In this document: positions 1 through 64,000 of the stretch, one piece after another | Layout of the letters: every line of letters starts with the position of its first letter | Numbering within the stretch: the first letter of the stretch is position 1 | Notes under the pieces: model-generated | Told to the model about the DNA's origin: nothing | The model's database searches: none | What the model saw: the letters and a program-made list of their open reading frames with translations, nothing else | NCBI RefSeq assembly: GCF_900101845.1 | Contig: NZ_FNAM01000028.1 | Location: 1-64,000 of the forward strand | From: Sporomusa acidovorans | GTDB lineage: Bacteria; Bacillota; Negativicutes; Sporomusales; Sporomusaceae | Length of the DNA: 64,000 nt | Direction: 5' to 3' | Made by a program: the position numbers and the translations under genes

Positions 1-337
1 GCGAATGCTTTGGGTGAAATCAGTTGCAGCACTCTGGCAAAGGTTAAACGGCTTGGTATACCGTTTTCCAAAGAAAGGATCGTATTAAGCCATTGCTTTC
101 GGCTAACCGCGAAATCATAGATTTCTAGCGCACTGTTAGCATTACAGGTTACTGCAAATAAACAGATGAGTAATATGTCCGATAGCTTATGTTTAATCTT
201 CCATGCCTGTCGTGGATCTGACACTTTTTCTAATATCGCAATGAGATTTTCCATCTTCTTCACCTCATTGCCTTATATTTTCTATTTCTCTCTTTTTTCC
301 TCTTTTTTTATAACTTATTTTTCATGAACATCCCCTG
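1..337 (-). mobile_element. ISAs1-family insertion sequence, left part outside window
   Basis: The transposase start at 254 is followed by an AT-rich non-coding stretch. Just beyond it the NuoF-like gene resumes abruptly in mid-domain. Read on the minus strand, the probable element end is the CAGGGGATGTTCATG stretch that begins at 337; ISAs1 elements generally start with CAG-rich tips. The far end and the target duplication are outside the window, so the exact border is inferred. Confidence 0.6.
3..254 (-). CDS. ISAs1-family transposase, N-terminal part (runs off left edge)
   Basis: Eighty-four codons are open from an ATG at 254 down to the window edge. The product begins MENLIAILEK and contains SDPRQAWKIKHKLSDILL and later NGIPSRLTF. 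This matches the transposase-associated N-terminal domain of ISAs1 elements (pattern D-P-R ... K-H-L-DILL ... NGIPS-T-R). The catalytic DDE core would lie further left and is not in the window. The protein would excise and reinsert the element. An AAG-rich ribosome-binding stretch (GGTGAAGAAG) lies just upstream. The gene points away from the NuoF-like fragment it interrupts. Confidence 0.8.
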   Translation of the reverse strand, partial: MENLIAILEKVSDPRQAWKIKHKLSDILLICLFAVTCNANSALEIYDFAVSRKQWLNTILSLENGIPSRLTFARVLQLISPKAF

Positions 338-1052
338 GTTCATTGAAGTGCCTTTGGGCATCCATACCAAGGTGTTAGCCGAGCAAATCGGCGGTACCGG
401 GGAAACGGCCATAAAAGCACTGCAAATTGGCGGTCCGTCCGGCGGAATCCTGCCGTACAGTGATTTTGCGTTAGATTATGAAACGGCGGCTTCAGCAGGG
501 GCAATTATGGGATCAGGGGGACTGGTTGTGTTAGGGCATAACCGTTGTTTGGTAGATCTGGCCCGGCACTTAGTTGGTTTTATGGCTAAAGAATCCTGCG
601 GTAAATGCACTGTCTGCCGTGACGGCCTGGCAGAATTGGAGAATAAGCTGCTGTCGCTTACGCTTGGCAAGGCGCAAGATAATATATTAAAAGAAATTAA
701 AGAACTGAGCCAGGTCATCCAAGAATTGTCACTGTGCGGACTTGGACGGACGGCGGTCAATCCGGTGATAAGCACGTTACATCATTTCTTAAAAGAATAC
801 GCGGCCCACGTCAAAGGGCGGTGTCCTGCTGTTAGCTGCAAGCCCCTTATCGATTTTGAGATTATCCTGCCCTGCAGAATGTGCCGGGCTTGTTACACGG
901 TTTGTCCGACGGGGGCAGTGAAAATGCGAGCAGGTAAAGAACGTATCCTGGTGGATCGTAAACTTTGTACGAAGTGCTGGGCTTGCTATGAAGTCTGTCC
1001 CTTCCACTATATCAGGATCACTTCGGAGGAATATCAATGGAAAGATTCGTAG
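324..1052 (+). pseudogene. NuoF/HydB-like NADH-binding subunit, 3' half left by IS insertion
   Basis: The reading frame encodes only the C-terminal part of a NuoF-type flavoprotein subunit, as found in complex I and in NAD-linked hydrogenases and formate dehydrogenases. It opens in the middle of the SLBB domain (FIEVPLG, then GGPSGG). It continues through the iron-sulfur segment (ESCGKCTVCRDG ... LCGLGRTA) and ends with two ferredoxin motifs (CRMCRACYTVCPTGA and CTKCWACYEVCPF). The FMN/NADH-binding half of about 200-300 residues is missing; an ISAs1 element takes its place. The ATG at 324 probably belongs to the insertion sequence, so translation there would be fortuitous. The 3' end overlaps the next gene by 16 bases, as expected for a former operon. 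Confidence 0.75.
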
Positions 1053-1672
1053 AAATCGCAATTGACGGGCAGATAGCGAAGGTAAAAACCACAACTTCTT
1101 TACTGCAAGCACTACGGGAGCAAGGAAAGAACCTTCCGGCTTTGTGCTATCACCGGGAGCTTGAAGGGGGCGGTCATTGCGGTCTATGTGTGGTAGAAGT
1201 CAGCAAAAAAGGTGAATGTAAGCCACAGCTTGCCTGTTTAATGAAGCCGGAACAAGGGTTGCAGGTTAAAACGAAAACTCTACGGATCGACCAGTTGCGT
1301 TCTTGGTGTGCCCGACTATTGCTTCAATATCGACCGTTTGTAAATCCGGAAGTGGAGAAAATGCTTTTACAATTAATTCGGGATGGAGACGGCGACGGGG
1401 AATTGAATTACGATTACGAAGGCAGCAGAAAGACGGCAAAAGAAAAAGCATCTGGTTGTATTCTATGTGGCCTTTGTATAAGGATTTGCCGGAAGATTGG
1501 CAAAAACCGCCTTACCTTTTTAGGCAGGGGGAAGAGCCTTAGAGTGGGGTTTGTGCCGGCAAAAAATGAGGCAGACAATTGCGGGCGCTGTAAGGCATGT
1601 TTTCTGCTTTGCCCTACAGGCTTTATATCGACTGCCGTTCGGCAAGCTTTTATGTCCGGCTTGTATAAATAA
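1037..1672 (+). CDS. NuoG/HoxU-like iron-sulfur electron-transfer subunit
   Basis: A 211-residue protein. It starts with a plant-type [2Fe-2S] domain (CYHRELEGGGHCGLC, then a further Cys in LACLMKP), followed by a His-Cys-type linker as in NuoG. Two [4Fe-4S] motifs close the protein (CILCGLCIRICRKIG and CGRCKACFLLCPTG). This is the layout of short NuoG/HoxU subunits that pass electrons between a NuoF partner and a hydrogenase or formate dehydrogenase catalytic subunit. A GGAGG-type ribosome-binding site lies inside the end of the NuoF-like frame, and the two frames overlap. With the partner broken by an insertion sequence, its present function is doubtful. No catalytic subunit follows. Confidence 0.75.
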   Translation: MERFVEIAIDGQIAKVKTTTSLLQALREQGKNLPALCYHRELEGGGHCGLCVVEVSKKGECKPQLACLMKPEQGLQVKTKTLRIDQLRSWCARLLLQYRPFVNPEVEKMLLQLIRDGDGDGELNYDYEGSRKTAKEKASGCILCGLCIRICRKIGKNRLTFLGRGKSLRVGFVPAKNEADNCGRCKACFLLCPTGFISTAVRQAFMSGLYK

Positions 1673-1789
1673 GATCAGCTATGGAATTATTTGTGTTTGC
1701 TTTAATGGAAAAACAACTCGTTTTCCTAGCCATGAAGGCGTGAAACCGGTTGTTGTGTTTTGTTAAATGTTTGAAAATATTGAATATTG

Positions 1790-3841
1790 CTAAATATCAA
1801 GAATCTGATATTCCCGAATCTTTCTATAGAGCGTAGACTTGCTAATACCTAGCAGTTTGGCAGTTTCACGTATGTTATTTCCGGTTTGGAGAAGAGCGTC
1901 GCGGATCGAAACTTTTTCTATCTCTTGAATTGGAAGGATAACTCTATCTTTAACGACGGTTTTCGTGACGCTGTCGTCAGTTATTTCCATGGCTGTTGCT
2001 GAAATATCATCTGGCAGGTTCTCTGGCCAGATAATCCCATTTTTTGAGACATACACGGCATAAAGCATGGTATTTTCTAATTGTCTTACATTTCCGGGCC
2101 AAGTATAGTTAAGTAATTTAAACTTAGCCGTATCGCTTAAGTAAGGCGCAGGAACTTGATATTTTGTGGCTGCAGAATTGATGAAATGCTGAGCTAAATT
2201 TATAATATCATCGCCACGTTCCCGTAATGGTGGAATAGTAATTTTAAATATTGATATTCTGTAATATAAATCCAAGCGAAATTTGTTTTTACTTACTAAT
2301 TCCCGCAGGTTTTTATTGGTAGCGGCTATTAATCTGAAATCAACGGGTGTATACTTGTTGCTTCCTAGACGCATTACTCTTTTTTCTTCAAGTATTCGTA
2401 AAAGTACAGGTTGTACATCCAGGGGCATATCTCCTATTTCATCTAAAAATAGTGTACCTCCGTTTGCAAGTTCAATTTTGCCTCGCTTTCCATTTCGCTC
2501 AGCACCGGTAAAGGTTCCACCTTCGTAGCCAAACAGCTCACTTTCAATTAAGTTATGCGGAATTGCAGCACAGTTAATAGCCATAAATGGCCCATTCGGC
2601 CGGCTGCTATTGTGAATTGCTTGGGCAAATACTTCTTTTCCTGTACCACTTTCCCCTTGAATAAGAATATTAACATCAGAAGTAGCGAAATGTTTTGCTA
2701 ATGTAACCGTTTTTTCCATTTCTAAAGAAGAAGCTATTATTTTGTCAAATGAAAAACGTAGTCCAGAGTCGCTACTCTTATCAAAAGTCTTATTTACAAT
2801 CTTTTTTAGTCTTAATACATAGCCATATTTGTTACCTATATGATCTTTTACGGGATGAACTGAATGCAAGTTTATCCTCAAATCAGTATGTCCAATTTGA
2901 ATTTCAGTGTCATATATTGGTTTTCCCATTTCCAGTATCGAGTTTATGACTGGTTGGTTTCCAAAAACATTTTCTATAGGCATTCCAATTAGGTTATTAT
3001 TTTTGTAATCCAGCAATTGATAGGCTTTTAAATTAGCTTGACTAATAATACCGTTATTATTGATCGTAATGAGGGCATCTTCCGATGTTTCAAGTGTGGC
3101 ACTCAGGACCGCACTTTTCGATAATAACTGAAATTCATTTTGAATAATCCAGGCGATTGATACTACTAGTGCAAATGTATGAGCGGATTGATGAAAATCT
3201 TCGTCACTTACTATAGTCAGTGTTCCAGCTAGATTACCGAATACGTCAAAAATAGGTGATGACGACCCCGTAGATTGAAATAAAATCTGACTGTAGTGTT
3301 CAGGGCCCCAGGCCTGCATCGGAGTTTTCAGTAATAGACTTAATCCATGTGAACAGGTGCCGATTGTCTCTTCATTCCAAATCGCTCCTACCTCGAGCTG
3401 GTAAGATTGGATTGTTTTTTTATCGCGGCAAACAACTTGAAGAATGGTACCTTGAGCATCGGTCAGCATTACATAGCAATCGGTACTCTTAAAAATATTA
3501 GCTAATTTGTGTATGTAGGGGGCGGCTGCCTTTGTTAAATACTGATTTTTATTAAGTATCTGTTTAATAGTATGTGTATCTAAAAATGGAGTATTAAATT
3601 TAAAGGAATCTACACCATAATTTTTTGAGCGAATCCAAGATTCAGTTATTTCCGGGCGAATGAAGTCAAGCGGGTATGAAGGCTGGTGGTTCTTGATAAT
3701 ATCAATTTTCAGCTTGTTGATTTTATGTATGAAGTGTTCCTTTTGTTCATATACAGTATCCGCAAAACTATTACGGTTGATAATAGCTGGACTCAATACT
3801 TGTTCTAAGGGTTTCATGATGGCATTCTTCCTTTCAACCAA
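1790..3841 (-). CDS. Sigma-54-dependent transcriptional activator (AcoR-like)
   Basis: A 683-residue enhancer-binding protein. The N-terminal half has the AcoR/GAF layout (SWIRSKNYGVD, GAIWNEETIGTCSHG), followed by a PAS domain around residues 250-350. The AAA+ core shows Walker A GESGTGKE and Walker B GTLFLDEIGD. The sigma-54-contact loop reads GTFTGA rather than the usual GAFTGA. A Fis-type helix-turn-helix closes the protein (NNIRETAKLLGISKSTLYRK). Such proteins activate -24/-12 promoters in response to small ligands. The ATG at 3841 is followed closely by other Met codons and the start could be the one at residue 9. The target is not obvious: the gene sits between the hydrogenase-like remnant and a second activator read the other way. 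Confidence 0.9.
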   Translation of the reverse strand: MVERKNAIMKPLEQVLSPAIINRNSFADTVYEQKEHFIHKINKLKIDIIKNHQPSYPLDFIRPEITESWIRSKNYGVDSFKFNTPFLDTHTIKQILNKNQYLTKAAAPYIHKLANIFKSTDCYVMLTDAQGTILQVVCRDKKTIQSYQLEVGAIWNEETIGTCSHGLSLLLKTPMQAWGPEHYSQILFQSTGSSSPIFDVFGNLAGTLTIVSDEDFHQSAHTFALVVSIAWIIQNEFQLLSKSAVLSATLETSEDALITINNNGIISQANLKAYQLLDYKNNNLIGMPIENVFGNQPVINSILEMGKPIYDTEIQIGHTDLRINLHSVHPVKDHIGNKYGYVLRLKKIVNKTFDKSSDSGLRFSFDKIIASSLEMEKTVTLAKHFATSDVNILIQGESGTGKEVFAQAIHNSSRPNGPFMAINCAAIPHNLIESELFGYEGGTFTGAERNGKRGKIELANGGTLFLDEIGDMPLDVQPVLLRILEEKRVMRLGSNKYTPVDFRLIAATNKNLRELVSKNKFRLDLYYRISIFKITIPPLRERGDDIINLAQHFINSAATKYQVPAPYLSDTAKFKLLNYTWPGNVRQLENTMLYAVYVSKNGIIWPENLPDDISATAMEITDDSVTKTVVKDRVILPIQEIEKVSIRDALLQTGNNIRETAKLLGISKSTLYRKIREYQILDI

Positions 3842-4511
3842 AATTGCAGACCCTTACCTTATATTATACAATAGTTTGGATAAATTTGTAATTGTGCAAA
3901 TGTTTTAAATTTTAGACACGGCTATTGTCAGCCCTTGGCTTCTGCTAGGTATGTCCCAGATGGGCTTCACTTCAAAGGTGAAGGTACTGAATGGAGGATG
4001 GGATGGTGAGCGCCAACGTAGGGGAGAGCGAGAGCGTCTGGAACAATCCTAGAAAAATTTTTCTAGGAGTTAGTTTTTAGAATACAATTTCTCAAGTGCC
4101 AATGTCGCATAAATCTTATTAAGATGGCATTAAATCCAATACTAACTATTTAAGCAGATACTATCTTCGCACTTGATTTTACGGGATTTAACGAAAAGTT
4201 TACCAGATCATGATTTAAGAAATATTTGCGAGTATTATCAGTACACAGTATTATAGTGTGCAGGATTTATCCATATCATAGAGAAATTAGCGAATTATGG
4301 CTTATTTTGCTTATTAAGTAATAATGGCAATCAAAAGTTAAACTCATTTTTGTAACATGTATATACTATTTGGAAAAGAATTAGCAGTTCAAATTCTTTG
4401 ATTCGACTAATTACTTATTACAAGATTCTTTGTCTTGTGAATAACAAATTATACAAAGTGTAAAATCAGATGTTAGAATGCTTCGGCGGTATAGGGAAGG
4501 GTGATAGCAGC
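3842..4511. other. Divergent intergenic region between two sigma-54 activators
   Basis: About 670 bases with no convincing gene. Bases 3930-4060 are G+C-richer than the rest and look structured: a CTTCAC/GTGAAG hairpin, and a CTAGG near 3950 matched by CCTAG near 4050. The remainder is AT-rich and presumably holds both promoters. I saw no -24/-12 sigma-54 promoter here. The structured patch resembles folded RNA or intron debris but I cannot name it. Confidence 0.4.
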
Positions 4512-6590
4512 ATGATGGACGAAAATAATTCAACTGCATTATGCGGACTACAATTTGTAAATAAAGAACGATGGGAAGCTATGACACACAACAAAGAACG
4601 TTTTTTAAGAAATCAATTAAAAGATCCGCGTCATTTCCCTAATATGAATCAAGCTGTGGCCGAATCCTGGGTTCGATCGCGTAAATTAGGGGTAAATCCG
4701 CTTGATCCGCTTTGTTGTAAATACTTAGATAGTAAAGAACTAAAGATTGTTTTAGATAAAAATAAGCTTCTGATAGATATTACCGAAAATCTGTTTAACT
4801 CTTTTAAAAAACTGGTGGACTCTACAGGTTACTTATTGTATTTGTTTGATAAAGATGGCGTGTTATTGCTGGTAAGTAGTTTATTGTATCAAAATACAGA
4901 GTATGATTGGCTTGTAGGTAACCCCGGAAAAGTCTGCAACGAAAGTACAGTTGGGACTTGTGCTCATGTATTAAGTATGCGGTATAAACGTCCAGTACAA
5001 ATTATTGGACCGGAACAGTATTGCGTTGCTTTAAAAAATATGATTGGCTCAGCGGCTCCCATACTGGATGAGAATGGAGAAGTAATTGCTACTTTAGTGT
5101 TAAATCAGGAGTTGGTCAATCCAATTTTAGACAGCAATTATCAAACTTTATGTATTCACACTTTGGGATTAATTATGGCAATGACTGAAGCCATTCAAGT
5201 TCAGATTGAGCTGGAGAAAAATAATCGTTATGTACGTTCTGTCAATAGTGATCTTAGGCTTGCGTATGATACACTTGAAGCCACCCTGGATTGCATTGAT
5301 GAAGGCATTGTGAATGTTAATCAAACAGGACAGATTATCCGGATGAATCGGCACGGCCTGCGAATTTTTAATTTGGAATCAAATCAAATAGCGAATAGAA
5401 ATATTAGAGAATTTCTCGATGAAAATTCTTGCCTCATAGATTTCCTTGTTAAAGGGGAAAAAACTAGCGTTGAGGAGATTATCCGCACAAACAGGGATGA
5501 GCAATCTTATATTATCGATATTCATCCGGTACTGAACCAAGTTACTTGCCAATTGACCGGGGCGATACTCCGGTTTAATCATGTTAAAAAAATCAATGCT
5601 ATGGTAAACAGTAGGTCTGGCGCCATGGCGAGGTATAATTTTGCTGATATAATCGGTGAGAGTATGACCATGAAAAAAGCAATTGATTTGGGGCTGCGTT
5701 TTGCCGGTTTGCAGGAGACTATTTTGTTGTCGGGGGAAAGTGGCACAGGTAAGGAAATTTTTGCTCAGGCCATTCACAATAAGTGTTGTCCGCAAGGTCC
5801 GTTTATAGCGCTTAATTGCTCTGCATTGCCGCGAGACTTGATTGAGAGTGAATTATTTGGCTATGAAGCCGGTAGTTTTACTGGTGCCGATCGCAGCGGT
5901 AGGCCAGGGAAAATTGAATTGGCTAACGGAGGTACGCTTTTTTTAGATGAAATTGGTGATATGCCTTTGGAAATCCAACCTGTTTTATTAAGAGTAATCG
6001 AAAATAAGCAGGTTATGCGTATTGGTGGCCGGAGTTATAAAAAAGTCGATTTTAATATAATTGCTGCTACCAACAAAGATTTTGAGAGAGTAATGGCAGA
6101 GGGATTATTTCGCGAAGATCTTTTTTTTCGCCTGTCGGTTTTAACGATAAAGTTGCCACCTCTACGGGAGCGAGAAAATGATGTTGAAATCCTCAGTAAT
6201 TATTTTATTGAGAAATATTGCCGAAAGATTGGCCGCCAAGTTCCCCGAGTACAAGCTGCTGCCAAGAAAAAAATACTACGCTATAGTTGGCCGGGAAACG
6301 TCCGGCAACTAGAAAACGCTATGATTTATGCGATAAATGTCAGCCAGGATAATATCATCACATTGGAGTGTCTGCCTGATGCCGTATTGAGGGAAAAATC
6401 GGGCGAACTTAATGGAAAAATTGCAACCGAAAGGGAACCCTCTCTCATTTCGATGGCTAGCTGGGAAAAAACGGCCATACAGATGGCGCTAATGCGGACG
6501 AATAATAATATTCCTTTAGCGGCTGATTTATTGGAAATATCTAAGCCGACATTATATAGAAAAATAAAAACTTACAATATAAAACTTTAA
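4512..6590 (+). CDS. Sigma-54-dependent transcriptional activator (AcoR-like), probable regulator of the downstream molybdoenzyme operon
   Basis: Roughly 692 residues. An AcoR-type sensory half carries SWVRSRKLGVNP and NESTVGTCAHV, followed by a PAS-like segment around residues 270-370. The AAA+ core has GESGTGKE, GTLFLDEIGD and a GSFTGA loop. The Fis-type helix-turn-helix reads NNIPLAADLLEISKPTLYRK. The frame is open from 4470, but GGGAAGGG just before 4512 favours the ATG pair at 4512/4515. The gene is followed by its own terminator. A near-perfect sigma-54 promoter lies 320 bases downstream, ahead of the DMSO-reductase-family operon, so this protein is the natural candidate activator. The ligand is unknown. 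Confidence 0.9.
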   Translation: MMDENNSTALCGLQFVNKERWEAMTHNKERFLRNQLKDPRHFPNMNQAVAESWVRSRKLGVNPLDPLCCKYLDSKELKIVLDKNKLLIDITENLFNSFKKLVDSTGYLLYLFDKDGVLLLVSSLLYQNTEYDWLVGNPGKVCNESTVGTCAHVLSMRYKRPVQIIGPEQYCVALKNMIGSAAPILDENGEVIATLVLNQELVNPILDSNYQTLCIHTLGLIMAMTEAIQVQIELEKNNRYVRSVNSDLRLAYDTLEATLDCIDEGIVNVNQTGQIIRMNRHGLRIFNLESNQIANRNIREFLDENSCLIDFLVKGEKTSVEEIIRTNRDEQSYIIDIHPVLNQVTCQLTGAILRFNHVKKINAMVNSRSGAMARYNFADIIGESMTMKKAIDLGLRFAGLQETILLSGESGTGKEIFAQAIHNKCCPQGPFIALNCSALPRDLIESELFGYEAGSFTGADRSGRPGKIELANGGTLFLDEIGDMPLEIQPVLLRVIENKQVMRIGGRSYKKVDFNIIAATNKDFERVMAEGLFREDLFFRLSVLTIKLPPLRERENDVEILSNYFIEKYCRKIGRQVPRVQAAAKKKILRYSWPGNVRQLENAMIYAINVSQDNIITLECLPDAVLREKSGELNGKIATEREPSLISMASWEKTAIQMALMRTNNNIPLAADLLEISKPTLYRKIKTYNIKL

Positions 6591-6636
6591 AGTAAGCATT
6601 GCTTCCTGTCGTATTTATCCTATGGTAGGTGGTCAG

Positions 6637-6676
6637 ATCACTTCCGGTTTTACAAAAGACTGGAGGTGATTTTTTT
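6637..6676 (+). terminator. Rho-independent terminator of the sigma-54 activator
   Basis: A 12-bp stem (ATCACTTCCGGT against ACTGGAGGTGAT, two G-T wobbles) is followed by seven T residues. It separates the activator transcript from the sigma-54 promoter that follows. Confidence 0.85.
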
Positions 6677-6909
6677 ATGTAGTTTAAAGAATTATCTTGG
6701 TTTCCAAATTGGTTTAGCTGAAATCGCAAATTTCATGTTTGTTACAATTTCTACGAAAACGGATTATGCAACCTTTAAACGCGTGTCTCAAAAGAATGGT
6801 TTTTTTAAAAATTAAAATTTGAAAATAAAAGTTAATTTTTTTAACTAATAACAAAACTGTCCTTCTCCTATAAGGCTGTTATATCTGGTGCTGTGGGTGA
6901 AAAAGGAGT

Positions 6910-6925
6910 TGGCATGAAACTTGCG
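6910..6925 (+). promoter_or_regulatory. Sigma-54 (-24/-12) promoter of the molybdoenzyme operon
   Basis: TGGCATGAAACTTGCG matches the TGGCAY-N5-TTGCW consensus, with the invariant GG and GC exactly ten bases apart. Transcription should start near 6936, leaving a leader of about 230 bases before the catalytic gene. Activator-binding sites probably lie in 6680-6900, but I could not define a clear palindrome there. Confidence 0.85.
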
Positions 6926-7169
6926 TTTATTATTGTCCGACACGGGACGTGCCAATAGACCGCCTAAAAAAGCAACCCATGCAACAATACAAGCTTACAG
7001 AGAGAAAGTCGTCAGAGTCGGTCTATAAGGGCGTTCTCAACTGTATCCATTGTATTGCAATTCCGCTTGCGCTTGTAACAATGTTTAGGAATTTACTGAA
7101 AGGGGGAGTAAGTCAATTTATCTATGAAAGTTTTTATTCCTGATTATTCAGCGATAGAGGAGAGAACAG

Positions 7170-9851
7170 ATGAAACAACTTGTACTTAACAGACGACAGT
7201 TTCTTAAAGCGACTGCCGTAACCGGGATTGCGGCGGCGTTTAGCGGCTCGTTTAAAACGGGGTTCACGCAAGGTGAAGCTGCGCAAGGCGCAACAGCATC
7301 TGAGACAAAGATTGTCAAAACGAACTGTAGGGCATGTGTTGCCAATTGTGGTGTTCTTGCACATGTTAAGAATGGACGTGTGGTCAAGCTTGAAGGCAAT
7401 CCTGAGTATCCTATGAGCAAAGGGGCGCTGTGTGCCAAAGGGCTTGCTGGCATTCAGGCCCTTTATCATCCTAATCGCAATAAGTATCCGATGATACGGG
7501 TTGGTAAGCGCGGTGAAAACAAATGGAAACGTATTTCATGGGATGAAGCCCTTGATACGATTGCCAAAAAACTCATGGAGACTCGGGAAAAATATGGGGC
7601 GGAAGCGGTTTTTGCTTCTACCGGCGGCGGTGGAAATCCCCAATTTTGGAGCGTTCCCCGTTTTTGCAATGCCTTTGATACACCTAACTGGTTCGAGCCT
7701 GGCTGTGCACAGTGCTATTTGCCGCGGACTTTGGCCTTTGGCATGATGTATGGTGGTGCTGATACCAGCATTGCCGACTCAAACTGTCTGGAGATTTATG
7801 ATGATGAAACACCAATCAAGACGCTGATTCTATGGGGAACTGATCCTTCCTATTCCTGTCCGGCAGGCGGTGGAGCCGCTGTGGCGGAACTACGTGCAAA
7901 AGGAGTAAAGACGGTCGTTATCGATCCGCGTCTAACGCCGGATGCCGCTAAAGCAGATGTTTGGCTGCCCATTAGGCCCGGAACCGACGTGGCGCTTATG
8001 TTGGCGTGGACTCGCTACATACTGGATAAGAAAATTTATGATCAAGAATTTGTTATGAAGTGGACAAATCTTCCTTATCTTGTAGACGTTAATACACATA
8101 TGATGCTGCGCGTCGGCGAACATCATGACGGAACACCGGATACTTTTATGGTGTGGGATACCAAGACCAATTCGGCTCAGCCCGTGTCCTATCCATGGAA
8201 TGACCGCCTTGCACCCGCACTTGAAGGCTCCTTCACAGTAAATGGCGTGGAGTGCAAGACCGGCTTTCAACTGCTCAAGGAACGGGCGGAAGCGTATACC
8301 CTTGAAAAAGCGGCCGAAATTTGCTGGCTGGATGTAAATAAGATCGAAGAGGCCATCAGAGTTTACACACAAAATGCGCCAGGCGGTATCAGTTTAGGAG
8401 TTGCCACAGACCAAAACCCAAATTCAATGCAGGCAGCTATGGGGGTGGTTATTCTTAATTCGCTGATGGGAAACGTAGAAAAACCTGGTACGCTGATGCA
8501 ACGCTTCCCGATGAGCGGTGTTGCACCTCTTTTCGGCTACATTGTTCAACCCGGCATCAAACTGCTTTCAGAAGGACAGCTCAAAAAACGTCTGGGTACT
8601 ATCGAACACAAGGGGCTTCTCCAGTGGTGGGCCGCTCAGCCATCAGCAGTCCTACAGGCTATTCTTACAGGCAAACCTTACAAACCGCGGGTATGGCTCG
8701 AACGTTCCGGCAACAAGTTCGTTACACTTGGAAACAGTTCTTCCTGGATTCCGGCAATCGAACAACTGGATTTCATCGTCCATATGTATATGTATCCTAC
8801 CTCGTTCTCGGCTTACGCCGATATTCTGCTGCCTGCACAGGAATGGCTGGAGACAGAAATGCCAGTCGAGTCTTGCAATATGCTCTTTGCCCGCCAGGCT
8901 GTAACCCATCTATGGGAGACCATGGATGAAGGATTGTTCTGGTCCAAGCTGGCCAAACGCTGCGCAGATATGGGGCATGAGAATTGCAAGAAGGCATTTG
9001 ATCCTGAATTTATGGGTAAAGACCTTCCATACTGGGACAAATGGGAAGACCTTCTCAATAAATGCACGTCGGCAGTCAATATGAAATGGGAAGAGTACAC
9101 CCAAAAGATTCCCTTTGAATTCATGCCCAAGAAAAAATGGAAAAATTACTACCTCTATAAGCAAACAGATCTGAAGACCGGGATGCCTGTGGGATTCGGT
9201 ACGCCCTCCAAAAAGCTCGAAATTTATTTGGAAAGCATAATCGAGCTTGGAAGGACAGGAAAGCCGTTCACCACCTATCCTTTACCTCCTGCTTCAAAGG
9301 ACTATGACCCGTTGCCTTATTTCGCTGAACCACATGAAAGTCCGCTTGAAGGCAGTCAACTTGCTAAAGAGTTCCCACTAGTCATGACCAACGGCCGAAT
9401 TCCGTTTTTCCACCATGGAACATTACGAAACGTTCCTTGGCTGAGGGAAATTTATCCTGTGCCCGAAATTTGGATTAACCCTAAGGATTCAGTTAAATAT
9501 GGCGTATCCCACGGAGAATGGGTATTTGTTGAATCGCAGAGAGGCAAAATTCGGGCAAAAGCCAATATAACGGAAGGTATCAGACCTGGCGTTGTCTATA
9601 TGGAGCGTTTCTGGACTCCTGAAACATTAGATACCGATACACATGGCTGGCAAGAAATGAATGTTAACATACTTTCTAAAAATGACGCTCCCTTCAATGA
9701 TGTTATAGGCACTTATACACTGCGGGGCTATCTCGTCAAGATATCGAAAGCAGATGGGCCACCGAAAGGTATTTGGCTTAAACCGGAGGAGTTCAAGAAA
9801 TGGCTGCCCGAGCCGTCCGATCCCACTCCTTTGGTGGATAAGGAGGTGTAA
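7170..9851 (+). CDS. Molybdopterin oxidoreductase catalytic subunit, Tat-exported (DMSO reductase family)
   Basis: An 893-residue bis-MGD enzyme. The N-terminus carries a twin-arginine signal (NRRQFLK plus an Ala-rich hydrophobic run). A [4Fe-4S] set follows at C53, C56, C60 and C88. Typical family motifs come next (KRISWDEAL, VIDPRLTPDA). The likely metal ligand is the Cys in QCYLPR near residue 182, so this is a Cys-type enzyme like acetylene hydratase, thiosulfate/polysulfide reductases and gut catechol dehydroxylases, not a Ser-type DmsA. The C-terminal dinucleotide-binding domain (GRIPFFHHGTLRNVPW) is present. The substrate cannot be read from the sequence; a membrane-linked reductase acting outside the cytoplasmic membrane is the inference. 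Start supported by GGAGAG at 7158-7163. Confidence 0.92.
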   Translation: MKQLVLNRRQFLKATAVTGIAAAFSGSFKTGFTQGEAAQGATASETKIVKTNCRACVANCGVLAHVKNGRVVKLEGNPEYPMSKGALCAKGLAGIQALYHPNRNKYPMIRVGKRGENKWKRISWDEALDTIAKKLMETREKYGAEAVFASTGGGGNPQFWSVPRFCNAFDTPNWFEPGCAQCYLPRTLAFGMMYGGADTSIADSNCLEIYDDETPIKTLILWGTDPSYSCPAGGGAAVAELRAKGVKTVVIDPRLTPDAAKADVWLPIRPGTDVALMLAWTRYILDKKIYDQEFVMKWTNLPYLVDVNTHMMLRVGEHHDGTPDTFMVWDTKTNSAQPVSYPWNDRLAPALEGSFTVNGVECKTGFQLLKERAEAYTLEKAAEICWLDVNKIEEAIRVYTQNAPGGISLGVATDQNPNSMQAAMGVVILNSLMGNVEKPGTLMQRFPMSGVAPLFGYIVQPGIKLLSEGQLKKRLGTIEHKGLLQWWAAQPSAVLQAILTGKPYKPRVWLERSGNKFVTLGNSSSWIPAIEQLDFIVHMYMYPTSFSAYADILLPAQEWLETEMPVESCNMLFARQAVTHLWETMDEGLFWSKLAKRCADMGHENCKKAFDPEFMGKDLPYWDKWEDLLNKCTSAVNMKWEEYTQKIPFEFMPKKKWKNYYLYKQTDLKTGMPVGFGTPSKKLEIYLESIIELGRTGKPFTTYPLPPASKDYDPLPYFAEPHESPLEGSQLAKEFPLVMTNGRIPFFHHGTLRNVPWLREIYPVPEIWINPKDSVKYGVSHGEWVFVESQRGKIRAKANITEGIRPGVVYMERFWTPETLDTDTHGWQEMNVNILSKNDAPFNDVIGTYTLRGYLVKISKADGPPKGIWLKPEEFKKWLPEPSDPTPLVDKEV

Positions 9852-9853
9852 TT

Positions 9854-10429
9854 ATGTCACAAAGAACAATGGTAGTGGACCTAGATCGCTGCATCGGCTG
9901 TAAATCCTGCGAGGTAGCGTGCAAGCAGGAGAATGGTGTGGTTCTTGGGTGCACGTGGAATAAAGTGTTGACAGTAGGGCCGACAGGCACGTATCCCCAA
10001 GTAGAAATGTATTTTTTGTCGGCGATGTGCCAGGAATGCAAGGACGCACCGTGCGTCAAGGTCTGCCCGACAGGAGCGTCCTATAAAAATGCGGATGGAG
10101 TAATCCTCATCGATAAGGAAAAATGTATTGGCTGCCGGTACTGCATGATGGCCTGCCCTTATGGGGTACGTACGTTCAATGAAGAGACGAAAGTAGTGGA
10201 AAAATGCACGCTCTGTACCCAATTGCAGGCCATTGGCGAGCAACCAGCTTGTGTTAAGAACTGTCCGACTAAGGCACGATTTGTTGGGGACATCGACGAT
10301 CCGAATAGTGATGTGGCGAAAGTAATTCAAAAAGCTGGCAGTGACAATGTACATGGATTGCCTGATGTGGGAAATCATCCTTCGGCACGATATATCCTGC
10401 ACAGCAAGACGGCTACCTGGAAGGAGTGA
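9854..10429 (+). CDS. Four-cluster ferredoxin subunit (DmsB/NrfC-like)
   Basis: A 191-residue electron-transfer subunit starting two bases after the catalytic gene. Four Cys groups are visible: CIGCKSCEVACKQ, CQECKDAPCVKVCPTGA, CIGCRYCMMACPYG and CTLCTQ paired with CVKNCPTKA. This is the DmsB pattern that ligates four [4Fe-4S] clusters and wires a membrane anchor to the molybdenum subunit. It has no signal peptide, as expected for a protein carried across by its Tat-exported partner. The strong GGAGGTG ribosome-binding site sits at the end of the catalytic gene. Confidence 0.93.
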   Translation: MSQRTMVVDLDRCIGCKSCEVACKQENGVVLGCTWNKVLTVGPTGTYPQVEMYFLSAMCQECKDAPCVKVCPTGASYKNADGVILIDKEKCIGCRYCMMACPYGVRTFNEETKVVEKCTLCTQLQAIGEQPACVKNCPTKARFVGDIDDPNSDVAKVIQKAGSDNVHGLPDVGNHPSARYILHSKTATWKE

Positions 10430-10433
10430 TCAC

Positions 10434-11309
10434 ATGAGTATTCAATGGCCTTTAGTTTTCTTTACACTATTTGTTGGACTAGGTTGCGGCACATTCGTCG
10501 GTTCGGTTATCCTGACCGAATGGTATGGCAAGGCAAAACAAATTAGAACAATAAGTTCGCTCATTGCCATTGTGGCATTAGGCATAGGCGGTTTGTCAAG
10601 CACTATGCACTTAGGCCATCCGGAGCGGATGTTTGGTGCGCTGGGCCATCCAACCTCTGGAATTTTTATGGAGTCGACAATGATTTTCTTGTTGGGTTTA
10701 ACCATTATCATTTACTTGCTGGCCGTGCGGCGAAATGCTTCTGACGCGACGTGCAAACTGATCGGTACCATCGGCGTGGTACTTGCGGTCGCGTTGGCCT
10801 TTGTGAATGGTGATGCGTATGTGATGGCTGCCATACCTGCCTGGAATACCTGGATTCTGCCGCTGCTTTATGTGGCTTCGGCGGCGGTTATGGGATGCTT
10901 CAGTATCGGCGTGTTGCTTGCACATACAGCAAACTATGACACAGCAACGATAGCCGAAACGGCAGCGACAACCAGCATGATAAAACGTGCAGCATTGATC
11001 ACAATTGCCATACAAGCGGTGGTACTTGTTGCGTACTTGGTACACATAGCCATAGCACCTTATCCGGATGTAACCCGATCGGTGTCACGGATTTTAGTCG
11101 GAAATTTGGCGCTGTTCTTCTGGGGTGGATTGGTGCTGCTTGGTTTAGTGGTTCCTGCAGTACTGATGATAAAATTTTATACGAAAAATGCTCAGGGAAT
11201 TTCACCGCATACCTCTATTACACTCGGTCTGGCCTCCGTCCTGGTAGCGGGTATTGTATTTCGCATATTGATGTTCTCCCTCGGAAGTAGTATTAAACAG
11301 TTATTTTAA
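10434..11309 (+). CDS. DmsC-type membrane anchor subunit
   Basis: About 291 residues with eight hydrophobic segments and no soluble domain. The conserved GLSSTMHLGHPERMFGALGH stretch is the signature of DmsC (quinol-oxidising anchor of DMSO-reductase-type complexes) rather than NrfD. The frame is open upstream, but AAGGAG seven bases before the ATG at 10434 fixes this start, four bases after the ferredoxin stop. It should oxidise menaquinol and feed the ferredoxin subunit. Confidence 0.9.
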   Translation: MSIQWPLVFFTLFVGLGCGTFVGSVILTEWYGKAKQIRTISSLIAIVALGIGGLSSTMHLGHPERMFGALGHPTSGIFMESTMIFLLGLTIIIYLLAVRRNASDATCKLIGTIGVVLAVALAFVNGDAYVMAAIPAWNTWILPLLYVASAAVMGCFSIGVLLAHTANYDTATIAETAATTSMIKRAALITIAIQAVVLVAYLVHIAIAPYPDVTRSVSRILVGNLALFFWGGLVLLGLVVPAVLMIKFYTKNAQGISPHTSITLGLASVLVAGIVFRILMFSLGSSIKQLF

Positions 11310-11321
11310 ATAGTTTTTTGC

Positions 11322-11372
11322 GTTATGAAAGTTAGGAGAAGAAATGCAGTATTCTTCTCCGGCTTTCATAAC
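11322..11372 (+). repeat. Long intergenic hairpin inside the molybdoenzyme operon
   Basis: GTTATGAAAG pairs with CTTTCATAAC and, inside it, GGAGAAGAA pairs with TTCTTCTCC. The T-run before the stem and the A-run after it extend the pairing. No T-tract follows in the + direction, so a processing or stability element between the structural and accessory genes is more likely than a full terminator; partial termination is possible. Confidence 0.7.
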
Positions 11373-11392
11373 AAAAAAGATGGAGGAGAAAA

Positions 11393-12079
11393 GTGGAAAA
11401 AACAACAGAGTATTCGGCGATTATGGAAAACCGGAAGAATCTTTACCTGTTTTTGGGTCGACTCTATAAAGTCGAAGTCGATCAAATATTACTGGAACAG
11501 ATAAAAGGCATGCAATTTCCTGAAGAGTGCGGCGAAGACGAACTAACCGATGGATACCGGATGCTGAAGGAGTATCTTTGCGGTTTAGAAAACGATCCGT
11601 TGACTGACTTGGCCGTAGATTACGCGCGAGTATTTCTGGGTGCGGGGATAGCCGGTAACGAAGCAGCGTATCCCTATGAGTCGGTTTACACAAGCCCGAA
11701 AAGGCTGATAATGCAAGATGCCCGTGATCAAGTGGTGGCACTCTATCGGACAAAAGGACTGATCAAGTCAGGAGCGCTCGATTTTCCGGAAGATCATATC
11801 GCCCTTGAACTTGAATTCATGGTGCATCTGTGCCAGGAGACACAACAGGCTTTGGCTACGCGGGAGTGGTCGGCTGTCTCGGCCTGTCTTAAGGAGCAGC
11901 TGGATTTTCTTGCCCAACACCTGCAGAACTGGGTTCCTGCCTTCTGTTCCGACGTCGAAAAGTATGCTGAGACCGGGCTTTATCAAGCGGTAGCGAAAAT
12001 CACGAATGGCTACTTGCGCTTGGAGTGCACCCTTCTGGAAGAACTCATCGCCGAAACTGTCGTGGAGGTAGGAGCATAA
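11393..12079 (+). CDS. TorD/DmsD-family molybdoenzyme chaperone
   Basis: A 228-residue cytoplasmic helical protein with the family hallmarks VDYARVFLGAG, YPYESVYTS and PEDHIALELEFM. TorD-type chaperones bind the Tat signal and apo-form of their cognate molybdoenzyme, guard it during cofactor insertion and prevent premature export. The start is a GTG preceded by GGAGGAG. Its place in the operon says its client is the catalytic subunit at 7170-9851. Confidence 0.92.
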   Translation: MEKTTEYSAIMENRKNLYLFLGRLYKVEVDQILLEQIKGMQFPEECGEDELTDGYRMLKEYLCGLENDPLTDLAVDYARVFLGAGIAGNEAAYPYESVYTSPKRLIMQDARDQVVALYRTKGLIKSGALDFPEDHIALELEFMVHLCQETQQALATREWSAVSACLKEQLDFLAQHLQNWVPAFCSDVEKYAETGLYQAVAKITNGYLRLECTLLEELIAETVVEVGA

Positions 12080-12673
12080 ATGCCCTCACGGCGCAACTTT
12101 CTTAAGATGACCGGCGGAGCGTTTGCCCTGCTGTTTGGGCTGGGGCAAGCTGCCAAGTTTCTGCCGCGCAAGGCACTCCTTCGCCCGCCGGGGGGACAGG
12201 ACGAGGCCGCTTTTATCGCGCGCTGTCTTCGCTGTGACCGCTGCAGAAGTATTTGTCCCACGTCTGTGATCGGTTTGGCGAATTTATCGGACGGCATCCT
12301 GGAAGCGCGGACGCCAGTAATGAAGTTCCATCTCGGATATTGCAGCTTTTGCAATCAATGTGTCGAGGTCTGCCCTACGCACGCGTTGCAACCTTTTGAC
12401 AGTAAGACTGTAAAGATTGGTCTGGCAACAGTGCAGAAGGATATCTGCATCGCCTGGGATTCCGGCGGCTGTATGGTGTGTATGGACGCGTGCCCTTATC
12501 ATGCAATCACGCTTGACGGACAGAGTCACCCCGTGGTTGATTCCCGGCAATGTAACGGCTGCGGCATTTGCGAGCAAATCTGTCCCGCGCTGGTAATGAG
12601 ATCATACATTGGCGGCAGCATTCGCGGAATTGTCGTTACCCCCATTTCCGGAAAAGGGGATGGAAACATATGA
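12080..12673 (+). CDS. NapG-like Tat-exported ferredoxin
   Basis: A 197-residue protein with an N-terminal twin-arginine signal (SRRNFLKMTGGAFALLFGLG) and four [4Fe-4S] motifs: CLRCDRCRSICPTSV, CSFCNQCVEVCPTHA, a split motif containing CMVCMDACPYHA, and CNGCGICEQICPA. NapG and NapH form a quinol-oxidising module in Nap systems. The ATG follows the chaperone stop codon directly. Its end overlaps napH-like by ATGA, showing translational coupling. The module gives this reductase operon a second possible quinol-oxidation route besides DmsC. Confidence 0.88.
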   Translation: MPSRRNFLKMTGGAFALLFGLGQAAKFLPRKALLRPPGGQDEAAFIARCLRCDRCRSICPTSVIGLANLSDGILEARTPVMKFHLGYCSFCNQCVEVCPTHALQPFDSKTVKIGLATVQKDICIAWDSGGCMVCMDACPYHAITLDGQSHPVVDSRQCNGCGICEQICPALVMRSYIGGSIRGIVVTPISGKGDGNI

Positions 12674-13554
12674 ACAGTAATAGAACAAGAATGCTAAGAA
12701 TGGCAGCAATGGCGGTCGTGGCGATTACGATCGTAATAGGTGCGGTCAGGAATGACGGTACGGGATCTCTTTCCGTCTTCGGCGCAGGGAATATCACGGC
12801 GATTTGTCCTCTGGGCTACCTGGAAACCCTGCTTGCCGGCCGGGAGTTTATACCGCCTTTGTTCATTTCATTTTTGATAATTGCGGGGCTGACTGTCCTG
12901 TTGGGGCGCGTCTTCTGCGGTTGGGTCTGTCCCGTTCCCTTAGTGCGTAAATTACTTGTCAACAAGCTTGATGAAGGCCGGCAGGTTATTGCGGATAAAA
13001 CCGTCAGCGATGCTTCGGCGCAGCCATTTTTTGAGGACAGGGAAACGGCAAACGCTTCTTGCTCCCCAAAGGGTTTCCGCGCAAAAAAAAATTCCGCCTC
13101 CGGGCTGGTGATTCTCGGCATAACCCTGGGGTCTTCCGCCATCTGCGGTTTTCCCGTATTTTGTCTCATCTGTCCGATTGGACTGGTGTTCGCGACTTTG
13201 TTTGCCCTAATCCGCCTTCTCCATTTCAATGAGCCGACACTTGACCTGATTGTTTTTCCCATAGTAATTATTATTGAGCTTGTTTTCTTAAAGAGATGGT
13301 GTAGCAAATTATGTCCAGTCGGAGCCTTGCTCAGTCTTTTTAGCAGGTTCAACCGCAGTCTTGTGCCTACCGTGGAGCGCTCTTTCTGCCTGGAAGAAAG
13401 CCGTAATACCAAATGTCAGCGCTGCCGCAGCGTTTGCAGCTTTGACGTGGATCTTAAGAACGGCAGGGGGACAGGTGACATCAGCGACTGCACTAAGTGT
13501 AGAGAATGTGCGGATAACTGTCCTGTTCAGGCGATTCGGTTTCCCTGGAGGTGA
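12670..13554 (+). CDS. NapH-like membrane ferredoxin
   Basis: About 294 residues. Several membrane spans carry the paired CxxxCP motifs typical of NapH/CcoG-like proteins (FCGWVCPVPL and WCSKLCPVGAL). The C-terminal ferredoxin part contains CQRCRSVCS and CTKCRECADNCPVQA. The frame is open further upstream, but the ATG at 12670 overlaps the preceding stop codon (ATGA) and is the natural start. It is the membrane partner of the NapG-like protein and should hand quinol-derived electrons to it. Confidence 0.88.
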   Translation: MNSNRTRMLRMAAMAVVAITIVIGAVRNDGTGSLSVFGAGNITAICPLGYLETLLAGREFIPPLFISFLIIAGLTVLLGRVFCGWVCPVPLVRKLLVNKLDEGRQVIADKTVSDASAQPFFEDRETANASCSPKGFRAKKNSASGLVILGITLGSSAICGFPVFCLICPIGLVFATLFALIRLLHFNEPTLDLIVFPIVIIIELVFLKRWCSKLCPVGALLSLFSRFNRSLVPTVERSFCLEESRNTKCQRCRSVCSFDVDLKNGRGTGDISDCTKCRECADNCPVQAIRFPWR

Positions 13555-13563
13555 ATGGCATAG

Positions 13564-14730
13564 ATGTTGTCTAAACTTGAGCAGATTACAGAAGCCTGCG
13601 CCAAGCTTGACAAGCGGGGCATTGGCCTACAAGAAAAGCGGTGCCTGCGCAAGCGGCATCTACATAGTTCCTGCCGACGCTGTGCTGCGGTATGTCCCCA
13701 TGGGGCTATTACCTGCGCGGAAGGCGTTGTCCTGCTGGCTGAAAAATGTACCGGCTGCGGTGCCTGCACTGCGGTGTGCCCCAGCGGTGCACTTGACGTT
13801 AAACTTCCTTCTAACAAAGAACTTCGTTCTCTTGTCGCACTCCATGTGCAAAACTCGGGAGCAGTTGCTTTCGCTTGTGAGGCCTATTTTAAAGCACATC
13901 CCGCTGAGCGTCGGCGCGCCATTGCCGTGCAGTGTATCGCACGGTGTGACGAATCGATTCTTGTTGATGCGGTTCTTCAAGGAGCAACTCATGTATCCCT
14001 ACTCAACGTCGCCTGTGCAGACTGCATGCAGAACAAGCTTTGCGGCTTGGTTCAGACGATGGCTGACACGGCAAACCGGTTACTGGCATGCTGGAAGTAT
14101 GCCAGCGTAATTGCACTTACCGAAAAGATACCGGAGAAAATTAAGCCGCTGCCAGTCTCTGAAGGCGAGGCAACGGGGATGTCACGCCGCGCTTTTCTCA
14201 CCGTTTTTAAGAGAAAAAGCGCAAGCCTTATTACCCAGGTGCTTCCGGAGGTTATCGCCGGTACTGCCGACAGGAGGACGGAAAGTAGTAAAATACCACA
14301 GAATCCTATGGCGGAGACGAAATATGTACCGGATAAGTGGCGCTTGTTGGTTGACTCTCTAAAACAACTTCAGAACATGGCGGGGCCTACGGAATTCCCT
14401 AACAGTCTTTGGGGTGCTATCAGCATTGCTGGCAGCTGTAACGGCTGCGGAGCCTGTGCCGATGCCTGTCCGACTGCGGCCTTAGTTATCTGGAAACAGG
14501 ATAGCCTTTGGAGCATTTCCGTAGATACATCGCGGTGTACACAGTGCGGTTTATGTCAGGATATTTGCTGCTGCGATAGTATTAACATTACACCAACTGT
14601 CGCTCTTGACGCAATGCTTAGCCAGACGCCGCAAGTACTCATCGAGAAAAGACAAGAAGAAGTCGATAAGTTGTTTGAGCCCTTAGAACAGCGTATGGCA
14701 CGCTTATTAGGGTGTGTGGTTAAGAATTGA
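13564..14730 (+). CDS. Large multi-cluster ferredoxin protein (NapF/MvhD-like composite)
   Basis: A 388-residue protein ending the operon. N-terminal ferredoxin motifs (CRRCAAVCPHGA, CTGCGACTAVCPSGA) lead into a middle segment rich in spaced Cys (AFACEAY, QCIARCDESIL, NVACADCMQNKLC). That segment recalls the MvhD-type domain that joins hydrogenases to heterodisulfide reductases. An internal twin-arginine-like string (MSRRAFLTVF) near residue 203 has no hydrophobic region behind it. It precedes two more ferredoxin motifs (CNGCGACADACPTAA, CTQCGLCQDICC). The layout suggests two proteins fused. It is probably a cytoplasmic electron-entry or maturation factor for the reductase; its exact role is not known. 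Confidence 0.75.
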   Translation: MLSKLEQITEACAKLDKRGIGLQEKRCLRKRHLHSSCRRCAAVCPHGAITCAEGVVLLAEKCTGCGACTAVCPSGALDVKLPSNKELRSLVALHVQNSGAVAFACEAYFKAHPAERRRAIAVQCIARCDESILVDAVLQGATHVSLLNVACADCMQNKLCGLVQTMADTANRLLACWKYASVIALTEKIPEKIKPLPVSEGEATGMSRRAFLTVFKRKSASLITQVLPEVIAGTADRRTESSKIPQNPMAETKYVPDKWRLLVDSLKQLQNMAGPTEFPNSLWGAISIAGSCNGCGACADACPTAALVIWKQDSLWSISVDTSRCTQCGLCQDICCCDSINITPTVALDAMLSQTPQVLIEKRQEEVDKLFEPLEQRMARLLGCVVKN

Positions 14731-14892
14731 AAAAAGAAGTACAGTGTATTCGGTAATTTATTAAACCTATTACGAGAGTCTGTTGATCCTAATGTGATAA
14801 AAAACTTCACGACCGCGGAAATGATGAATTGACGTCGAGGTTAAAAGATAATAATCTATTCAGAAATTCAAAAAAAGTTAGGGGATAAATAT

Positions 14893-16212
14893 ATGAAAAA
14901 GTCTATGATTACTGCAGCGTTAATGACAACTTTTATGCTCGGTGTTGCACCTACTGCTTTTGCTGGCCCTTTTGCTGAAGTTCCTGCTAATAACTGGGCA
15001 TATAGTTCAGTTAGCCAATTGGCTAAAGCCGGTCTTATTGACAATTATACTGATCGCGGTAATAAGACGATAACTCGTTACGAAATGGCTATTCTTGTTG
15101 GTAAGGCTTTAGAGCATGCAGATAAAGCAGATGCAGCAAACAAAGCACTGCTTGACAAATTGTCCATGGAATACGCACAAGAACTTAAGACACTTGGCGT
15201 TCGTATGCCAATGAAAGAAGCTGAAAAAAATAAAGGTGATAAAATACAAATCAGCGGGAGTGAACGACTTCGGATTCGGTCTGTTCATGATAGTGCCACC
15301 CCTAAAAATGGATTTGCCGATAAAGCCACATATGGTGACAATCGGTTTTTACTTAACATTAATATGAATGTCGAAAACAATATTTCAGCCTTTGCCCGAT
15401 TCGGTGAACTCAGCTTTTTTGGAGCTAAAGCACATACTAACAATAAATTTAGTAATGGTGATGATGGTAACTCAACAGCCAATATTGACCACTTTGGACT
15501 TAAAGTGAAAGCTGGTGCCTGGGATCTATCTCTTGGCCGGCAGGCTGTAAAGCTTGGGCAAGGATCAATTATTAATACTGGTTCTGACTTTGGTTTTAAT
15601 CCATATTTCGAAGGACTGGTGGCTAGTACTACATTTGATAATGTCACCGTCCATGCTATTGGTGGTCATACTAATCCTAATGCCAATACTAATATTCTAA
15701 CCTCCAATGCCTATGAAGGGGCTAATTGGTTCGGTGCGGACGCTTCCTTTAAGATAGAGAAAAATATTACCTTAGGTATTGCGTTCGCTCATGAAAAATA
15801 TCTTGATAACTACCTATCGGCAAATGATTGTACTGCACTCAATGCCACTATCAATTTTGGCGGCGGTCCATTTACATTGATTGCTGAAACCGTTAAGTCA
15901 AGTGCTTCTAGCCTAAATAAAGCTTGGCAATTGACAGGAGTCTACCATAAGGATAAAGATACCTTCGTCCTGATGCATGTCAATACCCAAAAGAACGCTA
16001 TTGATCAGTTTACTAATATCCAACAGGGTGGTTATCAAATTGCGTTTGGGGCTAGCTTGCATAATGAATCGGAATGGAACGCCAATATATTTAATTGGAT
16101 GCATGACATAACATCAGCTGTACAATCAACAGTTATGATAGAAACTAATGCTGTTAAAGGAGTTTCTGGACATAACGTTGAAGGGGTCGCAGGGCTTTTA
16201 TACAAATTCTAA
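14893..16212 (+). CDS. SLH-domain outer-membrane porin (OmpM-like)
   Basis: A 439-residue protein with a classic signal peptide ending AFA. A single SLH domain follows (about residues 25-75: FAEVPANNWAYSSVSQLAKA ... ITRYEMAILVGKAL), then a short coiled linker. The rest is a long beta-strand-rich barrel ending in the aromatic KF typical of outer-membrane proteins. In Negativicutes such proteins anchor the outer membrane to polyamine-modified peptidoglycan through the SLH domain and act as general porins. The ribosome-binding site is AGGGGAT. Its location after the reductase operon could reflect substrate entry to the periplasm, which is inference. Confidence 0.9.
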   Translation: MKKSMITAALMTTFMLGVAPTAFAGPFAEVPANNWAYSSVSQLAKAGLIDNYTDRGNKTITRYEMAILVGKALEHADKADAANKALLDKLSMEYAQELKTLGVRMPMKEAEKNKGDKIQISGSERLRIRSVHDSATPKNGFADKATYGDNRFLLNINMNVENNISAFARFGELSFFGAKAHTNNKFSNGDDGNSTANIDHFGLKVKAGAWDLSLGRQAVKLGQGSIINTGSDFGFNPYFEGLVASTTFDNVTVHAIGGHTNPNANTNILTSNAYEGANWFGADASFKIEKNITLGIAFAHEKYLDNYLSANDCTALNATINFGGGPFTLIAETVKSSASSLNKAWQLTGVYHKDKDTFVLMHVNTQKNAIDQFTNIQQGGYQIAFGASLHNESEWNANIFNWMHDITSAVQSTVMIETNAVKGVSGHNVEGVAGLLYKF

Positions 16213-16732
16213 TTGGATTTAAAAAATTTAGTATACACGAAACTCCAATTTCGTATATTAGTATTGTTTTTTCGACCAAAACACATGTTGAGTCAGTAGC
16301 GGTGACAGAGAGGAAATAGCCGATTTCAAAGAGAGTTGAAAAAATTATAAATGTGTTTACGTTCGCCTAGACGTGGTCTAGGCGATTTTTTATAAGGGGG
16401 CTCGAACCATCAATGTTTTTACATTTAATGGGATACGACCCGCTCCTCTGGAAATACTCATTATAAAATGAAAGTTAAAAAATTTGTGTTAATGTGAAAA
16501 TTATTATGAAGGAGTTTTTAGCTTGATATTTAACTATTTTAATATAGTTATACGTTAAAAAAGATAGTGGCTTTTATGGCAAAAAGCGGGTAGCAAGCCT
16601 CAAGGTATGGTATTTCTGACCGATGACGTAATTCTGCCGCCGGCTAGCGAATAAATAGAAGAAAATTTTTCCGGTTATTGGGTGAAAGAATGCGGGAAAG
16701 TATCGATATAGATTTTGAACAGAGGTGAGGAT
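16213..16732. other. Intergenic region after the SLH porin
   Basis: No gene seen. It holds one copy of a repeated terminator module at about 16352-16408 and otherwise AT-rich sequence. The lost first helix of the following MFS gene is not found here in any frame. Confidence 0.5.
16364..16391 (+). terminator. Rho-independent terminator, copy 1 of a repeated module
   Basis: A perfect 9-bp stem (CGCCTAGAC / GTCTAGGCG, loop GTG) is followed by A and six T. The same hairpin, with matching flanks including a CTCGAACC tail, recurs at 18044. Confidence 0.85.
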
Positions 16733-17956
16733 GTGGAAACGTCTTGGACTTCAGAAGAGTTAACTCTGATATTGAAGAATGGGCATTTACGGAAGTTCCC
16801 CAAGAACCAGAGTGCTTTTGGGATTATTGCCGGGATTTTCTTTATATCTTATTTCTTTTGCGAAGTACCCAGTAATGTGCTCATGCATAAAGTGGGTGCC
16901 CGTGTCTGGATTACCCGGATACTGATCACCTGGGGCATCGTAACGATCGGTACTGCTTTTTCCGATACAGCAACTCATTTAGCGATTTGGCGATTTTTAC
17001 TCGGTGTGGCGGAAGCAGGTTTTTATCCTTGTATGATTTTGTATTTGACATTATGGTTTCCGGCTAAACATTTGGGACGGACAATATCGCTATTTATGTG
17101 CGGCATGGCGATTTCTAACATCCTGACCGGACCACTTTCCACCTGGATCATGGATAATATTGCCTGGTATGGCATGTCAGGCTGGCGCTGGATGTTTATT
17201 ATTGAGGGTATACCCGCAGTGGTTTTGGGAATAACTACTTTCTTCGTATTAACTGACAGACCTGAGCAAGCTAAATTTTTAACTCAGGAAGAAAAAGATT
17301 GGCTGATAGCAGAACTGCAACAGGAGCATCAAGCAAAAAGCAAGAAGCTGCAAGTTTCAAAATGGGCTGTGTTTTCTCAGCCGCGCGTCTGGTACATGTG
17401 CGTACCTTATCTTTGCTATATTATGGCATTATACGGTCTAGGAATGTGGATGCCGCAAATTCTCCGCGCTTTATCGCAGACCCTTACCAATTTCCAAATT
17501 GGTCCTATTTCGACTTTGCCGTATATCGTTGGCGTAATTGCTATGGTGCTTGTTGCCAGGCATTCGGATAAAACGGAAGAACGGCGCTATCACGTAGGTA
17601 TTCCTATCCTTTTCAGTTTTTTCAGCTTGATCGCGTTGACGATGACGAAAGATCTATGGCTGTCAATGTTGTTTATTTGCATTAGCACGGCGGGCATATA
17701 TAGTTTCGTAGGCACGTACTGGACGCTGCCCAGCTCGTTTTTAAGCGAGGGAACGGCGGCAGTAGGTATCGGTATTATTAATTCCGTCGGCAATCTCGGT
17801 GGCTTTTTCGGGCCTTATGCTGTAGGGTTTCTGAAAGATATGACCGGATCAACATCGGCCGGAATGTATGTGCTGGCAGGTTTTGCATTATTTGCAACCA
17901 TATCAGTTTTAGCTATTCCGGCAAAAGAGGTTGCGATTAGAACGCAAAACAGTTAA
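16733..17956 (+). CDS. MFS transporter, anion:cation symporter family, N-terminally short
   Basis: About 407 residues. GIIAGIFFISYFFCEVPSNV, KVGARVWITRILITWG and RFLLGVAEAGFYPCMILYL are signatures of the ACS family (glucarate, phthalate and tartrate-like carboxylate carriers). In intact members the GIFF segment is helix 2, preceded by a first helix with a conserved Asp-Arg. Here only a short hydrophilic leader precedes it, so helix 1 appears to be deleted. I prefer the GTG at 16733 after AGAGGTGAGG; a TTG at 16715 is the alternative. Position between two porins suggests uptake of an organic acid, but function may be lost. Confidence 0.75.
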   Translation: METSWTSEELTLILKNGHLRKFPKNQSAFGIIAGIFFISYFFCEVPSNVLMHKVGARVWITRILITWGIVTIGTAFSDTATHLAIWRFLLGVAEAGFYPCMILYLTLWFPAKHLGRTISLFMCGMAISNILTGPLSTWIMDNIAWYGMSGWRWMFIIEGIPAVVLGITTFFVLTDRPEQAKFLTQEEKDWLIAELQQEHQAKSKKLQVSKWAVFSQPRVWYMCVPYLCYIMALYGLGMWMPQILRALSQTLTNFQIGPISTLPYIVGVIAMVLVARHSDKTEERRYHVGIPILFSFFSLIALTMTKDLWLSMLFICISTAGIYSFVGTYWTLPSSFLSEGTAAVGIGIINSVGNLGGFFGPYAVGFLKDMTGSTSAGMYVLAGFALFATISVLAIPAKEVAIRTQNS

Positions 17957-18043
17957 AGGTTTGATATCTAAAAATGCTGTGAAAATAGCTTAATTTCGTA
18001 GGAACTGTGGGTTTGAGAAAAATATTTATGTGTGTGTTATGTT

Positions 18044-18071
18044 CGCCTAGACGTGGTCTAGGCGATTTTTC
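18044..18071 (+). terminator. Rho-independent terminator, copy 2 of a repeated module
   Basis: Same 9-bp CGCCTAGAC / GTCTAGGCG stem as at 16364, then a T-run and a GGTTCGAACC-containing tail. It closes the MFS transcript. Confidence 0.85.
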
Positions 18072-18206
18072 GTACGGGGGGTTCGAACCTCCCCTTTACA
18101 CGAAACTTGTACGGCGAAATTGGTATAAACTCAAATTAATTATGAATTTATGTAATCTGTAAAGTACGACGTTTTTATAAGAAGGCTTCCAAATACCATG
18201 CCTTTA

Positions 18207-18292
18207 TATTAAAGTACAAAAATAATGGCGATTTATAGTGGATTTTCTGTATGATGGTACATTGTTCGACTATTTTACATTGTGTTACTATT
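18207..18292 (+). promoter_or_regulatory. Operator region shared with the flavoprotein operon, copy 1
   Basis: TATTAAAGTACAAAA at 18207 is followed, 40 bases later, by GATGGTACATTGTT and TTTTACATTGTGTTACTATT, an imperfect inverted repeat. The same pair of boxes at nearly the same spacing lies at 21405-21494 upstream of the flavoprotein gene. The PucR-like regulator encoded between them is the likely binder. Confidence 0.6.
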
Positions 18293-18413
18293 AAAAATTG
18301 TTAAAGGCTTTATTCAAATATTCTGGCAATATAAATATGAAAAGGAGGTTTACAAACGAACTAAACTTCATCTATATTGGCAAGCATTACGTATTACGTG
18401 AGGGGGAGAATTT

Positions 18414-19421
18414 ATGAAAAAAAAGTTGTTAATATGTGTAGGGGCTATGTTTTTAGTAAGTATTGTCAATCAAGTTTTTGCCGCCGACAACGAAATCAAA
18501 GTTGAAGGTGTTTGGGGCAACAGGTATATTCACACCAAGGACAAGAGCCTTGAGGATGGCGGTACTATGGTAAATTTGACTATTACCAAAAAATTAAGCG
18601 ATAAATATAAGATTGTTACCGAAAGCGAAGTTCATCGGCCGCTTAAAGATAGTTTACCCTTTGCCACTTCTCGAGACGGCAAGATGCATAGTTGGGCATG
18701 GCCTTTTTTGCAAGCTAATATTGAAGGCAATTTTGACGGAACTATAGTAAAACTCGGCCGTTTTACATATACGCCTGCCTATAAATTAGTACATGACAAC
18801 AAACAGCAGGTTAGCGGTGGTTTGGTGTCTTTCGGAAAAATAGTTAGAACAACAATTGTGGTAGGGAAAAATGATCCTTTTTGGCCGGGGACAAGCAGTA
18901 ATTCGACAATGCCTGGCGCTGACGGACTTATGCAGAGAAGCGCGTATCAGTCTATTGATGTCGTAATTCCTGCTTCTGAGATTACTAACATTAGAGCAGC
19001 ATATCAAAAAGGCACTGTTCCTCTGCCTAAAGAGGCTCTGCCAACTGTTAATCCGCGAATTAACTTTAAAGAATTTGGTTTTGATACCAAAGTAGTAAAG
19101 AATCTGGGTTTGGAAGCTGCCCTCATAAGATCGAGCGCAGCTGCGGACGGACACGGTTCGTACGCCAAATTAATCTATAAGGGGGCCAATCCAGGGATAG
19201 CGCAATCGTTTGATATATATACAACTTATCACAAGTTAGAAGCTAATTCGATTATTGGAAATGATATCCCGATGTTGGCAGATTATAAAGGTGTTCGTGT
19301 CGGTACGCACTATGTTATTTGGAAGGGTTCGCTGCTCGAAGTATTTTACGACAAGCAAAAAACTGTGAAGACAAATGCTAAAGCAGATATGTTTATGGCA
19401 AAATTAGATTTCTTCTTTTAA
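18414..19421 (+). CDS. Outer-membrane beta-barrel (porin-like) protein without SLH domain
   Basis: A 335-residue protein with a signal peptide (KKKLLICVGAMFLVSIV ... VFA) and no SLH domain. The body is beta-rich with alternating polar and hydrophobic residues and ends LDFFF, the C-terminal aromatic signature of outer-membrane barrels. I do not recognise a named family; a substrate-specific porin is likely. It shares its operator with the flavoprotein/cytochrome operon downstream, so it probably admits the electron acceptor used there. GAGGGGGAG gives the ribosome-binding site. Confidence 0.75.
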   Translation: MKKKLLICVGAMFLVSIVNQVFAADNEIKVEGVWGNRYIHTKDKSLEDGGTMVNLTITKKLSDKYKIVTESEVHRPLKDSLPFATSRDGKMHSWAWPFLQANIEGNFDGTIVKLGRFTYTPAYKLVHDNKQQVSGGLVSFGKIVRTTIVVGKNDPFWPGTSSNSTMPGADGLMQRSAYQSIDVVIPASEITNIRAAYQKGTVPLPKEALPTVNPRINFKEFGFDTKVVKNLGLEAALIRSSAAADGHGSYAKLIYKGANPGIAQSFDIYTTYHKLEANSIIGNDIPMLADYKGVRVGTHYVIWKGSLLEVFYDKQKTVKTNAKADMFMAKLDFFF

Positions 19422-19460
19422 AGGCTAACAAGTAAACCACAAACTTTTTAATATAATTAT

Positions 19461-19490
19461 AAAATTCCCCTTTATCAAGGGGAATTTTAC
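19461..19490 (+). terminator. Terminator of the porin gene
   Basis: AAAATTCCCC pairs with GGGGAATTTT around a short TTTATCAA loop; the 3' arm ends in four T. The stem is symmetric and could act on both strands. Confidence 0.75.
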
Positions 19491-19607
19491 TTTGGATTCT
19501 TAGCCTAAAAGTGAAATAGTACCTACTTATTTATTTAATTATATGTGATAATTAGCACACGTAATTAAATATGAATTGCCAATTTACTTTTTTGCGAGGT
19601 GACAGGT

Positions 19608-21194
19608 ATGCCAGCTAATATCCGCAGGATTGCATGCGAACTTAATAATTTTAGACCGCAATTATTTATTAACAGTAGGAAAAATGAAGATGTAGCGGCC
19701 GCCATTTCAGTAAGTAAATTGCCGTCAAAATACAGAAATGATGTATTGTATATTATAAAAGCTTCTATGCTTACAAGCCTGCCGAGCAGTATGCCTATTA
19801 ATATTTTGTGTATATGTGATGTCGAGGTTTCAGATAAGTTGTTCTCCGATTCTATACACAACTTTATTTTATTTTCACATCCACTTGACGTTAAGATTAT
19901 TCGCGAAGAGGTTCAAAATATTATTCGTACGTGCAGCGGTGAGGGATATATTCCGCAAAAGCTTTTAGATGCAGTATCCTCTGGTGGTCTTCAAAATATT
20001 GCGGATACAGCGTATTTGTTATTGGGAAATCCGATTATAATTTATGATTTAAGTTTCAAAATTTTGGCATTTTCACAAAATGTGTATCCTGAATGCAAAC
20101 TTTTTAAGAAAGCCGCGAAAGATAAGCAAATGATAGAGCAGACCATGATTGCTTTTTTTCAGGAAAATGCTTTGAAGACAATGAGGGAGCAGGGATCATC
20201 GTATTTTTTTGAATGTTGTGACCGGCCTGTATTACCGGAAAAAACAATCATTATCAATTCCCCAGTGTTTATAAAGGGACTGCTTGTTGGCTATGCAGTA
20301 GCAATGAAAGGTTATGTCAATTGGGATAAAGGCGATCTTGGGCTGATGGATGAAATATGTAAAACCATATCAATTGAAATGCGAAATGATAGATTTTATA
20401 GAAATAGTAAAGGTGTTCTAAAAGAGCATTTTCTCATGGATACGCTTGAGGCTGAAACAGAACAAAAAGAGTTGGTGAAAGCTCGGGTTAATGCCCTTGA
20501 TATGAAAATGCATAAAAATATGTTTATAGTTGTCATTCGCCTAACAGAACAAATGGAGGATAATTCACAGCTAAGGCTAATACTGAGGGAAATAGAAAAT
20601 ATTTTTGAAGATAGTATTTCAATTATATACAAAGAGAATATCGTTTCATTAATCCATTTTCATCAGGATAAACAAGTATTAATGGAGATCATACAGGAAA
20701 AATTCCATATTTGCAATAGTTCTGAGGATTTGGTAACCGGAGTTAGTATGTGTTTCCATGATATTTGTCAGATTAAAAAGCACTATTTTCAGGCGTTGGA
20801 TGCATTGGATATAGGTTTAACTTTACAAAAACCGGGGAGAATTTATTTCTTCCAGCAACTTTCTATTTATCGATTATTTAAATTAAGCGGTAAGACTACT
20901 GAAATTAGGGATTATTTACATCCTGCCGTTTTCTGCTTGATAAATTACGATAATGAAAATCATTCCGAGCTTATGAAAACCCTGTATTATTATATTATCA
21001 ATCTTAAGGCTTTGTTAAAAACTAAAGATATTCTTCGTATTCATAGAAATACACTGATATATCGGATTAACAAAATACAAGAACTAGCGAATATCGATCT
21101 GGAAGACGGTGAAACAGTTTTCCAATTGTATATTACTTTTAAAGGTCTTGAGTATATAGCGTGTCAGGAAAATAGGGAAGTGGATTTTTGGTAA
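19608..21194 (+). CDS. PucR/CdaR-type transcriptional regulator
   Basis: About 528 residues. The C-terminus has the PucR-type helix-turn-helix (ILRIHRNTLIYRINKIQELA, then a Leu/Phe-rich end). Before it is a GGDEF-like CdaR middle domain (QALDALDIG, PGRIYFFQQLSIYRLF). The N-terminal region contains DTAYLLLGNPIIIYDLS, the usual opening of PucR sensory domains. GAGGTG seven bases upstream supports the ATG at 19608 over a GTG at 19599. It lies between two genes that share an operator and should control both in response to a substrate or product. It has its own terminator hairpin. Confidence 0.88.
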   Translation: MPANIRRIACELNNFRPQLFINSRKNEDVAAAISVSKLPSKYRNDVLYIIKASMLTSLPSSMPINILCICDVEVSDKLFSDSIHNFILFSHPLDVKIIREEVQNIIRTCSGEGYIPQKLLDAVSSGGLQNIADTAYLLLGNPIIIYDLSFKILAFSQNVYPECKLFKKAAKDKQMIEQTMIAFFQENALKTMREQGSSYFFECCDRPVLPEKTIIINSPVFIKGLLVGYAVAMKGYVNWDKGDLGLMDEICKTISIEMRNDRFYRNSKGVLKEHFLMDTLEAETEQKELVKARVNALDMKMHKNMFIVVIRLTEQMEDNSQLRLILREIENIFEDSISIIYKENIVSLIHFHQDKQVLMEIIQEKFHICNSSEDLVTGVSMCFHDICQIKKHYFQALDALDIGLTLQKPGRIYFFQQLSIYRLFKLSGKTTEIRDYLHPAVFCLINYDNENHSELMKTLYYYIINLKALLKTKDILRIHRNTLIYRINKIQELANIDLEDGETVFQLYITFKGLEYIACQENREVDFW

Positions 21195-21227
21195 ATCATA
21201 AATACGACTATTAGCGCTATGTTTTTG

Positions 21228-21270
21228 GCAAAGGTACCTCCTGCAGTGAAAATGCAGGAGGTACCTTTGC
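21228..21270 (+). terminator. Perfect 18-bp hairpin after the PucR-like gene
   Basis: GCAAAGGTACCTCCTGCA pairs base for base with its downstream complement around loop GTGAAAA. No strong T-tract follows, so termination may be incomplete, but the position fits the end of the regulator transcript. Confidence 0.65.
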
Positions 21271-21274
21271 AATT

Positions 21275-21400
21275 TGCCCTGAATGGGCGATAACTCGGTG
21301 ATGAAAGTTCACTACAGGCTTTTGGCAGTAGGAACTGTTAGCAAAGGGCAAGGTTGTCTATCGTGAGGGGGTCTGGAGGTAAGCGGGCAGTCCCTACCCA
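21275..21400 (+). other. Possible group II intron relic (domain I-like sequence)
   Basis: The stretch contains CGATAACTCGGTGATG, GAACTGTTAGCAAAGGGCAA and GTTGTCTATCGTGAGG. These resemble the conserved 5' part of bacterial group II introns from memory. No reverse-transcriptase ORF or domain V is present. It would be a short dead fragment. Confidence 0.4.
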
Positions 21401-21404
21401 TTAG

Positions 21405-21494
21405 TATTAAAGTACAAAATCAGCAGTCAATTGCTACGAACATTTTGTATTATGGTACATTGTTTCAAAATTTTACAATGTGCTACCATTATTA
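21405..21494 (+). promoter_or_regulatory. Operator region shared with the porin gene, copy 2
   Basis: TATTAAAGTACAAAAT at 21405 and, 42 bases on, TATGGTACATTGTT ... TTTTACAATGTGCTACCATT. Here the inverted repeat is clearer (TGGTA-CATTGT facing ACAATG-GCTACCA). It lies 56 bases ahead of the flavoprotein start. Confidence 0.65.
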
Positions 21495-21549
21495 AATAGA
21501 TAGTAAGACAATTTTGCAAATGATGGAGATTTTATAAGGAGAGGTGTGT

Positions 21550-23295
21550 ATGAAGGACAATGGAATGAATGAAACCAAAACTAAAAACCAATTGAACAGA
21601 AGAAACTTTTTAAAATGCACGGCTGCCGTTGCCGCAGGAGTTATGTCAGCTGGACTTATCACAGGCTGTTCTAAAAAAGCTGATGTCTTAAAGAATCCAC
21701 CGGAACCAATCAAATTGGACGGATGGCTTGGTCAAGCCCCTGAGATTGCTGATTCGCAAATAAAGCAAACGATGGAAGCAGATGTTGTTATTGTCGGAGC
21801 AGGTGTGGCAGGATTACATGCCGCAAGAGCAGCATCTGAAGCGGGAGCTTCGGTAATCGTTGTGGAAAAGGCTAAGATATATCAAGTTCGCAGCGGGCAA
21901 TATGGCGTTATTGACAGTAAAGTACAAAAATCGTTTGGTATCAAAATCGATAAAAATACCGTTATTCTCGAAAATATGAAACAGATGGGGTATCGTGCCG
22001 ACCAGCGAATGTGGAAGTACTGGGCGGATCACAGCGGGGAAGCCTTTGACTGGCTGCTGGAACTGGCGCCTGATCTTGCAGTTTTGCCGGAAGATGCGCT
22101 TTCTTATGTTGACAACAAATTAAATTTGCTGATGATGCATTTTCCTGCACCGGCAGGCTATAACCAGGCAGAAGAAAATTCGCCAACCTGGCCGACCGTT
22201 ATGTCATTTGTGCCTAATCAAAATATGATTATGGAACGGGTATATCAGAAATGCTTGGATCAGGGCTGTAAGTTCCTTTTTTCAACCAAGGGCGAAAAAC
22301 TCATCCGTCCGGATAATCAAGGGCGGGTGCAAGGGGTTATCTGTCAGGATGTAAAGGGTACATATGGAAAAATCCTTGCCCGTAAAGCGGTTATTCTGGC
22401 GACAGGGGATTATGGCAATAACAAGGAAATGATGACTTATTTTGTGCCATGGGCAGCAGACTGTATGAATGTTTTCCCAAATAGGGATGCCAAAGGCAAG
22501 CCTACTAATACCGGTGACGGTCATAAAATGGGAGCTTGGATCGGAGGCAAAATCGAGGATGGTCCCCATGCACCAATGGTTCACACGCTAGGCGGGCCGC
22601 TCGGAGTCGATGCTTTCTTTTTAACGAATATTGAGGGAAAGCGTTTTGTTAATGAGGATCTCGGCGGGCAACAGCTTTCCTGTGCCTTGTACCGTCAGCC
22701 CGAAAATTTTGGCTGGCAGATATTTGATGATAAGTGGCCTGAACAGCTTGAACAGATGGGAGTTTCACACGGTGCCGTTAATCACTGTGTCGCAGCTGAT
22801 AAAAATCCAAAGCTAAAAGATGCGCAGTGGAGTCTGGGAAGGACAGCATATACTTCCCGCGAAGATCTTCTAAAAACAGAAGGACTTGTGATTGCTGACA
22901 GCATAACTGAACTTATCGGTAAGCTCGGACTCGACGCTAAAGCCCAGGAAACACTGCTTCAGTCCATAAAACGGTATAATCAACTTTGCTATAAAGGCGT
23001 TGATGAAGATTTCGGCAAAACGTCGAAACGTCTCTTCCCGATTGAAACAGCACCATTTTACGCTGGACAGATGAGAGCCGGGGCTTTGCTTGTCAATATG
23101 GGTGGACTTACCTGCGATCCTGAAACAGGCAATGTGCTTGATAAAAAATACAAGAGGATTGAAGGCCTATATGCAATAGGAAATGTTAGCGGCGGACGTT
23201 TTCTCGGTGATTATCCAGTTGTTACAGCTGGTACAAGTCATGGATTTGCGTTAACTTACGGACGTTTGGTTGGATCATTAGTAGCAAAACTGTAA
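21550..23295 (+). CDS. Secreted FAD-dependent reductase (fumarate-reductase-like flavoprotein)
   Basis: About 581 residues. A twin-arginine signal (NRRNFLKCTAAVAAGV) runs into a lipobox-like LITGC, so the protein is exported by Tat and probably lipid-anchored. The FAD-binding domain has the GxGxxG dinucleotide motif (VVIVGAGVAGLHAARAA) and ends with the family's GRFLGDYPVVTAGTSHGFA. It resembles the flavin subunits of extracytoplasmic fumarate, urocanate and related enoate reductases; the acceptor is not identifiable. The cytochrome gene 30 bases downstream would supply electrons. AGGAGAGG favours the ATG at 21550. Confidence 0.88.
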   Translation: MKDNGMNETKTKNQLNRRNFLKCTAAVAAGVMSAGLITGCSKKADVLKNPPEPIKLDGWLGQAPEIADSQIKQTMEADVVIVGAGVAGLHAARAASEAGASVIVVEKAKIYQVRSGQYGVIDSKVQKSFGIKIDKNTVILENMKQMGYRADQRMWKYWADHSGEAFDWLLELAPDLAVLPEDALSYVDNKLNLLMMHFPAPAGYNQAEENSPTWPTVMSFVPNQNMIMERVYQKCLDQGCKFLFSTKGEKLIRPDNQGRVQGVICQDVKGTYGKILARKAVILATGDYGNNKEMMTYFVPWAADCMNVFPNRDAKGKPTNTGDGHKMGAWIGGKIEDGPHAPMVHTLGGPLGVDAFFLTNIEGKRFVNEDLGGQQLSCALYRQPENFGWQIFDDKWPEQLEQMGVSHGAVNHCVAADKNPKLKDAQWSLGRTAYTSREDLLKTEGLVIADSITELIGKLGLDAKAQETLLQSIKRYNQLCYKGVDEDFGKTSKRLFPIETAPFYAGQMRAGALLVNMGGLTCDPETGNVLDKKYKRIEGLYAIGNVSGGRFLGDYPVVTAGTSHGFALTYGRLVGSLVAKL

Positions 23296-23325
23296 AGAGA
23301 AAAGATTTATTGAGGAGGCGGGAAT

Positions 23326-23886
23326 ATGACAGACGAGGAAGGAAAATGCAGAGTTCTAATCAAGAAAATAAAAGAATTAAATAAGCCTCAGTTAATTCTT
23401 TTGTTGTGCCTGGTGGCTATAATATTTATGGGAATTGGCTATGCGGGTATGGAAAAAGTCAGTGCTAACCCGGCATTTTGTGCCAGTTGCCATAATATGA
23501 GAAGCCACTATGATACCTATACTACAGGCAATTTACTGGCGAAAAAACATGCGGATGCCAAGGTAACCTGCCATGATTGCCATGAACCTTCATTAGAACA
23601 GCAAACAGATGAGGGAATCAAGTACATAACCGGCAATTATAAAGATCCCATGCCTAAAAAAGATTATTCCAAGGACTTATGCCTAAAGTGCCATGATTAT
23701 GAAAAAGTAAAAAGTAAGACAGCATCATATGGTAAAGAAAACCCGCATGATTCGGAACATAACGATGCACAGGAATGTTCTACATGTCATAGTGTGCACC
23801 ATGAATCAATTAATCAATGCAATACTTGCCACGGCGTTTCCTGGTCGGATAAATTAGATGATAGCTGGCAGAAAAGAAATAAATAA
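23326..23886 (+). CDS. Pentahaem NapC/NirT-type c-type cytochrome
   Basis: A 186-residue protein with one membrane span (about residues 20-41) and five CxxCH sites: CASCH, CHDCH, CLKCH, CSTCH and CNTCH. This is a small NapC/NrfH-like quinol dehydrogenase that would take electrons from menaquinol to the flavoprotein encoded upstream. GAGGAGGCGGG provides the ribosome-binding site. A hairpin lies between it and the haem-delivery genes. Confidence 0.92.
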   Translation: MTDEEGKCRVLIKKIKELNKPQLILLLCLVAIIFMGIGYAGMEKVSANPAFCASCHNMRSHYDTYTTGNLLAKKHADAKVTCHDCHEPSLEQQTDEGIKYITGNYKDPMPKKDYSKDLCLKCHDYEKVKSKTASYGKENPHDSEHNDAQECSTCHSVHHESINQCNTCHGVSWSDKLDDSWQKRNK

Positions 23887-23897
23887 AGCATAACCTT

Positions 23898-23932
23898 TCA
23901 GATAAGATCCCGGACAATATGGGGTCTTATCT
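23898..23932 (+). repeat. Hairpin between cytochrome and resB-like genes
   Basis: CAGATAAGATCCC faces GGGGTCTTATCTG with one mismatch. No T-tract follows, so it could attenuate or stabilise the message rather than end it. Confidence 0.6.
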
Positions 23933-23994
23933 GAGCAACTCAAATAATAAAAAATGGGGGACTTGATATAAGGGATACGGAAGGACGTGAATTA

Positions 23995-24966
23995 TTGGAG
24001 TTTTTTAACGTGTTCAAATCAATGAAGACCGGATTTATCTTATTGCTGTTGATTAGCTTGTTTGCGTCTTTTATTGACTTGTCTAATCCGTCAGTAGATT
24101 ATTCTTTTATTGGATTTTATTTTTTGGTAATAATGTTTGTAATAAATTTGGCGATATACGTAGTAAATAAGCTTAAAAAAATAATACAATTATTAAAAAT
24201 GCGTACTGAATCTAGGAGTTCTTTATATAGCGGGGTAGGTCTGCATCTAAGCCTGTTTGCCGTTCATGCAGGTATTGCCCTGCTTTTCCTTGGAAATATT
24301 TTGGATTTAGGCTTAGGATATAGCCAACGTGTTGAGTTGAGGCCGGGGGAATCCTTTACGCTGCCCGGTTCGAGAACTGTGCTAAGGTTAGAGGACTTTC
24401 GGATTGATTATTATCAAGATGGAAGCCCATCTCAATATACTTCTAAAGTTCTTGTAACGGAAAATGACCAAGAAGTCACCTATGACATAACAGTAAATCA
24501 TCCGCTTGAAATATCCGGCAGTAAAATATACCAGGAAAGTTACGGATGGATCGTGAATATCGAAATTGGCGATGGAAATAATCTCAAAAAATATTTCGTA
24601 AAGCCGGGAGATGAGGTTGGACTAGAAAACAGGAAAATAGAGATTGTTCGATACTTTATGAACTTTGTTCCGGGGAAAATGCCTGAAAAGGGCGTAACTG
24701 GCGCCCCCGCGGTTATGTATTATATGTCGCAGAAAAACCTGACAGGAGTTGCTAAACTGGGGGAAAAGATAAAGATTAGTGATAATCAATTTCTGACTTT
24801 TGTTGATAAACAAGCGTTTACTGTGTTAAAAGTGAAAAATAGTCCGGGACTGACGATTGTTGAGGTAGGCGGCATCTTGTTGATGATAGGAATAGTCCTA
24901 GTATTTTCATTTATGCATAAAAAATCGATGCAATTTAATGATTTTTGTAAGGATGTGGCACAGTAA
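23995..24966 (+). CDS. resB: ResB-type cytochrome c biogenesis protein
   Basis: A 323-residue membrane protein: about three spans near the N-terminus, a large outside domain (PGESFTLPGSRTVLRLEDFR, PLEISGSKIYQESYG) and a final span near residue 300. It belongs to the Ccs1/ResB family, which works with CcsA/ResC to carry haem across the membrane and attach it to CxxCH motifs. The start is a TTG after AAGGA. The stop overlaps the next start by one base. Its place behind a pentahaem cytochrome suggests a dedicated maturation pair. Confidence 0.85.
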   Translation: MEFFNVFKSMKTGFILLLLISLFASFIDLSNPSVDYSFIGFYFLVIMFVINLAIYVVNKLKKIIQLLKMRTESRSSLYSGVGLHLSLFAVHAGIALLFLGNILDLGLGYSQRVELRPGESFTLPGSRTVLRLEDFRIDYYQDGSPSQYTSKVLVTENDQEVTYDITVNHPLEISGSKIYQESYGWIVNIEIGDGNNLKKYFVKPGDEVGLENRKIEIVRYFMNFVPGKMPEKGVTGAPAVMYYMSQKNLTGVAKLGEKIKISDNQFLTFVDKQAFTVLKVKNSPGLTIVEVGGILLMIGIVLVFSFMHKKSMQFNDFCKDVAQ

Positions 24967-25757
24967 TGATTAAGATGGCAATGTTAGCAGCTTTTTATTG
25001 TACGATAATTCTCTTTTTTTTAAGTTCTATATTTTACTATATACAAGTCCAAAGTTGTGGAAAAATTGCTACCTCATTGGCTTTTGCCGGTCTCATTACA
25101 AATACAATTGTGCTAATCTTTAGAGTTGTGCTAACTGGGCAAGGATCATTTTCTAACAGTGTGGAGTTTCTTGTTCTATTATCGTGGTTATGTGTACTGT
25201 TTTACCTAATTTTTGAATATAAGTTTAAAACACGATCAGCGGGATTTGTTATGTTGTCTTTGGCTGGGTTCTTGGTACTGTTCATTGCTGTTGTTATGCC
25301 GCGAGGCTTGATTATGGTTGAGTTCCAGCCGCCGGTTCTCAAGAGTATCTGGCTTTCTGCACATGTATTTACAGCAGTTTTAGCATATGGCGCTTTTGCT
25401 TTAGCAGCCGCTATATCAGCATCTTACTTATTTTACACAAGGCAAAGTTTCAAGGGGCTGGATGTAGAGAAAGCTGTTTACAGTATTATTGTCTTTGGCT
25501 TTTTAACGCTAACCATAACGATTATTTTGGGTGCAATTTGGGCGGAGCAGGCTTGGGGAAGCTACTGGTCATGGGATCCTAAAGAAATTTGGTCGTTGAT
25601 TACTTGGGGGGTCTATGCACTATACTTTCACTTTCGCAACTCTAAGAACTGGAGTGAACCGCTGACGGCAAGATTTGCAATTATTGGATTTATCATCGTA
25701 TTGTTTACGTTTTTCGGAGTCAATTTTTTAATGCGGGGCTTACATAGTTATGCATAA
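24966..25757 (+). CDS. ccsA: CcsA/ResC-type haem-handling cytochrome c biogenesis protein
   Basis: A 263-residue polytopic protein with the tryptophan-rich haem-handling motif WGSYWSWDPKEIWSLITW near residue 200. Conserved His residues lie in the flanking loops (SAHVFTAVLAYG). With ResB it forms the system II cytochrome c synthase. Start and preceding stop overlap (TAATG), indicating translational coupling. Length fits the short CcsA form. Confidence 0.9.
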   Translation: MIKMAMLAAFYCTIILFFLSSIFYYIQVQSCGKIATSLAFAGLITNTIVLIFRVVLTGQGSFSNSVEFLVLLSWLCVLFYLIFEYKFKTRSAGFVMLSLAGFLVLFIAVVMPRGLIMVEFQPPVLKSIWLSAHVFTAVLAYGAFALAAAISASYLFYTRQSFKGLDVEKAVYSIIVFGFLTLTITIILGAIWAEQAWGSYWSWDPKEIWSLITWGVYALYFHFRNSKNWSEPLTARFAIIGFIIVLFTFFGVNFLMRGLHSYA

Positions 25758-26028
25758 AGGCTCTCATATAATAATGGTACTTTAATTACTATAGATGCTG
25801 CCCCAAAAATTGGCATAGGTTATGTCGGTATATCATTGGATGGCCTCTTCGTAAAGTAAATGATAGCTTTCGCTGGTAAAAAGGAGCTGTTCATGCTGCT
25901 ATATGGAATTTGAGACATTGTTTTCAAGAGCATAAAGAATGTCGGCACCCCGTACTCATGACACGCAAGATATCTTAGGATTGTTGGGGATACTACCTTT
26001 ATTCCATCATTTGAAAAGGAGTACTACC

Positions 26029-28668
26029 ATGAATCCGTACGTGCTTTACTTCTCGGAAATTAATAAATCAAGTCTGGCATTGGTCGGCGGAAAAGGGGCA
26101 AATCTTGGTGAATTGTGCCGTATTCCTGGAGTTGAGGTGCCTGCGGGCTTCTGTATTACCACCCAGGCTTATGCCGATTTCATTAACACGAGCGAGGAGT
26201 TTGCCTCGCTTCTGGAATCCCTGCGGTTCATTGACACTGAATCACTAGCGGAAATCAAAACAATAGGAGAGCGCATACGCGCTCATCTCGAAAGTCTCGA
26301 CATTCCTGACCCTATTGAGCAGGAAATTGTCCACGCTTGGAAACTAACAGGCAATCAGCATGCCTATGCTGTTCGCTCCAGCGCCACAGCGGAAGACCTG
26401 CCGGGAGCATCCTTCGCCGGGCAGCAGGACACCTATTTGAATATCAAGGGGGAGAGTGAGCTTCTCGCCCATGTCCGCAAATGCTGGGCATCACTGTTTA
26501 CCGACCGGGCCATTACCTACCGGGCAAAAAATGGCTTTGACCATCGTAAGGTGCTGCTGTCGGTAGTCGTACAGCAGATGGTTTTTCCTGAGGTGTCGGG
26601 TATTATGTTTACCGCTGATCCGGTGACAGGCAATCGCAAGGTGGTTTCGATCGACGCCGCTTTCGGGCTGGGGGAAGCGCTGGTGTCGGGGCTGGTAAAC
26701 GCCGACCTTTACAAGGTGCGAGCCGATAGGATCATTAAAAGGCAGATAGCTGTCAAAAAACTGGCCATCTATCCTTTAGCCGATGGCGATACAGTAAAGC
26801 GGGAAATCCCTTTGGAGTGGCAAAGCGAGCAGGCGTTGGCCGACGAGGCCATTTTGGCGCTGGCACGGGTGGGAAGACTGATTGAGGAGCATTTCGGCAG
26901 GCCGCAAGATATCGAATGGGGCTATGCCGGCGGCAAGATTTATATCGTCCAGAGCCGGCCGATAACCACGCTGTATCCCTTGCCGGAAGTGGCGGACAAC
27001 AGGCCGCGGGTGTTCGTTTCCTTCGGCCATGTCCAGATGATGACCGACCCGATCAGGCCGCTGGGTATGTCCATTTGGGAGAAAACGATGGCGGTGATCG
27101 ACAACCAGTATAGTCTGGTGCCGGCCGGGGGACGCCTGTACCTCGACATAACCGACTCACTTGCCTCCTGGCTGGGCCGCAAGACGGCGCCGGTGATGTA
27201 CAGCAAGTCGGACGCGCTTTTGAGCAGCGCCATCGCCGAGGTCATCCGCCGCCGCGATTTCATTGCTACGCTGAGGCCGCGCAAACAGGCTGCGGGTGCG
27301 AAATCATACACGAGAAAAAGCATGGCCACGATTGCCGGGTCGACGTTCGAAATGCTGTTTAGGGAGAAAATCGAAGCCCCTGATGTATCGGCAATCGCCG
27401 GCAAGGTCATCGGCGAGCTACGGCGCGACCTGACACGGCTGTCGGGACGGGAACGGCTGGATTTGATCGCCGGTCATTTCAGCAAGGGCTTCGAGGTCTT
27501 TATGGAAGGGATCGGGCGGCCCGTGTTCGCGGCCTGGATGGCGTCGATGCTGATCGGCTGGCTGGCGCGCCACTGGCTGGGCGAGCCGTCGCCACTGGAC
27601 GAACTGACCAAGTCGGCACCGGGCAACGTGTCAACAGAAATGGGGCTGGAGCTGGGCGACCTGGCCGACGTTATTCGCCCTTACCCGTCCGCGCTGGAGT
27701 ACATGAAGGAGGCGGACGACGCCGCTTTTTTGGACGGCCTGGGGCGGGTTGAGGGCGGCGAGGCGATCCGGCCGGCGTTCACGGCCTTTTTGGCTAAATA
27801 CGGCATGCGCTGTCCGGGAGAAATTGATATCACCCGGCCTAGATGGCGGGAAAAGCCAACCCAATTGGTACCGGCGATCGTCAGCCACATCCAGAGTGCG
27901 GAGCCGGGCGAGCATCGCCTGAGGTTCGCCCAGGGGAAGGTAGAGGCCGAACAGGCAGCACAAACGCTGCTGTTGCGTTTGAAGCGGAAGATGGGCGGGA
28001 GTTTCAAATCCCGGTTGATGGGCAAGCTCATCAGGACGTACCGGGAGTTTATCGGCCTCAGGGAATACCCGAAATATCTTATGGTGAGTCTGCTCGACGA
28101 GTACAAGCAGGCGATCATGGAGGAGGCCGCAAGGCTGGTGGAGCGGGGGACGGTGGACCGGGCGGAGGACGTTTTTTATCTGACGCTGGAGGAACTAACG
28201 GCTGCGGTGACTACGGGTCAGGCCGACCAGGGTAAAATCGCCGCTTTGAAGGAAAAATATGCAGAGTATGAGAAACTGAAGCCGCCGCGGGTGCTGACGA
28301 GCGAGGGTGAGACGCTTTTCGGCTCGTATACGCCGCGCGAACTGCCGGCGGGGGCGCTGGCGGGCACGCCCGTTTCCTCGGGAGTAGTCGAAGGACGGGC
28401 GCGGGTTATCACTAAGCTGGAAGAAGCCGATTTAGGAAAAGGCGATATTCTGGTAGCACCTTTTACCGATCCAGGTTGGACACCTTTATTCGTTTCGGCC
28501 AGCGGCCTGGTAACAGAAGTCGGCGGCCTCATGACCCATGGCGCTGTCGTAGCCCGTGAATACGGCATTCCCGCTGTGGTAGGGGTCGACGACGCAACGC
28601 ACAAAATTCACGATGGTCAGATAATACGGGTGGACGGTACACAGGGGTTCGTCGAGATTCTGGAATAG
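26029..28668 (+). CDS. rph: Rifamycin phosphotransferase-like PEP-synthase-family protein
   Basis: About 879 residues. An N-terminal ATP-grasp domain (GGKGANLGELCRIPGVEVPA, VRSSATAEDLPGASFAGQQD) is followed by a middle domain opening VSFGHVQMMTDPIRPLGMS. A C-terminal swivelling His domain reads GGLMTHGAVVAREYGIPAVV. The GHVQMMTD and GGRLYLDI strings and overall length match rifampicin phosphotransferases, which move the beta-phosphate of ATP to rifamycins through the catalytic His, more than housekeeping PpsA. The start at 26029 follows AAAAGGAG. The second half is markedly G+C-richer than its neighbours, which hints at acquisition. Whether it acts on rifamycins is not proven by sequence. Confidence 0.82.
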   Translation: MNPYVLYFSEINKSSLALVGGKGANLGELCRIPGVEVPAGFCITTQAYADFINTSEEFASLLESLRFIDTESLAEIKTIGERIRAHLESLDIPDPIEQEIVHAWKLTGNQHAYAVRSSATAEDLPGASFAGQQDTYLNIKGESELLAHVRKCWASLFTDRAITYRAKNGFDHRKVLLSVVVQQMVFPEVSGIMFTADPVTGNRKVVSIDAAFGLGEALVSGLVNADLYKVRADRIIKRQIAVKKLAIYPLADGDTVKREIPLEWQSEQALADEAILALARVGRLIEEHFGRPQDIEWGYAGGKIYIVQSRPITTLYPLPEVADNRPRVFVSFGHVQMMTDPIRPLGMSIWEKTMAVIDNQYSLVPAGGRLYLDITDSLASWLGRKTAPVMYSKSDALLSSAIAEVIRRRDFIATLRPRKQAAGAKSYTRKSMATIAGSTFEMLFREKIEAPDVSAIAGKVIGELRRDLTRLSGRERLDLIAGHFSKGFEVFMEGIGRPVFAAWMASMLIGWLARHWLGEPSPLDELTKSAPGNVSTEMGLELGDLADVIRPYPSALEYMKEADDAAFLDGLGRVEGGEAIRPAFTAFLAKYGMRCPGEIDITRPRWREKPTQLVPAIVSHIQSAEPGEHRLRFAQGKVEAEQAAQTLLLRLKRKMGGSFKSRLMGKLIRTYREFIGLREYPKYLMVSLLDEYKQAIMEEAARLVERGTVDRAEDVFYLTLEELTAAVTTGQADQGKIAALKEKYAEYEKLKPPRVLTSEGETLFGSYTPRELPAGALAGTPVSSGVVEGRARVITKLEEADLGKGDILVAPFTDPGWTPLFVSASGLVTEVGGLMTHGAVVAREYGIPAVVGVDDATHKIHDGQIIRVDGTQGFVEILE

Positions 28669-28700
28669 TGTATGCTTTAAACCGGTGCAATTAATGCTAT

Positions 28701-28800
28701 ATTCGCCTCTTGCACGGATTTCCTCCACCATGAAAAATAATGCCTAAAGCAGCCGGAGCTTTGTCGGTTAAGCTGCTTTAGGCGTTTTTATTATCGAAGA
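28701..28800 (+). repeat. Dispersed hairpin module, copy A
   Basis: A conserved lead (CCTCTTGCACGGATTTCCTC, then CATGAAAAA) is followed by a 12-bp stem (GCCTAAAGCAGC / GCTGCTTTAGGC) and a T-run. The same roughly 85-100-base unit recurs at 30513 and 33491, always in this orientation and always just after a + strand gene. It works at least as the terminator of the rph-like gene. Confidence 0.8.
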
Positions 28801-28805
28801 TCATG

Positions 28806-29666
28806 CTACCCTATAGACAGCGCTCCCAAGCCAATGACCATCGCGCTGGCGCCGGCGGCACGAATCTTCATATTTCCTTCCGCTAGCAGTCTGGCTCCCA
28901 TCACAGTGCCTATTAGAATGCTGATTTCTCTCGCTGGTGCGATATAACTTACAGGACTGAATACCATCGCAGTCAAAACCAAAATATACGCCAATGGACA
29001 CAAAATAGCCACACTAATAACTTCGATTTTATGACTGGCCCATTGGTTTTTTACGTTTCCCCAATTTTTTAACGCGTATGGGGTTAAAAGAAATACTCGT
29101 CCTAAGTTTGCCGACCAATCAAGAAGTAAAGGCGGTATCAGGAAAGTGCTGACAGCCAATTTGTCTGAGAGCGTGTAGCCAGCAATCACAGTGCCGCAGA
29201 GAATAGCAAATACCATCGGCCTGCGGGCGGCAGGTTCCGTCAGTTTTAAGGGATTCCCTGTGATTACAACAATCCCTAAGCCAATCAATACCGTTCCGGC
29301 AAGCGCTAGTGCGGACGGATGTTCGCCTAAGACGACAATGGCTGCAATCGTCGAGAGCATTGGGCCTGTACCGCGAGCGAGAGGATAAATGACCGAAAGA
29401 TCACCAATCCGGTAGCCTTTGTCCAACAAGCTAAAATATAGAGTGTGCATTGCGGCGCTGCCCAGCATAAACCCTAATTGCTGCCAACCAATAACCGGCT
29501 TTTGTACGACGATGATCCATACAGCTAGCGGGAAATACAGCAAAGCGGAAAGAGCAGCGAATAGCCAAATAAAGGCTGTACCGCCGCATGCTTTCTTGGC
29601 TAAGTAATTCCAGGTAGCATGACCGAAGGCGGCAATCAGGACAAGAACAATAGCCAATTCTGTCAT
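28806..29666 (-). CDS. EamA/DMT-family transporter
   Basis: A 286-residue integral membrane protein with ten hydrophobic segments in two EamA repeats. The first repeat contains HATWNYLAKKACGG and YPLARGTGPMLSTIAAIVVL; the second contains PVSYIAPAREISILIGTVMG. DMT proteins export or import small metabolites; the substrate is unknown. A broken LysR-type gene diverges from it at 29802 and was probably its regulator. Confidence 0.85.
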   Translation of the reverse strand: MTELAIVLVLIAAFGHATWNYLAKKACGGTAFIWLFAALSALLYFPLAVWIIVVQKPVIGWQQLGFMLGSAAMHTLYFSLLDKGYRIGDLSVIYPLARGTGPMLSTIAAIVVLGEHPSALALAGTVLIGLGIVVITGNPLKLTEPAARRPMVFAILCGTVIAGYTLSDKLAVSTFLIPPLLLDWSANLGRVFLLTPYALKNWGNVKNQWASHKIEVISVAILCPLAYILVLTAMVFSPVSYIAPAREISILIGTVMGARLLAEGNMKIRAAGASAMVIGLGALSIG

Positions 29667-29801
29667 ATAATCCCTCCCATGAAAATAAGTATTTGACCTT
29701 TGGCTTTATTAATGATAATTTTAGATATATAGAATAATATTGTAAAGTTCAAATATTTTGTAATATATATTAACATTTTCTATATATTAAGAGGTGTTTT
29801 T

Positions 29802-30470
29802 ATGTACTTTCCCGGAATTGAGGCGTTTTTAGCCATCGTAAAGACCGAGAGTATAAGCAAGGCAGCGGAATTTTTGCATTTATCGCAGGCTACGGTAAGC
29901 TATCGGTTAAAGACCTTGGAGCAGGAAATGGGCGGCCTTTTGGTGGAGAGAAGAAAAGGGGCATCCAAAATCAGCCTGACGCCAAAAGGGGAAAACTTTT
30001 TTAGCATTGCGGAAAGATGGGATGCTCTCTGGCGGGAAACCAAAATCTTACAGGCCAGTGACGCTCAGTTAAGTCTGGCAATTAGTGCGGCCGAAAGTAT
30101 AAGCATTTTGTTTTGCCGCCTTTATATCGCATGTTAAATCAGCATAACCCACCGATACGACTGCAAATTCGTACTCAGCATACACAGGAAGCATTTGATA
30201 GTATTGAGCGCCGCGAGATGGATGTGGCGTTTGTGGTGCGGGAGATAGCATCACCGAGTGTCACGGTTAAACCGTTTTTTGCTGAAGAAATGATGCTGCT
30301 GCGTCCTGCTGCACCGGGACGTCAGGAAGGGGAGACCGTTGAAATAAAACAATTGGCACCGCAACACGAAGTCTTCATAATTTCCCTACCCGGCTTTAAA
30401 CAAGACTCTCCATATTCTTGACCATTATCTGCAAACTATATTTGGAGTACATGCTTGTCATCTATAATGA
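29802..30470 (+). pseudogene. LysR-family regulator, frameshifted and truncated
   Basis: The first frame (to 30137) encodes the LysR helix-turn-helix (FLAIVKTESISKAAEFLHLS QATVSYRLKTLE in sequence order). The effector domain continues in another frame from about 30110 (PPLYRMLNQHNPPIRLQIRT, FDSIERREMDVAFVVRE) and stops near 30421. A third frame seems to carry on (HYLQTIFGVHA). Total length is about two thirds of a normal 300-residue LysR protein. At least two frameshifts and a lost C-terminus make function unlikely. It diverges from the EamA transporter, the usual arrangement for regulator and target. Confidence 0.8.
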
Positions 30471-30512
30471 TGACAGAAACATGGCTAACGCATGAAAAAT
30501 GAAAATTAGGTG

Positions 30513-30612
30513 GATTTATCCTCTTACACGGATTGCCTCCATCATGAAAAAAACGCCTAAAGCAGCCAGAACTTTGTCGGCAAAATGCTTTAGGTGTTTT
30601 TATTATAGAAGA
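30513..30612 (+). repeat. Dispersed hairpin module, copy B
   Basis: Second copy of the unit at 28701, following the broken LysR gene. The lead sequence and stem are conserved, but the 3' arm is partly degraded (ATGCTTTAGG instead of CTGCTTTAGG). A T-run follows. Confidence 0.8.
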
Positions 30613-30692
30613 TTACTGATTTAAATGCAATTACCGTCTTGTGGGGGCATTGGAGCAACCCGTCCCCCTGGATACCCTTAAAGAGCCGTGAC

Positions 30693-31139
30693 TTATATGA
30701 TACCTTCGAAGCGCAGCATAATTTCAGCAATTATGGAAGAAAAGAGGAAGGTACCTGTATAAACTGCTAAGGCGACAACGATTATTTTCCAGGACATTTT
30801 CTTAAATGCGTCAATGTCCTTGCCGACAGCCAGCCCCGCATAAGCTAGGACAGGAGTACAAATTGCGAGAAAATCAATTTTGGCTGTATAGGTAGTGATT
30901 AGTTTTGCTACAGGCGAAATAGGCATGGTTGCAACAAGCGCCACAATAGATACCCAGAAAACCATTGGCAAATTTACAGGGGACAGGCGGGTGATTAATG
31001 CACCTGCCAAAGTAATGATCAGCATAAAACTGTAACCAATTAAAGAATCTATGACAGGAACATGGTAGCCGATGGCATTGCCCGCAGTTGTTAAAATTCC
31101 TAATATCGCCAGAGAAATGAACATATTGGAAATATTCAT
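30693..31139 (-). CDS. Small integral membrane protein, partner of the DUF3100 protein
   Basis: A 148-residue protein with four to five hydrophobic segments (MFISLAILGILTTAGNAIGY, VFWVSIVALVATMPISPVA). It follows the DUF3100 gene with a two-base gap and is surely co-transcribed with it. I do not recognise a named family. The pair, divergent from an M20 amidohydrolase, looks like a two-component transporter, for example for an amidated substrate or its product. This is inference from context. Confidence 0.75.
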   Translation of the reverse strand: MNISNMFISLAILGILTTAGNAIGYHVPVIDSLIGYSFMLIITLAGALITRLSPVNLPMVFWVSIVALVATMPISPVAKLITTYTAKIDFLAICTPVLAYAGLAVGKDIDAFKKMSWKIIVVALAVYTGTFLFSSIIAEIMLRFEGII

Positions 31140-31141
31140 GC

Positions 31142-31945
31142 TTACGCCTCCTTCTTTGCTTCTTTTGGACCAAGTATTGGTTTTAAAATGCCATATAGTT
31201 TTTCTGTTAACGGCAAAGAAATAAAGAGAGAAAAATAAATTCCGACAACGGTTGTTAAAAGATTAGCAGCACCGGCAAACATTAAAATTTCGTTGCCTTG
31301 GTCAGGAAATACAGCTTTAATAGCTCCCGAAGCCGCGGCCATCATACTGCCGGAACCGACTCCGGCTCCCATTGCCAGTGCATAAGGATGAAGTATATGT
31401 AAAGCTCCTAAATAGCCGGCCAATAGACCAAGCCAAACAGCGCCAAATAATGTACCGCATATGTAGATTGACATAACACCACGGCCTTCTGGCGAAGTCA
31501 AACCATATTTTTCACTAATAATAGCAATGTTAGGTTCCCGGTCAATCGAAAAGGTAGCACCAATCGATTCACGGCCAAGGCCTAGGGCAATGGCAATTGG
31601 CAGACCCAAAACGACCGTTCCCAAAAAGTGCCCAAGCTCCTGAAAAGATAAAGCAAGTCCTGATTGAAGGATTTTTATAATTTGCGGTCCGATGACAGTT
31701 CCTAATTTGGTTACCAGCATTAAGGTAGTAATGCTCAAGACACTGGAGGCAATATCCATATCCTTATCTTTTAATACTCTTAAACGGGGGAGACTAATAA
31801 TGCCACCAATCACCATGGCATATAGCATGGGCAGGAAAAAAAGAATGCCAGGGCCGAGCGGAACTTTCTTCGCACCAATCCACTCACAGACCGCTACCAT
31901 GATTAGTGCAATTACATGTATGCGCCAGTTTTTTAAAATGTTCAA
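31142..31945 (-). CDS. DUF3100-family membrane protein
   Basis: A 267-residue polytopic protein. Repeated glycine-rich spans (PLGPGILFFLPMLYAMVIGG, GAGVGSGSMMAAASGAIKAV) and FSIDREPNIAIISEKYGLTS match what I know of DUF3100 proteins, which often neighbour M20-type amidohydrolases. Function is unproven; transport is likely. Divergent promoters shared with the amidohydrolase lie in 31946-32063, suggesting joint control. Confidence 0.78.
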   Translation of the reverse strand: MNILKNWRIHVIALIMVAVCEWIGAKKVPLGPGILFFLPMLYAMVIGGIISLPRLRVLKDKDMDIASSVLSITTLMLVTKLGTVIGPQIIKILQSGLALSFQELGHFLGTVVLGLPIAIALGLGRESIGATFSIDREPNIAIISEKYGLTSPEGRGVMSIYICGTLFGAVWLGLLAGYLGALHILHPYALAMGAGVGSGSMMAAASGAIKAVFPDQGNEILMFAGAANLLTTVVGIYFSLFISLPLTEKLYGILKPILGPKEAKKEA

Positions 31946-32063
31946 GATGTCTAGTCCTCCTATACAAATGTATTTGTATTGAAAATATGGATAGTATTAT
32001 ACCACAAAAAATGTTTTTTTGGTATAATTATAAAATGTCAAACTTTTAATAAGGAGCATTTAT

Positions 32064-33377
32064 ATGGATAGTAAATTATTAAAGGAAAGAGTTTTGCAGG
32101 CTATTGATGAACAGCGAGAAAGTATTATCAAGCTAACACGTGAAATAGAAAAGCATCCTGAACTTGGCTATAAGGAAGCAAAAACGGCAGCGCTTGTCAA
32201 ACAGCTGTTTAGCGATATTGGGCTATCCTACTCTGATAATTTAGCTGTTACCGGTGTAAAAGCTAAATTAAAAGAGACAGGTATGGGACCCAATATTGCT
32301 ATTTTAGGAGAAATGGATGCCGTTATTTGTCCGGATAGTTCTTGTGCTGATCCTTTAACCGGCGCGTCACACGCCTGTGGTCATCACTTGCAACTGGGAG
32401 CTATGCTTGGTGCGGCTATGGGGTTAACGCTAGGCAATGTTAGTGAGCATTTGGACGGCAATGTTAGTTTTATGGCTGTCCCGGCGGAAGAATATGTTGA
32501 AATAGCCTATCGCTTAAAACTAAGAGAAGAGGGGAAAATCCATTATTTAGGCGGAAAGCAGGAATTGATTTATCGCGGTGTATTTGATGATGTAGATATG
32601 GCTATGATGATTCATTCGGCTAAAAACACACCGGAACCTACCGTGTTTATTGGTGAATCCAGTAACGGTTTTATTGCTAAGACCATTCACTATGTTGGCA
32701 AGGAAGCTCATGCAGCCGAAGCTCCCGAAGAGGGAATTAATGCTCTGAATGCGGCTATGCTGGGACTTATGGGAATTCATACTTTAAGGGAGACTTTTCC
32801 TGACAGCGATATTGTGCGGGTGCATCCAATCATCACTAAAGGGGGAGACTTGGTTAACAGCGTTCCTGCCGATGTGCGGTTAGAGACTTACGTTAGAGCA
32901 AAAACTATGGCATCTATCGAAGCTACGCATGTAAAAGTGGATAGGGCGCTGATAGCTGGTGGCCAAGCAATTGGTGCTAAATGCAAAATTCAGAGCCTGC
33001 CGGGATATTTGCCGCTGGCTTGCTCTAGCGATTTTAATGAAATGTTTGTAAAAAATTCTCGCCAGTTCTTGTCTGAATCTAGTATAAAAAACAGCGGGCA
33101 CTTTGGTGCTTCTACCGACATGGGAGACGTATCTTGCTTGATGCCGGTTATACATCCCTATATTGGCGGGGTGACAGGGGCCTTGCACACCCGCGAATTT
33201 AAAGTGGTTGATTATGATGCGGCTTGTATTCTTCCCGCAAAATTAATGGCTATGACAGTGATCGATTTATTAGCCGATCAGGCAGTTAACGCTAAGAAAA
33301 TTTTGCGTCAGCACTGTCCCCTAATGCAAAAAGATGAATACATAAGAAAAATGAATGATTATTTTTCAGGAGTATAA
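32064..33377 (+). CDS. M20-family amidohydrolase (AbgB/hippurate-hydrolase-like)
   Basis: A 437-residue cytoplasmic metallohydrolase. Metal-binding motifs are visible: ILGEMDAVICPDS with the following SHACGHHLQLGAMLGAA, then a Glu in VPAEEYVE, and a late His in GALHTREF. The dimerisation insert (GEAHAAEAPEEGINALNAAM-like, here starting KEAHAAEAPE) is intact. Such enzymes cleave N-acyl amino acids or p-aminobenzoyl-glutamate. It diverges from the DUF3100 pair, suggesting uptake and hydrolysis of one amide substrate. AAGGAG precedes the ATG. Copy C of the hairpin module follows it. Confidence 0.88.
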   Translation: MDSKLLKERVLQAIDEQRESIIKLTREIEKHPELGYKEAKTAALVKQLFSDIGLSYSDNLAVTGVKAKLKETGMGPNIAILGEMDAVICPDSSCADPLTGASHACGHHLQLGAMLGAAMGLTLGNVSEHLDGNVSFMAVPAEEYVEIAYRLKLREEGKIHYLGGKQELIYRGVFDDVDMAMMIHSAKNTPEPTVFIGESSNGFIAKTIHYVGKEAHAAEAPEEGINALNAAMLGLMGIHTLRETFPDSDIVRVHPIITKGGDLVNSVPADVRLETYVRAKTMASIEATHVKVDRALIAGGQAIGAKCKIQSLPGYLPLACSSDFNEMFVKNSRQFLSESSIKNSGHFGASTDMGDVSCLMPVIHPYIGGVTGALHTREFKVVDYDAACILPAKLMAMTVIDLLADQAVNAKKILRQHCPLMQKDEYIRKMNDYFSGV

Positions 33378-33490
33378 CAAGTGGCTGCTCCGGTTACTTT
33401 GCTGCAATCTGCTCAAGATAAACAGTTGAAACAAGGTGACGATTCTCCTGTTTCCTGTTGTAAAAAAGATGCAAAAATAGAATTGGGTTG

Positions 33491-33574
33491 ATTTATCCTC
33501 TTGCACGGATTTCCTTCATCATGAAAAACGCCTAAAGCAGCCGGAACCTTGTCGGTTAAGCTGCTTTAGGCGTT
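33491..33574 (+). repeat. Dispersed hairpin module, copy C
   Basis: Third copy of the unit at 28701, placed after the amidohydrolase gene. The 12-bp stem GCCTAAAGCAGC / GCTGCTTTAGGC is perfect; the downstream T-run is reduced to two T, so this copy may be a weak terminator. Confidence 0.8.
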
Positions 33575-33632
33575 AACTTACACAATTCTTCCACCTAGCG
33601 ATAATATTATATCGCTAATGTGATAATTCCTT

Positions 33633-34301
33633 TTAATCACTGAAAATCCGCTCTAGCTCAATTTCAGCATTTGCGCTGACTACTCTGACATAATCGTATA
33701 TATCCGATAAATGATCTGAAATCTCCTTTTGGGTAATACCGGGAGGAACATACACAACAAACATTGCTTTTTGTGTATCAGGCATAATTCGAGTACGTAA
33801 ATCCGGTCCATGAATAACGCTTGAAATAATCCCCTCATTGTCATGAATAAACATATCGTCCGGCTTTAGTTGCTGTTCACGACCGTTAATGAGAATATAC
33901 TTTTCATCACCTTTTGCCGCAGCAAGAGTTAACGGAGGTTTTAGTGCTTTATAATCATGGCCCGCTGTTAATAAGCAGTTTTTTAGTTCCGCCATAAACA
34001 TGGCTTCAATAAGACCCGCGACACTCGGAATGCTCTTACCTTTGAAAACAACTGATTCTAATTGTTGCTTGACGTGATAAGTTTTTTTATATCGTTTATA
34101 ATAATCACTATAAATCTTGATTGGACTATACTCATTTAATTCTATCCGATTTGAGAATCTTGCTGCTAGATTACTGACTAAGGTTTGCTTATGACGATCT
34201 AACTCTTCACTTTGTACCGGATTAAGCACATTATTTACAATCATAATGCCAACACTCGCTCCGGGATGCGCTTTTTTCCACGCTTCTGTGATTTTTAACA
34301 A
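33633..34301 (-). CDS. B3/B4 tRNA-binding-domain protein (PheT-related)
   Basis: About 222 residues resembling the stand-alone B3/B4 domain of phenylalanyl-tRNA synthetase beta chain (SVAGLIEAMFMAELKNCLLT, TRIMPDTQKAMFVVYVPPGI). Free-standing forms are thought to edit or handle misacylated tRNA or amino acids; the role here is unknown. The frame is open to 34343, but AAGGAG lies nine bases before a TTG at 34301, which I take as the start (LLKITEAWKKAHPGASVG). An ATG at 34310 is too close to the ribosome-binding site. Confidence 0.75.
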   Translation of the reverse strand: MLKITEAWKKAHPGASVGIMIVNNVLNPVQSEELDRHKQTLVSNLAARFSNRIELNEYSPIKIYSDYYKRYKKTYHVKQQLESVVFKGKSIPSVAGLIEAMFMAELKNCLLTAGHDYKALKPPLTLAAAKGDEKYILINGREQQLKPDDMFIHDNEGIISSVIHGPDLRTRIMPDTQKAMFVVYVPPGITQKEISDHLSDIYDYVRVVSANAEIELERIFSD

Positions 34302-34415
34302 AATGAACATCTCCTTGAAATATAGATATGAATACGGTGTCAAGCATGATTGTTATCATCGTATCATAATAAATGAATGGATTATAGGGCCAATTTGAAG
34401 CGATTTTTAAAAGGC

Positions 34416-34448
34416 CAGTTGTGGGGCAAGGGACATGTCCCACAACTG
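34416..34448. repeat. Inverted repeat in intergenic region
   Basis: CAGTTGTGGG faces CCCACAACTG with a loop that itself contains GGGACATGTCCC, a perfect palindrome. Without a T-tract it is not a standard terminator. The rest of 34302-34653 shows no gene. Confidence 0.6.
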
Positions 34449-34653
34449 ATCTGGTTGATCTTTTCCGGCTCGCCCGGGCTAAGAAGAGACAACTGATCCA
34501 GAAGATCTAGAATAGCTAAACCATTCATCTCAGAAATAAAGGTGGAGATTACTAACTAAAAATTTGGAGTGTCACTTGGACTGCAATATTCATATTATGT
34601 AATAGCCAGAAGTTTTGTTAAAGCTGGCAATTTAAAAGAAGGAATGAAGTATA

Positions 34654-34896
34654 GTGCCAAGTGATGGATGGGATAATCCTGAGATTGAAGAATGGGAAGA
34701 AGAAGAATCAGACGATTTTCGTCAATGTTTTCCCTTTGGTTGCTATCCACGTCGATTCTGTTTTCCGCGTCAATGTTTTCCTAGATTTTGCTTCCCACGG
34801 CAATGCTTCCCTAGATTTTGCTTCCCGCGCCAATGCTTTCCTAGATTTTGTTTTCCACGCCAATGTTTTCCAAGACAATGTTATCCACGTCGATAG
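34654..34896 (+). CDS. Cysteine pentapeptide-repeat protein (C-F/Y-P-R-x)
   Basis: An 80-residue protein of two parts. Residues 1-22 are very acidic (EIEEWEEEESDD). The rest is a tandem array of about ten five-residue units C-[FY]-P-R-[QFR], giving eleven Cys spaced almost exactly five apart. There is no signal peptide and no helix. GTG start after AAGGAATGA; a clear terminator follows. I do not recognise the family. In a spore former, a cross-linkable Cys/Arg-rich repeat suggests a coat, crust or metal-binding protein, but that is inference. Confidence 0.7.
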   Translation: MPSDGWDNPEIEEWEEEESDDFRQCFPFGCYPRRFCFPRQCFPRFCFPRQCFPRFCFPRQCFPRFCFPRQCFPRQCYPRR

Positions 34897-34911
34897 GAAG
34901 AAAATAGGCCA

Positions 34912-34942
34912 GTACCTAGTGGACTGGTCTATTTTTTGCATT
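34912..34942 (+). terminator. Terminator of the cysteine-repeat gene
   Basis: AAATAGGCCAGT pairs with ACTGGTCTATTT (one G-T wobble) and runs into a T-tract. It shows that the short repeat gene is a separate transcript. Confidence 0.85.
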
Positions 34943-35199
34943 CACTCATAATAAGAAATATGGTCGTATGACTCTTCAAACTTCGAGGAATACCTACGGT
35001 TCTTATTAGTCCCTAATTAATGCTAGATATTATAATTCGAGGATATAAACCTGCAAAAATTGATGCAGACAGTGCGACAATAGACAGACTGCTTGCTGCT
35101 AGGCTATAGATAGAATTACTTCTTACAAGATATATTGCATAGTTGCAAGCTTAAAATCGATGTTAGGGCTAGAAAAAAAACGATAGTTTTGTTATTTGG

Positions 35200-35824
35200 A
35201 TTCGTAGTGGCGAAGGTAAGAGTAGATAGGAGCACAACGGACCAGAGTGTATATCTGGATAGGGTAAACCCTGCGATTTGTGCGCGGCGCGCCAGGCGAG
35301 GTTCCATTTTTCCTGTCAAGTAATATAGAATTATCTTCAAGCTTATCTTTATGCCAATACCATAAGATAACCGCCAGCAAAGTCACAAGATAAAAGGTAA
35401 TAAAAAGCATGATCCTAAGACTCCAAAATAATAAAGATACAGGCGGTATATAGTCGTCTTGGCCGTACTAGTGAGCGTATGCCCTAGGGGATGCTGCATG
35501 AACGAATTGGCGGCTAATATCCAAAAAGCGGAGATGTTAGCTGAAACTGCTGAAAACATAACCAACAAAGCGGGAGAACTCTGCCCAGTTCATGCCAAAT
35601 TCAAACTCCTGAACAAGCCCGGTAAGAATACCCACGGTATAATTGATTAGGAAAAGTTTACCCCAAAACTTTGCCATCGTTTTAAATTTCTTCCGGCCTG
35701 TACAAACATATATAGTTTCCATTAAAGCAATAAAAATTGATAGTCCCAGAGTAAGCGAAACAAACCAGAAATGATATGTAAGGGTTGAGGCAAATTGCAA
35801 TCGTGCCAGAAATAATTTATCCAT
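35200..35824 (-). pseudogene. cydA: Cytochrome bd oxidase subunit I (cydA) remnant
   Basis: From an ATG at 35824 the frame encodes a recognisable CydA N-terminus (FLARLQFASTLTYHFWFVSL, GKLFLINYTVGILTGLVQEF, FGMNWAEFSRFVG) but stops after about 95 residues. A second frame continues with SAVSANISAFWILAANSFMQ HPLG in order, after an internal deletion. A third, from about 35410, carries a hydrophobic fragment ending HKDKLE. A complete CydA has about 450 residues, so most helices and haem ligands are gone. No intact cydB follows. The leader upstream carries a repeated structured element. Confidence 0.8.
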
Positions 35825-35863
35825 TCGAATCCTTTTACTTATGGGCTATGATAGTGGGATTAG

Positions 35864-35946
35864 TAGTAGAGTAACCCTTTTATGTGAGTGCTACTCATCG
35901 GGTGCTACATTAGTAGAAAAAAAGTTTGGGACTTGCGATCTACAAA
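35864..35946 (-). repeat. Repeated leader element, copy 1 (upstream of cydA remnant)
   Basis: About 83 bases nearly identical to 39154-39237, both oriented as a leader of a minus-strand gene. On the RNA strand GTAGCACCC can pair with GGGTTAC, enclosing a small GAGT-AGC-ACTC hairpin; the bases that differ between copies keep these pairs. Confidence 0.65.
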
Positions 35947-36122
35947 ACAATAAAGGGCACTCGCGGATTTGACAGAAAAAATTGACCAGGAATAGTTTAG
36001 GTAGATGGAGAATAAAAATAATGTAGTTATTTTCCATATAACAGAATGACGATAAATTGATGCTCGTGATACTCGAAATACTTTGCAGCTTTACTATTAG
36101 TAGGTGTATTATATAATAATAT

Positions 36123-36659
36123 ATGACATGTCACAGCGCACTGCGTTTTGTTGGTAATGCCTCAATAATATATGGTTTATTATTAAGGGGGTTGACAGAA
36201 ATCACGCACAACGATTCCTCGAGCAATTATCTTTCGGTACGTGCGATGATCGAACTGATAGCAGTTCAGGATATTTTAGACGATGTTTTAGAGATGCATT
36301 TTTCTCAATACGGTTTATCTAAGGCAAAGTTTAATGCTTTAATTCAATTATATATGACTGGTGGACAAGGACTATCACAATCAGAATTAGGGAAAATGTT
36401 GCTTGTTTCCCGAGCTAATATTACTAGGCTTATTGATCGCTTAGAAAAAGAAGATCTAGTGACTCGCGAGCCAGATCCAAAGGATAAAAGAGTTTTTCAG
36501 CTTTATCTTACAGAAAGGGCTACTGCTCTCATGAATTTTTTCGTTCCCGTTCATAACCAATATATCCTCAAGCTGGTTTCGATACTTAATAATAGCGAAA
36601 AGGAACTCTTAATTTCCTTACTAAGTAAACTTAAAAAGGGATTGGAACTAAACAATTAA
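36123..36659 (+). CDS. MarR-family transcriptional regulator
   Basis: Up to 178 residues. The winged helix is clear (GLSQSELGKMLLVSRANITR, LIDRLEKEDLVTREPDPKDK, RVFQLYLTE). Conserved DPKDKR is the MarR wing. The true start is uncertain: the ATG at 36123 has no good ribosome-binding site, and a TTG at 36192 sits directly on AAGGGGG. A 140-155-residue product is usual for the family. It stands alone with its own terminator; the ligand and targets are unknown, though the cydA remnant diverges from it. Confidence 0.85.
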   Translation: MTCHSALRFVGNASIIYGLLLRGLTEITHNDSSSNYLSVRAMIELIAVQDILDDVLEMHFSQYGLSKAKFNALIQLYMTGGQGLSQSELGKMLLVSRANITRLIDRLEKEDLVTREPDPKDKRVFQLYLTERATALMNFFVPVHNQYILKLVSILNNSEKELLISLLSKLKKGLELNN

Positions 36660-36680
36660 AGAATTAATATGATTTAATAT

Positions 36681-36714
36681 AAAAGCAGAGACAATTTAGT
36701 CCCTGCTTTTTATT
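36681..36714 (+). terminator. Terminator of the marR-like gene
   Basis: AAAAGCAG pairs with CTGCTTTT and GAC with GTC inside; a T-rich tail follows. The remaining bases to 36976 show no gene. Confidence 0.75.
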
Positions 36715-36976
36715 TAGGAGCTGATAGCTCAGTAACGTTTTTGTTTGAAGAGGCGAATCGGAAATGCTTTGGTCACATTGTGAATGTCACTGTCTTTTGC
36801 CAATTGTCTGCAATTGTATATCCAACCTAAGGTTTTATGCTACTTCTGACCAGTACCATAGCAAAAGCATGACAAATTGGCAGCCACCGCCTTGACAGTT
36901 GCTCTTGGGAAGTTGTTAATATATCGGGGTCCGGTTGATGCATAATTTATTCTGCCTCGTAAGCTATAATAAATAG

Positions 36977-37381
36977 TTAACAATCAGTAAGGTGCATTGA
37001 ACCTAGAGTATCTTTCCCCCAAATTTTTATCATTACCTTACCGTTTTTTCTAAATCCATGGGCAAGTTCACAATGTCTTAATACGGCAAAATTTCTTTCA
37101 TACTGTATCTTAGATAAATTGAACTTACTCATGATTTGCTCAACAGTAACAGGACCCTCGTCCTTAATGTAGTTGTAAATGTTTTTTTGTGTTTCAGTTA
37201 ACCCGTCAGTTCCGTCTTGTCCGGCCAATTTTCGGGACATTTTAGCACCATGTACTGCTGCTACGTCACAAGTCCGAGGGGGTTCTAAATACTCAAGATA
37301 GCAGTCTTCACAAAGTATTTGCCCCCGATGCATACATTGTTCACCCTCTGGGATTTCATTGTTGCATTTGTTGCAGATCAA
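36977..37381 (-). CDS. Zinc-finger and winged-helix protein of unknown function
   Basis: A 134-residue protein. The N-terminus has four metal-binding Cys (MICNKCNNEI, then CEDCYLEYLEPP). A linker leads to a winged-helix-like segment (TETQKNIYNYIKDEGPVTVE, QIMSKFNLSKIQYERNFAVL). It looks like a small DNA-binding regulator. Two tandem 16-base palindromes lie directly upstream (37418-37452) and could be its own operator. I do not recognise a named family. Confidence 0.75.
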   Translation of the reverse strand: MICNKCNNEIPEGEQCMHRGQILCEDCYLEYLEPPRTCDVAAVHGAKMSRKLAGQDGTDGLTETQKNIYNYIKDEGPVTVEQIMSKFNLSKIQYERNFAVLRHCELAHGFRKNGKVMIKIWGKDTLGSMHLTDC

Positions 37382-37417
37382 GTTATCAGTCCTTTCCTAC
37401 TTATCAATTAAATAATG

Positions 37418-37452
37418 TTAATATGCTAACAAATATGTTAATGTATTAACAT
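37418..37452. promoter_or_regulatory. Tandem palindromic operator upstream of the zinc-finger/HTH gene
   Basis: TGTTAATATGCTAACA at 37418 (one mismatch) and TGTTAATGTATTAACA at 37437 (one central mismatch pair) are the same 16-base motif repeated 19 bases apart, about two helical turns. They sit 37-71 bases before the start codon. Confidence 0.6.
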
Positions 37453-37551
37453 TTTATTGTCAATGATTATTTTTTTATTCCGGGAATTATTGTAACATTT
37501 CCAAATATTAACTTCATCGGGAGCTGTAGTAAGCTGTCTTTTATGGGGGTT

Positions 37552-37584
37552 AAAAAAACACGGTTTTAAATGCCGTGCTTTTTC
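37552..37584 (-). terminator. Terminator of the selenocysteine peroxiredoxin gene
   Basis: On the minus strand AAAAGCACGG pairs with CCGTGTTTTTTT, ending in a seven-T run. It lies 75 bases after the prxU stop codon. Confidence 0.75.
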
Positions 37585-37656
37585 AATTCTGAGATTAAAC
37601 TAGGTTTATGATCTATATAGACGTGAACAATCCGCCGGCAGGTGGATTTGACTCTA

Positions 37657-38229
37657 CTAGATGGTACCAACTTTTCTAAAATCCCTTTTGATACCCGGTT
37701 CACCCGGTTTCCAACCAGCCGGTACTCCTTCACCAGTTGCCTCACCATACTGAATGCCTTGAAGTGTGCGGATAATCTCCCATACATTTCGGCCCACTTC
37801 ACGAGGATATAGGGAATAATAACGAATTCGTCCGTTAGGATCGATAATAAAGGATGCACGGTAAGCTACGCCCTTGTCTTTATCCAATACGCCGTAGGCA
37901 CGTGAGATATTGCCGTTACGGTCAGAAAGGAGCGGGTACATTACTTTCTTAGCGCTAGGCGAGGTTTCAGCAAATACTTTATGAGAATAAACGCTATCAG
38001 TGCTGATTGCTATAGCATCTGCATCAAGTTCACGGATGCAAGGATAAGCAGCGGCAACTGCCGCTAACTCAGTTGGTCAAACAAAGGTAAAATCGCTGGA
38101 ATAAAAGAAAAGAAGCAGCCAGCAACCCCGAAAGTCATTTAGGCATACCTCTATTTCTTTTCCACGGTAATATGCGGGAGAACAGAAATCAGGAGCCATC
38201 TCCTCGAGCCGGAAACAGGTTTTATCCAT
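37657..38229 (-). CDS. prxU: Selenocysteine-containing peroxiredoxin (UGA at codon 51)
   Basis: A 190-residue 2-Cys-type peroxiredoxin if the in-frame UGA at 38079-38077 is read as selenocysteine. The N-terminus (MDKTCFRLEEMAPDF) and the C-terminal part (YPLLSDRNGNISRAYGVLDK, RASFIIDPNGRIRYYSLYP) are in one frame, and the UGA falls exactly at the peroxidatic position, giving TFV-Sec-PTEL where other family members have TFVCPTEL. A short hairpin starts 11 bases after the UGA, as in bacterial SECIS elements. Known PrxU proteins from amino-acid-fermenting Firmicutes have the same site. It would reduce peroxides in this anaerobe. An ORF caller would split it in two. It needs SelA, SelB, SelC and SelD elsewhere in the genome. 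Confidence 0.88.
38050..38065 (-). promoter_or_regulatory. Candidate SECIS hairpin for prxU
   Basis: Read on the minus strand, AGCGGC-AGTT-GCCGCT is a perfect six-pair hairpin with a four-base loop containing G and two U. It begins 11 bases after the UGA, inside the coding region, at the distance where bacterial SECIS elements are recognised by SelB. Confidence 0.65.
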
Positions 38230-38447
38230 ATTATACACCTCCTACTATTGGCTCAATGTATAATATGTGGTAGATTATGTAACGGTGATTCCAATCTTGG
38301 TAAAGGTTGAGTTTAATTTTGACCCAAATCTTATAGTAGGTTTTTTTGAACAAATAGCGAATGATGATATATTTAGTGCCGCGGAGACTCGGGTTTACCG
38401 ATAGAAATAATATAAATTCGTGGGGCAAATTTAGGAGGTATTTTCAG

Positions 38448-38867
38448 ATGAATGAATATATATTTGCAGGTATAGCAATGGTGTTTTGGGGTATAGCGCC
38501 GGTCTGGGGTAAATTAGGATTGTGTGAGCTCCAACCTCTAGCGGCGCTTACTATACGCAGTATAATTATTACTATAATATTGGTAGTTGTGGTAACTATC
38601 AGGGGGCAGTGGGGGCTAGTTGCGGGAGTATCAGCGAAGAATATCGGATTTATTGGCTTAGAGGGGATTTGCGCCGCACTGTTAGGCCAATTAGCCTACT
38701 ATTACGCATTGCGATTAGGTGAAGTAAGTCGTGTGTCTCCCATTGTTTCAGCTTTTCCGCTTGTGGCCCTTATGCTGGGTATATTGATTTTGGGTGAAAA
38801 GCTGACAATTTATAAAATAGTTGCCGCGTTGTTAATCGTCATTGGAATAGTCCTTATGCGATATTAG
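38448..38867 (+). CDS. Short EamA-family (single-repeat) transporter
   Basis: A 139-residue protein with five hydrophobic segments forming one EamA repeat (FAGIAMVFWGIAPVWGKLGL, RVSPIVSAFPLVALMLGILI, LGEKLTIYKIVAALLIVIGI). Single-repeat members work as dimers. AGGAGG nine bases upstream fixes the start at 38448; the upstream open frame is not used. The substrate is unknown. The stop codon overlaps a small minus-strand frame. Confidence 0.8.
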   Translation: MNEYIFAGIAMVFWGIAPVWGKLGLCELQPLAALTIRSIIITIILVVVVTIRGQWGLVAGVSAKNIGFIGLEGICAALLGQLAYYYALRLGEVSRVSPIVSAFPLVALMLGILILGEKLTIYKIVAALLIVIGIVLMRY

Positions 38868-38941
38868 CGGATCACGGAAACAAGCTGACGGTTATTGTGA
38901 AAGTAAGCTTTCATCAGTTCTGCTGTGTCAATCATTGTCAT
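38864..38941 (-). CDS. Possible 25-residue small protein
   Basis: A short frame (MTMIDTAELMKAYFHNNRQL, then VSVIR) with AGGAG seven bases before its ATG. It follows the 39-residue frame at 39010-39129 on the same strand. No family is recognised. The good ribosome-binding site is the only support. Confidence 0.35.
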   Translation of the reverse strand: MTMIDTAELMKAYFHNNRQLVSVIR

Positions 38942-39009
38942 GGCTGTTCTCCTGTTTCCTATAACCCTTTTCTCTACATCTACGTGGATGTTAAGTTTTA
39001 AGTTAAGTA

Positions 39010-39129
39010 TTAATCTTTTTCTTTGTCAATGAACCACCAATTAGAGCCGAGAAATCCTTGTGCCCAGAGACTAGATTTTATATTCCAGGTTTCAATCCGG
39101 GATTGGCGTAATGCTTCTAGAATATCCAT
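39010..39129 (-). CDS. Possible 39-residue small protein behind the repeated leader
   Basis: The frame begins MDILEALRQSRIETWNIKSS and ends WWFIDKEKD. AAGAGGTG seven bases upstream is a strong ribosome-binding site. Directly before it lies copy 2 of the leader element also found before the cydA remnant. Not recognised; it could be the start of a truncated larger gene, but the frame has a clean stop. Confidence 0.45.
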   Translation of the reverse strand: MDILEALRQSRIETWNIKSSLWAQGFLGSNWWFIDKEKD

Positions 39130-39153
39130 GACTTTCACCTCTTTTGTAATCTT

Positions 39154-39237
39154 TAGTAGAGTAACCCTTTTATGTGAATGCTACTCATCGGGTGTTACAT
39201 TAGTAGAAAAAAGTTTTGTGACTTGCGATCTACAAAA
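39154..39237 (-). repeat. Repeated leader element, copy 2
   Basis: Same element as 35864-35946 with about five substitutions. On the RNA strand GTAACACCC pairs with GGGTTAC, and GAGT-AGC-ATTC replaces the inner hairpin with one G-U pair. It lies 25 bases before the ATG of the 39-residue frame. Confidence 0.65.
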
Positions 39238-39494
39238 GTCGAGATAGAATATGTAATGAGGCTGTGTGTTTTATGTTCGCGTAGACGTTCAAAACAAGGC
39301 GAACACTTCGTTGAGGGTCGACACTCGCGGGGCTGAGTTTATTAGTATAAAAATTAATGTAATAAAGGGGAAGCCGAGGACTGGTATTTTTATAGGTTTT
39401 TTAGCTAATTTTATCAAATTTTTATAAATTCTTTAAAGCAAGTTTAGACTTGGTTCTTATAATAAGCTCATAACAACGAGGGAGTTTATTATAC

Positions 39495-40193
39495 ATGAAC
39501 AAGCTAAAAGCAATCTATGATGTGCTGAAGATCATGAAAAGCAAAGAAATGGTGACAGGAAGCCTTACGGCTAAGGTGGAAAAGGACCAGGTGAAGATGT
39601 TTGGCTTGGAAAGTGAATTTGAAAAAAATCTGGTCACCGGAAAAATCAAGCCCAAAGTGAATCTGGAAATGGATTATGAGGGAAGACCGGCAGTCGGTGA
39701 AGCTGATGAATTTCATTCCGAGCATTGCCAGCCGACGGGGGGAGGACATGATCGTTTTTATCATAAAATTCGCGGTCTGGATGTAGGCGCTGATGATTAT
39801 TTGACCAAACCCTTCAGCCCGGCGGAACTGGTGGCCAGAATCAAGGCGCATCTCAACCGCTACCAACGCCTGAGAGGTATCACTCCGGCCTGGGATATTC
39901 TGCAGGTCAAGGGGTTGGAAATTAATACGGCATCTCGCAAGGTATGTGTCAATGACAGGGAAATTCAGCTCACCACCAAGGAATACGAGTTGCTGTTGTT
40001 TTTGGCTTCTAATCCCAACATCGTCTTTAGCAAGGAGCATCTATTTAATACCATCTGGGGGAATGAAAATTTTGGCGAGGTGGCCACCGTGGCTGTTCAC
40101 ATTCAGAAGATTCGTAAGAAGGTGGAAAAGGACCCTGGCAATCCCGAGCTAATCGAAACACTATGGGGGATGGGGTACCGTTTAAATTCATAG
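39495..40193 (+). pseudogene. Chimeric response regulator lacking the phosphoacceptor half of its receiver
   Basis: A 232-residue frame built from two unrelated pieces. Residues 1 to about 85 (MNKLKAIYDVLKIMKSKEMV ... LVTGKIKPKVNLEMDYEGRP) belong to some other small protein I do not recognise. From KIRGLDVGADDYLTKPFSPA onward it is the end of an OmpR-type receiver followed by a complete winged-helix domain (LTTKEYELLLFLASNPNIVF, VAVHIQKIRKKVE). The acidic pocket and phosphorylated Asp of the receiver are absent. A deletion joining two genes in frame is the simplest explanation. It could still bind DNA constitutively. No histidine kinase gene is adjacent. Confidence 0.75.
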
Positions 40194-40214
40194 CAAGGGT
40201 TGAAGACACTATTC

Positions 40215-41300
40215 TTAGCTTTGGTTGGTACTTCTCATCTGACGATATTTTAGTAAGTCGATAAACGCCTCTAACCTAGTCATAATTCCGGCTTCACCAG
40301 AATGTTCATCAAAAGCCATTGACAGCACAGGAATATCTGTATCGCTGCTAACTTGATGCATAATATTTTTGGCGACAACCTCAGGCATACAGGCAAAAGG
40401 GTATATGTGTATGATACCATCATAGTTTTCCTGCCCCATATTTACCGTATGGGCAATACTCTTTAAACCATGACCGCCAACATAATGTCCTAAGTATGGT
40501 TGTGCCAGTCTGGTAAGACGCCGAAAAAGAGTAAGATACTCGCTTTTTCTAAATAAATGCCCGTTAACGTAGTCACTTAGGTACATCGTTTTATGTACCT
40601 CTACGCCAAGCTGTCCTAAACGTCTGTCTAAATCCAGGTTAGCAAACGGTTCAAGCATGACATAAATTTCACCAACAATACCGATACGCACTGGTTTAGC
40701 AGCAAGCGTAAGCTTTACGCTGTCTAGTCTATGTTCTATATCGTTCATTGTTGCTTTCAATGCCAGACTTGTTTCAGCCACATCAATTTTATTGATGGCT
40801 AGTTTCCAGACAGCATCCGACTCACCGGTAGTAACTTCATATGGGCGCATGGTGTGAATTTTTCGCTGAAGGTTATCAAGGGCATTCATTTTTTCAATAG
40901 CCAAGTGAAATGCAGAGTAGATTTCTCGTAACCCAAGTCTAGGTGCGACACGACGAAGATTTTTTAAAATGTCAATAATGTCTGGTTCGATTACAATCAT
41001 ATCGAAAGCATAGCCAAGTTGCTGTAAAATACCTTTTTGTACTTCAGCGTAGTACCCTAGACGACAAGGACCAACTCCGCCACAAGTTACAAGGGTGTCA
41101 GCACTCTGATCGAGAGCTTCAATAAAATTACCCAGTGTAATTTTGAAAGGCAGACATACCGTCTCCGGGGAATACTTCACACCAAGCTCTAATGTTCTCT
41201 TGGAAGTAGGGGGAGGGAGTAGTACTTCCTGGCCAAGTCCGGTAAATAGTGTCTTAAGTACGATACTCATTTCTCCCATATGAGGAAAAGACACAATCAT
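40215..41300 (-). CDS. 2-hydroxyacyl-CoA dehydratase-like protein (COG3581 type)
   Basis: A 361-residue protein of the group related to 2-hydroxyglutaryl-CoA dehydratase subunits (MIVSFPHMGEMSIVLKTLF, SPETVCLPFKITLGNF, CGGVGPCRLGYYAEVQ, SMAFDEHSGEAGIMTRLEAF). Conserved Cys in ETVCLP and GGVGPC could hold an iron-sulfur cluster. In many anaerobes this region is one domain of a giant activase-related protein of unknown substrate. It overlaps the next gene by four bases, so the two are translated together. Confidence 0.8.
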   Translation of the reverse strand: MIVSFPHMGEMSIVLKTLFTGLGQEVLLPPPTSKRTLELGVKYSPETVCLPFKITLGNFIEALDQSADTLVTCGGVGPCRLGYYAEVQKGILQQLGYAFDMIVIEPDIIDILKNLRRVAPRLGLREIYSAFHLAIEKMNALDNLQRKIHTMRPYEVTTGESDAVWKLAINKIDVAETSLALKATMNDIEHRLDSVKLTLAAKPVRIGIVGEIYVMLEPFANLDLDRRLGQLGVEVHKTMYLSDYVNGHLFRKSEYLTLFRRLTRLAQPYLGHYVGGHGLKSIAHTVNMGQENYDGIIHIYPFACMPEVVAKNIMHQVSSDTDIPVLSMAFDEHSGEAGIMTRLEAFIDLLKYRQMRSTNQS

Positions 41301-42205
41301 GTTTTTTTCCTCCGGCTTAACATGTCAGTAAACGCTTCCAGCCTTGTGACAAATCCAGCTTCAGATGTATGTTCATCTACCGTTAACAGCATAAAGGGTA
41401 TGTGTAGGGCTTGTGCCCGCTGTCTAATCAACTCGCCGATTAAAGCATCAGGACCGCAGGAAAAGGATGTCATGAATATCAGCCCATCTACCGGCTGATG
41501 CGAATTCATTATAGCTAGTGCTGCTCCGGCCATATGCTGACTGTTAGACCAAAAAATTTTTTTACCTAATGTTTTGGCAGCAGTGGCAGCCTGCCAGTTA
41601 GTCACCATTTCAGAAGTTATCACAGCAATATCAAGCTCTTGAAGTTTACTCACGATGTTCATGCTAATCTGACGGTCATAAATCAGATAAGGATGCCCGA
41701 TCAGACCAACCCGTTGTCGACCGATTTCACCCTGCACTGTGCATGCTGGCTGTTGCCGGTACATCCAGGCGTGATACCAGGCATACAGACTGAATAAAGC
41801 ACCTCTACCTAATATACGGCCTACATTAATAATCGCCTGGTACAAGCTCCGCTGGTTTTGTCGAAGATTTATGCTGACGTCAATGACTGGCGGAAGATTG
41901 TGGATATTGCTGCGCAGCATATCGGGCATACCGATAATTTTCGGGCAGCTATATTCCCGGGTTGCTACGCTAACCACCCGTGGTGAAAATAAGAAATCGA
42001 CTTTTTTATAAATTTCATAGACATGGCCGAAATAAACTTTTACAGGTAAGCAAACATCATCTAAGGCACTCCCGTAATCTAAGGTTACTTTAGTAGTCTC
42101 AGCAGTAACGACCACGTCTGCCCCAAGCTCATGTAAGAATCTTTCCCAAGCTGAGCCATATTGATAATACAGTAGTCCCTGGGGTAACCCTATTCGAACT
42201 GACAA
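41297..42205 (-). CDS. Acyl-CoA dehydratase activase-related protein (DUF2229 / COG3580 type)
   Basis: A 302-residue protein starting MSVRIGLPQGLLYYQYGSAW, with VCLPVKVYFGHVYEIYKKVD, FSPRVVSVATREYSCPKIIG and a C-terminal TVDEHTSEAGFVTRLEAFTD like its downstream partner. This is the DUF2229-type half of large activase proteins. Cys residues in DVCLPV and YSCPK are likely cluster ligands. It overlaps both neighbours, implying a tight operon. The ATP-binding activase domain expected with these proteins is missing upstream. Confidence 0.8.
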   Translation of the reverse strand: MSVRIGLPQGLLYYQYGSAWERFLHELGADVVVTAETTKVTLDYGSALDDVCLPVKVYFGHVYEIYKKVDFLFSPRVVSVATREYSCPKIIGMPDMLRSNIHNLPPVIDVSINLRQNQRSLYQAIINVGRILGRGALFSLYAWYHAWMYRQQPACTVQGEIGRQRVGLIGHPYLIYDRQISMNIVSKLQELDIAVITSEMVTNWQAATAAKTLGKKIFWSNSQHMAGAALAIMNSHQPVDGLIFMTSFSCGPDALIGELIRQRAQALHIPFMLLTVDEHTSEAGFVTRLEAFTDMLSRRKKT

Positions 42206-42411
42206 GATCCATCATTCCTTCGATAATTTTCTTTTAGGCAAATGGTTATACTATTAGTCCATTTGCCGTACTGATCTCCCCAGCGTGCTATTGTTTGATC
42301 ATTCATCATGATTTCAATGACTTCACACTGGTTACCGCAGCCGCTGCACTCAAAGCTACGGGAGGTATAGTCATAATTTAAAGTATACCATACTTTGGAT
42401 GAATTATACAA
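42190..42411 (-). pseudogene. C-terminal remnant of the activase domain (CSGCxNxC motif)
   Basis: A 73-residue frame containing SRSFECSGCGNQCEVIEI and IARWGDQYGKW, which resembles the tail that follows the ATP-binding activase domain in full-length dehydratase activators. The ATP-binding part itself is absent; upstream sequence to 42900 does not encode it. A good promoter (TTGTAT, 18 bases, TATACT) overlaps the remnant on the minus strand and may now drive the two dehydratase-like genes. It could be expressed as a small cluster-binding protein, but truncation is more likely. Confidence 0.6.
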
Positions 42412-42922
42412 AATAACCTTAAAATGGTAAAAACTAACCGCTGGCGGGATGAGCCAGTGGTTTTTATTTGTTGCTTTAAGGACAAGTTTAGCTTTTTTTC
42501 TAGTTGATGTTGATGATAACTAACTCCAATTTGCTGATTGTTTATTTTTAATTTTGGTGGAATTATCCTAAATTAACGGTACTGTAAATTTCTAAATTCG
42601 GAAAATATCCAAGTATTTTCTTGCAAGCACCTCCAGGCTGTCCACTCTTAACAGCAGATGTTTTTGTAATTTCCATAACAAATTATATGCAAATGATTGA
42701 GCTAAGTGCGGGTGTGAACGCGGTTATAAAACTCGGTGGCAAAAAGCTAGGATTAAAAACAGAGAAATAGGAAATTCAATAATAATAAAAATGGGAAGCC
42801 AAATTTGGCTTCCATTTTTTGCAGAGAGTAAGTATAAGAGTTGCGGGCGGTGTGAATCATAGGGGTAAATAATTGAAAGTAATGTAGTAATACTAAGTAA
42901 TCTTTTAAGAGGAGTGGCATTA
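42412..42922. other. Intergenic region with two hairpins and a short coding relic
   Basis: A terminator-like hairpin (AACCGCTGGC / GCCAGTGGTT) lies at 42436-42462. Between about 42585 and 42771 a + strand frame without start codon reads KYPSIFLQAPPGCPLLTADV and later SAGVNAVIKLGGKKLGLK; it looks like the end of a deleted gene I do not recognise. Its terminator is at 42793. Confidence 0.4.
42793..42819 (+). terminator. Rho-independent terminator
   Basis: GGAAGCCAAATTTGGCTTCC is fully self-complementary and runs into six T. It ends whatever transcript once covered the coding relic before it. Confidence 0.8.
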
Positions 42923-43927
42923 ATGGACGAGAAAAATCTTAGGCTAACTTCAACCGAGGTTGGATGTTTATGGTTGGGCTATATGAATGACAGCATGGCA
43001 GTATGTACGCTTCAATATTTCTTGGAGAAGGCAAAAGATAAGGATATTCGACCCATCATTGAATTTGCCCTAAGTTTATCGGAAAAGCATATGCAAGCTA
43101 TCGCGAAAATATTCAAAAATGAGGAAATGGCCATTCCCGTTGGTTACACAGAGACTGATGTCGATGTTAAAGCGCCACCGTTGTTTTCCGATGTTTTTTA
43201 TCTTCGCTATTTAAAACATCTGTCTGGAGCGGGAATGAAGGCATATATTCTGGGATTAAGCCAAGCCGTCCGTTCTGATGTGCGTAAGTATTTTGGGGAT
43301 TGCATCGACTCCTCCCAAGAACTGAACGAGCAAGTAACTCAGGCTTTGTTAACCAAGGGGCTTTATATTAGAGCGCCCTACATCCCGATTCCTAAACAGG
43401 TTCAGTTTGTAGAGTCTCCAACATTTATGGGGACTATATTCGGCAAAAACCGTCCTTTACATGCAATGGAATTGATTCACCTAACCGCCAATATCTCGAC
43501 CAATGCTATGGGGCGAGTGGTACTCATTGGATTCGCACAGGTTGCCCGCACTCATGATGTGCGGGAGTATTTTGTGAGAGGGCAAGAGATAGCACGAAAG
43601 CATATTGAAGTATTTAGCTCTTTTATGAAAAACGATGACCTGTCGGCCCCGGCAACATGGGATTCGGAAGCGATGGATTCAACGATAGCTCCTTTCTCGG
43701 ATAAACTAATGATGCAACAAATAACTTCTCTAATCGCGATAAGTATGGCGAATTATGGAGCGGCCCTAGGCGCAAGCACACGAGTAGATGTTGCCGGTGA
43801 GTATATTCGTCTTATGACCGAGATTGCAGCGTTTGGAGAAGACGGAGCGCAACTTATGATTAAGCATGGCTGGCTTGAGCAACCGCCACAAGCGGCGGAC
43901 CGTAAAGAATTAGCCTTGAGTAGATAA
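42923..43927 (+). CDS. DUF3231-family protein
   Basis: About 334 residues made of two similar ferritin-like helical halves; each has a motif like TSTEVGCLWLGYMNDSMAVC or HAMELIHLTANISTNAMGRV. DUF3231 proteins are typical of spore-forming Firmicutes and are related to CotF-type coat proteins, but their function is not established. AGAGGAG nine bases upstream favours the ATG at 42923 over a GTG at 42914. It stands alone as a transcript. Confidence 0.8.
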   Translation: MDEKNLRLTSTEVGCLWLGYMNDSMAVCTLQYFLEKAKDKDIRPIIEFALSLSEKHMQAIAKIFKNEEMAIPVGYTETDVDVKAPPLFSDVFYLRYLKHLSGAGMKAYILGLSQAVRSDVRKYFGDCIDSSQELNEQVTQALLTKGLYIRAPYIPIPKQVQFVESPTFMGTIFGKNRPLHAMELIHLTANISTNAMGRVVLIGFAQVARTHDVREYFVRGQEIARKHIEVFSSFMKNDDLSAPATWDSEAMDSTIAPFSDKLMMQQITSLIAISMANYGAALGASTRVDVAGEYIRLMTEIAAFGEDGAQLMIKHGWLEQPPQAADRKELALSR

Positions 43928-43972
43928 TAGAATCAACTACATTTAGTTGAAACATTCCACTTGGAGAAGATT

Positions 43973-44032
43973 ATGGGATTGCCTGAATTACTTTTTATTG
44001 CTTTCGTTGTATTAGCATTTATACCCGGCTGA
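43973..44032 (+). CDS. 19-residue TatA-like hydrophobic peptide (truncated)
   Basis: MGLPELLFIAFVVLAFIPG ends at a stop exactly where a TatA protein would continue into its amphipathic helix (normally FGPGKLPELG-like). GGAG lies six bases before the ATG. It is either a remnant of a tatA gene or a tiny membrane peptide. No tatC is nearby. Confidence 0.4.
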   Translation: MGLPELLFIAFVVLAFIPG

Positions 44033-44134
44033 ATTTTGCTGTATGATACTTATTGTGGTTAGAAATACTAATCGGGTATGAGGGGCGCTGATATCTTGTT
44101 TTAACAAAATATTACTAATGGAAGTAGACTAATC

Positions 44135-45205
44135 ATGCAATCAACGGTCAATAAAAGCGCTAACCGAAAAATAACAGCTTGGGGACTTTTGGCAATATGT
44201 TGTTTATGTTTCTTGTTTTTTTTGCACTTTAACGGGGATAAGCAATTGACTCCTCAGAGGAGACCGAACGACAGCTACATGGATATAGCCTTATTATTTG
44301 CGCATGCCGTTTATGTGCGAGAATGGGATGGCGTTCCAGAGGCATTTGAGTTCGCCTCCCGCCATGCGGACGGGTCATACATTCTAAAGCGGCCAGGCTG
44401 GGATTCCTCAAAGGCATTTAATAAGCTTGCGCGTAGTGGCTGGAAACTGTACTTTAACCATATCGGTGTTGACGCCATCAGGCTGCAGGATACTCAGATT
44501 CTGACTGGCAGTAAGGTAAACCTCAATAGTAAACTGACTGTTGTTGTGGCTTTTAGAGGCAGTGATAACATTTTTGATTATTTGTTCACAAATTGTAAAA
44601 ATAATCCTGTCAGTTTAACACAGCTACAAATGACTGGTAATAGCGAGCTGGAGGATTTTAACCTGATATGGGATCAATACACTGTACCGAGTATTACCGT
44701 AATGACTTGCAATGTTATGACCACCTGGCTATCAAACCGTGTTTCAAAAGCGCCTATATTGGTGCATAAGGGGTATATGGAACAGGTGGCGTGCGGCTTG
44801 AATGCTAAAGTCGTAGACCCGGTTAACGGCGATTTATTAAGCGTGAAGGACATGGTGAACAAGTATCCTGATGCCGAATTTGTAATAGCAGGACACAGTT
44901 CAGGCGGCGGTGCAGCGCAAATTTTGTCCACCTTGCTTTATGAGAAGGGAATTGGCCGGCAAAACATCCACCTTCGGACATTTGCGACAGCTGGCGCCTT
45001 CAACTATCGCGGACAAGCTAAATACAGGGATATTGACTCGATTAACTACTTCATCGTCGGTGATCCTATACAGATTGTAAATGACCTTACCGGCTTTGGG
45101 CCACTCGGTGTAAGTATTATGGTATCACCAACGCACCGGTTTTCCCAAAACAGCAGAACAGTACATGAGATGACAGCATACGAGGAACAATTGAGTAACA
45201 ATTAA
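44135..45205 (+). CDS. Membrane-anchored class 3 lipase-like alpha/beta hydrolase
   Basis: A 356-residue protein with one N-terminal membrane anchor (ITAWGLLAICCLCFLFFLHF). The hydrolase domain contains VVVAFRGSDNIFDYL, the oxyanion region of class 3 lipases, and the nucleophile elbow FVIAGHSSGGGAAQILSTLL. A late Asp (VGDPIQIVNDLTG) and His (THRFSQNS) complete a plausible triad. It probably acts on lipids or esters outside the membrane. The substrate is unknown. It has its own terminator. Confidence 0.8.
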   Translation: MQSTVNKSANRKITAWGLLAICCLCFLFFLHFNGDKQLTPQRRPNDSYMDIALLFAHAVYVREWDGVPEAFEFASRHADGSYILKRPGWDSSKAFNKLARSGWKLYFNHIGVDAIRLQDTQILTGSKVNLNSKLTVVVAFRGSDNIFDYLFTNCKNNPVSLTQLQMTGNSELEDFNLIWDQYTVPSITVMTCNVMTTWLSNRVSKAPILVHKGYMEQVACGLNAKVVDPVNGDLLSVKDMVNKYPDAEFVIAGHSSGGGAAQILSTLLYEKGIGRQNIHLRTFATAGAFNYRGQAKYRDIDSINYFIVGDPIQIVNDLTGFGPLGVSIMVSPTHRFSQNSRTVHEMTAYEEQLSNN

Positions 45206-45210
45206 TGAAA

Positions 45211-45243
45211 CAAAGCTGAAAATTATATTTTCAGCTTTGTTTA
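45211..45243 (+). terminator. Terminator of the lipase-like gene
   Basis: CAAAGCTGAAAA pairs with TTTTCAGCTTTG; the T-run is short, and the hairpin also faces the convergent spoVA operon, for which it may serve as well. Confidence 0.75.
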
Positions 45244-45264
45244 CCATTACAGGTGCACTAAGAT

Positions 45265-45471
45265 CTATTGCTGTTTATACTGGGGTTCCTGCTGTTCAAC
45301 GTATTTTTGCCGTTGCTTTAATGTTTCAACAGCATTGTCAAGGGTTGATGCTAATTGCTCAAATGTTTGTTTTGCCTGCTGATCCTGAGTCTCCAATGAA
45401 AATGTCTTCATCGTGGCTGCTGCATTTTGAACAGTTGCAATGGCTTGAGTCATTTGGGTACCTACTGTCAT
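45265..45471 (-). CDS. DUF1657-family small protein (operon end)
   Basis: A 68-residue helical protein (MTVGTQMTQAIATVQNAAAT, QQAKQTFEQLASTLDNAVET, QQEPQYKQ at the end). DUF1657 proteins flank mobile spoVA operons. A second, related copy opens the operon at 48452. GGAGGTG before the ATG at 45471 fixes the start. Role unknown; spore-specific by context. Confidence 0.85.
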   Translation of the reverse strand: MTVGTQMTQAIATVQNAAATMKTFSLETQDQQAKQTFEQLASTLDNAVETLKQRQKYVEQQEPQYKQQ

Positions 45472-45502
45472 AATTTTCACCTCCTTCGGCCAGCCGTTTC
45501 AT

Positions 45503-45856
45503 TTATCCTTTGGGTTTAAATAGTAAAGCTGATAAAAATCCGAAGATAATTGCCGCGGAAATTCCTGCACTGGTTATTTTAAATATACCTGTTAATACAC
45601 CAACAAGACCCGTTTTCTGGGCCTCCTGAAGAGCGCCCTTTACTAGTTGATTGCCAAAACTGCTTATAGGAACTGAAGCTCCGGCACCTGCAAATTTGAC
45701 TAAATCGTCATATAGGCCCATTCCTCCTAAAACAGCGCCGGATACTACCAATGCAACCATTGTGTGGGCAGGAGTTAGTTTCAGAACGTCCATAAGTAGT
45801 TGCCCGATAACACATATGGCTCCGCCAACGACAAAAGCCAAAATAAACTTCTCCAA
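45503..45856 (-). CDS. spoVAE: Stage V sporulation protein AE (SpoVAE)
   Basis: A 117-residue membrane protein with the family pattern FVVGGAICVIGQLLMD, VSGAVLGGMGLYDDLVKFAG, GAGASVPISSFGNQLVKGAL. SpoVAE is part of the inner-membrane channel complex that loads dipicolinic acid into the developing spore and releases it in germination. It lies 17 bases after spoVAD in the same operon. It is the short, single-domain form used in mobile spoVA operons. Confidence 0.93.
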   Translation of the reverse strand: MEKFILAFVVGGAICVIGQLLMDVLKLTPAHTMVALVVSGAVLGGMGLYDDLVKFAGAGASVPISSFGNQLVKGALQEAQKTGLVGVLTGIFKITSAGISAAIIFGFLSALLFKPKG

Positions 45857-45873
45857 AAGATAAGCCTCCTATA

Positions 45874-46875
45874 TTACTTTTCTATTGATACTGCGTAGGC
45901 AATACAGGGTATAGTTTCTTTTTGCTGGTAAGACATGGGGGAGAGTAACGCGCCGGTAGCAATAACCAGAATCCGGTTCAATTCTCCTTTGCGCATACGA
46001 TTTAGAAGATGCCCAAACGTAGTTGTAGCAACACAGGCACAACCACTACCTCCTGCGAGAACGGGCTGAGTTTCCTTATATATTAGAATACCGCAGTCCG
46101 TCAGTTTTTCTACAGGGATGTCAAGTCCGTGTTTTGTAAGTAAATCTCCGGCAATTCGGTGTCCTACCCTTCCTAAGTCCCCGGTCGTAATGAGATCATA
46201 GTAGGATGGGGAGATATTCAAATCCCGAAAGTGGGCTTCAATCGTGTCAACTGCAGCCGGAGCCATAGCGGCCCCCATGTTAAAAGGGTCGGAAAGCCCC
46301 ATATCGATTACTCGACCAATGGTAGCAGCTGCAACATGTGGGCCTTCTCCCTGCTGCGCAACAAGAGCAGCGCCTGCTCCAGTAACCGTCCACTGGGCAG
46401 TAGGCGGTTTTTGGGCACCATACTCGGTAGGATACCTGTACTGCTTCTCAGACGCTGCGTTATGGCTGGATGTACCAACGAGTGCATTCTGCGCGAACCT
46501 ACTATCGATCATCAGTGCGGCTAAAGCAAGACCTTCCATCGAACTGGAACAAGCTCCATAGATGCCAAAAAAGGGAACGGCAAGGGTGCGGGCCGCAAAG
46601 CTGCTGGGAATAATCTGGTTCATCAAATCCCCGCTTAAGAAAAATTGAACATCTTCTTTTTTTAATCCGGCCTTTTTTATCGCAGTTTCACACGCTTGTT
46701 CTAACAGCTTTTTTTCAGCTTGTTCGTAACTGTCTTGTCCTAACCATATATCGCCGTGAAGCAGGTCGAAATCGTCTGCCAAATTCCCCTGAGCCTCAAA
46801 CGGCCCGCCAATAGCCGCAGAACCAATGATTACCGGTTTAGATTCAAAAACCCATGTTTGATGACCGTGCAGCAT
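45874..46875 (-). CDS. spoVAD: Stage V sporulation protein AD (SpoVAD)
   Basis: A 333-residue thiolase-fold protein (GSAAIGGPFEAQGNLADDFD, GIYGACSSSMEGLALAALMI, TTGDLGRVGHRIAGDLL). SpoVAD binds dipicolinic acid on the membrane surface and delivers it to the SpoVA channel. Length agrees with the family. It starts directly after the spoVAC stop codon. Confidence 0.95.
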   Translation of the reverse strand: MLHGHQTWVFESKPVIIGSAAIGGPFEAQGNLADDFDLLHGDIWLGQDSYEQAEKKLLEQACETAIKKAGLKKEDVQFFLSGDLMNQIIPSSFAARTLAVPFFGIYGACSSSMEGLALAALMIDSRFAQNALVGTSSHNAASEKQYRYPTEYGAQKPPTAQWTVTGAGAALVAQQGEGPHVAAATIGRVIDMGLSDPFNMGAAMAPAAVDTIEAHFRDLNISPSYYDLITTGDLGRVGHRIAGDLLTKHGLDIPVEKLTDCGILIYKETQPVLAGGSGCACVATTTFGHLLNRMRKGELNRILVIATGALLSPMSYQQKETIPCIAYAVSIEK

Positions 46876-47355
46876 TTACATTCCACCTAATGACGTAATG
46901 ATTACCTTTACAATAGCAACTATAAAAGCGGAAAAGACTCCGAAAACAATTACTGGTCCGGCGATTTTAAACATATTTCCGCCGACACCCAATACAAACC
47001 CCTCACTTTTGTGGTCTAGGGACGCGGATGCGATAGTATTGGCAAACCCTGTAACCGGAACGGCACTTCCCGCACCACCCCATTGAGCAATATGATCATA
47101 TAATCCAAGGCTTGTAAGTATTACTGAAAACAAAATCAGAATCGCCGCAGTTGGATCACCGGCTGTCTTTTCATCAAAGTTAAAATAAGTCATGAAAAAC
47201 AACTGTATTCCCTGACCGATTGTACAGATGATGCCTCCTGTAATAAAAGCCCGTAAACAGTTTGTTACTAGGGGACGCTGTGGTTCCCTGGCATGGGCAA
47301 AGTCCTGATATTGCTGCTGTACAGGGGTCAGCTTCTTTCTTTTAATACTTGACAA
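46876..47355 (-). CDS. spoVAC: Stage V sporulation protein AC (SpoVAC)
   Basis: A 159-residue membrane protein with ITGGIICTIGQGIQLFF, LILFSVILTSLGLYDHIAQW and GGAGSAVPVTGFANTIASAS. SpoVAC forms the mechanosensitive channel part of the dipicolinic-acid transporter. It precedes spoVAD without a gap. Confidence 0.95.
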   Translation of the reverse strand: MSSIKRKKLTPVQQQYQDFAHAREPQRPLVTNCLRAFITGGIICTIGQGIQLFFMTYFNFDEKTAGDPTAAILILFSVILTSLGLYDHIAQWGGAGSAVPVTGFANTIASASLDHKSEGFVLGVGGNMFKIAGPVIVFGVFSAFIVAIVKVIITSLGGM

Positions 47356-47367
47356 GATAATCCACCT

Positions 47368-48228
47368 CTATCGTAATAGATATGGTTTAAGCTTTTTCAT
47401 AAGCTGATCTAGTGTTTCAGCATGTTTTGAATACATTTTCTTAGCCGCTTCATTCTTGGTTTCCAGTGCAAAAGTCATAAGATCAGACTGAATTTTTTCA
47501 AAATTGGCATATAGCAATTCTTTAACCTTTGGCTGGGGGAGTTGTACAGAGTCATCAAACAAATCCAGGTATAAATCACCGGACGAATCGACTTGTCCGA
47601 TAAACACATTATCTGGTGATACGCCTGTAGTTTCTAACTGGATATTTAGCCATTCCCTGTTAACCCCCAAAGATGACAAGGGTTCATCTAAAATGTTACC
47701 ATCCAGGATGACTGTCTGCGGTTCGGCCTGTGGGGCCGTTTTTATCCCCAAATCATGGGGGGATACTGGCTTTTTATCAGACTTCAAAAATAGATTTATG
47801 TCGCCGGTATCTTCCATTACTGCAAATTCCACATCAGCTAGATTAAAAGTATTTTTATAGCGAAGCTCCCGCAGAAGTTCTTCTCCCGTCAGTCTTGCCT
47901 GCAGAAGATTATCTTCCATAATTTTTCCATGCTTAACTAATATGGTTTCTTTGCCGTTAATAAGTTCGTGAGTCCACTTGCTCTTAATGGCTATATAATC
48001 GAGTCCTATAGGAAATATTACCCAAACCCCAAGGGCAATAAGGCCGAAGGCAGGATTTGGAATTAGATTTAATGACATTATGGCAGCAATTACTGCTGCG
48101 GTAACGTAGCTTACAAACCTAAACGGCGTCGTGCGGGCGATATTTCTTTTTCCCATTAATCTGGTTAAGAGGAGAAGCACAAAGAATAATGATACTGAGC
48201 TAATTAATGTTTGTAGCCATGCCTGCAT
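47368..48228 (-). CDS. DUF421-family (YetF-like) membrane protein
   Basis: A 286-residue protein with three N-terminal spans (SLFFVLLLLTRLMGKRNIAR contains the family's LLTRLMGKR motif). A cytoplasmic domain follows (KHGKIMEDNLLQARLTGEEL, LREL, then VILDGNILDEPLSSLGVN). YetF proteins of mobile spoVA operons contribute to spore membrane properties; the biochemical role is unclear. It sits between a DUF1657 gene and spoVAC as in spoVA2mob clusters. Confidence 0.88.
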   Translation of the reverse strand: MQAWLQTLISSVSLFFVLLLLTRLMGKRNIARTTPFRFVSYVTAAVIAAIMSLNLIPNPAFGLIALGVWVIFPIGLDYIAIKSKWTHELINGKETILVKHGKIMEDNLLQARLTGEELLRELRYKNTFNLADVEFAVMEDTGDINLFLKSDKKPVSPHDLGIKTAPQAEPQTVILDGNILDEPLSSLGVNREWLNIQLETTGVSPDNVFIGQVDSSGDLYLDLFDDSVQLPQPKVKELLYANFEKIQSDLMTFALETKNEAAKKMYSKHAETLDQLMKKLKPYLLR

Positions 48229-48245
48229 TTTTTTGATTCTCCTGT

Positions 48246-48452
48246 CTAGTTCCCCTTATATTGTGGTTCTTGAAGTTCTAAAGTCTGCAGTCTTCCCTCC
48301 AGATCATTGATAATTATTCCTGCAGTTTCCAGGGTTTCACGGTAAACTAACTTGGTTTCTTCATCCCGCGTCTGGAGTGAATATAATCTTAATGTACTCT
48401 GATTGCCTTTGAGGGTAGCTAAAGTTTGTTTGAGTTTAGAAGCAACTGTCAT
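48246..48452 (-). CDS. DUF1657-family small protein (operon start)
   Basis: A 68-residue protein (MTVASKLKQTLATLKGNQST, ending LQTLELQEPQYKGN), similar to the one at 45265. It has GGAGGTAAT as ribosome-binding site and opens the spoVA operon. Forespore (sigma-G) control is expected from the family but I could not read a convincing sigma-G promoter upstream. Confidence 0.85.
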   Translation of the reverse strand: MTVASKLKQTLATLKGNQSTLRLYSLQTRDEETKLVYRETLETAGIIINDLEGRLQTLELQEPQYKGN

Positions 48453-48572
48453 ATATATTACCTCCGTTTACCATACTATTATTAGATCTAATATTGATTT
48501 TAATTCAGTACAACTATTTCTAAATAATGGTAAATTACCCCGAAAAGATTATTACTAACGGCCTAAAATGTA

Positions 48573-48612
48573 GAAAAGGAGTTGCCCAACATTATTGGGG
48601 CAACTCCTTTTC
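48573..48612. terminator. Bidirectional terminator hairpin
   Basis: GAAAAGGAGTTGCCC faces its complement (GGGCAACTCCTTTTC) across a short loop. It lies between the phosphoribosyltransferase stop and the spoVA promoter region and ends the purine transcript. Confidence 0.75.
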
Positions 48613-48619
48613 TAACATT

Positions 48620-49162
48620 TTAATTTTTTACAAACAATGGCAGCTTTTCCAGGTAGATAATGTCATTGCGGTCGGCCGCATCTCCCTCTGCTAATATGGC
48701 AGCGCGTGCGGACACGATGCCGCCGGCCTGGCGTATGAGTTGTTCAACGGCATTAATTGATTGGCCTGTGCTGATAACATCATCAATAATAGCAACCCGT
48801 TTTCCTTTGATGGCAAGAACATCTTTATTGTCCAGACAAAGGATTTGCTCTTTTTGGGTTGTAATGGAATATACCGAAACAACCAGGGGATTTTGCATAT
48901 ACGGTTTTACGCTTTTTCTGGCGATTATAAAATTCATCGTCAGTAGCCGCGAGATTTCGAAGGCCAGCGGGATTCCTTTAGCTTCCGCTGTAACAATAAC
49001 GTCAATCTCCGGCAATCGCTTAACTAATTCGGGTGCAACCCGGCAAATCAATTCTGTATCGCCTAATACGACAAAACTGGCTATACTCAATTGCGGCGAT
49101 ACCTGAATTATGGGAAGTGTTCGTTCCAGACCGCAGAGTTTCAGGGTATATGTTTCAGACAT
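48620..49162 (-). CDS. Purine phosphoribosyltransferase (APRT/Xpt-like)
   Basis: A 180-residue type I phosphoribosyltransferase. The PRPP loop reads KRVAIIDDVISTGQSINAVE; VTAEAKGIPLAFEISRLLTM forms the second conserved loop and RKSVKPYM the flexible lid region. It converts a free purine base and PRPP to the nucleotide. It is co-transcribed with a purine permease behind a guanine-class riboswitch, so guanine, hypoxanthine or xanthine is the likely base rather than adenine. AGGAGG lies upstream, 13 bases after the permease stop. Confidence 0.85.
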   Translation of the reverse strand: MSETYTLKLCGLERTLPIIQVSPQLSIASFVVLGDTELICRVAPELVKRLPEIDVIVTAEAKGIPLAFEISRLLTMNFIIARKSVKPYMQNPLVVSVYSITTQKEQILCLDNKDVLAIKGKRVAIIDDVISTGQSINAVEQLIRQAGGIVSARAAILAEGDAADRNDIIYLEKLPLFVKN

Positions 49163-49175
49163 GGTATGCTACCTC

Positions 49176-50255
49176 CTAAGCGAACAATGAAAGCATTAAT
49201 TTAATGATTAATCCGGATATCATTCCTAAAAAGGGGTCGGTTATTGCAGTTACAGCCAGTGTTACACCGCCGACAATGGTATCCGGCGTGCCGGTACCGC
49301 TTTGTAAGGCAAGACTGGCATTTATCGGCACGGTAACAATTGCGCCCAAAACAAGCAAGAACCCGGCTATTGATTCATTGGGAACATATTTGCCGATTTT
49401 TGGCAGAAGTTTGGATAGCAGGATAACAGCCATAAGTCCCATCATGAGGATTCCGGCAAGCATAGGATGCGGTGCTGCACCTGTGGCGGAGATGATAGCC
49501 TGGACAGGACCGCCGCCAAATAGTGAGGAGGCCATATCGGCGATACTGCTAATAATGGTCAGATGATCCAAATTGACATCTGTTTTGGCGATTGTCTGTG
49601 CCGTAATATTACCAAAGGCGATGTTTGCCCCGATGTTAAGCGTGACAATACCCAATGTGCCACGAACGACATTGGTATTGATAATTGGTTTTTGAAAAAT
49701 AAATTTTTCCCGAGATTCGTCATAACATAGTTCATTTTGGCGCTTTAACAGCATACAGGCAATGGTTGCTATAAGTACCGATATTACGATTGTAAATACG
49801 AGTTTGTTGGCTGGGTTTGGCGTTATGTAGTAGGTTAGCAGGGCGCTAACAATAGAAATTCCGCCAATGACCGGATTGCGCCGGGTCATATCAACGGCAA
49901 CCTTTGCCAAAATAATGCCAACGCCGGCCATCATGGCATTGGTAATTACCGGACCGATAAAATCCACAATTTTAGTAAAAATGCCTAATAAACCAATAAC
50001 TAATAAAATACTGCCTTCCCAGAAGACCATGGACAGGCGCTCCTGAATATTGCGCCCCATGGTTCCTACTAGAGTTATAGTTTCCGCCTGAAAGGAAATA
50101 GGGGCGACGATTCCCAGCACACCGCAGCCGATAGCACCGGCAATAAACCCGGCTGCTGTGGGAACAGAGGCAAAGCCAAAGGTAAGGGCAAGTAGGCCCT
50201 GAGGCAATCCGTTAACAATGACTCCTAAGGCTGCTAAGAGATCTTCAAACGACAT
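49176..50255 (-). CDS. NCS2-family purine permease
   Basis: A 359-residue polytopic protein (NGLPQGLLALTFGFASVPTA, QAETITLVGTMGRNIQERLS, NESIAGFLLVLGAIVTVPIN). It belongs to the nucleobase:cation symporter 2 group but is some 70-90 residues shorter than typical PbuG/PbuX/UraA members. Its N-terminus starts already inside the first conserved block, so it may be a divergent short form. AGGAGG precedes the start. Expression is controlled by the riboswitch at 50427-50499. Confidence 0.82.
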   Translation of the reverse strand: MSFEDLLAALGVIVNGLPQGLLALTFGFASVPTAAGFIAGAIGCGVLGIVAPISFQAETITLVGTMGRNIQERLSMVFWEGSILLVIGLLGIFTKIVDFIGPVITNAMMAGVGIILAKVAVDMTRRNPVIGGISIVSALLTYYITPNPANKLVFTIVISVLIATIACMLLKRQNELCYDESREKFIFQKPIINTNVVRGTLGIVTLNIGANIAFGNITAQTIAKTDVNLDHLTIISSIADMASSLFGGGPVQAIISATGAAPHPMLAGILMMGLMAVILLSKLLPKIGKYVPNESIAGFLLVLGAIVTVPINASLALQSGTGTPDTIVGGVTLAVTAITDPFLGMISGLIIKLMLSLFA

Positions 50256-50273
50256 ATGTTTTCTTCCTCCTAA

Positions 50274-50337
50274 AAAAAATAGACCCTGACAGAAGTAACA
50301 CTCTAGCCATGAGTGAAACTACTGCCGGGTTTTTTCG
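50274..50337 (-). terminator. Riboswitch expression-platform terminator
   Basis: On the minus strand an ACCCGGCAGTAG... arm pairs with ...CTTCTGTCAGGGT over about 18 positions, with CACTC/GAGTG near the loop, and a run of eight T follows. It ends only 19 bases before the permease start and is the likely OFF structure of the purine riboswitch. Confidence 0.75.
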
Positions 50338-50426
50338 CAGCATAATGCCGGGGTCATATGGGCATTATTAATCATTAATGCAAATTCAGATTAATCAAAA
50401 CTAAACTTGCATTAATGATTTTAGTT

Positions 50427-50499
50427 CACTCATAGTCCAGTAATTTACGGTTACTAGGTAGAGACTCTCAGGCCATATTCCCAAGATTATATGAGGTAC
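50427..50499 (-). ncRNA. Purine riboswitch, guanine class
   Basis: The minus strand shows the conserved core in order: CTCATATAATCTTGGG, AATATGGCC, GTCTCTACC, CCGTAAAT and GGACTATGAG. P1 pairs CTCATA with TATGAG. The specificity base in GACTATG is C (adenine-sensing forms have GATTATG), so guanine or hypoxanthine is the predicted ligand. It controls the permease/phosphoribosyltransferase pair. Confidence 0.92.
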
Positions 50500-50609
50500 T
50501 TATGTCACAATACTAATTAAAATTATCAACAATACAACTATTTGTCAAGAGAAAATGTGAAAATAATGTCAAATAAAAGTACAGCCTTTGCCAGGTTTCT
50601 TATGTGGCG

Positions 50610-51551
50610 TTACTGCAGGAGAAAGAAGAGCAGCGGGTAGATCACCAGCAGAAACAAGGCGGTAGTCAGAATAAAGGAAGCATTGGTGATATGCACATTA
50701 AGCCCGTGGAGTTTGGCAATGATCACCGCGCTGATAGCGGTCGGCATACTCGCCAGTATCACAACGGCATGAATGATCTTTTGGTCGCTAAAGACCTGTT
50801 GGGCAATAACATAGGCAATCAGCGGCGTAAAGACAAACTTCACCGGAACCAGATCCAGCGTGCTGACATAATATTTTTGAATGGCCGAAAAATCCAGGGA
50901 ATAACCTACCGGTATCAATGCCGTCCAGGCGGCAATGTGCACAAGCGGATCGAAAATCTCTCCCAGTATCGCCGGCCGCGGCACATGAAAGTAATAGAGC
51001 AGAAACCCGATCACCAGCCCCAGGACCGGCAACTGGTTGCGGCTGAAAAACAATTTTGCCAGAGGCACTCTGCCCATATCGGCACCCTGGCCGCTCCGGC
51101 GATAGTAATCGGCCAGCGGATAGCAGACCAGGAAAATGACTGCCGCCTGGAGCACGGCCACCAACTGAGTATAGGCAAAGCCGGTTTCGCCGTATAAAAT
51201 AAAGGTACACAGCCCGCCCAAGGTACCAATATTGGACAATATGGCCGCTATGATATAGCTGCCGTTATCAAGCGGGTTGTTATATTTGTTGCGGGAAATC
51301 AGGTAGGCAATCAAGCCGGGGATGAAGCACAGGATTACTCCAAAGGCCGGCAGCCAGGCTAATTCCCAGCGGAATGGCAATACCCAAAAGCTCAGTATGG
51401 ATAAAAACGGGTACAGCAGCAGCATATTGCAGTTGGCCATATTATCAAAAAAATTTCCATCCGGCCAGGGTTTATTGCGGAACAGGTAGCCGACAATCAG
51501 CGGCACTAATAAATCGACGGCAAAATAGATCAGTTTCACTTGGATATTCAT
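50610..51551 (-). CDS. AEC-family (auxin efflux carrier-like) permease
   Basis: About 313 residues with eight to ten hydrophobic segments (LIYFAVDLLVPLIVGYLF, LLLYPFLSILSFWVLPFRW, ASMPTAISAVIIAKLHGLNV). The final ASMPTA...ITNASFILTTALFL block is characteristic of AEC proteins, which export small organic anions such as malate or amino acids. AGAAAGG seven bases upstream favours the ATG at 51551 over one at 51581. The gene is G+C-richer than its surroundings. The substrate is unknown. Confidence 0.85.
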   Translation of the reverse strand: MNIQVKLIYFAVDLLVPLIVGYLFRNKPWPDGNFFDNMANCNMLLLYPFLSILSFWVLPFRWELAWLPAFGVILCFIPGLIAYLISRNKYNNPLDNGSYIIAAILSNIGTLGGLCTFILYGETGFAYTQLVAVLQAAVIFLVCYPLADYYRRSGQGADMGRVPLAKLFFSRNQLPVLGLVIGFLLYYFHVPRPAILGEIFDPLVHIAAWTALIPVGYSLDFSAIQKYYVSTLDLVPVKFVFTPLIAYVIAQQVFSDQKIIHAVVILASMPTAISAVIIAKLHGLNVHITNASFILTTALFLLVIYPLLFFLLQ

Positions 51552-51867
51552 AGAGAACCTTTCTGCATTTCCTAATTTCATTAATCTAATTTACATTCCA
51601 GATGTTTATATATACTACAATGGAACATCGATCCCCTGCTACCCCGGGCAAGAGGAGGCAAGTAGGGCGTTTTTTTTGTTTCCTATTAGATTAGTACGTT
51701 TGATGTAAAACAAAACTTAAAGTGATAAAGTTTTTCTAGCCTGCGGGCAGGATTTTGCCATTCGATCAAAAAAAATGTAAGTATCCGGAGAATTGGTTCA
51801 TCGGTTTGGATTCAAGTGTAGCGTCCACGCAAGGTGATGCCTCATAGTAAAAAAAGGGGGTGGAGCA
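51552..51867 (+). other. Intergenic region with a possible short transcript
   Basis: No coding gene. A promoter-like TTTACA ... TATACT pair near 51590-51615 is followed about 30 bases later by CCCCTGCTACC facing GGCAAGTAGGG and a run of eight T (ending near 51680). This could be a 60-base small RNA or an attenuator ahead of the macro-domain gene. Confidence 0.4.
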
Positions 51868-52172
51868 ATGCCACTGGAAATAATACGTAGTGATATAACC
51901 AAAGTTCATACGGATGCTATTGTTAATGCGGCAAATACATCCTTGCTTGGTGGCGGAGGAGTTGACGGAGCAATACATCGATCCGCGGGACCGGAATTGC
52001 TTGCGGAGTGCCGTACTCTGGGTGGGTGCAAAGTTGGGCAAGCTAAGATAACAAAAGGATATAAGCTGCCAGCAAAGTATGTAATACATACTGTTGGGCC
52101 GGTCTGGCACATGACGGTTTATATGGTACTGTTCCTATATGGATCATTCCGTGAATCGGCTGGTTTCGGTAA
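51868..52172 (+). pseudogene. Macro-domain protein, C-terminally truncated
   Basis: The first 80 residues are a clear macro domain: [40 protein letters not shown] in order, then [11 protein letters not shown]. Macro-domain proteins hydrolyse ADP-ribose derivatives. After GPVWH the sequence departs from the family and ends in a short unrelated tail; about 70 residues of the domain, including the second substrate loop, are missing. The break joins it to a PAP2 phosphatase remnant. GGGGGTGGAG supports the start. Confidence 0.75.
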
Positions 52173-52370
52173 CGGCTGACGCATCTTTTTCCCAGTGATT
52201 ATGCGGCGGGTAGTTTCTCGAGAGCAGGAATTATATTAGTTAAACAGTCGATAGGCAGTATAGTATTAACCGTAATAGCAGTACTTTTATCTTTGTCGCG
52301 TATTTACGGAGGGGTACATAACCCCAGTGACATATTGCGGAATGGCAGTAATATTGGCCCCCGCTTTTAT
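52173..52370 (+). pseudogene. PAP2-superfamily phosphatase remnant
   Basis: A frame without start reads [20 protein letters not shown], then VLLSLSRIYGGVHNPSDIL. These correspond to the second and third phosphatase motifs of PAP2 / undecaprenyl-diphosphatase (BcrC-like) proteins, where the His of PSGH is already replaced here by Tyr. Only the C-terminal third is present. It follows the truncated macro domain directly, so one deletion probably removed both missing halves. Confidence 0.65.
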
Positions 52371-52480
52371 TGACGATATCTTCTTTGTTGCACCATAATA
52401 CCAATAATTCAGGAATGGGGACGGGGCATAGACACAAAAACGCGACTTATCGCATAAAATATAATAGAGCTTGAAAACAA

Positions 52481-52500
52481 ATGAGAATGATATTTATGAG
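52481..52500 (+). promoter_or_regulatory. Possible metal-responsive operator before the DtxR-type gene
   Basis: ATGAGAATGATATTTATGAG, 27 bases before the start codon, resembles a Fur-type TGA-AAT-AT repeat but is imperfect. It does not match the GGTTAG-type boxes seen before feoA. Confidence 0.3.
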
Positions 52501-52526
52501 CGGTATTAGCGATTGGTGGTGAACCT

Positions 52527-52958
52527 ATGCTGTCACCTAGTCTTGAAGATTACTTAGAAGAAATCTTCAGGTTTTCAGTTAGTCACGATATAGTACGAGT
52601 TACGGATATCAGTCAAAAATTAAATGTCAAATTGCCTTCGGTAACAAAAGCTGTGGGAAAACTTCGCGCCGGTGGCTATATTACTTATCAGAAGTATGGC
52701 CTGATTGGACTGACCGAAAAGGGGAGACAGACTGGGGGCTACCTTGTAGAAAGAAATACGCTTTTGCAGGAATTTCTCAGGACAATCTGTGCCGATTGCG
52801 ATGTCGCTGCGGAAGCTGAAGCAATGGAGCATTACTTATCGAAATCAACTATTGTTTCGATACAACTTTTAACGGTCTTCATGAAAGAGAATCCTGCAAC
52901 CTACCAGCAATATGTTGATTACGTACAGAAAAGCAAAAGAAAAAACAAAGAGAGATAA
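52527..52958 (+). CDS. DtxR/MntR-family metal-dependent repressor
   Basis: A 143-residue protein: LSPSLEDYLEEIFRFSVSHD, VRVTDISQKLNVKLPSVTKA and GLTEKGRQTGGYLVERNTLL form the winged helix and the start of the metal-binding dimerisation domain (AEAMEHYLS carries the usual Glu and His ligands). It lacks the SH3-like third domain, as MntR does. It probably senses iron or manganese and binds the palindromes upstream of feoA 650 bases away. The gene faces the feoB remnant across a terminator. Confidence 0.88.
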   Translation: MLSPSLEDYLEEIFRFSVSHDIVRVTDISQKLNVKLPSVTKAVGKLRAGGYITYQKYGLIGLTEKGRQTGGYLVERNTLLQEFLRTICADCDVAAEAEAMEHYLSKSTIVSIQLLTVFMKENPATYQQYVDYVQKSKRKNKER

Positions 52959-52988
52959 ACAGGGGCGGGTAGCCCCTGTTAGCTTTTA
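52958..52988 (+). terminator. Terminator of the DtxR-type gene
   Basis: AACAGGGGC pairs perfectly with GCCCCTGTT around GGGTA; a T-rich tail (AGCTTTT) follows. It may also serve the convergent feoB remnant. Confidence 0.8.
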
Positions 52989-53292
52989 AGCCAGACCGAG
53001 ATCTCTGGCAAATTGCGCTACGACAAAACAGACAGCGAAAGCGTTAAGGGACGGAATGAGGAAAGACAGGAAAGTCCACTTAACACTCCCTGATTCCTTA
53101 TATGCAGAAGGGCAATTAGAGCGTTTCCCGGAGTTGAGCTAATCCTTCTCCTTTACGTGCAGCCGTGGCCACGACGGAACTCCGAGTTCCTTTTCCAAGG
53201 CTGGAACATCAATGGCGATCTGCTTCTTTCTGGCCTCGTCCATAAGATTAAACACAAACCACAACATGGGAAGTAATCTCCATCAATGTCAT
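52986..53292 (-). pseudogene. feoB: feoB remnant with large internal deletion and frameshift
   Basis: After feoA and a GGAGGCG ribosome-binding site, an ATG at 53292 opens a short frame (MTLMEITSHVVV). The next pieces are the NKxD region of the FeoB G-domain (LMDEARKKQIAIDVPALEKE LGVP in order, then in another frame VATAARKGEGLAQLRETL) and the extreme C-terminus (KESGSVKWTFLSFLIPSLNA, then FARDLGLA). The P-loop and nearly the whole membrane channel of this roughly 700-residue ferrous-iron transporter are gone. The remnant cannot transport iron. Confidence 0.8.
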
Positions 53293-53301
53293 TCGCCTCC
53301 G

Positions 53302-53550
53302 CTATTCCATAGGGTATATTTTAATCAAGCTGGCGTCATCGCTGCGCAAGGCAATGGTCGTATTCCGCACACGAAACGCAATGGGGTCACCAACCGGACT
53401 TTTGCGGATGCACTCAACCTGCGTTCCCGGAACCATGCCTAAGTCCAGCACTCGTCTTCTAAGTAAACCATCAAGTTCTACCGATAATATTCTACCGGCG
53501 GTGCCTGCCATAAGGTCTGCCAAAGAAGATAATTTATCAGGGGTATGCAT
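53302..53550 (-). CDS. feoA: Ferrous iron transport protein A (FeoA)
   Basis: An 82-residue SH3-like protein (LADLMAGTAGRILSVELDG, RRRVLDLGMVPGTQVECIRK, SPVGDPIAFRVRNTTIALR). FeoA assists the FeoB iron channel. AAGGAGG lies ten bases before the ATG. Its partner directly downstream is a pseudogene, so this copy has either become an orphan or serves another FeoB. Three DtxR-like boxes precede it. Confidence 0.9.
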   Translation of the reverse strand: MHTPDKLSSLADLMAGTAGRILSVELDGLLRRRVLDLGMVPGTQVECIRKSPVGDPIAFRVRNTTIALRSDDASLIKIYPME

Positions 53551-53590
53551 ACAAAATAACCTCCTTGTTGTTTGCTACTATACCGGATAG

Positions 53591-53675
53591 GTTAGTTTCG
53601 ACTAACATGAGTGGATAAAGAAAGGTTAGCAGCAGCTAACATCCAGTGCGAAAAAAACGGTTAGCGCCAGCTAAC
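53591..53675 (-). promoter_or_regulatory. Three DtxR-type operator palindromes upstream of feoA
   Basis: GTTAGTTTCGACTAAC (53591), GGTTAGCAGCAGCTAAC (53624) and GGTTAGCGCCAGCTAAC (53659) are versions of one inverted repeat, spaced about 34 bases (three helical turns) apart. The half-site GGTTAG/CTAACC is that of DtxR/IdeR boxes. The DtxR-type protein at 52527 is the obvious binder. A similar but weaker sequence overlaps the stop codon at 53939. Confidence 0.75.
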
Positions 53676-53831
53676 ACCTTATTTTTAACCCTCTGCTATA
53701 TAGTATGGGGAACAAGGAAAAATGTTACTGTCTATAAAAATTAGGACGCTGTCAGTCGGAGTATATTTGACCATAATAAGCTAAGAAATGATTTCCAGAG
53801 TTTTCGGTTGTATTGAAATACTGCATATCAA

Positions 53832-53867
53832 TTAAAAAAGGCAGGTTGATGATATTCAATCTGCCTT
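53832..53867 (-). terminator. Terminator of the unknown gene at 53946
   Basis: On the minus strand AAGGCAGATTGA pairs with TCAACCTGCCTT and continues into six T. One G-U wobble in twelve pairs. Confidence 0.85.
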
Positions 53868-53945
53868 CTGAAGAGTACTTTTTACACACTATCATTATTA
53901 TCTTGTTATCCACTTACCCAAAAATCATATGAGTGCAGGTTAGCA

Positions 53946-54566
53946 CTAGCTTAATTGCCAAACTACTTTTGCTAAAGCAAATTCATTCTGGGCTATTTCT
54001 ACTGCAATCTTAATGTTATAAATTTTACCGATTTCATTTAGCAAGGAACACCCTACCTTCAGTACACCTTGTTCTATGACAGACAACGGTTGCGAATGTT
54101 GATTCAAGTTAAATTCGACAAAAGGAAGTTCCTTTTTATCTGTATTATCAATAATATTGCAAGAGACTAACGACTGACTTCCGGGCATAATTAATCGAAT
54201 AAGTATTTTTAAGGTCATTGTTAAAAAATCGTGATATCCAGCAAATTTTTTGATATCTTGACACTCTTCATTAAAAGTAATTCGGCCATTATATTCCTTG
54301 GTGAGATTGGTAATCATTTCTATCGTTGTTTTGCTATCACAGACTATGGGCAAAATATCAATATACATAGACTGAATTTCTTCTATTATATTTATATACT
54401 GGTCAATAACTTCGATATTTTCATCGCTTTTTTCTATCATCATTCCATTATGACGTTTCCAAAAAGCAAATATCCATTGGTTGATTCGCTTTAAATTATG
54501 TAAATCTTTTTTTCGTTCGCTTTTATTTGTTCCATCTTGGAGAATTACACAGAAGAGTTTCAGCAA
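53946..54566 (-). CDS. Hypothetical protein, weak similarity to kinase-type ATPase domains
   Basis: Up to 206 residues. Not confidently recognised. The middle (KFAGYHDFLTMTLKILIRLI) and the end (QGVLKVGCSLLNEIGKIYNI KIAVEIA in order) have the rhythm of a histidine-kinase ATP-binding domain, but the N and G boxes are not evident. There is no signal peptide or membrane span. The first 40 residues are basic, and the start may be the Met pair at residue 42. It is a single-gene transcript with a strong terminator. Confidence 0.55.
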   Translation of the reverse strand: MLKLFCVILQDGTNKSERKKDLHNLKRINQWIFAFWKRHNGMMIEKSDENIEVIDQYINIIEEIQSMYIDILPIVCDSKTTIEMITNLTKEYNGRITFNEECQDIKKFAGYHDFLTMTLKILIRLIMPGSQSLVSCNIIDNTDKKELPFVEFNLNQHSQPLSVIEQGVLKVGCSLLNEIGKIYNIKIAVEIAQNEFALAKVVWQLS

Positions 54567-54733
54567 ATAATGGTAGAGTGCTAACTTTATTAATTGACTT
54601 TCGACACAATGTTCTTTTTCCCTGTTGAAACAGTCAATTATTATATTAATATTTTAAATATTCAGCCAAATAAGTAGGATTGAATGATTATGTTTGACTA
54701 AATGCCATTGAGGTTTTTACAAAGGAACGGAAT

Positions 54734-54973
54734 TTGTTAGATACTTATCTATTTTATACGAAATACTTGCATAGAAAAGACAGTAGAATTACCTTTATGG
54801 TCATGAGAAAATATTTCTATTATACAACCTTGCTTTTCAGAGACTTAACAGAAAAAGAGGCCTTCGTTGAAAAAGTTGATCCGATCATAAAAATACTTCT
54901 TTTTAATGGTAGAATTTTTGATTGTAAAAGAATATGTACAACCATTCAATTCAATTATAGCCATGGAAAATAA
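54734..54973 (+). CDS. Hypothetical small basic protein (uncertain)
   Basis: A 79-residue frame starting at TTG behind AAAGGAACGG. The sequence (MLDTYLFYTKYLHRKDSRIT, KEAFVEKVDPIIKILLFNGR) has no recognisable domain. Support is only the open frame and a moderate ribosome-binding site. Confidence 0.3.
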   Translation: MLDTYLFYTKYLHRKDSRITFMVMRKYFYYTTLLFRDLTEKEAFVEKVDPIIKILLFNGRIFDCKRICTTIQFNYSHGK

Positions 54974-55094
54974 CGGACTAAAAATAATGTAAAAAAATGA
55001 TAAAATAAAAGGAGTTTTGTCAATATATATCGAATAATTGAATAATAGATCTAGTTAACTCAATAAGAGTCAAGGAGTATTCAATTTTATAAAG

Positions 55095-55172
55095 GGCAAA
55101 CTTATTGAAAAATAGGTCGCAAAGCCATGGGTCTAAAGATATTTTTATCAATGACTGCCAGGTTGCATCATT
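55095..55172 (+). ncRNA. c-di-GMP-I (GEMM) riboswitch
   Basis: The core elements appear in order: CAAACTTATTGAAAAATAGG, TCGCAAAGCCATGGGTCTAA, then ATGACTGCCAGGTTGC. The GCAAAGCCA-GGGTC and CTGCCAGGTTG blocks are the two helices of the GEMM-I aptamer. A terminator overlaps its 3' part, and a chemoreceptor gene follows. Confidence 0.88.
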
Positions 55173-55207
55173 ATATGATTTTTTTGGTGATGTGCGGGCA
55201 GTTTTTT
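55153..55207 (+). terminator. Expression-platform terminator of the c-di-GMP riboswitch
   Basis: GACTGCC and TTGCATCA of the aptamer end pair with TGATG and GGGCAGT downstream, followed by six T. Aptamer folding and terminator formation exclude each other, so ligand binding should favour read-through. Confidence 0.75.
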
Positions 55208-55314
55208 ATTAGTTCATGGGAAGGAGGAAATATGCAATAGCAATGCAAGAACCTTACTGAATTTTTGGTAGTATTTAACAAAAAATAAGGATTAATGTTA
55301 AGGAGCGCAAAATT

Positions 55315-57030
55315 ATGGTCTTTTTTAACAATATGAAAGTAAAATACAAATTGGGAGTTTTAATTTTTATTGCTTTTTTGGCGCTTGGAGTTATCGGTTT
55401 TACGGGGTATTATTACTTGCAGCAATCAAATATTACATTGAATACTATGTATAAGGACAGGCTAATCCCTGTCCGGAATTTAAACGAAAATCGCATGCTT
55501 ATTGTCAGAGCTAATGCGGCGATCATGGAATTGATGCTTACTACGGATGTTAATAAAAATAATCAACTTAAAGCAATCATAGAAGATACCGGTAAACGAG
55601 CTGCTAATAATCTGACAGAGCTTGAAAAAATTCATCTTGATGCTAAATCTAAGGACTTGTTGAACAAAGTGAACACGGCTAGAGAAAAGTACCGTGATGC
55701 AAGAGAGCAGGTTATTAGTTTAGCTATGCAAAACAAAAATGCCGAAGCATATGCCCTATATGCTGCTAACTTGGATAAGCAGTCTACAGAGTATATTGAT
55801 CTAATGCGCGAGTTTAGTGATTATTATACCGAATTGTCCCAAAAAATGAACGAGGATAACCAAGCTGCTTTTGAAAGAGCTAATCAAATCACGATGGGAA
55901 TTTTGCTGATGGCATTTCTTGTATTGGGGCTGAGCAGCTGGTACATATCAAAAATCATAACCCAACCGTTAACTGAGTTGACACTGGTTTGCGATGAACT
56001 TGCCACCGGTGATTTTCGTGATAAACCGCGCCGAATTATCAGGAAGGATGAAATCGGAAAAGTGGCAGATTCTTTGGTAGCTATGCGCAGCAATGTTCAT
56101 ACACTGATGAGGAAAATTGACGTGTCCGTTGAGCAGGTGGCTGCAGCTTCTGAGGAGTTGACGGCTAGCGCTGACCAATCGGCTCAAGCGGCCACTCAGG
56201 TGGCCGGCTCTATTGTCGCTGTGGCACAAGGCATGGGAGAACAGTTAAGTATAACTGGAGAGGCTGCGGCAGTTATCCGGCAGATGTCTGCAGGCATCCA
56301 GAAAATTGCTGGTAATGCTAACGACGTGTCCGGACAATCAGCTTTAGCCGCACAAAAGGCCAATGAAGGTAATATAGCAGCAGATAAGGCGGTACGGCAA
56401 ATGGCACACATTGAACAGACAGTAACGAATTCTGCCGGAATAGTGGCTAAACTAGGTGAGCGGTCGAAAGAAATAGGTCAGATTGTAGATACTATTGCCG
56501 GGATTGCTGGTCAAACCAATCTTCTGGCCTTAAATGCCGCTATTGAAGCAGCACGCGCCGGAGAGCAGGGACGTGGGTTTGCCGTTGTAGCAGAAGAAGT
56601 ACGAAAGTTAGCTGAGCAATCCCAGGAAGCTGCCAAGCAAATTGCTACCCTTATTCGAGAAATTCAAGGTGATACCGACAAGGCGGTTATCGCCATGGGG
56701 GAAGGCTCCCAGGAAGTTAAAATGGGAGCAGAAATAGTCAATGCTTCAGGTCTAGCTTTTAATGAAATTACTAAGTTAGTATCGCAAGTATCTGATCAGA
56801 TCAAAGACATATCTATGGCCGTAGACCAAATGGCAAGTGGTAGTCAGCAGATTGTTAGTTCCGTGCAACAAATTGATGAACTAAGTAAAAAAGCTTCCAG
56901 CGAAGCACAAAGCGTTTCAGCCGCTACCGAAGAGCAATCCGCATCAATGGAAGAAATAGCTGCTTCCAGCCAGGCATTAGCTAATCTTGCTATGGATTTA
57001 AGGGACGCAGTCAATAAATTCCAAGTTTAA
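55315..57030 (+). CDS. Methyl-accepting chemotaxis protein
   Basis: A 571-residue chemoreceptor. One membrane span at about residues 12-30, a four-helix-bundle ligand domain outside ([20 protein letters not shown]), and a second span near 190-210 are followed by HAMP ([20 protein letters not shown]). A long cytoplasmic coiled coil has the hairpin tip [40 protein letters not shown] in order. Methylation-site Glu/Gln pairs are visible on both sides. No CheW-binding anomaly. Expression depends on a c-di-GMP riboswitch, tying motility behaviour to the second-messenger level. Confidence 0.95.
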
Positions 57031-57099
57031 AGTGATTAGTGCCTAAATAAAGAACTTATAGCGTGATTGAATTTTGATTTTGTATTAGTATGAATAAGG

Positions 57100-57151
57100 A
57101 AAGCCCATGCGTTATACTGATATTTAAAAGCAGCCTAGCATGGGCTTTTTT
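57100..57151 (+). terminator. Terminator of the chemoreceptor gene
   Basis: AAAGCCCATGC pairs with GCATGGGCTTT across a 27-base loop and a T-run follows. Confidence 0.8.
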
Positions 57152-57239
57152 ATTATCCAAGGCTGGTACGATGGATTTAAGTTATTGAGTTTTCCATAAA
57201 CAACCTGTCTCGAAATATCAGGTTCTAAGTTGGTTTTGG

Positions 57240-57496
57240 GATTGTACGAATATGGCGCCGCTGGCGGTGGCACCGGATTATCAGAGGAAAGGTATTGGTG
57301 GTCGGCTCAGCGAAGCCGGCCACCGAGTGGCTCGGAAACTGGAATTCAAGTCAGTGCTACTGGTGGGCTACCCGGGTTATTATCCGCACGGTTTGGGTAT
57401 CGGCCGGCAGAAACGTTTGGTATCGTGGCTATTCAAGATAGTCAAACCATTAGGTTGATGAGGACGAAGGCTGGGTTATTTGTCAATTTAATATAA
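57240..57496 (+). pseudogene. GNAT acetyltransferase remnant, frameshifted
   Basis: One frame holds the acetyl-CoA loop region MAPLAVAPDYQRKGIGGRLS, then VLLVGYPGYYPH; the following FGYRPAETFGIVAIQDSQTI lies in a second frame. Both belong to a YhbS-type N-acetyltransferase (LAVLPEYQGKGIG-like motif). The N-terminal half and the extreme C-terminus are missing. Non-functional. Confidence 0.75.
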
Positions 57497-57535
57497 AATG
57501 AAAATAGGGAAATACTACTATTGGAGGTGTCGATA

Positions 57536-57709
57536 ATGCCTGGGTATAAAAAAGAAATTCATGAAATTTGCGTTGATAAAACTAGTTGCCAACATGAAAT
57601 TAATTCAAAAAGATCCGAAGACAATGGTTCCTACTGGTCTATACCGACAGAGAAACTAACAAAAGACGCAATTAAAAAAACGTATATGCAGGATCATAAG
57701 AATAAATAG
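57536..57709 (+). CDS. Hypothetical 57-residue protein
   Basis: A small hydrophilic protein (MPGYKKEIHEICVDKTSCQH, then SYWSIPTEKLTKDAIKKTYM). GGAGGTG six bases before the ATG is a strong ribosome-binding site. Two Cys and two His could bind a metal, but no family is recognised. A weak GGCG/CGCC hairpin with a six-T run at 57793 may end the transcript. Confidence 0.55.
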   Translation: MPGYKKEIHEICVDKTSCQHEINSKRSEDNGSYWSIPTEKLTKDAIKKTYMQDHKNK

Positions 57710-58009
57710 GAAGTTCTAGTTTATTCTTATTGGACTTAATTACAATATGTGGTGATTATATATTGTATCTTCTTTATGACTTGATATTGAGGGGCGTTAA
57801 CCGCCTTTTTTGTTTTTTATTATCATATTCCAGCATAGCAAAGATACGTGTTGTTAGACGAACATTAAAGTCCAGGCAACACGAGTTGATTCAGATTTTA
57901 CGATGTTTACATAATTGTCGAAGGCTGAATGACACTAACACAATTGAAGGTGCGGTGGTGAGCTCATAGATAATTTCCCTGAGGAGTTATCTACAAAAAT
58001 ATAGTCCTC

Positions 58010-58558
58010 CTAAGATACCCGGTATACGGCTTTTTCAATTAACCATTTTCCTATTACGGCTTTCATTATATAAAGAGGAAAAGACCAAGTGTGATACCAA
58101 TGCAAAACGAAGTAAGCTTCGAGCCATTCAGCAAATGGCTCACCTACGAATGCTAGTAAAACAGCTGCAATGCTTTCGACGATTAAAAACGTTTTCCATT
58201 TTGGAAAATATTGATATATCAGCATATCCAAGACAGTTAGTAATCCCCAATCAATTCCTATAGAATCAGGAATTATTGGTAAAAGTTTTATGGGATATAT
58301 CCATAATTTTAAAGCTAAACCTGTTGCATCCATTGCGGTTACGACGAACATTATGTAAATACCATAAGCAAGGATAATTCCTGTTCTTGATCTATCTACG
58401 ATCCGCCACCAAAATATCCACGGGACAATTAACGTCGCGAGCAGCAGCCACCATTGATAAGTAAAAAGTTCATATTGCAACCAGTGTTGGTATTGCAAAT
58501 CATGATAATATTTTTGGGCAGCAAATATCTCGGCGTATTGATTTAAGTTTTCGGTCAT
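58010..58558 (-). CDS. CBO0543-type integral membrane protein of unknown function
   Basis: About 182 residues with five to six hydrophobic segments (YQWWLLLATLIVPWIFWW, GLLTVLDMLIYQYFPKWKTF, WSFPLYIMKAVIGKWLIEKA). The pattern with FPKWKTFLIVESIAA and a C-terminal tryptophan-rich end fits the CBO0543 family common in Bacilli and Clostridia; its function is unknown. AAGGGGG before the ATG at 58558 fixes the start. Single gene. Confidence 0.75.
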   Translation of the reverse strand: MTENLNQYAEIFAAQKYYHDLQYQHWLQYELFTYQWWLLLATLIVPWIFWWRIVDRSRTGIILAYGIYIMFVVTAMDATGLALKLWIYPIKLLPIIPDSIGIDWGLLTVLDMLIYQYFPKWKTFLIVESIAAVLLAFVGEPFAEWLEAYFVLHWYHTWSFPLYIMKAVIGKWLIEKAVYRVS

Positions 58559-58965
58559 ATATCTATCCCCCTTATAACGAGATCCCTGAAGAAGTACCTT
58601 TCTCGTTATCCGCATACTACATCTAGCAATTTACGTTTACACAAAATACTGGATATTTTAGGAACGAATATAAGAATAGACTTTTCAGTGATCCTTTATA
58701 CATCCAGTTATTTTTACCACCAGGAGTAAGTCGCATGCAGTAGGCAAACAAGATGAAAAAGGAAGATATATGTATTTGACATAGATATATTCTTTGCAGT
58801 AGTGGAGAAGTTAACCATGATTATAAAAATCAGATTATAACTTTACGTGGTGATACTGATGTCAAAGTTTTGATCTAGAATAGAGATAAATTTTAATCGT
58901 ATCTCGTAATCTGGTTCAGAAACCGTTGAAGGGCTGTACGCAAAAAGAAAAATTTATTAATTTAG

Positions 58966-58994
58966 TTGACAATAATCAAAAAAGTTGGTATAGT
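58966..58994 (+). promoter_or_regulatory. Sigma-A promoter of the candidate ncRNA
   Basis: TTGACA and TATAGT are separated by exactly 17 bases. The same -35/-10 pair with the same spacing drives the tRNA operon at 59207. Bases 58559-58965 show no gene. Confidence 0.8.
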
Positions 58995-58998
58995 AATA

Positions 58999-59148
58999 AT
59001 TCCCGAGGATTCCGGATTGGCAAATGTAGCAGAACCCAAAACTGCCGGGGAAACTCCATGTCAAGGTTGAGCTCGACTTCCATCATCGTAAGCAGAAAAC
59101 CAGTTTGTTGTGAGATGCTGGGCGAAATGAGAAACTGTGGGAATCGCT
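58999..59148 (+). ncRNA. Candidate structured non-coding RNA upstream of the tRNA operon
   Basis: The region lacks a credible coding frame but starts at the predicted transcription start. Its 5' end ATTCCC is complementary to GGGAAT at 59139-59144, which would close the molecule. Internal complementary tracts exist (CCGGATTGGCA near the 5' end against TGCCGGGG). I could not match it to tRNA, tmRNA, SRP RNA, RNase P or 6S RNA with confidence. Confidence 0.4.
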
Positions 59149-59206
59149 AGATTGTAAGCATTGTAAGGAATACCCAAAGCAGATCTTTTTTCTGTAAAAT
59201 ATTTAA

Positions 59207-59235
59207 TTGACATAATAAAAGAAATTTGATATAGT
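59207..59235 (+). promoter_or_regulatory. Sigma-A promoter of the tRNA operon
   Basis: TTGACA, 17 bases, TATAGT, with the first tRNA beginning 18 bases later. Confidence 0.85.
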
Positions 59236-59252
59236 AGTAAACCTGAAATGAT

Positions 59253-59327
59253 GGCGATATGGCCAAGTGGTAAGGCTAAGGTCCGCAAGACCTTGATCCC
59301 CTAGTTCGAATCTGGGTGTCGCCTCCA
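59253..59327 (+). tRNA. tRNA-Cys (GCA), unusual C33
   Basis: Acceptor GGCGATA pairs with TGTCGCC; CCA is encoded. The anticodon stem AAGGT/ACCTT encloses the loop CCGCAAG, giving anticodon GCA. Position 33, nearly always U, is C here, and position 38 is G, which could pair with C32. The T-arm (CCTAG TTCGAAT CTGGG) is normal. Confidence 0.85.
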
Positions 59328-59412
59328 ATACATAACCTGAGATGCATGTTATCTTAGCTATGTCCAACCTACTGTAATATATAGGGAATTTAATGGTATG
59401 TAGCGTTCCAAT

Positions 59413-59487
59413 GCCTCGGTAGCTCAGTCGGTAAAGCAGAGGACTGAAAATCCTCGTGTCGCAGTTCGATTCTGCCCTGAGGCACCA
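59413..59487 (+). tRNA. tRNA-Phe (GAA)
   Basis: GCCTCGG pairs with CTGAGGC (one wobble); anticodon arm GAGGA-CTGAAAA-TCCTC gives GAA; T-loop TTCGATT; CCA encoded. Confidence 0.93.
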
Positions 59488-59495
59488 TTTTTAAT

Positions 59496-59571
59496 GCTGG
59501 CGTAGCTCAATAGGTAGAGCAGCTGACTTGTAATCAGCAGGTTGTGGGTTCAATTCCTATCGCCAGCTCCA
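59496..59571 (+). tRNA. tRNA-Thr (TGT)
   Basis: GCTGGCG pairs with CGCCAGC; anticodon arm GCTGA-CTTGTAA-TCAGC gives TGT; CCA encoded. Confidence 0.95.
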
Positions 59572-59585
59572 TTTAAGCAGCGAAC

Positions 59586-59622
59586 CATATTGTCACGAGC
59601 TGTAAAGCGAAGTGACAATATG
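59586..59622 (+). repeat. Hairpin in the tRNA-Thr / tRNA-Tyr spacer
   Basis: CATATTGTCAC pairs perfectly with GTGACAATATG around a 15-base loop; flanking AGCGA/TCGCT can extend it. A processing signal in the primary tRNA transcript is likely. Confidence 0.65.
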
Positions 59623-59675
59623 AGTGAGTCGCTTAGTTCCAAGCGTAAGCGCGGAACATCCTATAATAAAATTCC

Positions 59676-59760
59676 GGAGGGATTCCCGAGTGGCTAAAGG
59701 GAGCAGACTGTAAATCTGCCGTCTATGACTTCGGTGGTTCGAATCCACCTCCCTCCACCA
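59676..59760 (+). tRNA. tRNA-Tyr (GTA)
   Basis: A class II tRNA with long variable arm. GGAGGGA pairs with TCCCTCC; anticodon arm GCAGA-CTGTAAA-TCTGC gives GTA; variable arm CGTCTATGACTTCG; CCA encoded. Confidence 0.95.
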
Positions 59761-59764
59761 TAAT

Positions 59765-59841
59765 GGCGGCGTAGCTCAGTTGGCTAGAGCATGCGGTTCA
59801 TATCCGCAGTGTCCGGGGTTCAAATCCCTGCGCCGCCACCA
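59765..59841 (+). tRNA. tRNA-Met (CAT), elongator type
   Basis: GGCGGCG pairs with CGCCGCC; anticodon arm TGCGG-TTCATAT-CCGCA gives CAT; the paired 1-72 end excludes initiator tRNA. A lysidine-modified Ile tRNA cannot be fully excluded, but the body resembles elongator Met. CCA encoded. Confidence 0.9.
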
Positions 59842-59857
59842 ATTCATCTATTTATGT

Positions 59858-59931
59858 GCGGGTGTAGCTCAATGGTAGAGCACTAGCCTTCCAAGCTAGC
59901 TACGAGGGTTCGATTCCCTTCACCCGCTCCA
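59858..59931 (+). tRNA. tRNA-Gly (TCC)
   Basis: GCGGGTG pairs with CACCCGC; anticodon arm CTAGC-CTTCCAA-GCTAG gives TCC; CCA encoded. Last gene of the operon. Confidence 0.95.
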
Positions 59932-59985
59932 GAAAAGCACCCGTTATTTACTAAAAAGTAAGTAAATAACGGGTGCTTTTCTATA
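59932..59985 (+). terminator. Terminator of the tRNA operon
   Basis: GAAAAGCACCCGTTATTTAC faces its exact complement in a 20-pair stem with TTTTC at the 3' end. It abuts the CCA of tRNA-Gly. Confidence 0.88.
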
Positions 59986-60010
59986 ATAGTTCGAAGAGAA
60001 AGAAAAACAT

Positions 60011-60026
60011 TGGCATGAAAATTGCA
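60011..60026 (+). promoter_or_regulatory. Sigma-54 (-24/-12) promoter downstream of the tRNA operon
   Basis: TGGCATGAAAATTGCA is a full match to the sigma-54 consensus with GG and GC ten bases apart. It differs from the promoter at 6910 in only two positions. It lies 26 bases after the tRNA terminator and reads toward the zinc-ribbon gene at 60362. Confidence 0.85.
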
Positions 60027-60361
60027 ATAATAATTGGTAGGTACAGCAAACAGTAAAAATAATTCTCAAATAATCAGGGGGGGAACGATATAACGATAAT
60101 GGCTTTATAGGCCAGTTTTATGAAGGGGGAGACATTTTATTCCTTGAGGATAGCGAGCGAACTTTTAATATAAATTTGCTGTCATGGAGTCAAAATGGGA
60201 CAGAACGATAGTATTTCATTTCCAGTTTTCCATTTTCTAAAAATAGAAAAATTAATTTATTGATAAATAAGATTTTGCTCAGGAATCCAGTCTGTCGCAG
60301 CATTTACCAATGGCAGGTAATAGTTTAAAGTGTATCAAAATTCTAAGGAGGGATTAGGTGT
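60027..60361 (+). other. Long leader between sigma-54 promoter and zinc-ribbon gene
   Basis: About 320 bases without a convincing gene. A GGGGGGG ribosome-site-like run near 60076 leads only to ATG frames that stop after a few codons. It may be the scar of a deleted gene or a regulatory leader. Confidence 0.4.
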
Positions 60362-60511
60362 GTGGGTGCGTGCTTAAGCTGTAGCGAGTGTGGAAGATGT
60401 AAGTATATCTATAAAAAAATTATAAAATGTCCGAAATGTGGTCGTACAAATCTTAAGGATGAAAAAATTTGTAGAAGATGTGGAGTCTTGCTTGAACCTA
60501 ACAAAACGTAA
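60362..60511 (+). CDS. Small double zinc-ribbon protein
   Basis: A 49-residue protein from a GTG ten bases after AAGGAGG. It is packed with Cys pairs: CLSCSECGRCKY near the start, CPKCGRTN in the middle and CRRCGVLLEP near the end. The last two CxxC pairs form a standard zinc ribbon (CPKCG-x10-CRRCG); the N-terminal CxxCxxCxxC run resembles a cluster or metal site. Function is unknown. It is the only gene behind a sigma-54 promoter and has its own terminator. Too short for usual ORF cut-offs. Confidence 0.65.
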   Translation: MGACLSCSECGRCKYIYKKIIKCPKCGRTNLKDEKICRRCGVLLEPNKT

Positions 60512-60611
60512 AATAATTTTGTTGAGGGCCTCCAAACTTACGGCGATCTAATTAAAAGCAAGAGCGGGTTAGGAACTGATGGGGGAGAGGTGATAGCTTT
60601 TTTTCAAAAAA

Positions 60612-60645
60612 AACTTCTGCGGCAAACTCACCTCAGAAGTTTTTC
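60612..60645 (+). terminator. Terminator of the zinc-ribbon gene
   Basis: AACTTCTG pairs with CAGAAGTT around a 14-base loop; TTTT follows. The bases from here to 60859 show no gene. Confidence 0.75.
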
Positions 60646-60859
60646 TCTATAAATAAAAGGAATGTGTTGAAATTATGGATAGGCATCGACGAGTAAGCCG
60701 ACAGAATGAATTTTGAACAGAAGTTTTATTTAAACAGCAAGTTGCCATAGGCGTAGGATGAACTTTGCCGCCATAAAGTAGTTACTGTGTTATGCGCAGC
60801 TGGTTGTTTGCCAATAGACAAAATGGCCGATGGGGAAGGGCGTTTGGTGAACGGATTTC

Positions 60860-61093
60860 TTAAGAAGGCCTGCCTTCAGCAGAGCAAGTTTCTGATGATC
60901 TCCAATCCACAATATACTTACCAGATGGTTGTTTTAAAGCAACATACTTAACTTTTTGCGGTAATTCGGGAAATTTTTTGCTGTTCCGGGTTAATGCTTT
61001 AGCGTAAAGGGTAGCTGTTGTTTCGTCAGCAATTTCTTCTTTCGTTTCAAAAGCTTTTTTGGCATTCATAATGTCTTCTTCAGTAATTTGCAT
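60860..61093 (-). CDS. Small protein companion of the cytoplasmic molybdoenzyme
   Basis: A 77-residue soluble protein (MQITEEDIMNAKKAFETKEE, LPQKVKYVALKQPSGKYIVD). AAGGAGG precedes the ATG. It is the third gene of the molybdoenzyme operon, separated from the ferredoxin gene by a perfect hairpin. No family is recognised; a small accessory subunit or chaperone is possible. Confidence 0.7.
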   Translation of the reverse strand: MQITEEDIMNAKKAFETKEEIADETTATLYAKALTRNSKKFPELPQKVKYVALKQPSGKYIVDWRSSETCSAEGRPS

Positions 61094-61124
61094 TTCAAGT
61101 CCTCCTTAATTAAAAATTAAACGA

Positions 61125-61167
61125 TTACTTGAAGACAAAGGGAAAAAATCCCTTTGTCTTCAAGTAA
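61125..61167 (-). repeat. Perfect intergenic hairpin in the second molybdoenzyme operon
   Basis: TTACTTGAAGACAAAGGG pairs with its full complement over 18 bases around a seven-base loop. On the gene strand the nearest T-run is separated by CG and is short. It could allow partial termination so that the 77-residue gene is expressed less, or protect the upstream message. Confidence 0.7.
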
Positions 61168-61191
61168 ACTACTGGTATACACAAGCCGGTT

Positions 61192-61626
61192 TTATTTAGG
61201 TGTAAACAATACCATTTTGGGTTTTCTAGCCATTTTTTCCGCTAATTCTTTAACTGGGCCATAACTCATTACCAGTGACTGGCAATGCTGTACGCAACTG
61301 GGCATTTTACCCTGAGCAGTCCGGTCCTTACATAGATCGCATAATGAAGTTGGGAAAGGGACATAATTCAAATCCCATTTGCCGTTAGCTATCTTGCGGG
61401 GGCCATCTTCCAACAATTTGATGCCATACTGATTGTCCTCAAGCTTTAATTGTTTGATGCATGCAACTTCACAAGCATGGCAGCCTGTGCAATATTCATA
61501 ATCAATTAACAAGCCGTATCCAGACGTATCTTCTGATTTTAGAAGACGCTCCAAACCTTCTCTTGCTTGGGGAAACACGGATGCTTTTCCTTCGGTCTCT
61601 TTATTCTGGCAGTTGAGCTCTGACAT
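61192..61626 (-). CDS. Ferredoxin subunit of the cytoplasmic molybdoenzyme
   Basis: A 144-residue protein with two visible Cys groups: CTGCHACEVACIKQ and CDLCKDRTAQGKMPSCVQHC. This is shorter than DmsB-type subunits; probably two [4Fe-4S] clusters. It ends soon after the second group. The ATG at 61626 follows GAGGAGG and overlaps the end of the catalytic gene by 26 bases, so the subunits are translated together. Without anchor or signal peptide, the complex stays in the cytoplasm. Confidence 0.85.
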   Translation of the reverse strand: MSELNCQNKETEGKASVFPQAREGLERLLKSEDTSGYGLLIDYEYCTGCHACEVACIKQLKLEDNQYGIKLLEDGPRKIANGKWDLNYVPFPTSLCDLCKDRTAQGKMPSCVQHCQSLVMSYGPVKELAEKMARKPKMVLFTPK

Positions 61627-63976
61627 ATTCCCATCCTCCTCTTCTGGTGACTTGTTCACCTGGCAGTACCTTACTGTTTTCTTCGGTTACTTTATAAATC
61701 CGGCAGAGCAAGTTTTTGTTAGGTGCTCCATAGCCGGTTGGCCCGTTCTGACACTGGGAGGTCAGGTTATTAATATTGCTGTCAAATGCCCCAAAGAGGC
61801 TCGGCTCGGCTCCTTCTTTTTCCGGGAACCACCAACCATGCTCAGCACTTACGACTCTGGGGTCGAGCGCGGGTTTTAATGTGGCGATTTGTTTGCATCT
61901 GCCACGTTTGCTTTCAATCCATACCCAGTCGCCTTCGATGATACCCAATTTCTTAGCCGTGTCAGGGTGAATTTCTACCAAAGGCTGAGGATGGAACATT
62001 CTCATAGTGGGCTGCTGACGATGTTCAGAGTGGAAGAATTCCCAGGAACGTGCACCTGAAGTCAAAATCAAAGGATATTCTTTATACAATTCAGGATCGG
62101 AATAGGGACTTTCTGGCGGTTCAATATGAGTCGGCAACGGGTCAACGTCAAATGCGTCAAACAGGTCAATATATAATTGAACCTTGCCGTCTGCGGTGTT
62201 AAAACCAGGCTGTCTGTCGCGGCGCAGAAGACCTTTTTCATATTTTTTATAGTGCCATTCGGGATAAATATAGACTTTTTCCTTAAGTTCCGAATAGGTA
62301 AGACCTTTGGTATTACCTCTTTCGCGGTATTTCTTACCTTCTTCTGACCATTCAATTTTGAAAGCGTCAGGATATTTGTCTTTGTCGTTACCCATTTTCC
62401 AATTTATCCAGTCTTGTACAGTTTCCCACGGAAATGCTTCGGGATGCAGACGTTTACCAAGTTCAAGAATAATCTGCTCATCGGATTTGCATTCTTCATA
62501 GTCAACAATCTTGGTAATGGCACGCAGCGGCGCAAACCATGCTCTGAAACTATCACGTTCTGCACTCATGCCTGCAGGTAAGACGATATCGGCGCAGGCA
62601 ACGGCAGTCGGAGTCATGAAGAGATCGACGACTACATTGAAGTCAACTTTTTTCATTGCTTCATATACTCTGGGGGCTTCCGATGCCATATTGGCGAAGG
62701 TATTGGTGGTTTGTAGCCACAACATCTTAACCGGGTACGGCTGACCGCCATTTTCAATTGCCTCAAGGACTGAGTCTCCATGGGCGGTTGAGGCTAAGCC
62801 ATATTTTTTAAGCGGATTTTTCTCATTACCAAAGCGCGCTTCCTTGACTTCCGGAGGCAGCCAGTTGTAACCGCAGCTATAGCCATCATCAACATTGAAG
62901 CCGCTCTTGGCAATGACGTTACCACCCGGAACATCGGTATTGCCGGTTATGGCCCATAAGCTGTTAACGGCCTGGGCGGTCGCAATACCGGTAACTTGCT
63001 GGTCAATTGCCAGACCCCATTGGATCGATGCCGGTTTTGCTTTAGCGTACATGCGTGCTGCAGCTTCGATGATTTCTTTTGGGACCCAGGTGATTTCAGC
63101 AACTTTTTCCGGCGGATATTCCTGAACACGTTCTTGTAATTCTTCAAAGCCTGAACACCAGTTTTCAACAAAGTCATGATCATAAAGATCTTCGTTGATA
63201 ATGACATTGAGCATACCCATCGCCAGCGCACAGTCAGTTCCGGGTCTTAACTGCAGCCAGTATTCCGCTCTTGATGCCAACCATGTTAAACGAGGGTCAA
63301 CAACGATAAGTTTGGCTCCCATTCTCATTTCATCAACAATCCAGTGGCCAAAGAATCCATCGCCATTACTGATGATAGGATTATTGCCCCAGATTACAAT
63401 TACTTTCGGACACTTAAACTCAGGGTGATTATAGCGGTCTTCAAAAAATTGCCCGCAGTCGGCAACAAAGAAGTCACTATTCATAACAGCCTGCTGCGCA
63501 GCTCTGGGCAGATAGCAGGAATCACCGCTCAGGAATCCCAGCACATAATTCGGACTGCCAAATGCGGCATAGGTCAGATAAGGTACCTGCCAGATAATAT
63601 TTCTCCCGGTACCCTCCATGCCGATGATTGATTTTCCGCCATAGTTTGCCTGGATATCCTTAACTTTTTCAACGATAATATCATAAGCTTCGTCCCAGGA
63701 AATACGTTCCCATTTGTTTTCACCACGTTCGCCTACGCGCTTTAACGGCCATTTCAGACGTTGGGGGTTATTGTATGCTTCAATCTGGTTCAGGCAACGC
63801 ATACATAATCTACCCATATTATAGGGATTATCAAGGTCTCCCTCGACTTTTACTAATTTGCCGTCTTTCGTGTAATACAGAAGGCCGCACCCGTCATGAC
63901 AACCCGGTCCTGACCAATGAGTAGAGCGGGTCACAGTATATTCGCCTTCCTGCCATTGCCATTCTTTTGCAGACAT
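61601..63976 (-). CDS. Cytoplasmic molybdopterin oxidoreductase catalytic subunit (acetylene-hydratase / dehydroxylase-like branch)
   Basis: A 791-residue bis-MGD enzyme without Tat signal. The N-terminal cluster site is unusual: RSTHWSGPGC at residues 17-26, then C30, and C58/C61 (RLCMRC). The first canonical Cys is missing and H20 may serve instead, as in NarG-type enzymes. The metal ligand is probably Cys in GDSCYLPR. The stretch NEDLYDHDFVENWCSGFEEL and QEYPPEKVAEIT closely resemble acetylene hydratase as I remember it, and the overall form is like transhydroxylases and catechol dehydroxylases. The reaction is unknown. GGGAGGAAG lies upstream; the promoter is beyond the window. Confidence 0.88.
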   Translation of the reverse strand: MSAKEWQWQEGEYTVTRSTHWSGPGCHDGCGLLYYTKDGKLVKVEGDLDNPYNMGRLCMRCLNQIEAYNNPQRLKWPLKRVGERGENKWERISWDEAYDIIVEKVKDIQANYGGKSIIGMEGTGRNIIWQVPYLTYAAFGSPNYVLGFLSGDSCYLPRAAQQAVMNSDFFVADCGQFFEDRYNHPEFKCPKVIVIWGNNPIISNGDGFFGHWIVDEMRMGAKLIVVDPRLTWLASRAEYWLQLRPGTDCALAMGMLNVIINEDLYDHDFVENWCSGFEELQERVQEYPPEKVAEITWVPKEIIEAAARMYAKAKPASIQWGLAIDQQVTGIATAQAVNSLWAITGNTDVPGGNVIAKSGFNVDDGYSCGYNWLPPEVKEARFGNEKNPLKKYGLASTAHGDSVLEAIENGGQPYPVKMLWLQTTNTFANMASEAPRVYEAMKKVDFNVVVDLFMTPTAVACADIVLPAGMSAERDSFRAWFAPLRAITKIVDYEECKSDEQIILELGKRLHPEAFPWETVQDWINWKMGNDKDKYPDAFKIEWSEEGKKYRERGNTKGLTYSELKEKVYIYPEWHYKKYEKGLLRRDRQPGFNTADGKVQLYIDLFDAFDVDPLPTHIEPPESPYSDPELYKEYPLILTSGARSWEFFHSEHRQQPTMRMFHPQPLVEIHPDTAKKLGIIEGDWVWIESKRGRCKQIATLKPALDPRVVSAEHGWWFPEKEGAEPSLFGAFDSNINNLTSQCQNGPTGYGAPNKNLLCRIYKVTEENSKVLPGEQVTRRGGWEYVRAQLPE

Positions 63977-64000
63977 ATAGCTTCCTCCCTTGAAAATTTA

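Follow-up and report, generated by a model that had tools for sequence, protein, structure and literature searches.

Predicted selenocysteine peroxiredoxin gene in the window

The window, i.e., the whole 64,000-nucleotide stretch of the Sporomusa acidovorans contig NZ_FNAM01000028.1 that was analysed, contains a predicted selenocysteine (Sec) peroxiredoxin gene of the AhpC/Prx1 type on its minus strand (37657..38229). The reading frame runs from ATG at 38229 to TAG at 37659-37657 and comprises 190 residues plus the stop, with a single internal stop; direct reading of the sequence places a Shine-Dalgarno-like AGGAGG (38238..38243, minus strand) ahead of the ATG. The internal stop is a TGA (38077..38079, minus strand) at codon 51, in the context TFV-U-PTEL, where U denotes the predicted Sec. 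The sequence-only reading had described the frame from 38229 to 37657 as open save for one TGA at the peroxidatic position, and this description was exact.

The product obtained by reading through the TGA was matched by the Pfam domain AhpC-TSA (1.3e-34) and by the Redoxin and 1-cysPrx_C domains. Its AF2 (AlphaFold) model had a mean pLDDT of 84.5 and superimposed on Salmonella AhpC (4mab) with a TM score of 0.90 and on Schistosoma Prx1 (3ztl) with a TM score of 0.88, so that both domain and fold are those of an AhpC/Prx1-type peroxiredoxin. The signature PxxxT/SxxC (or U) is incomplete: Thr48 and Sec51 are in place, and alignment puts Ser44 (codon 44, 38098..38100, minus strand) at the site of the signature proline of PxxxTxxC. 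The C-terminal resolving cysteine that defines the 2-Cys subtype is also missing, as GEGVPAGW replaces VCPxxW and codons 168-170 (GVP; 37720..37728, minus strand) align with the VCP site. The protein is thus homologous to peroxiredoxins and probably works like one, albeit with a broken signature.

Three other features were recorded near the gene. A decayed cydA (35383-35845, minus strand) covers positions 1-87 and 122-159 of the 418 positions of its model, that of cytochrome bd oxidase subunit I, in two frames. A response regulator gene (39495-40193, plus strand) retains a full C-terminal DNA-binding domain, and its receiver domain is a stub that covers 28 of 111 model positions and scores under the cut-off. 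A small protein with repeated CFPRQC/CFPRF units and no Pfam match is encoded at 34654-34896 (plus strand).

Conservation of the in-frame UGA codon

The best 13 places among the 100 relatives searched (72-99% identity, the window's own gene counted) each contained exactly one stop, which was a TGA. A clade of 32 members was assembled from the 100 relatives, further contigs, a sample of 398 genomes from the phylum, and an additional copy in G023 (L128); TGA occupies the equivalent codon in 31 members, and the remaining one (L036) has a cysteine codon there. The homologues thus have either Sec, in these 31 rows, or cysteine, in L036 and the AhpC-type relatives, as is found for bacterial selenoproteins. 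One check named in the sequence-only reading concerned where the stop falls in close relatives, and the TGA was found at the identical codon in close and distant ones alike. Because the TGA is shared by 31 of the 32 members and replaced by cysteine in the other, neither a sequencing error nor a chance nonsense mutation explains it well.

The Sporomusa silvacetica copy (L053, a copy of L024) is 90% identical to the window gene. Codon changes relative to four relatives were counted on both sides of the TGA. After it, synonymous and other changes numbered 33/14, 64/34, 65/29, and 62/32; before it, the same four relatives gave 12/3, 14/14, 24/7, and 25/8, so that synonymous changes predominated upstream for three of the four, L034 being the one with 14 of each.

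Peroxiredoxin-like matches at greater distance, each interrupted by a single in-frame TGA, were noted in G005 (C42), G011, G013, G017 (C12), G020, G023, G025, G027, G048, and G058. Their open frames span 159-198 amino acids (445 in G058), and they are possibly further selenoproteins.

SECIS hairpin

The sequence-only reading had placed a six-pair hairpin 11 bases past the TGA, where it is indeed present (AGCGGC/GCCGCU). An additional A-U pair can form inside these six, over GU, giving a putative bacterial SECIS with a seven-pair stem and a two-base GU tip (AGCGGCA-GU-UGCCGCU; 38050..38065, minus strand), and the predicted fold adds five outer pairs past a one-base bulge. The hairpin is marginally stable: for four stretches, 5, 18, 3, and 4 of 200 dinucleotide shuffles folded as well (z of -2.37, -1.31, -2.52, and -2.04, respectively), and the comparison with synonymous-codon shuffles gave a p of 0.12. 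A p of 0.05 against synonymous shuffles was reached by six of 31 rows of the window's clade, five of 24 PrxU-type rows, neither row in a third Sec group, and none of the 28 Cys rows. As the folding energy is weak against synonymous shuffles, the argument for a SECIS is carried by covariation.

All 31 Sec members of the clade have GU at bases 19-20 past the UGA. The pair that closes this GU tip forms in 31/31 (A-U 16, C-G 8, G-C 6, G-U 1), and the pair three positions further out in 30/31 (G-C 18, A-U 11, C-G 1, with A-A in the remaining row); among the 28 Cys rows, the tip-closing pair forms in 16 and its neighbour in only one. In every one of the 31 rows, the tip-closing pair joins the third base of an Ala codon to that of a Val codon, and since both sides are synonymous, the protein cannot account for the pairing. 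The pair three further out links third positions of Ala codons, except that three rows have a Gly codon on one side. Over the stem, 28 cells were changed on both sides compared with a mean of 8.3 in shuffled alignments, and none of 500 shuffles reached 28; sliding the partner strand gave six doubly changed cells at most. With the partner slid by -3, 88.9% of the cells still paired (91.4% unslid), without any double change. Two weaker measures of covariation were equalled or exceeded in 13 and 18 of the 500 shuffles, and of 30 distinct rows, 10 do not form the outer stem pair at columns 16-29.

A scan of the window at gathering scores matched no Rfam SECIS family, and neither did one around the gene at E-values up to 10. 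The hairpin nevertheless has the form expected of a bacterial SECIS, lying just past the UGA with a G in a small apical loop. SelB recognises a G and a U in the loop of E. coli fdhF. The same design was found in the prxU gene of P. acidaminophilum and in a Cytobacillus member (AGUU and GGUC tips). Eight rows of the PrxU clade (L076, L080-L083, L085, L086, and L089) were without an AGUU/GGUC tip at offset 17; seven of them have a hairpin loop six or seven bases farther from the UGA, and L086 folds otherwise. Because the stem of the window's clade covaries at synonymous sites, the case for Sec is strong even ahead of experiment.

Gene neighborhood and the possibility of decay

An in-frame TGA would also be expected of a gene broken by a nonsense mutation. 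The surroundings of the gene look decayed, with cydA split over two frames with a gap and a partial response regulator, and in G011, a genome from the same family, a relative of the gene is reduced to roughly its final 43 codons (L139:1980-2140). We nonetheless regard a pseudogene as very improbable, since the identical TGA codon is kept in 31 of 32 clade members, the changes beyond it are mostly synonymous in a frame that is intact up to the stop, and the hairpin covaries.

The remnant in G011 lies between a phosphomannomutase-type gene and a hydrogenase gene, which are 80.6% and 85.8% identical to their counterparts in G005, where the peroxiredoxin gene occupies the site between them. It is a relic at a site that seems to be the ancestral one, and G011 still has selB. 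A phosphomannomutase-type gene lies close to the peroxiredoxin gene in several related genomes from the class, and some of these have a nickel-dependent hydrogenase gene on the opposite flank. The neighbours compared for the window and for S. silvacetica match neither this context nor each other. No conserved functional partner was found in the neighborhood among the 23 loci compared, the largest neighbour clusters holding six proteins.

Selenocysteine machinery

The sequence-only reading had proposed a search of the genome for selA, selB, selC, and selD, and all four were found: selA (564.1 bits), selB (409.2 bits), selD (387.5 bits), and a tRNA-Sec (selC) with the anticodon TCA that scored 73.9 bits against a gathering score of 47. 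The selD gene itself has an in-frame TGA, in GGUAS, at the position of Sec in selD selenoproteins.

Among the genomes with a Sec gene that were tested, the genome of L056 being left out of the count, selB scored above the cut-off in 27 of 29 (the window's own, 21/23, and 5/5). The two exceptions had no selB match despite a TGA gene: G025, which is 96% complete, has a tRNA-Sec with the anticodon TCA (75.5 bits), and in G027, which is 87% complete, the sole match to the tRNA-Sec model is a tRNA-Ser. As selB also occurs in 13 of 28 genomes that were picked by hand and lack the Sec gene, it is no marker of the gene.

The one Cys member of the clade (L036) comes from G046, which is 99% complete and had no selB match; its only match to the tRNA-Sec model was called tRNA-Ser by ARAGORN. 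In the tree, L036 is grouped with a Sec member (100/99). The pattern looks like a change from Sec to Cys upon loss of the machinery, with the tree alone giving no direction.

A UGA inserted as Trp or Cys, via near-cognate read-through or a variant code, was also considered, as Cys at this position would make an ordinary peroxiredoxin. This explanation is exceedingly improbable given the Sec machinery in the genome, the presence of SelB in 27 of the 29 tested genomes, the covarying hairpin, and selD as a second gene with an in-frame TGA. We therefore conclude from the conserved TGA, the covarying hairpin, and the machinery that the gene almost certainly encodes a peroxiredoxin with one Sec, UGA codon 51 being decoded as such, and the central proposal of the sequence-only reading is supported.

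Phylogenetic placement and lost active-site residues

The tree was built from 85 rows of the 115 loci parsed, with 25 PrxU-type rows, four Cys rows, and L053 excluded; the columns of the proline and the resolving cysteine were kept, and Sec was coded X. The tree program issued a long-branch warning for L071 and L120. The 24 PrxU-type rows formed one clade (support 100/100). The window's clade (31 Sec rows and L036) was supported at 98/87, and the inner clade without the long row L071 at 94/83.

The window protein scored 179.3 bits against the NCBIfam PrxU equivalog model NF040737, below its curated cut-off of 270, compared with 408 bits for the PrxU of P. acidaminophilum and 373 bits for a second PrxU protein. 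For the 20 aligned clade members, the best E-value with this model was 5.6e-53, and that of the window protein was 9.6e-53. PrxU was detected above the cut-off in 48 of the 398 genomes of the phylum sample. One candidate, the prxU of MW495066.1 (L161, Microcystis phage MaAM05), was rejected as a selenoprotein because it has TGC and a resolving cysteine, as in an ordinary Cys peroxiredoxin; it lies near ribosomal protein genes, and the 274-kb record may be bacterial DNA.

The PxxxTxxC proline is replaced in most Sec rows of the window's clade (Ser 18, Ala 8, Gly 2, Pro 3) and is retained in all other 54 rows of the tree. The resolving cysteine is missing in 31/31 Sec rows of the window's clade and in 24/24 PrxU-type rows. 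Both rows of the third Sec group keep it, as do 27 of 28 Cys rows, with L036 as the exception. In the tree, three independent pairs on starred branches bear on whether Sec goes together with a lost resolving cysteine, of which one agrees and two do not differ; with so few independent events, no correlation is claimed. Six of the 31 Sec rows have no cysteine in the matched stretch (L070 among them being a partial match), and in L057 and L059 the whole predicted reading frame is without cysteine.

The two rows of the third Sec group (L136 and L137, from G017 and G022) represent another kind of Sec peroxiredoxin, AhpC-type with PLDFTFVUP and a retained resolving cysteine (GLCPLDW), and they nest among the Cys AhpC rows. 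Both genomes have selB, and the predicted hairpin of these genes is without a G in the loop.

The proposal to align the protein with known PrxU proteins gave a divided answer, in that the proteins are homologous with Sec at the same place, but the window protein is not a strict PrxU (38% identity, score below the cut-off, separate clade). It could still be an ordinary member of the named PrxU family, as the fold family, the Sec position, the missing resolving cysteine, and the hairpin tip are all alike, and a common clade of both Sec groups was not rejected by the data (AU p 0.358). We consider this unlikely in view of the 179 bits, the low identity, the separate and fully supported PrxU-type clade, and the proline, which is retained in 24/24 PrxU-type rows and replaced in 28/31 here. 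In tree and alignment, the window's lineage stands apart from PrxU, with the active-site proline changed to Ser, Ala, or Gly in most members. A bolder reading, that the clade is a distinct selenoperoxiredoxin family without the PxxxTxxC proline and the resolving cysteine, the need for both having been relaxed by selenium, is one to which we would give slightly less than an even chance.

Proposed function

UGA 51 would be decoded by SelB and Sec-tRNA(Sec), guided by the GU-tipped hairpin, a step well supported by conservation, covariation, and the machinery. Sec51 would then attack the peroxide to form a selenenic acid, assisted by Thr48 and a conserved arginine, whose roles as catalytic helpers we take to be those known for the family. 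Because there is no C-terminal resolving cysteine, the selenenic acid may be recycled by an outside thiol, e.g., thioredoxin or a small thiol; a thioredoxin domain was found at three places in the window's own genome. In members without any cysteine, internal resolution would be impossible, and the six with none in the matched stretch would therefore depend on an external reductant. Sporomusa is anaerobic, and the enzyme probably guards the cell against peroxide upon exposure to air.

The clade offers natural peroxiredoxins without the signature proline, some with no cysteine found, in which the effect of selenium on the need for both residues is testable. If the reading of a distinct family is true, the clade is a natural test of the role of the PxxxTxxC proline. 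Selenoprotein genes may be mistaken for broken ones. The sequence-only reading had expected standard annotation to call a gene like the present one truncated or frameshifted, which does not always happen, as the RefSeq CDS of the Cytobacillus spongiae relative spans the TGA.

Comparison with known systems

The PrxU of Peptoclostridium (formerly Eubacterium) acidaminophilum was reportedly described by Söhling et al. in 2001, and we take the prxU locus of strain DSM 3953 to encode that protein. Like the window protein, it is of the AhpC/Prx1 type with Sec at the peroxidatic position and without a C-terminal resolving cysteine, and its gene has a hairpin with an AGUU tip 17 bases after the UGA. 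It differs in sequence (38% identity, with PrxU-type rows in a separate clade), keeps the signature proline where the window protein has Ser44, and, at 240 residues, extends further at both ends. Typical 2-Cys AhpC/Prx1 proteins share the AhpC-TSA and 1-cysPrx_C domains and have matching structures, whereas the window protein has Sec for Cys and lacks the resolving cysteine and the signature proline. WP_225003809.1 of Cytobacillus spongiae, which was outside the 85-row tree, is 54% identical to the window protein, with SSDFTFVUPTEL and GVPANW; it belongs to another order (Bacillales), is encoded on a 690-kb plasmid record, and is named just 'peroxiredoxin' in RefSeq.

Sec-containing peroxiredoxins have been known since 2001, and passages of three reviews describe a TxxU family (PMC13188914, PMC9312934, PMC1088965), whose TxxU motif the window protein shares. 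In the relevant parts of PMC9312934 and PMC1088965, the TxxU peroxiredoxins are placed in COG1225 (Bcp). Elsewhere, a passage on C. sticklandii lists a seleno-peroxiredoxin (PMC3091704), and another calls Sec peroxiredoxins rare (PMC8533274). No paper on the window's lineage was found in the open-licence literature among the matches listed. The motif PxxxTxxU, described as highly conserved in a passage of PMC13188914, is mostly broken in the window's clade. The kind of protein is thus already known, and the window's lineage looks like a separate branch of it that lost two residues kept by most relatives.
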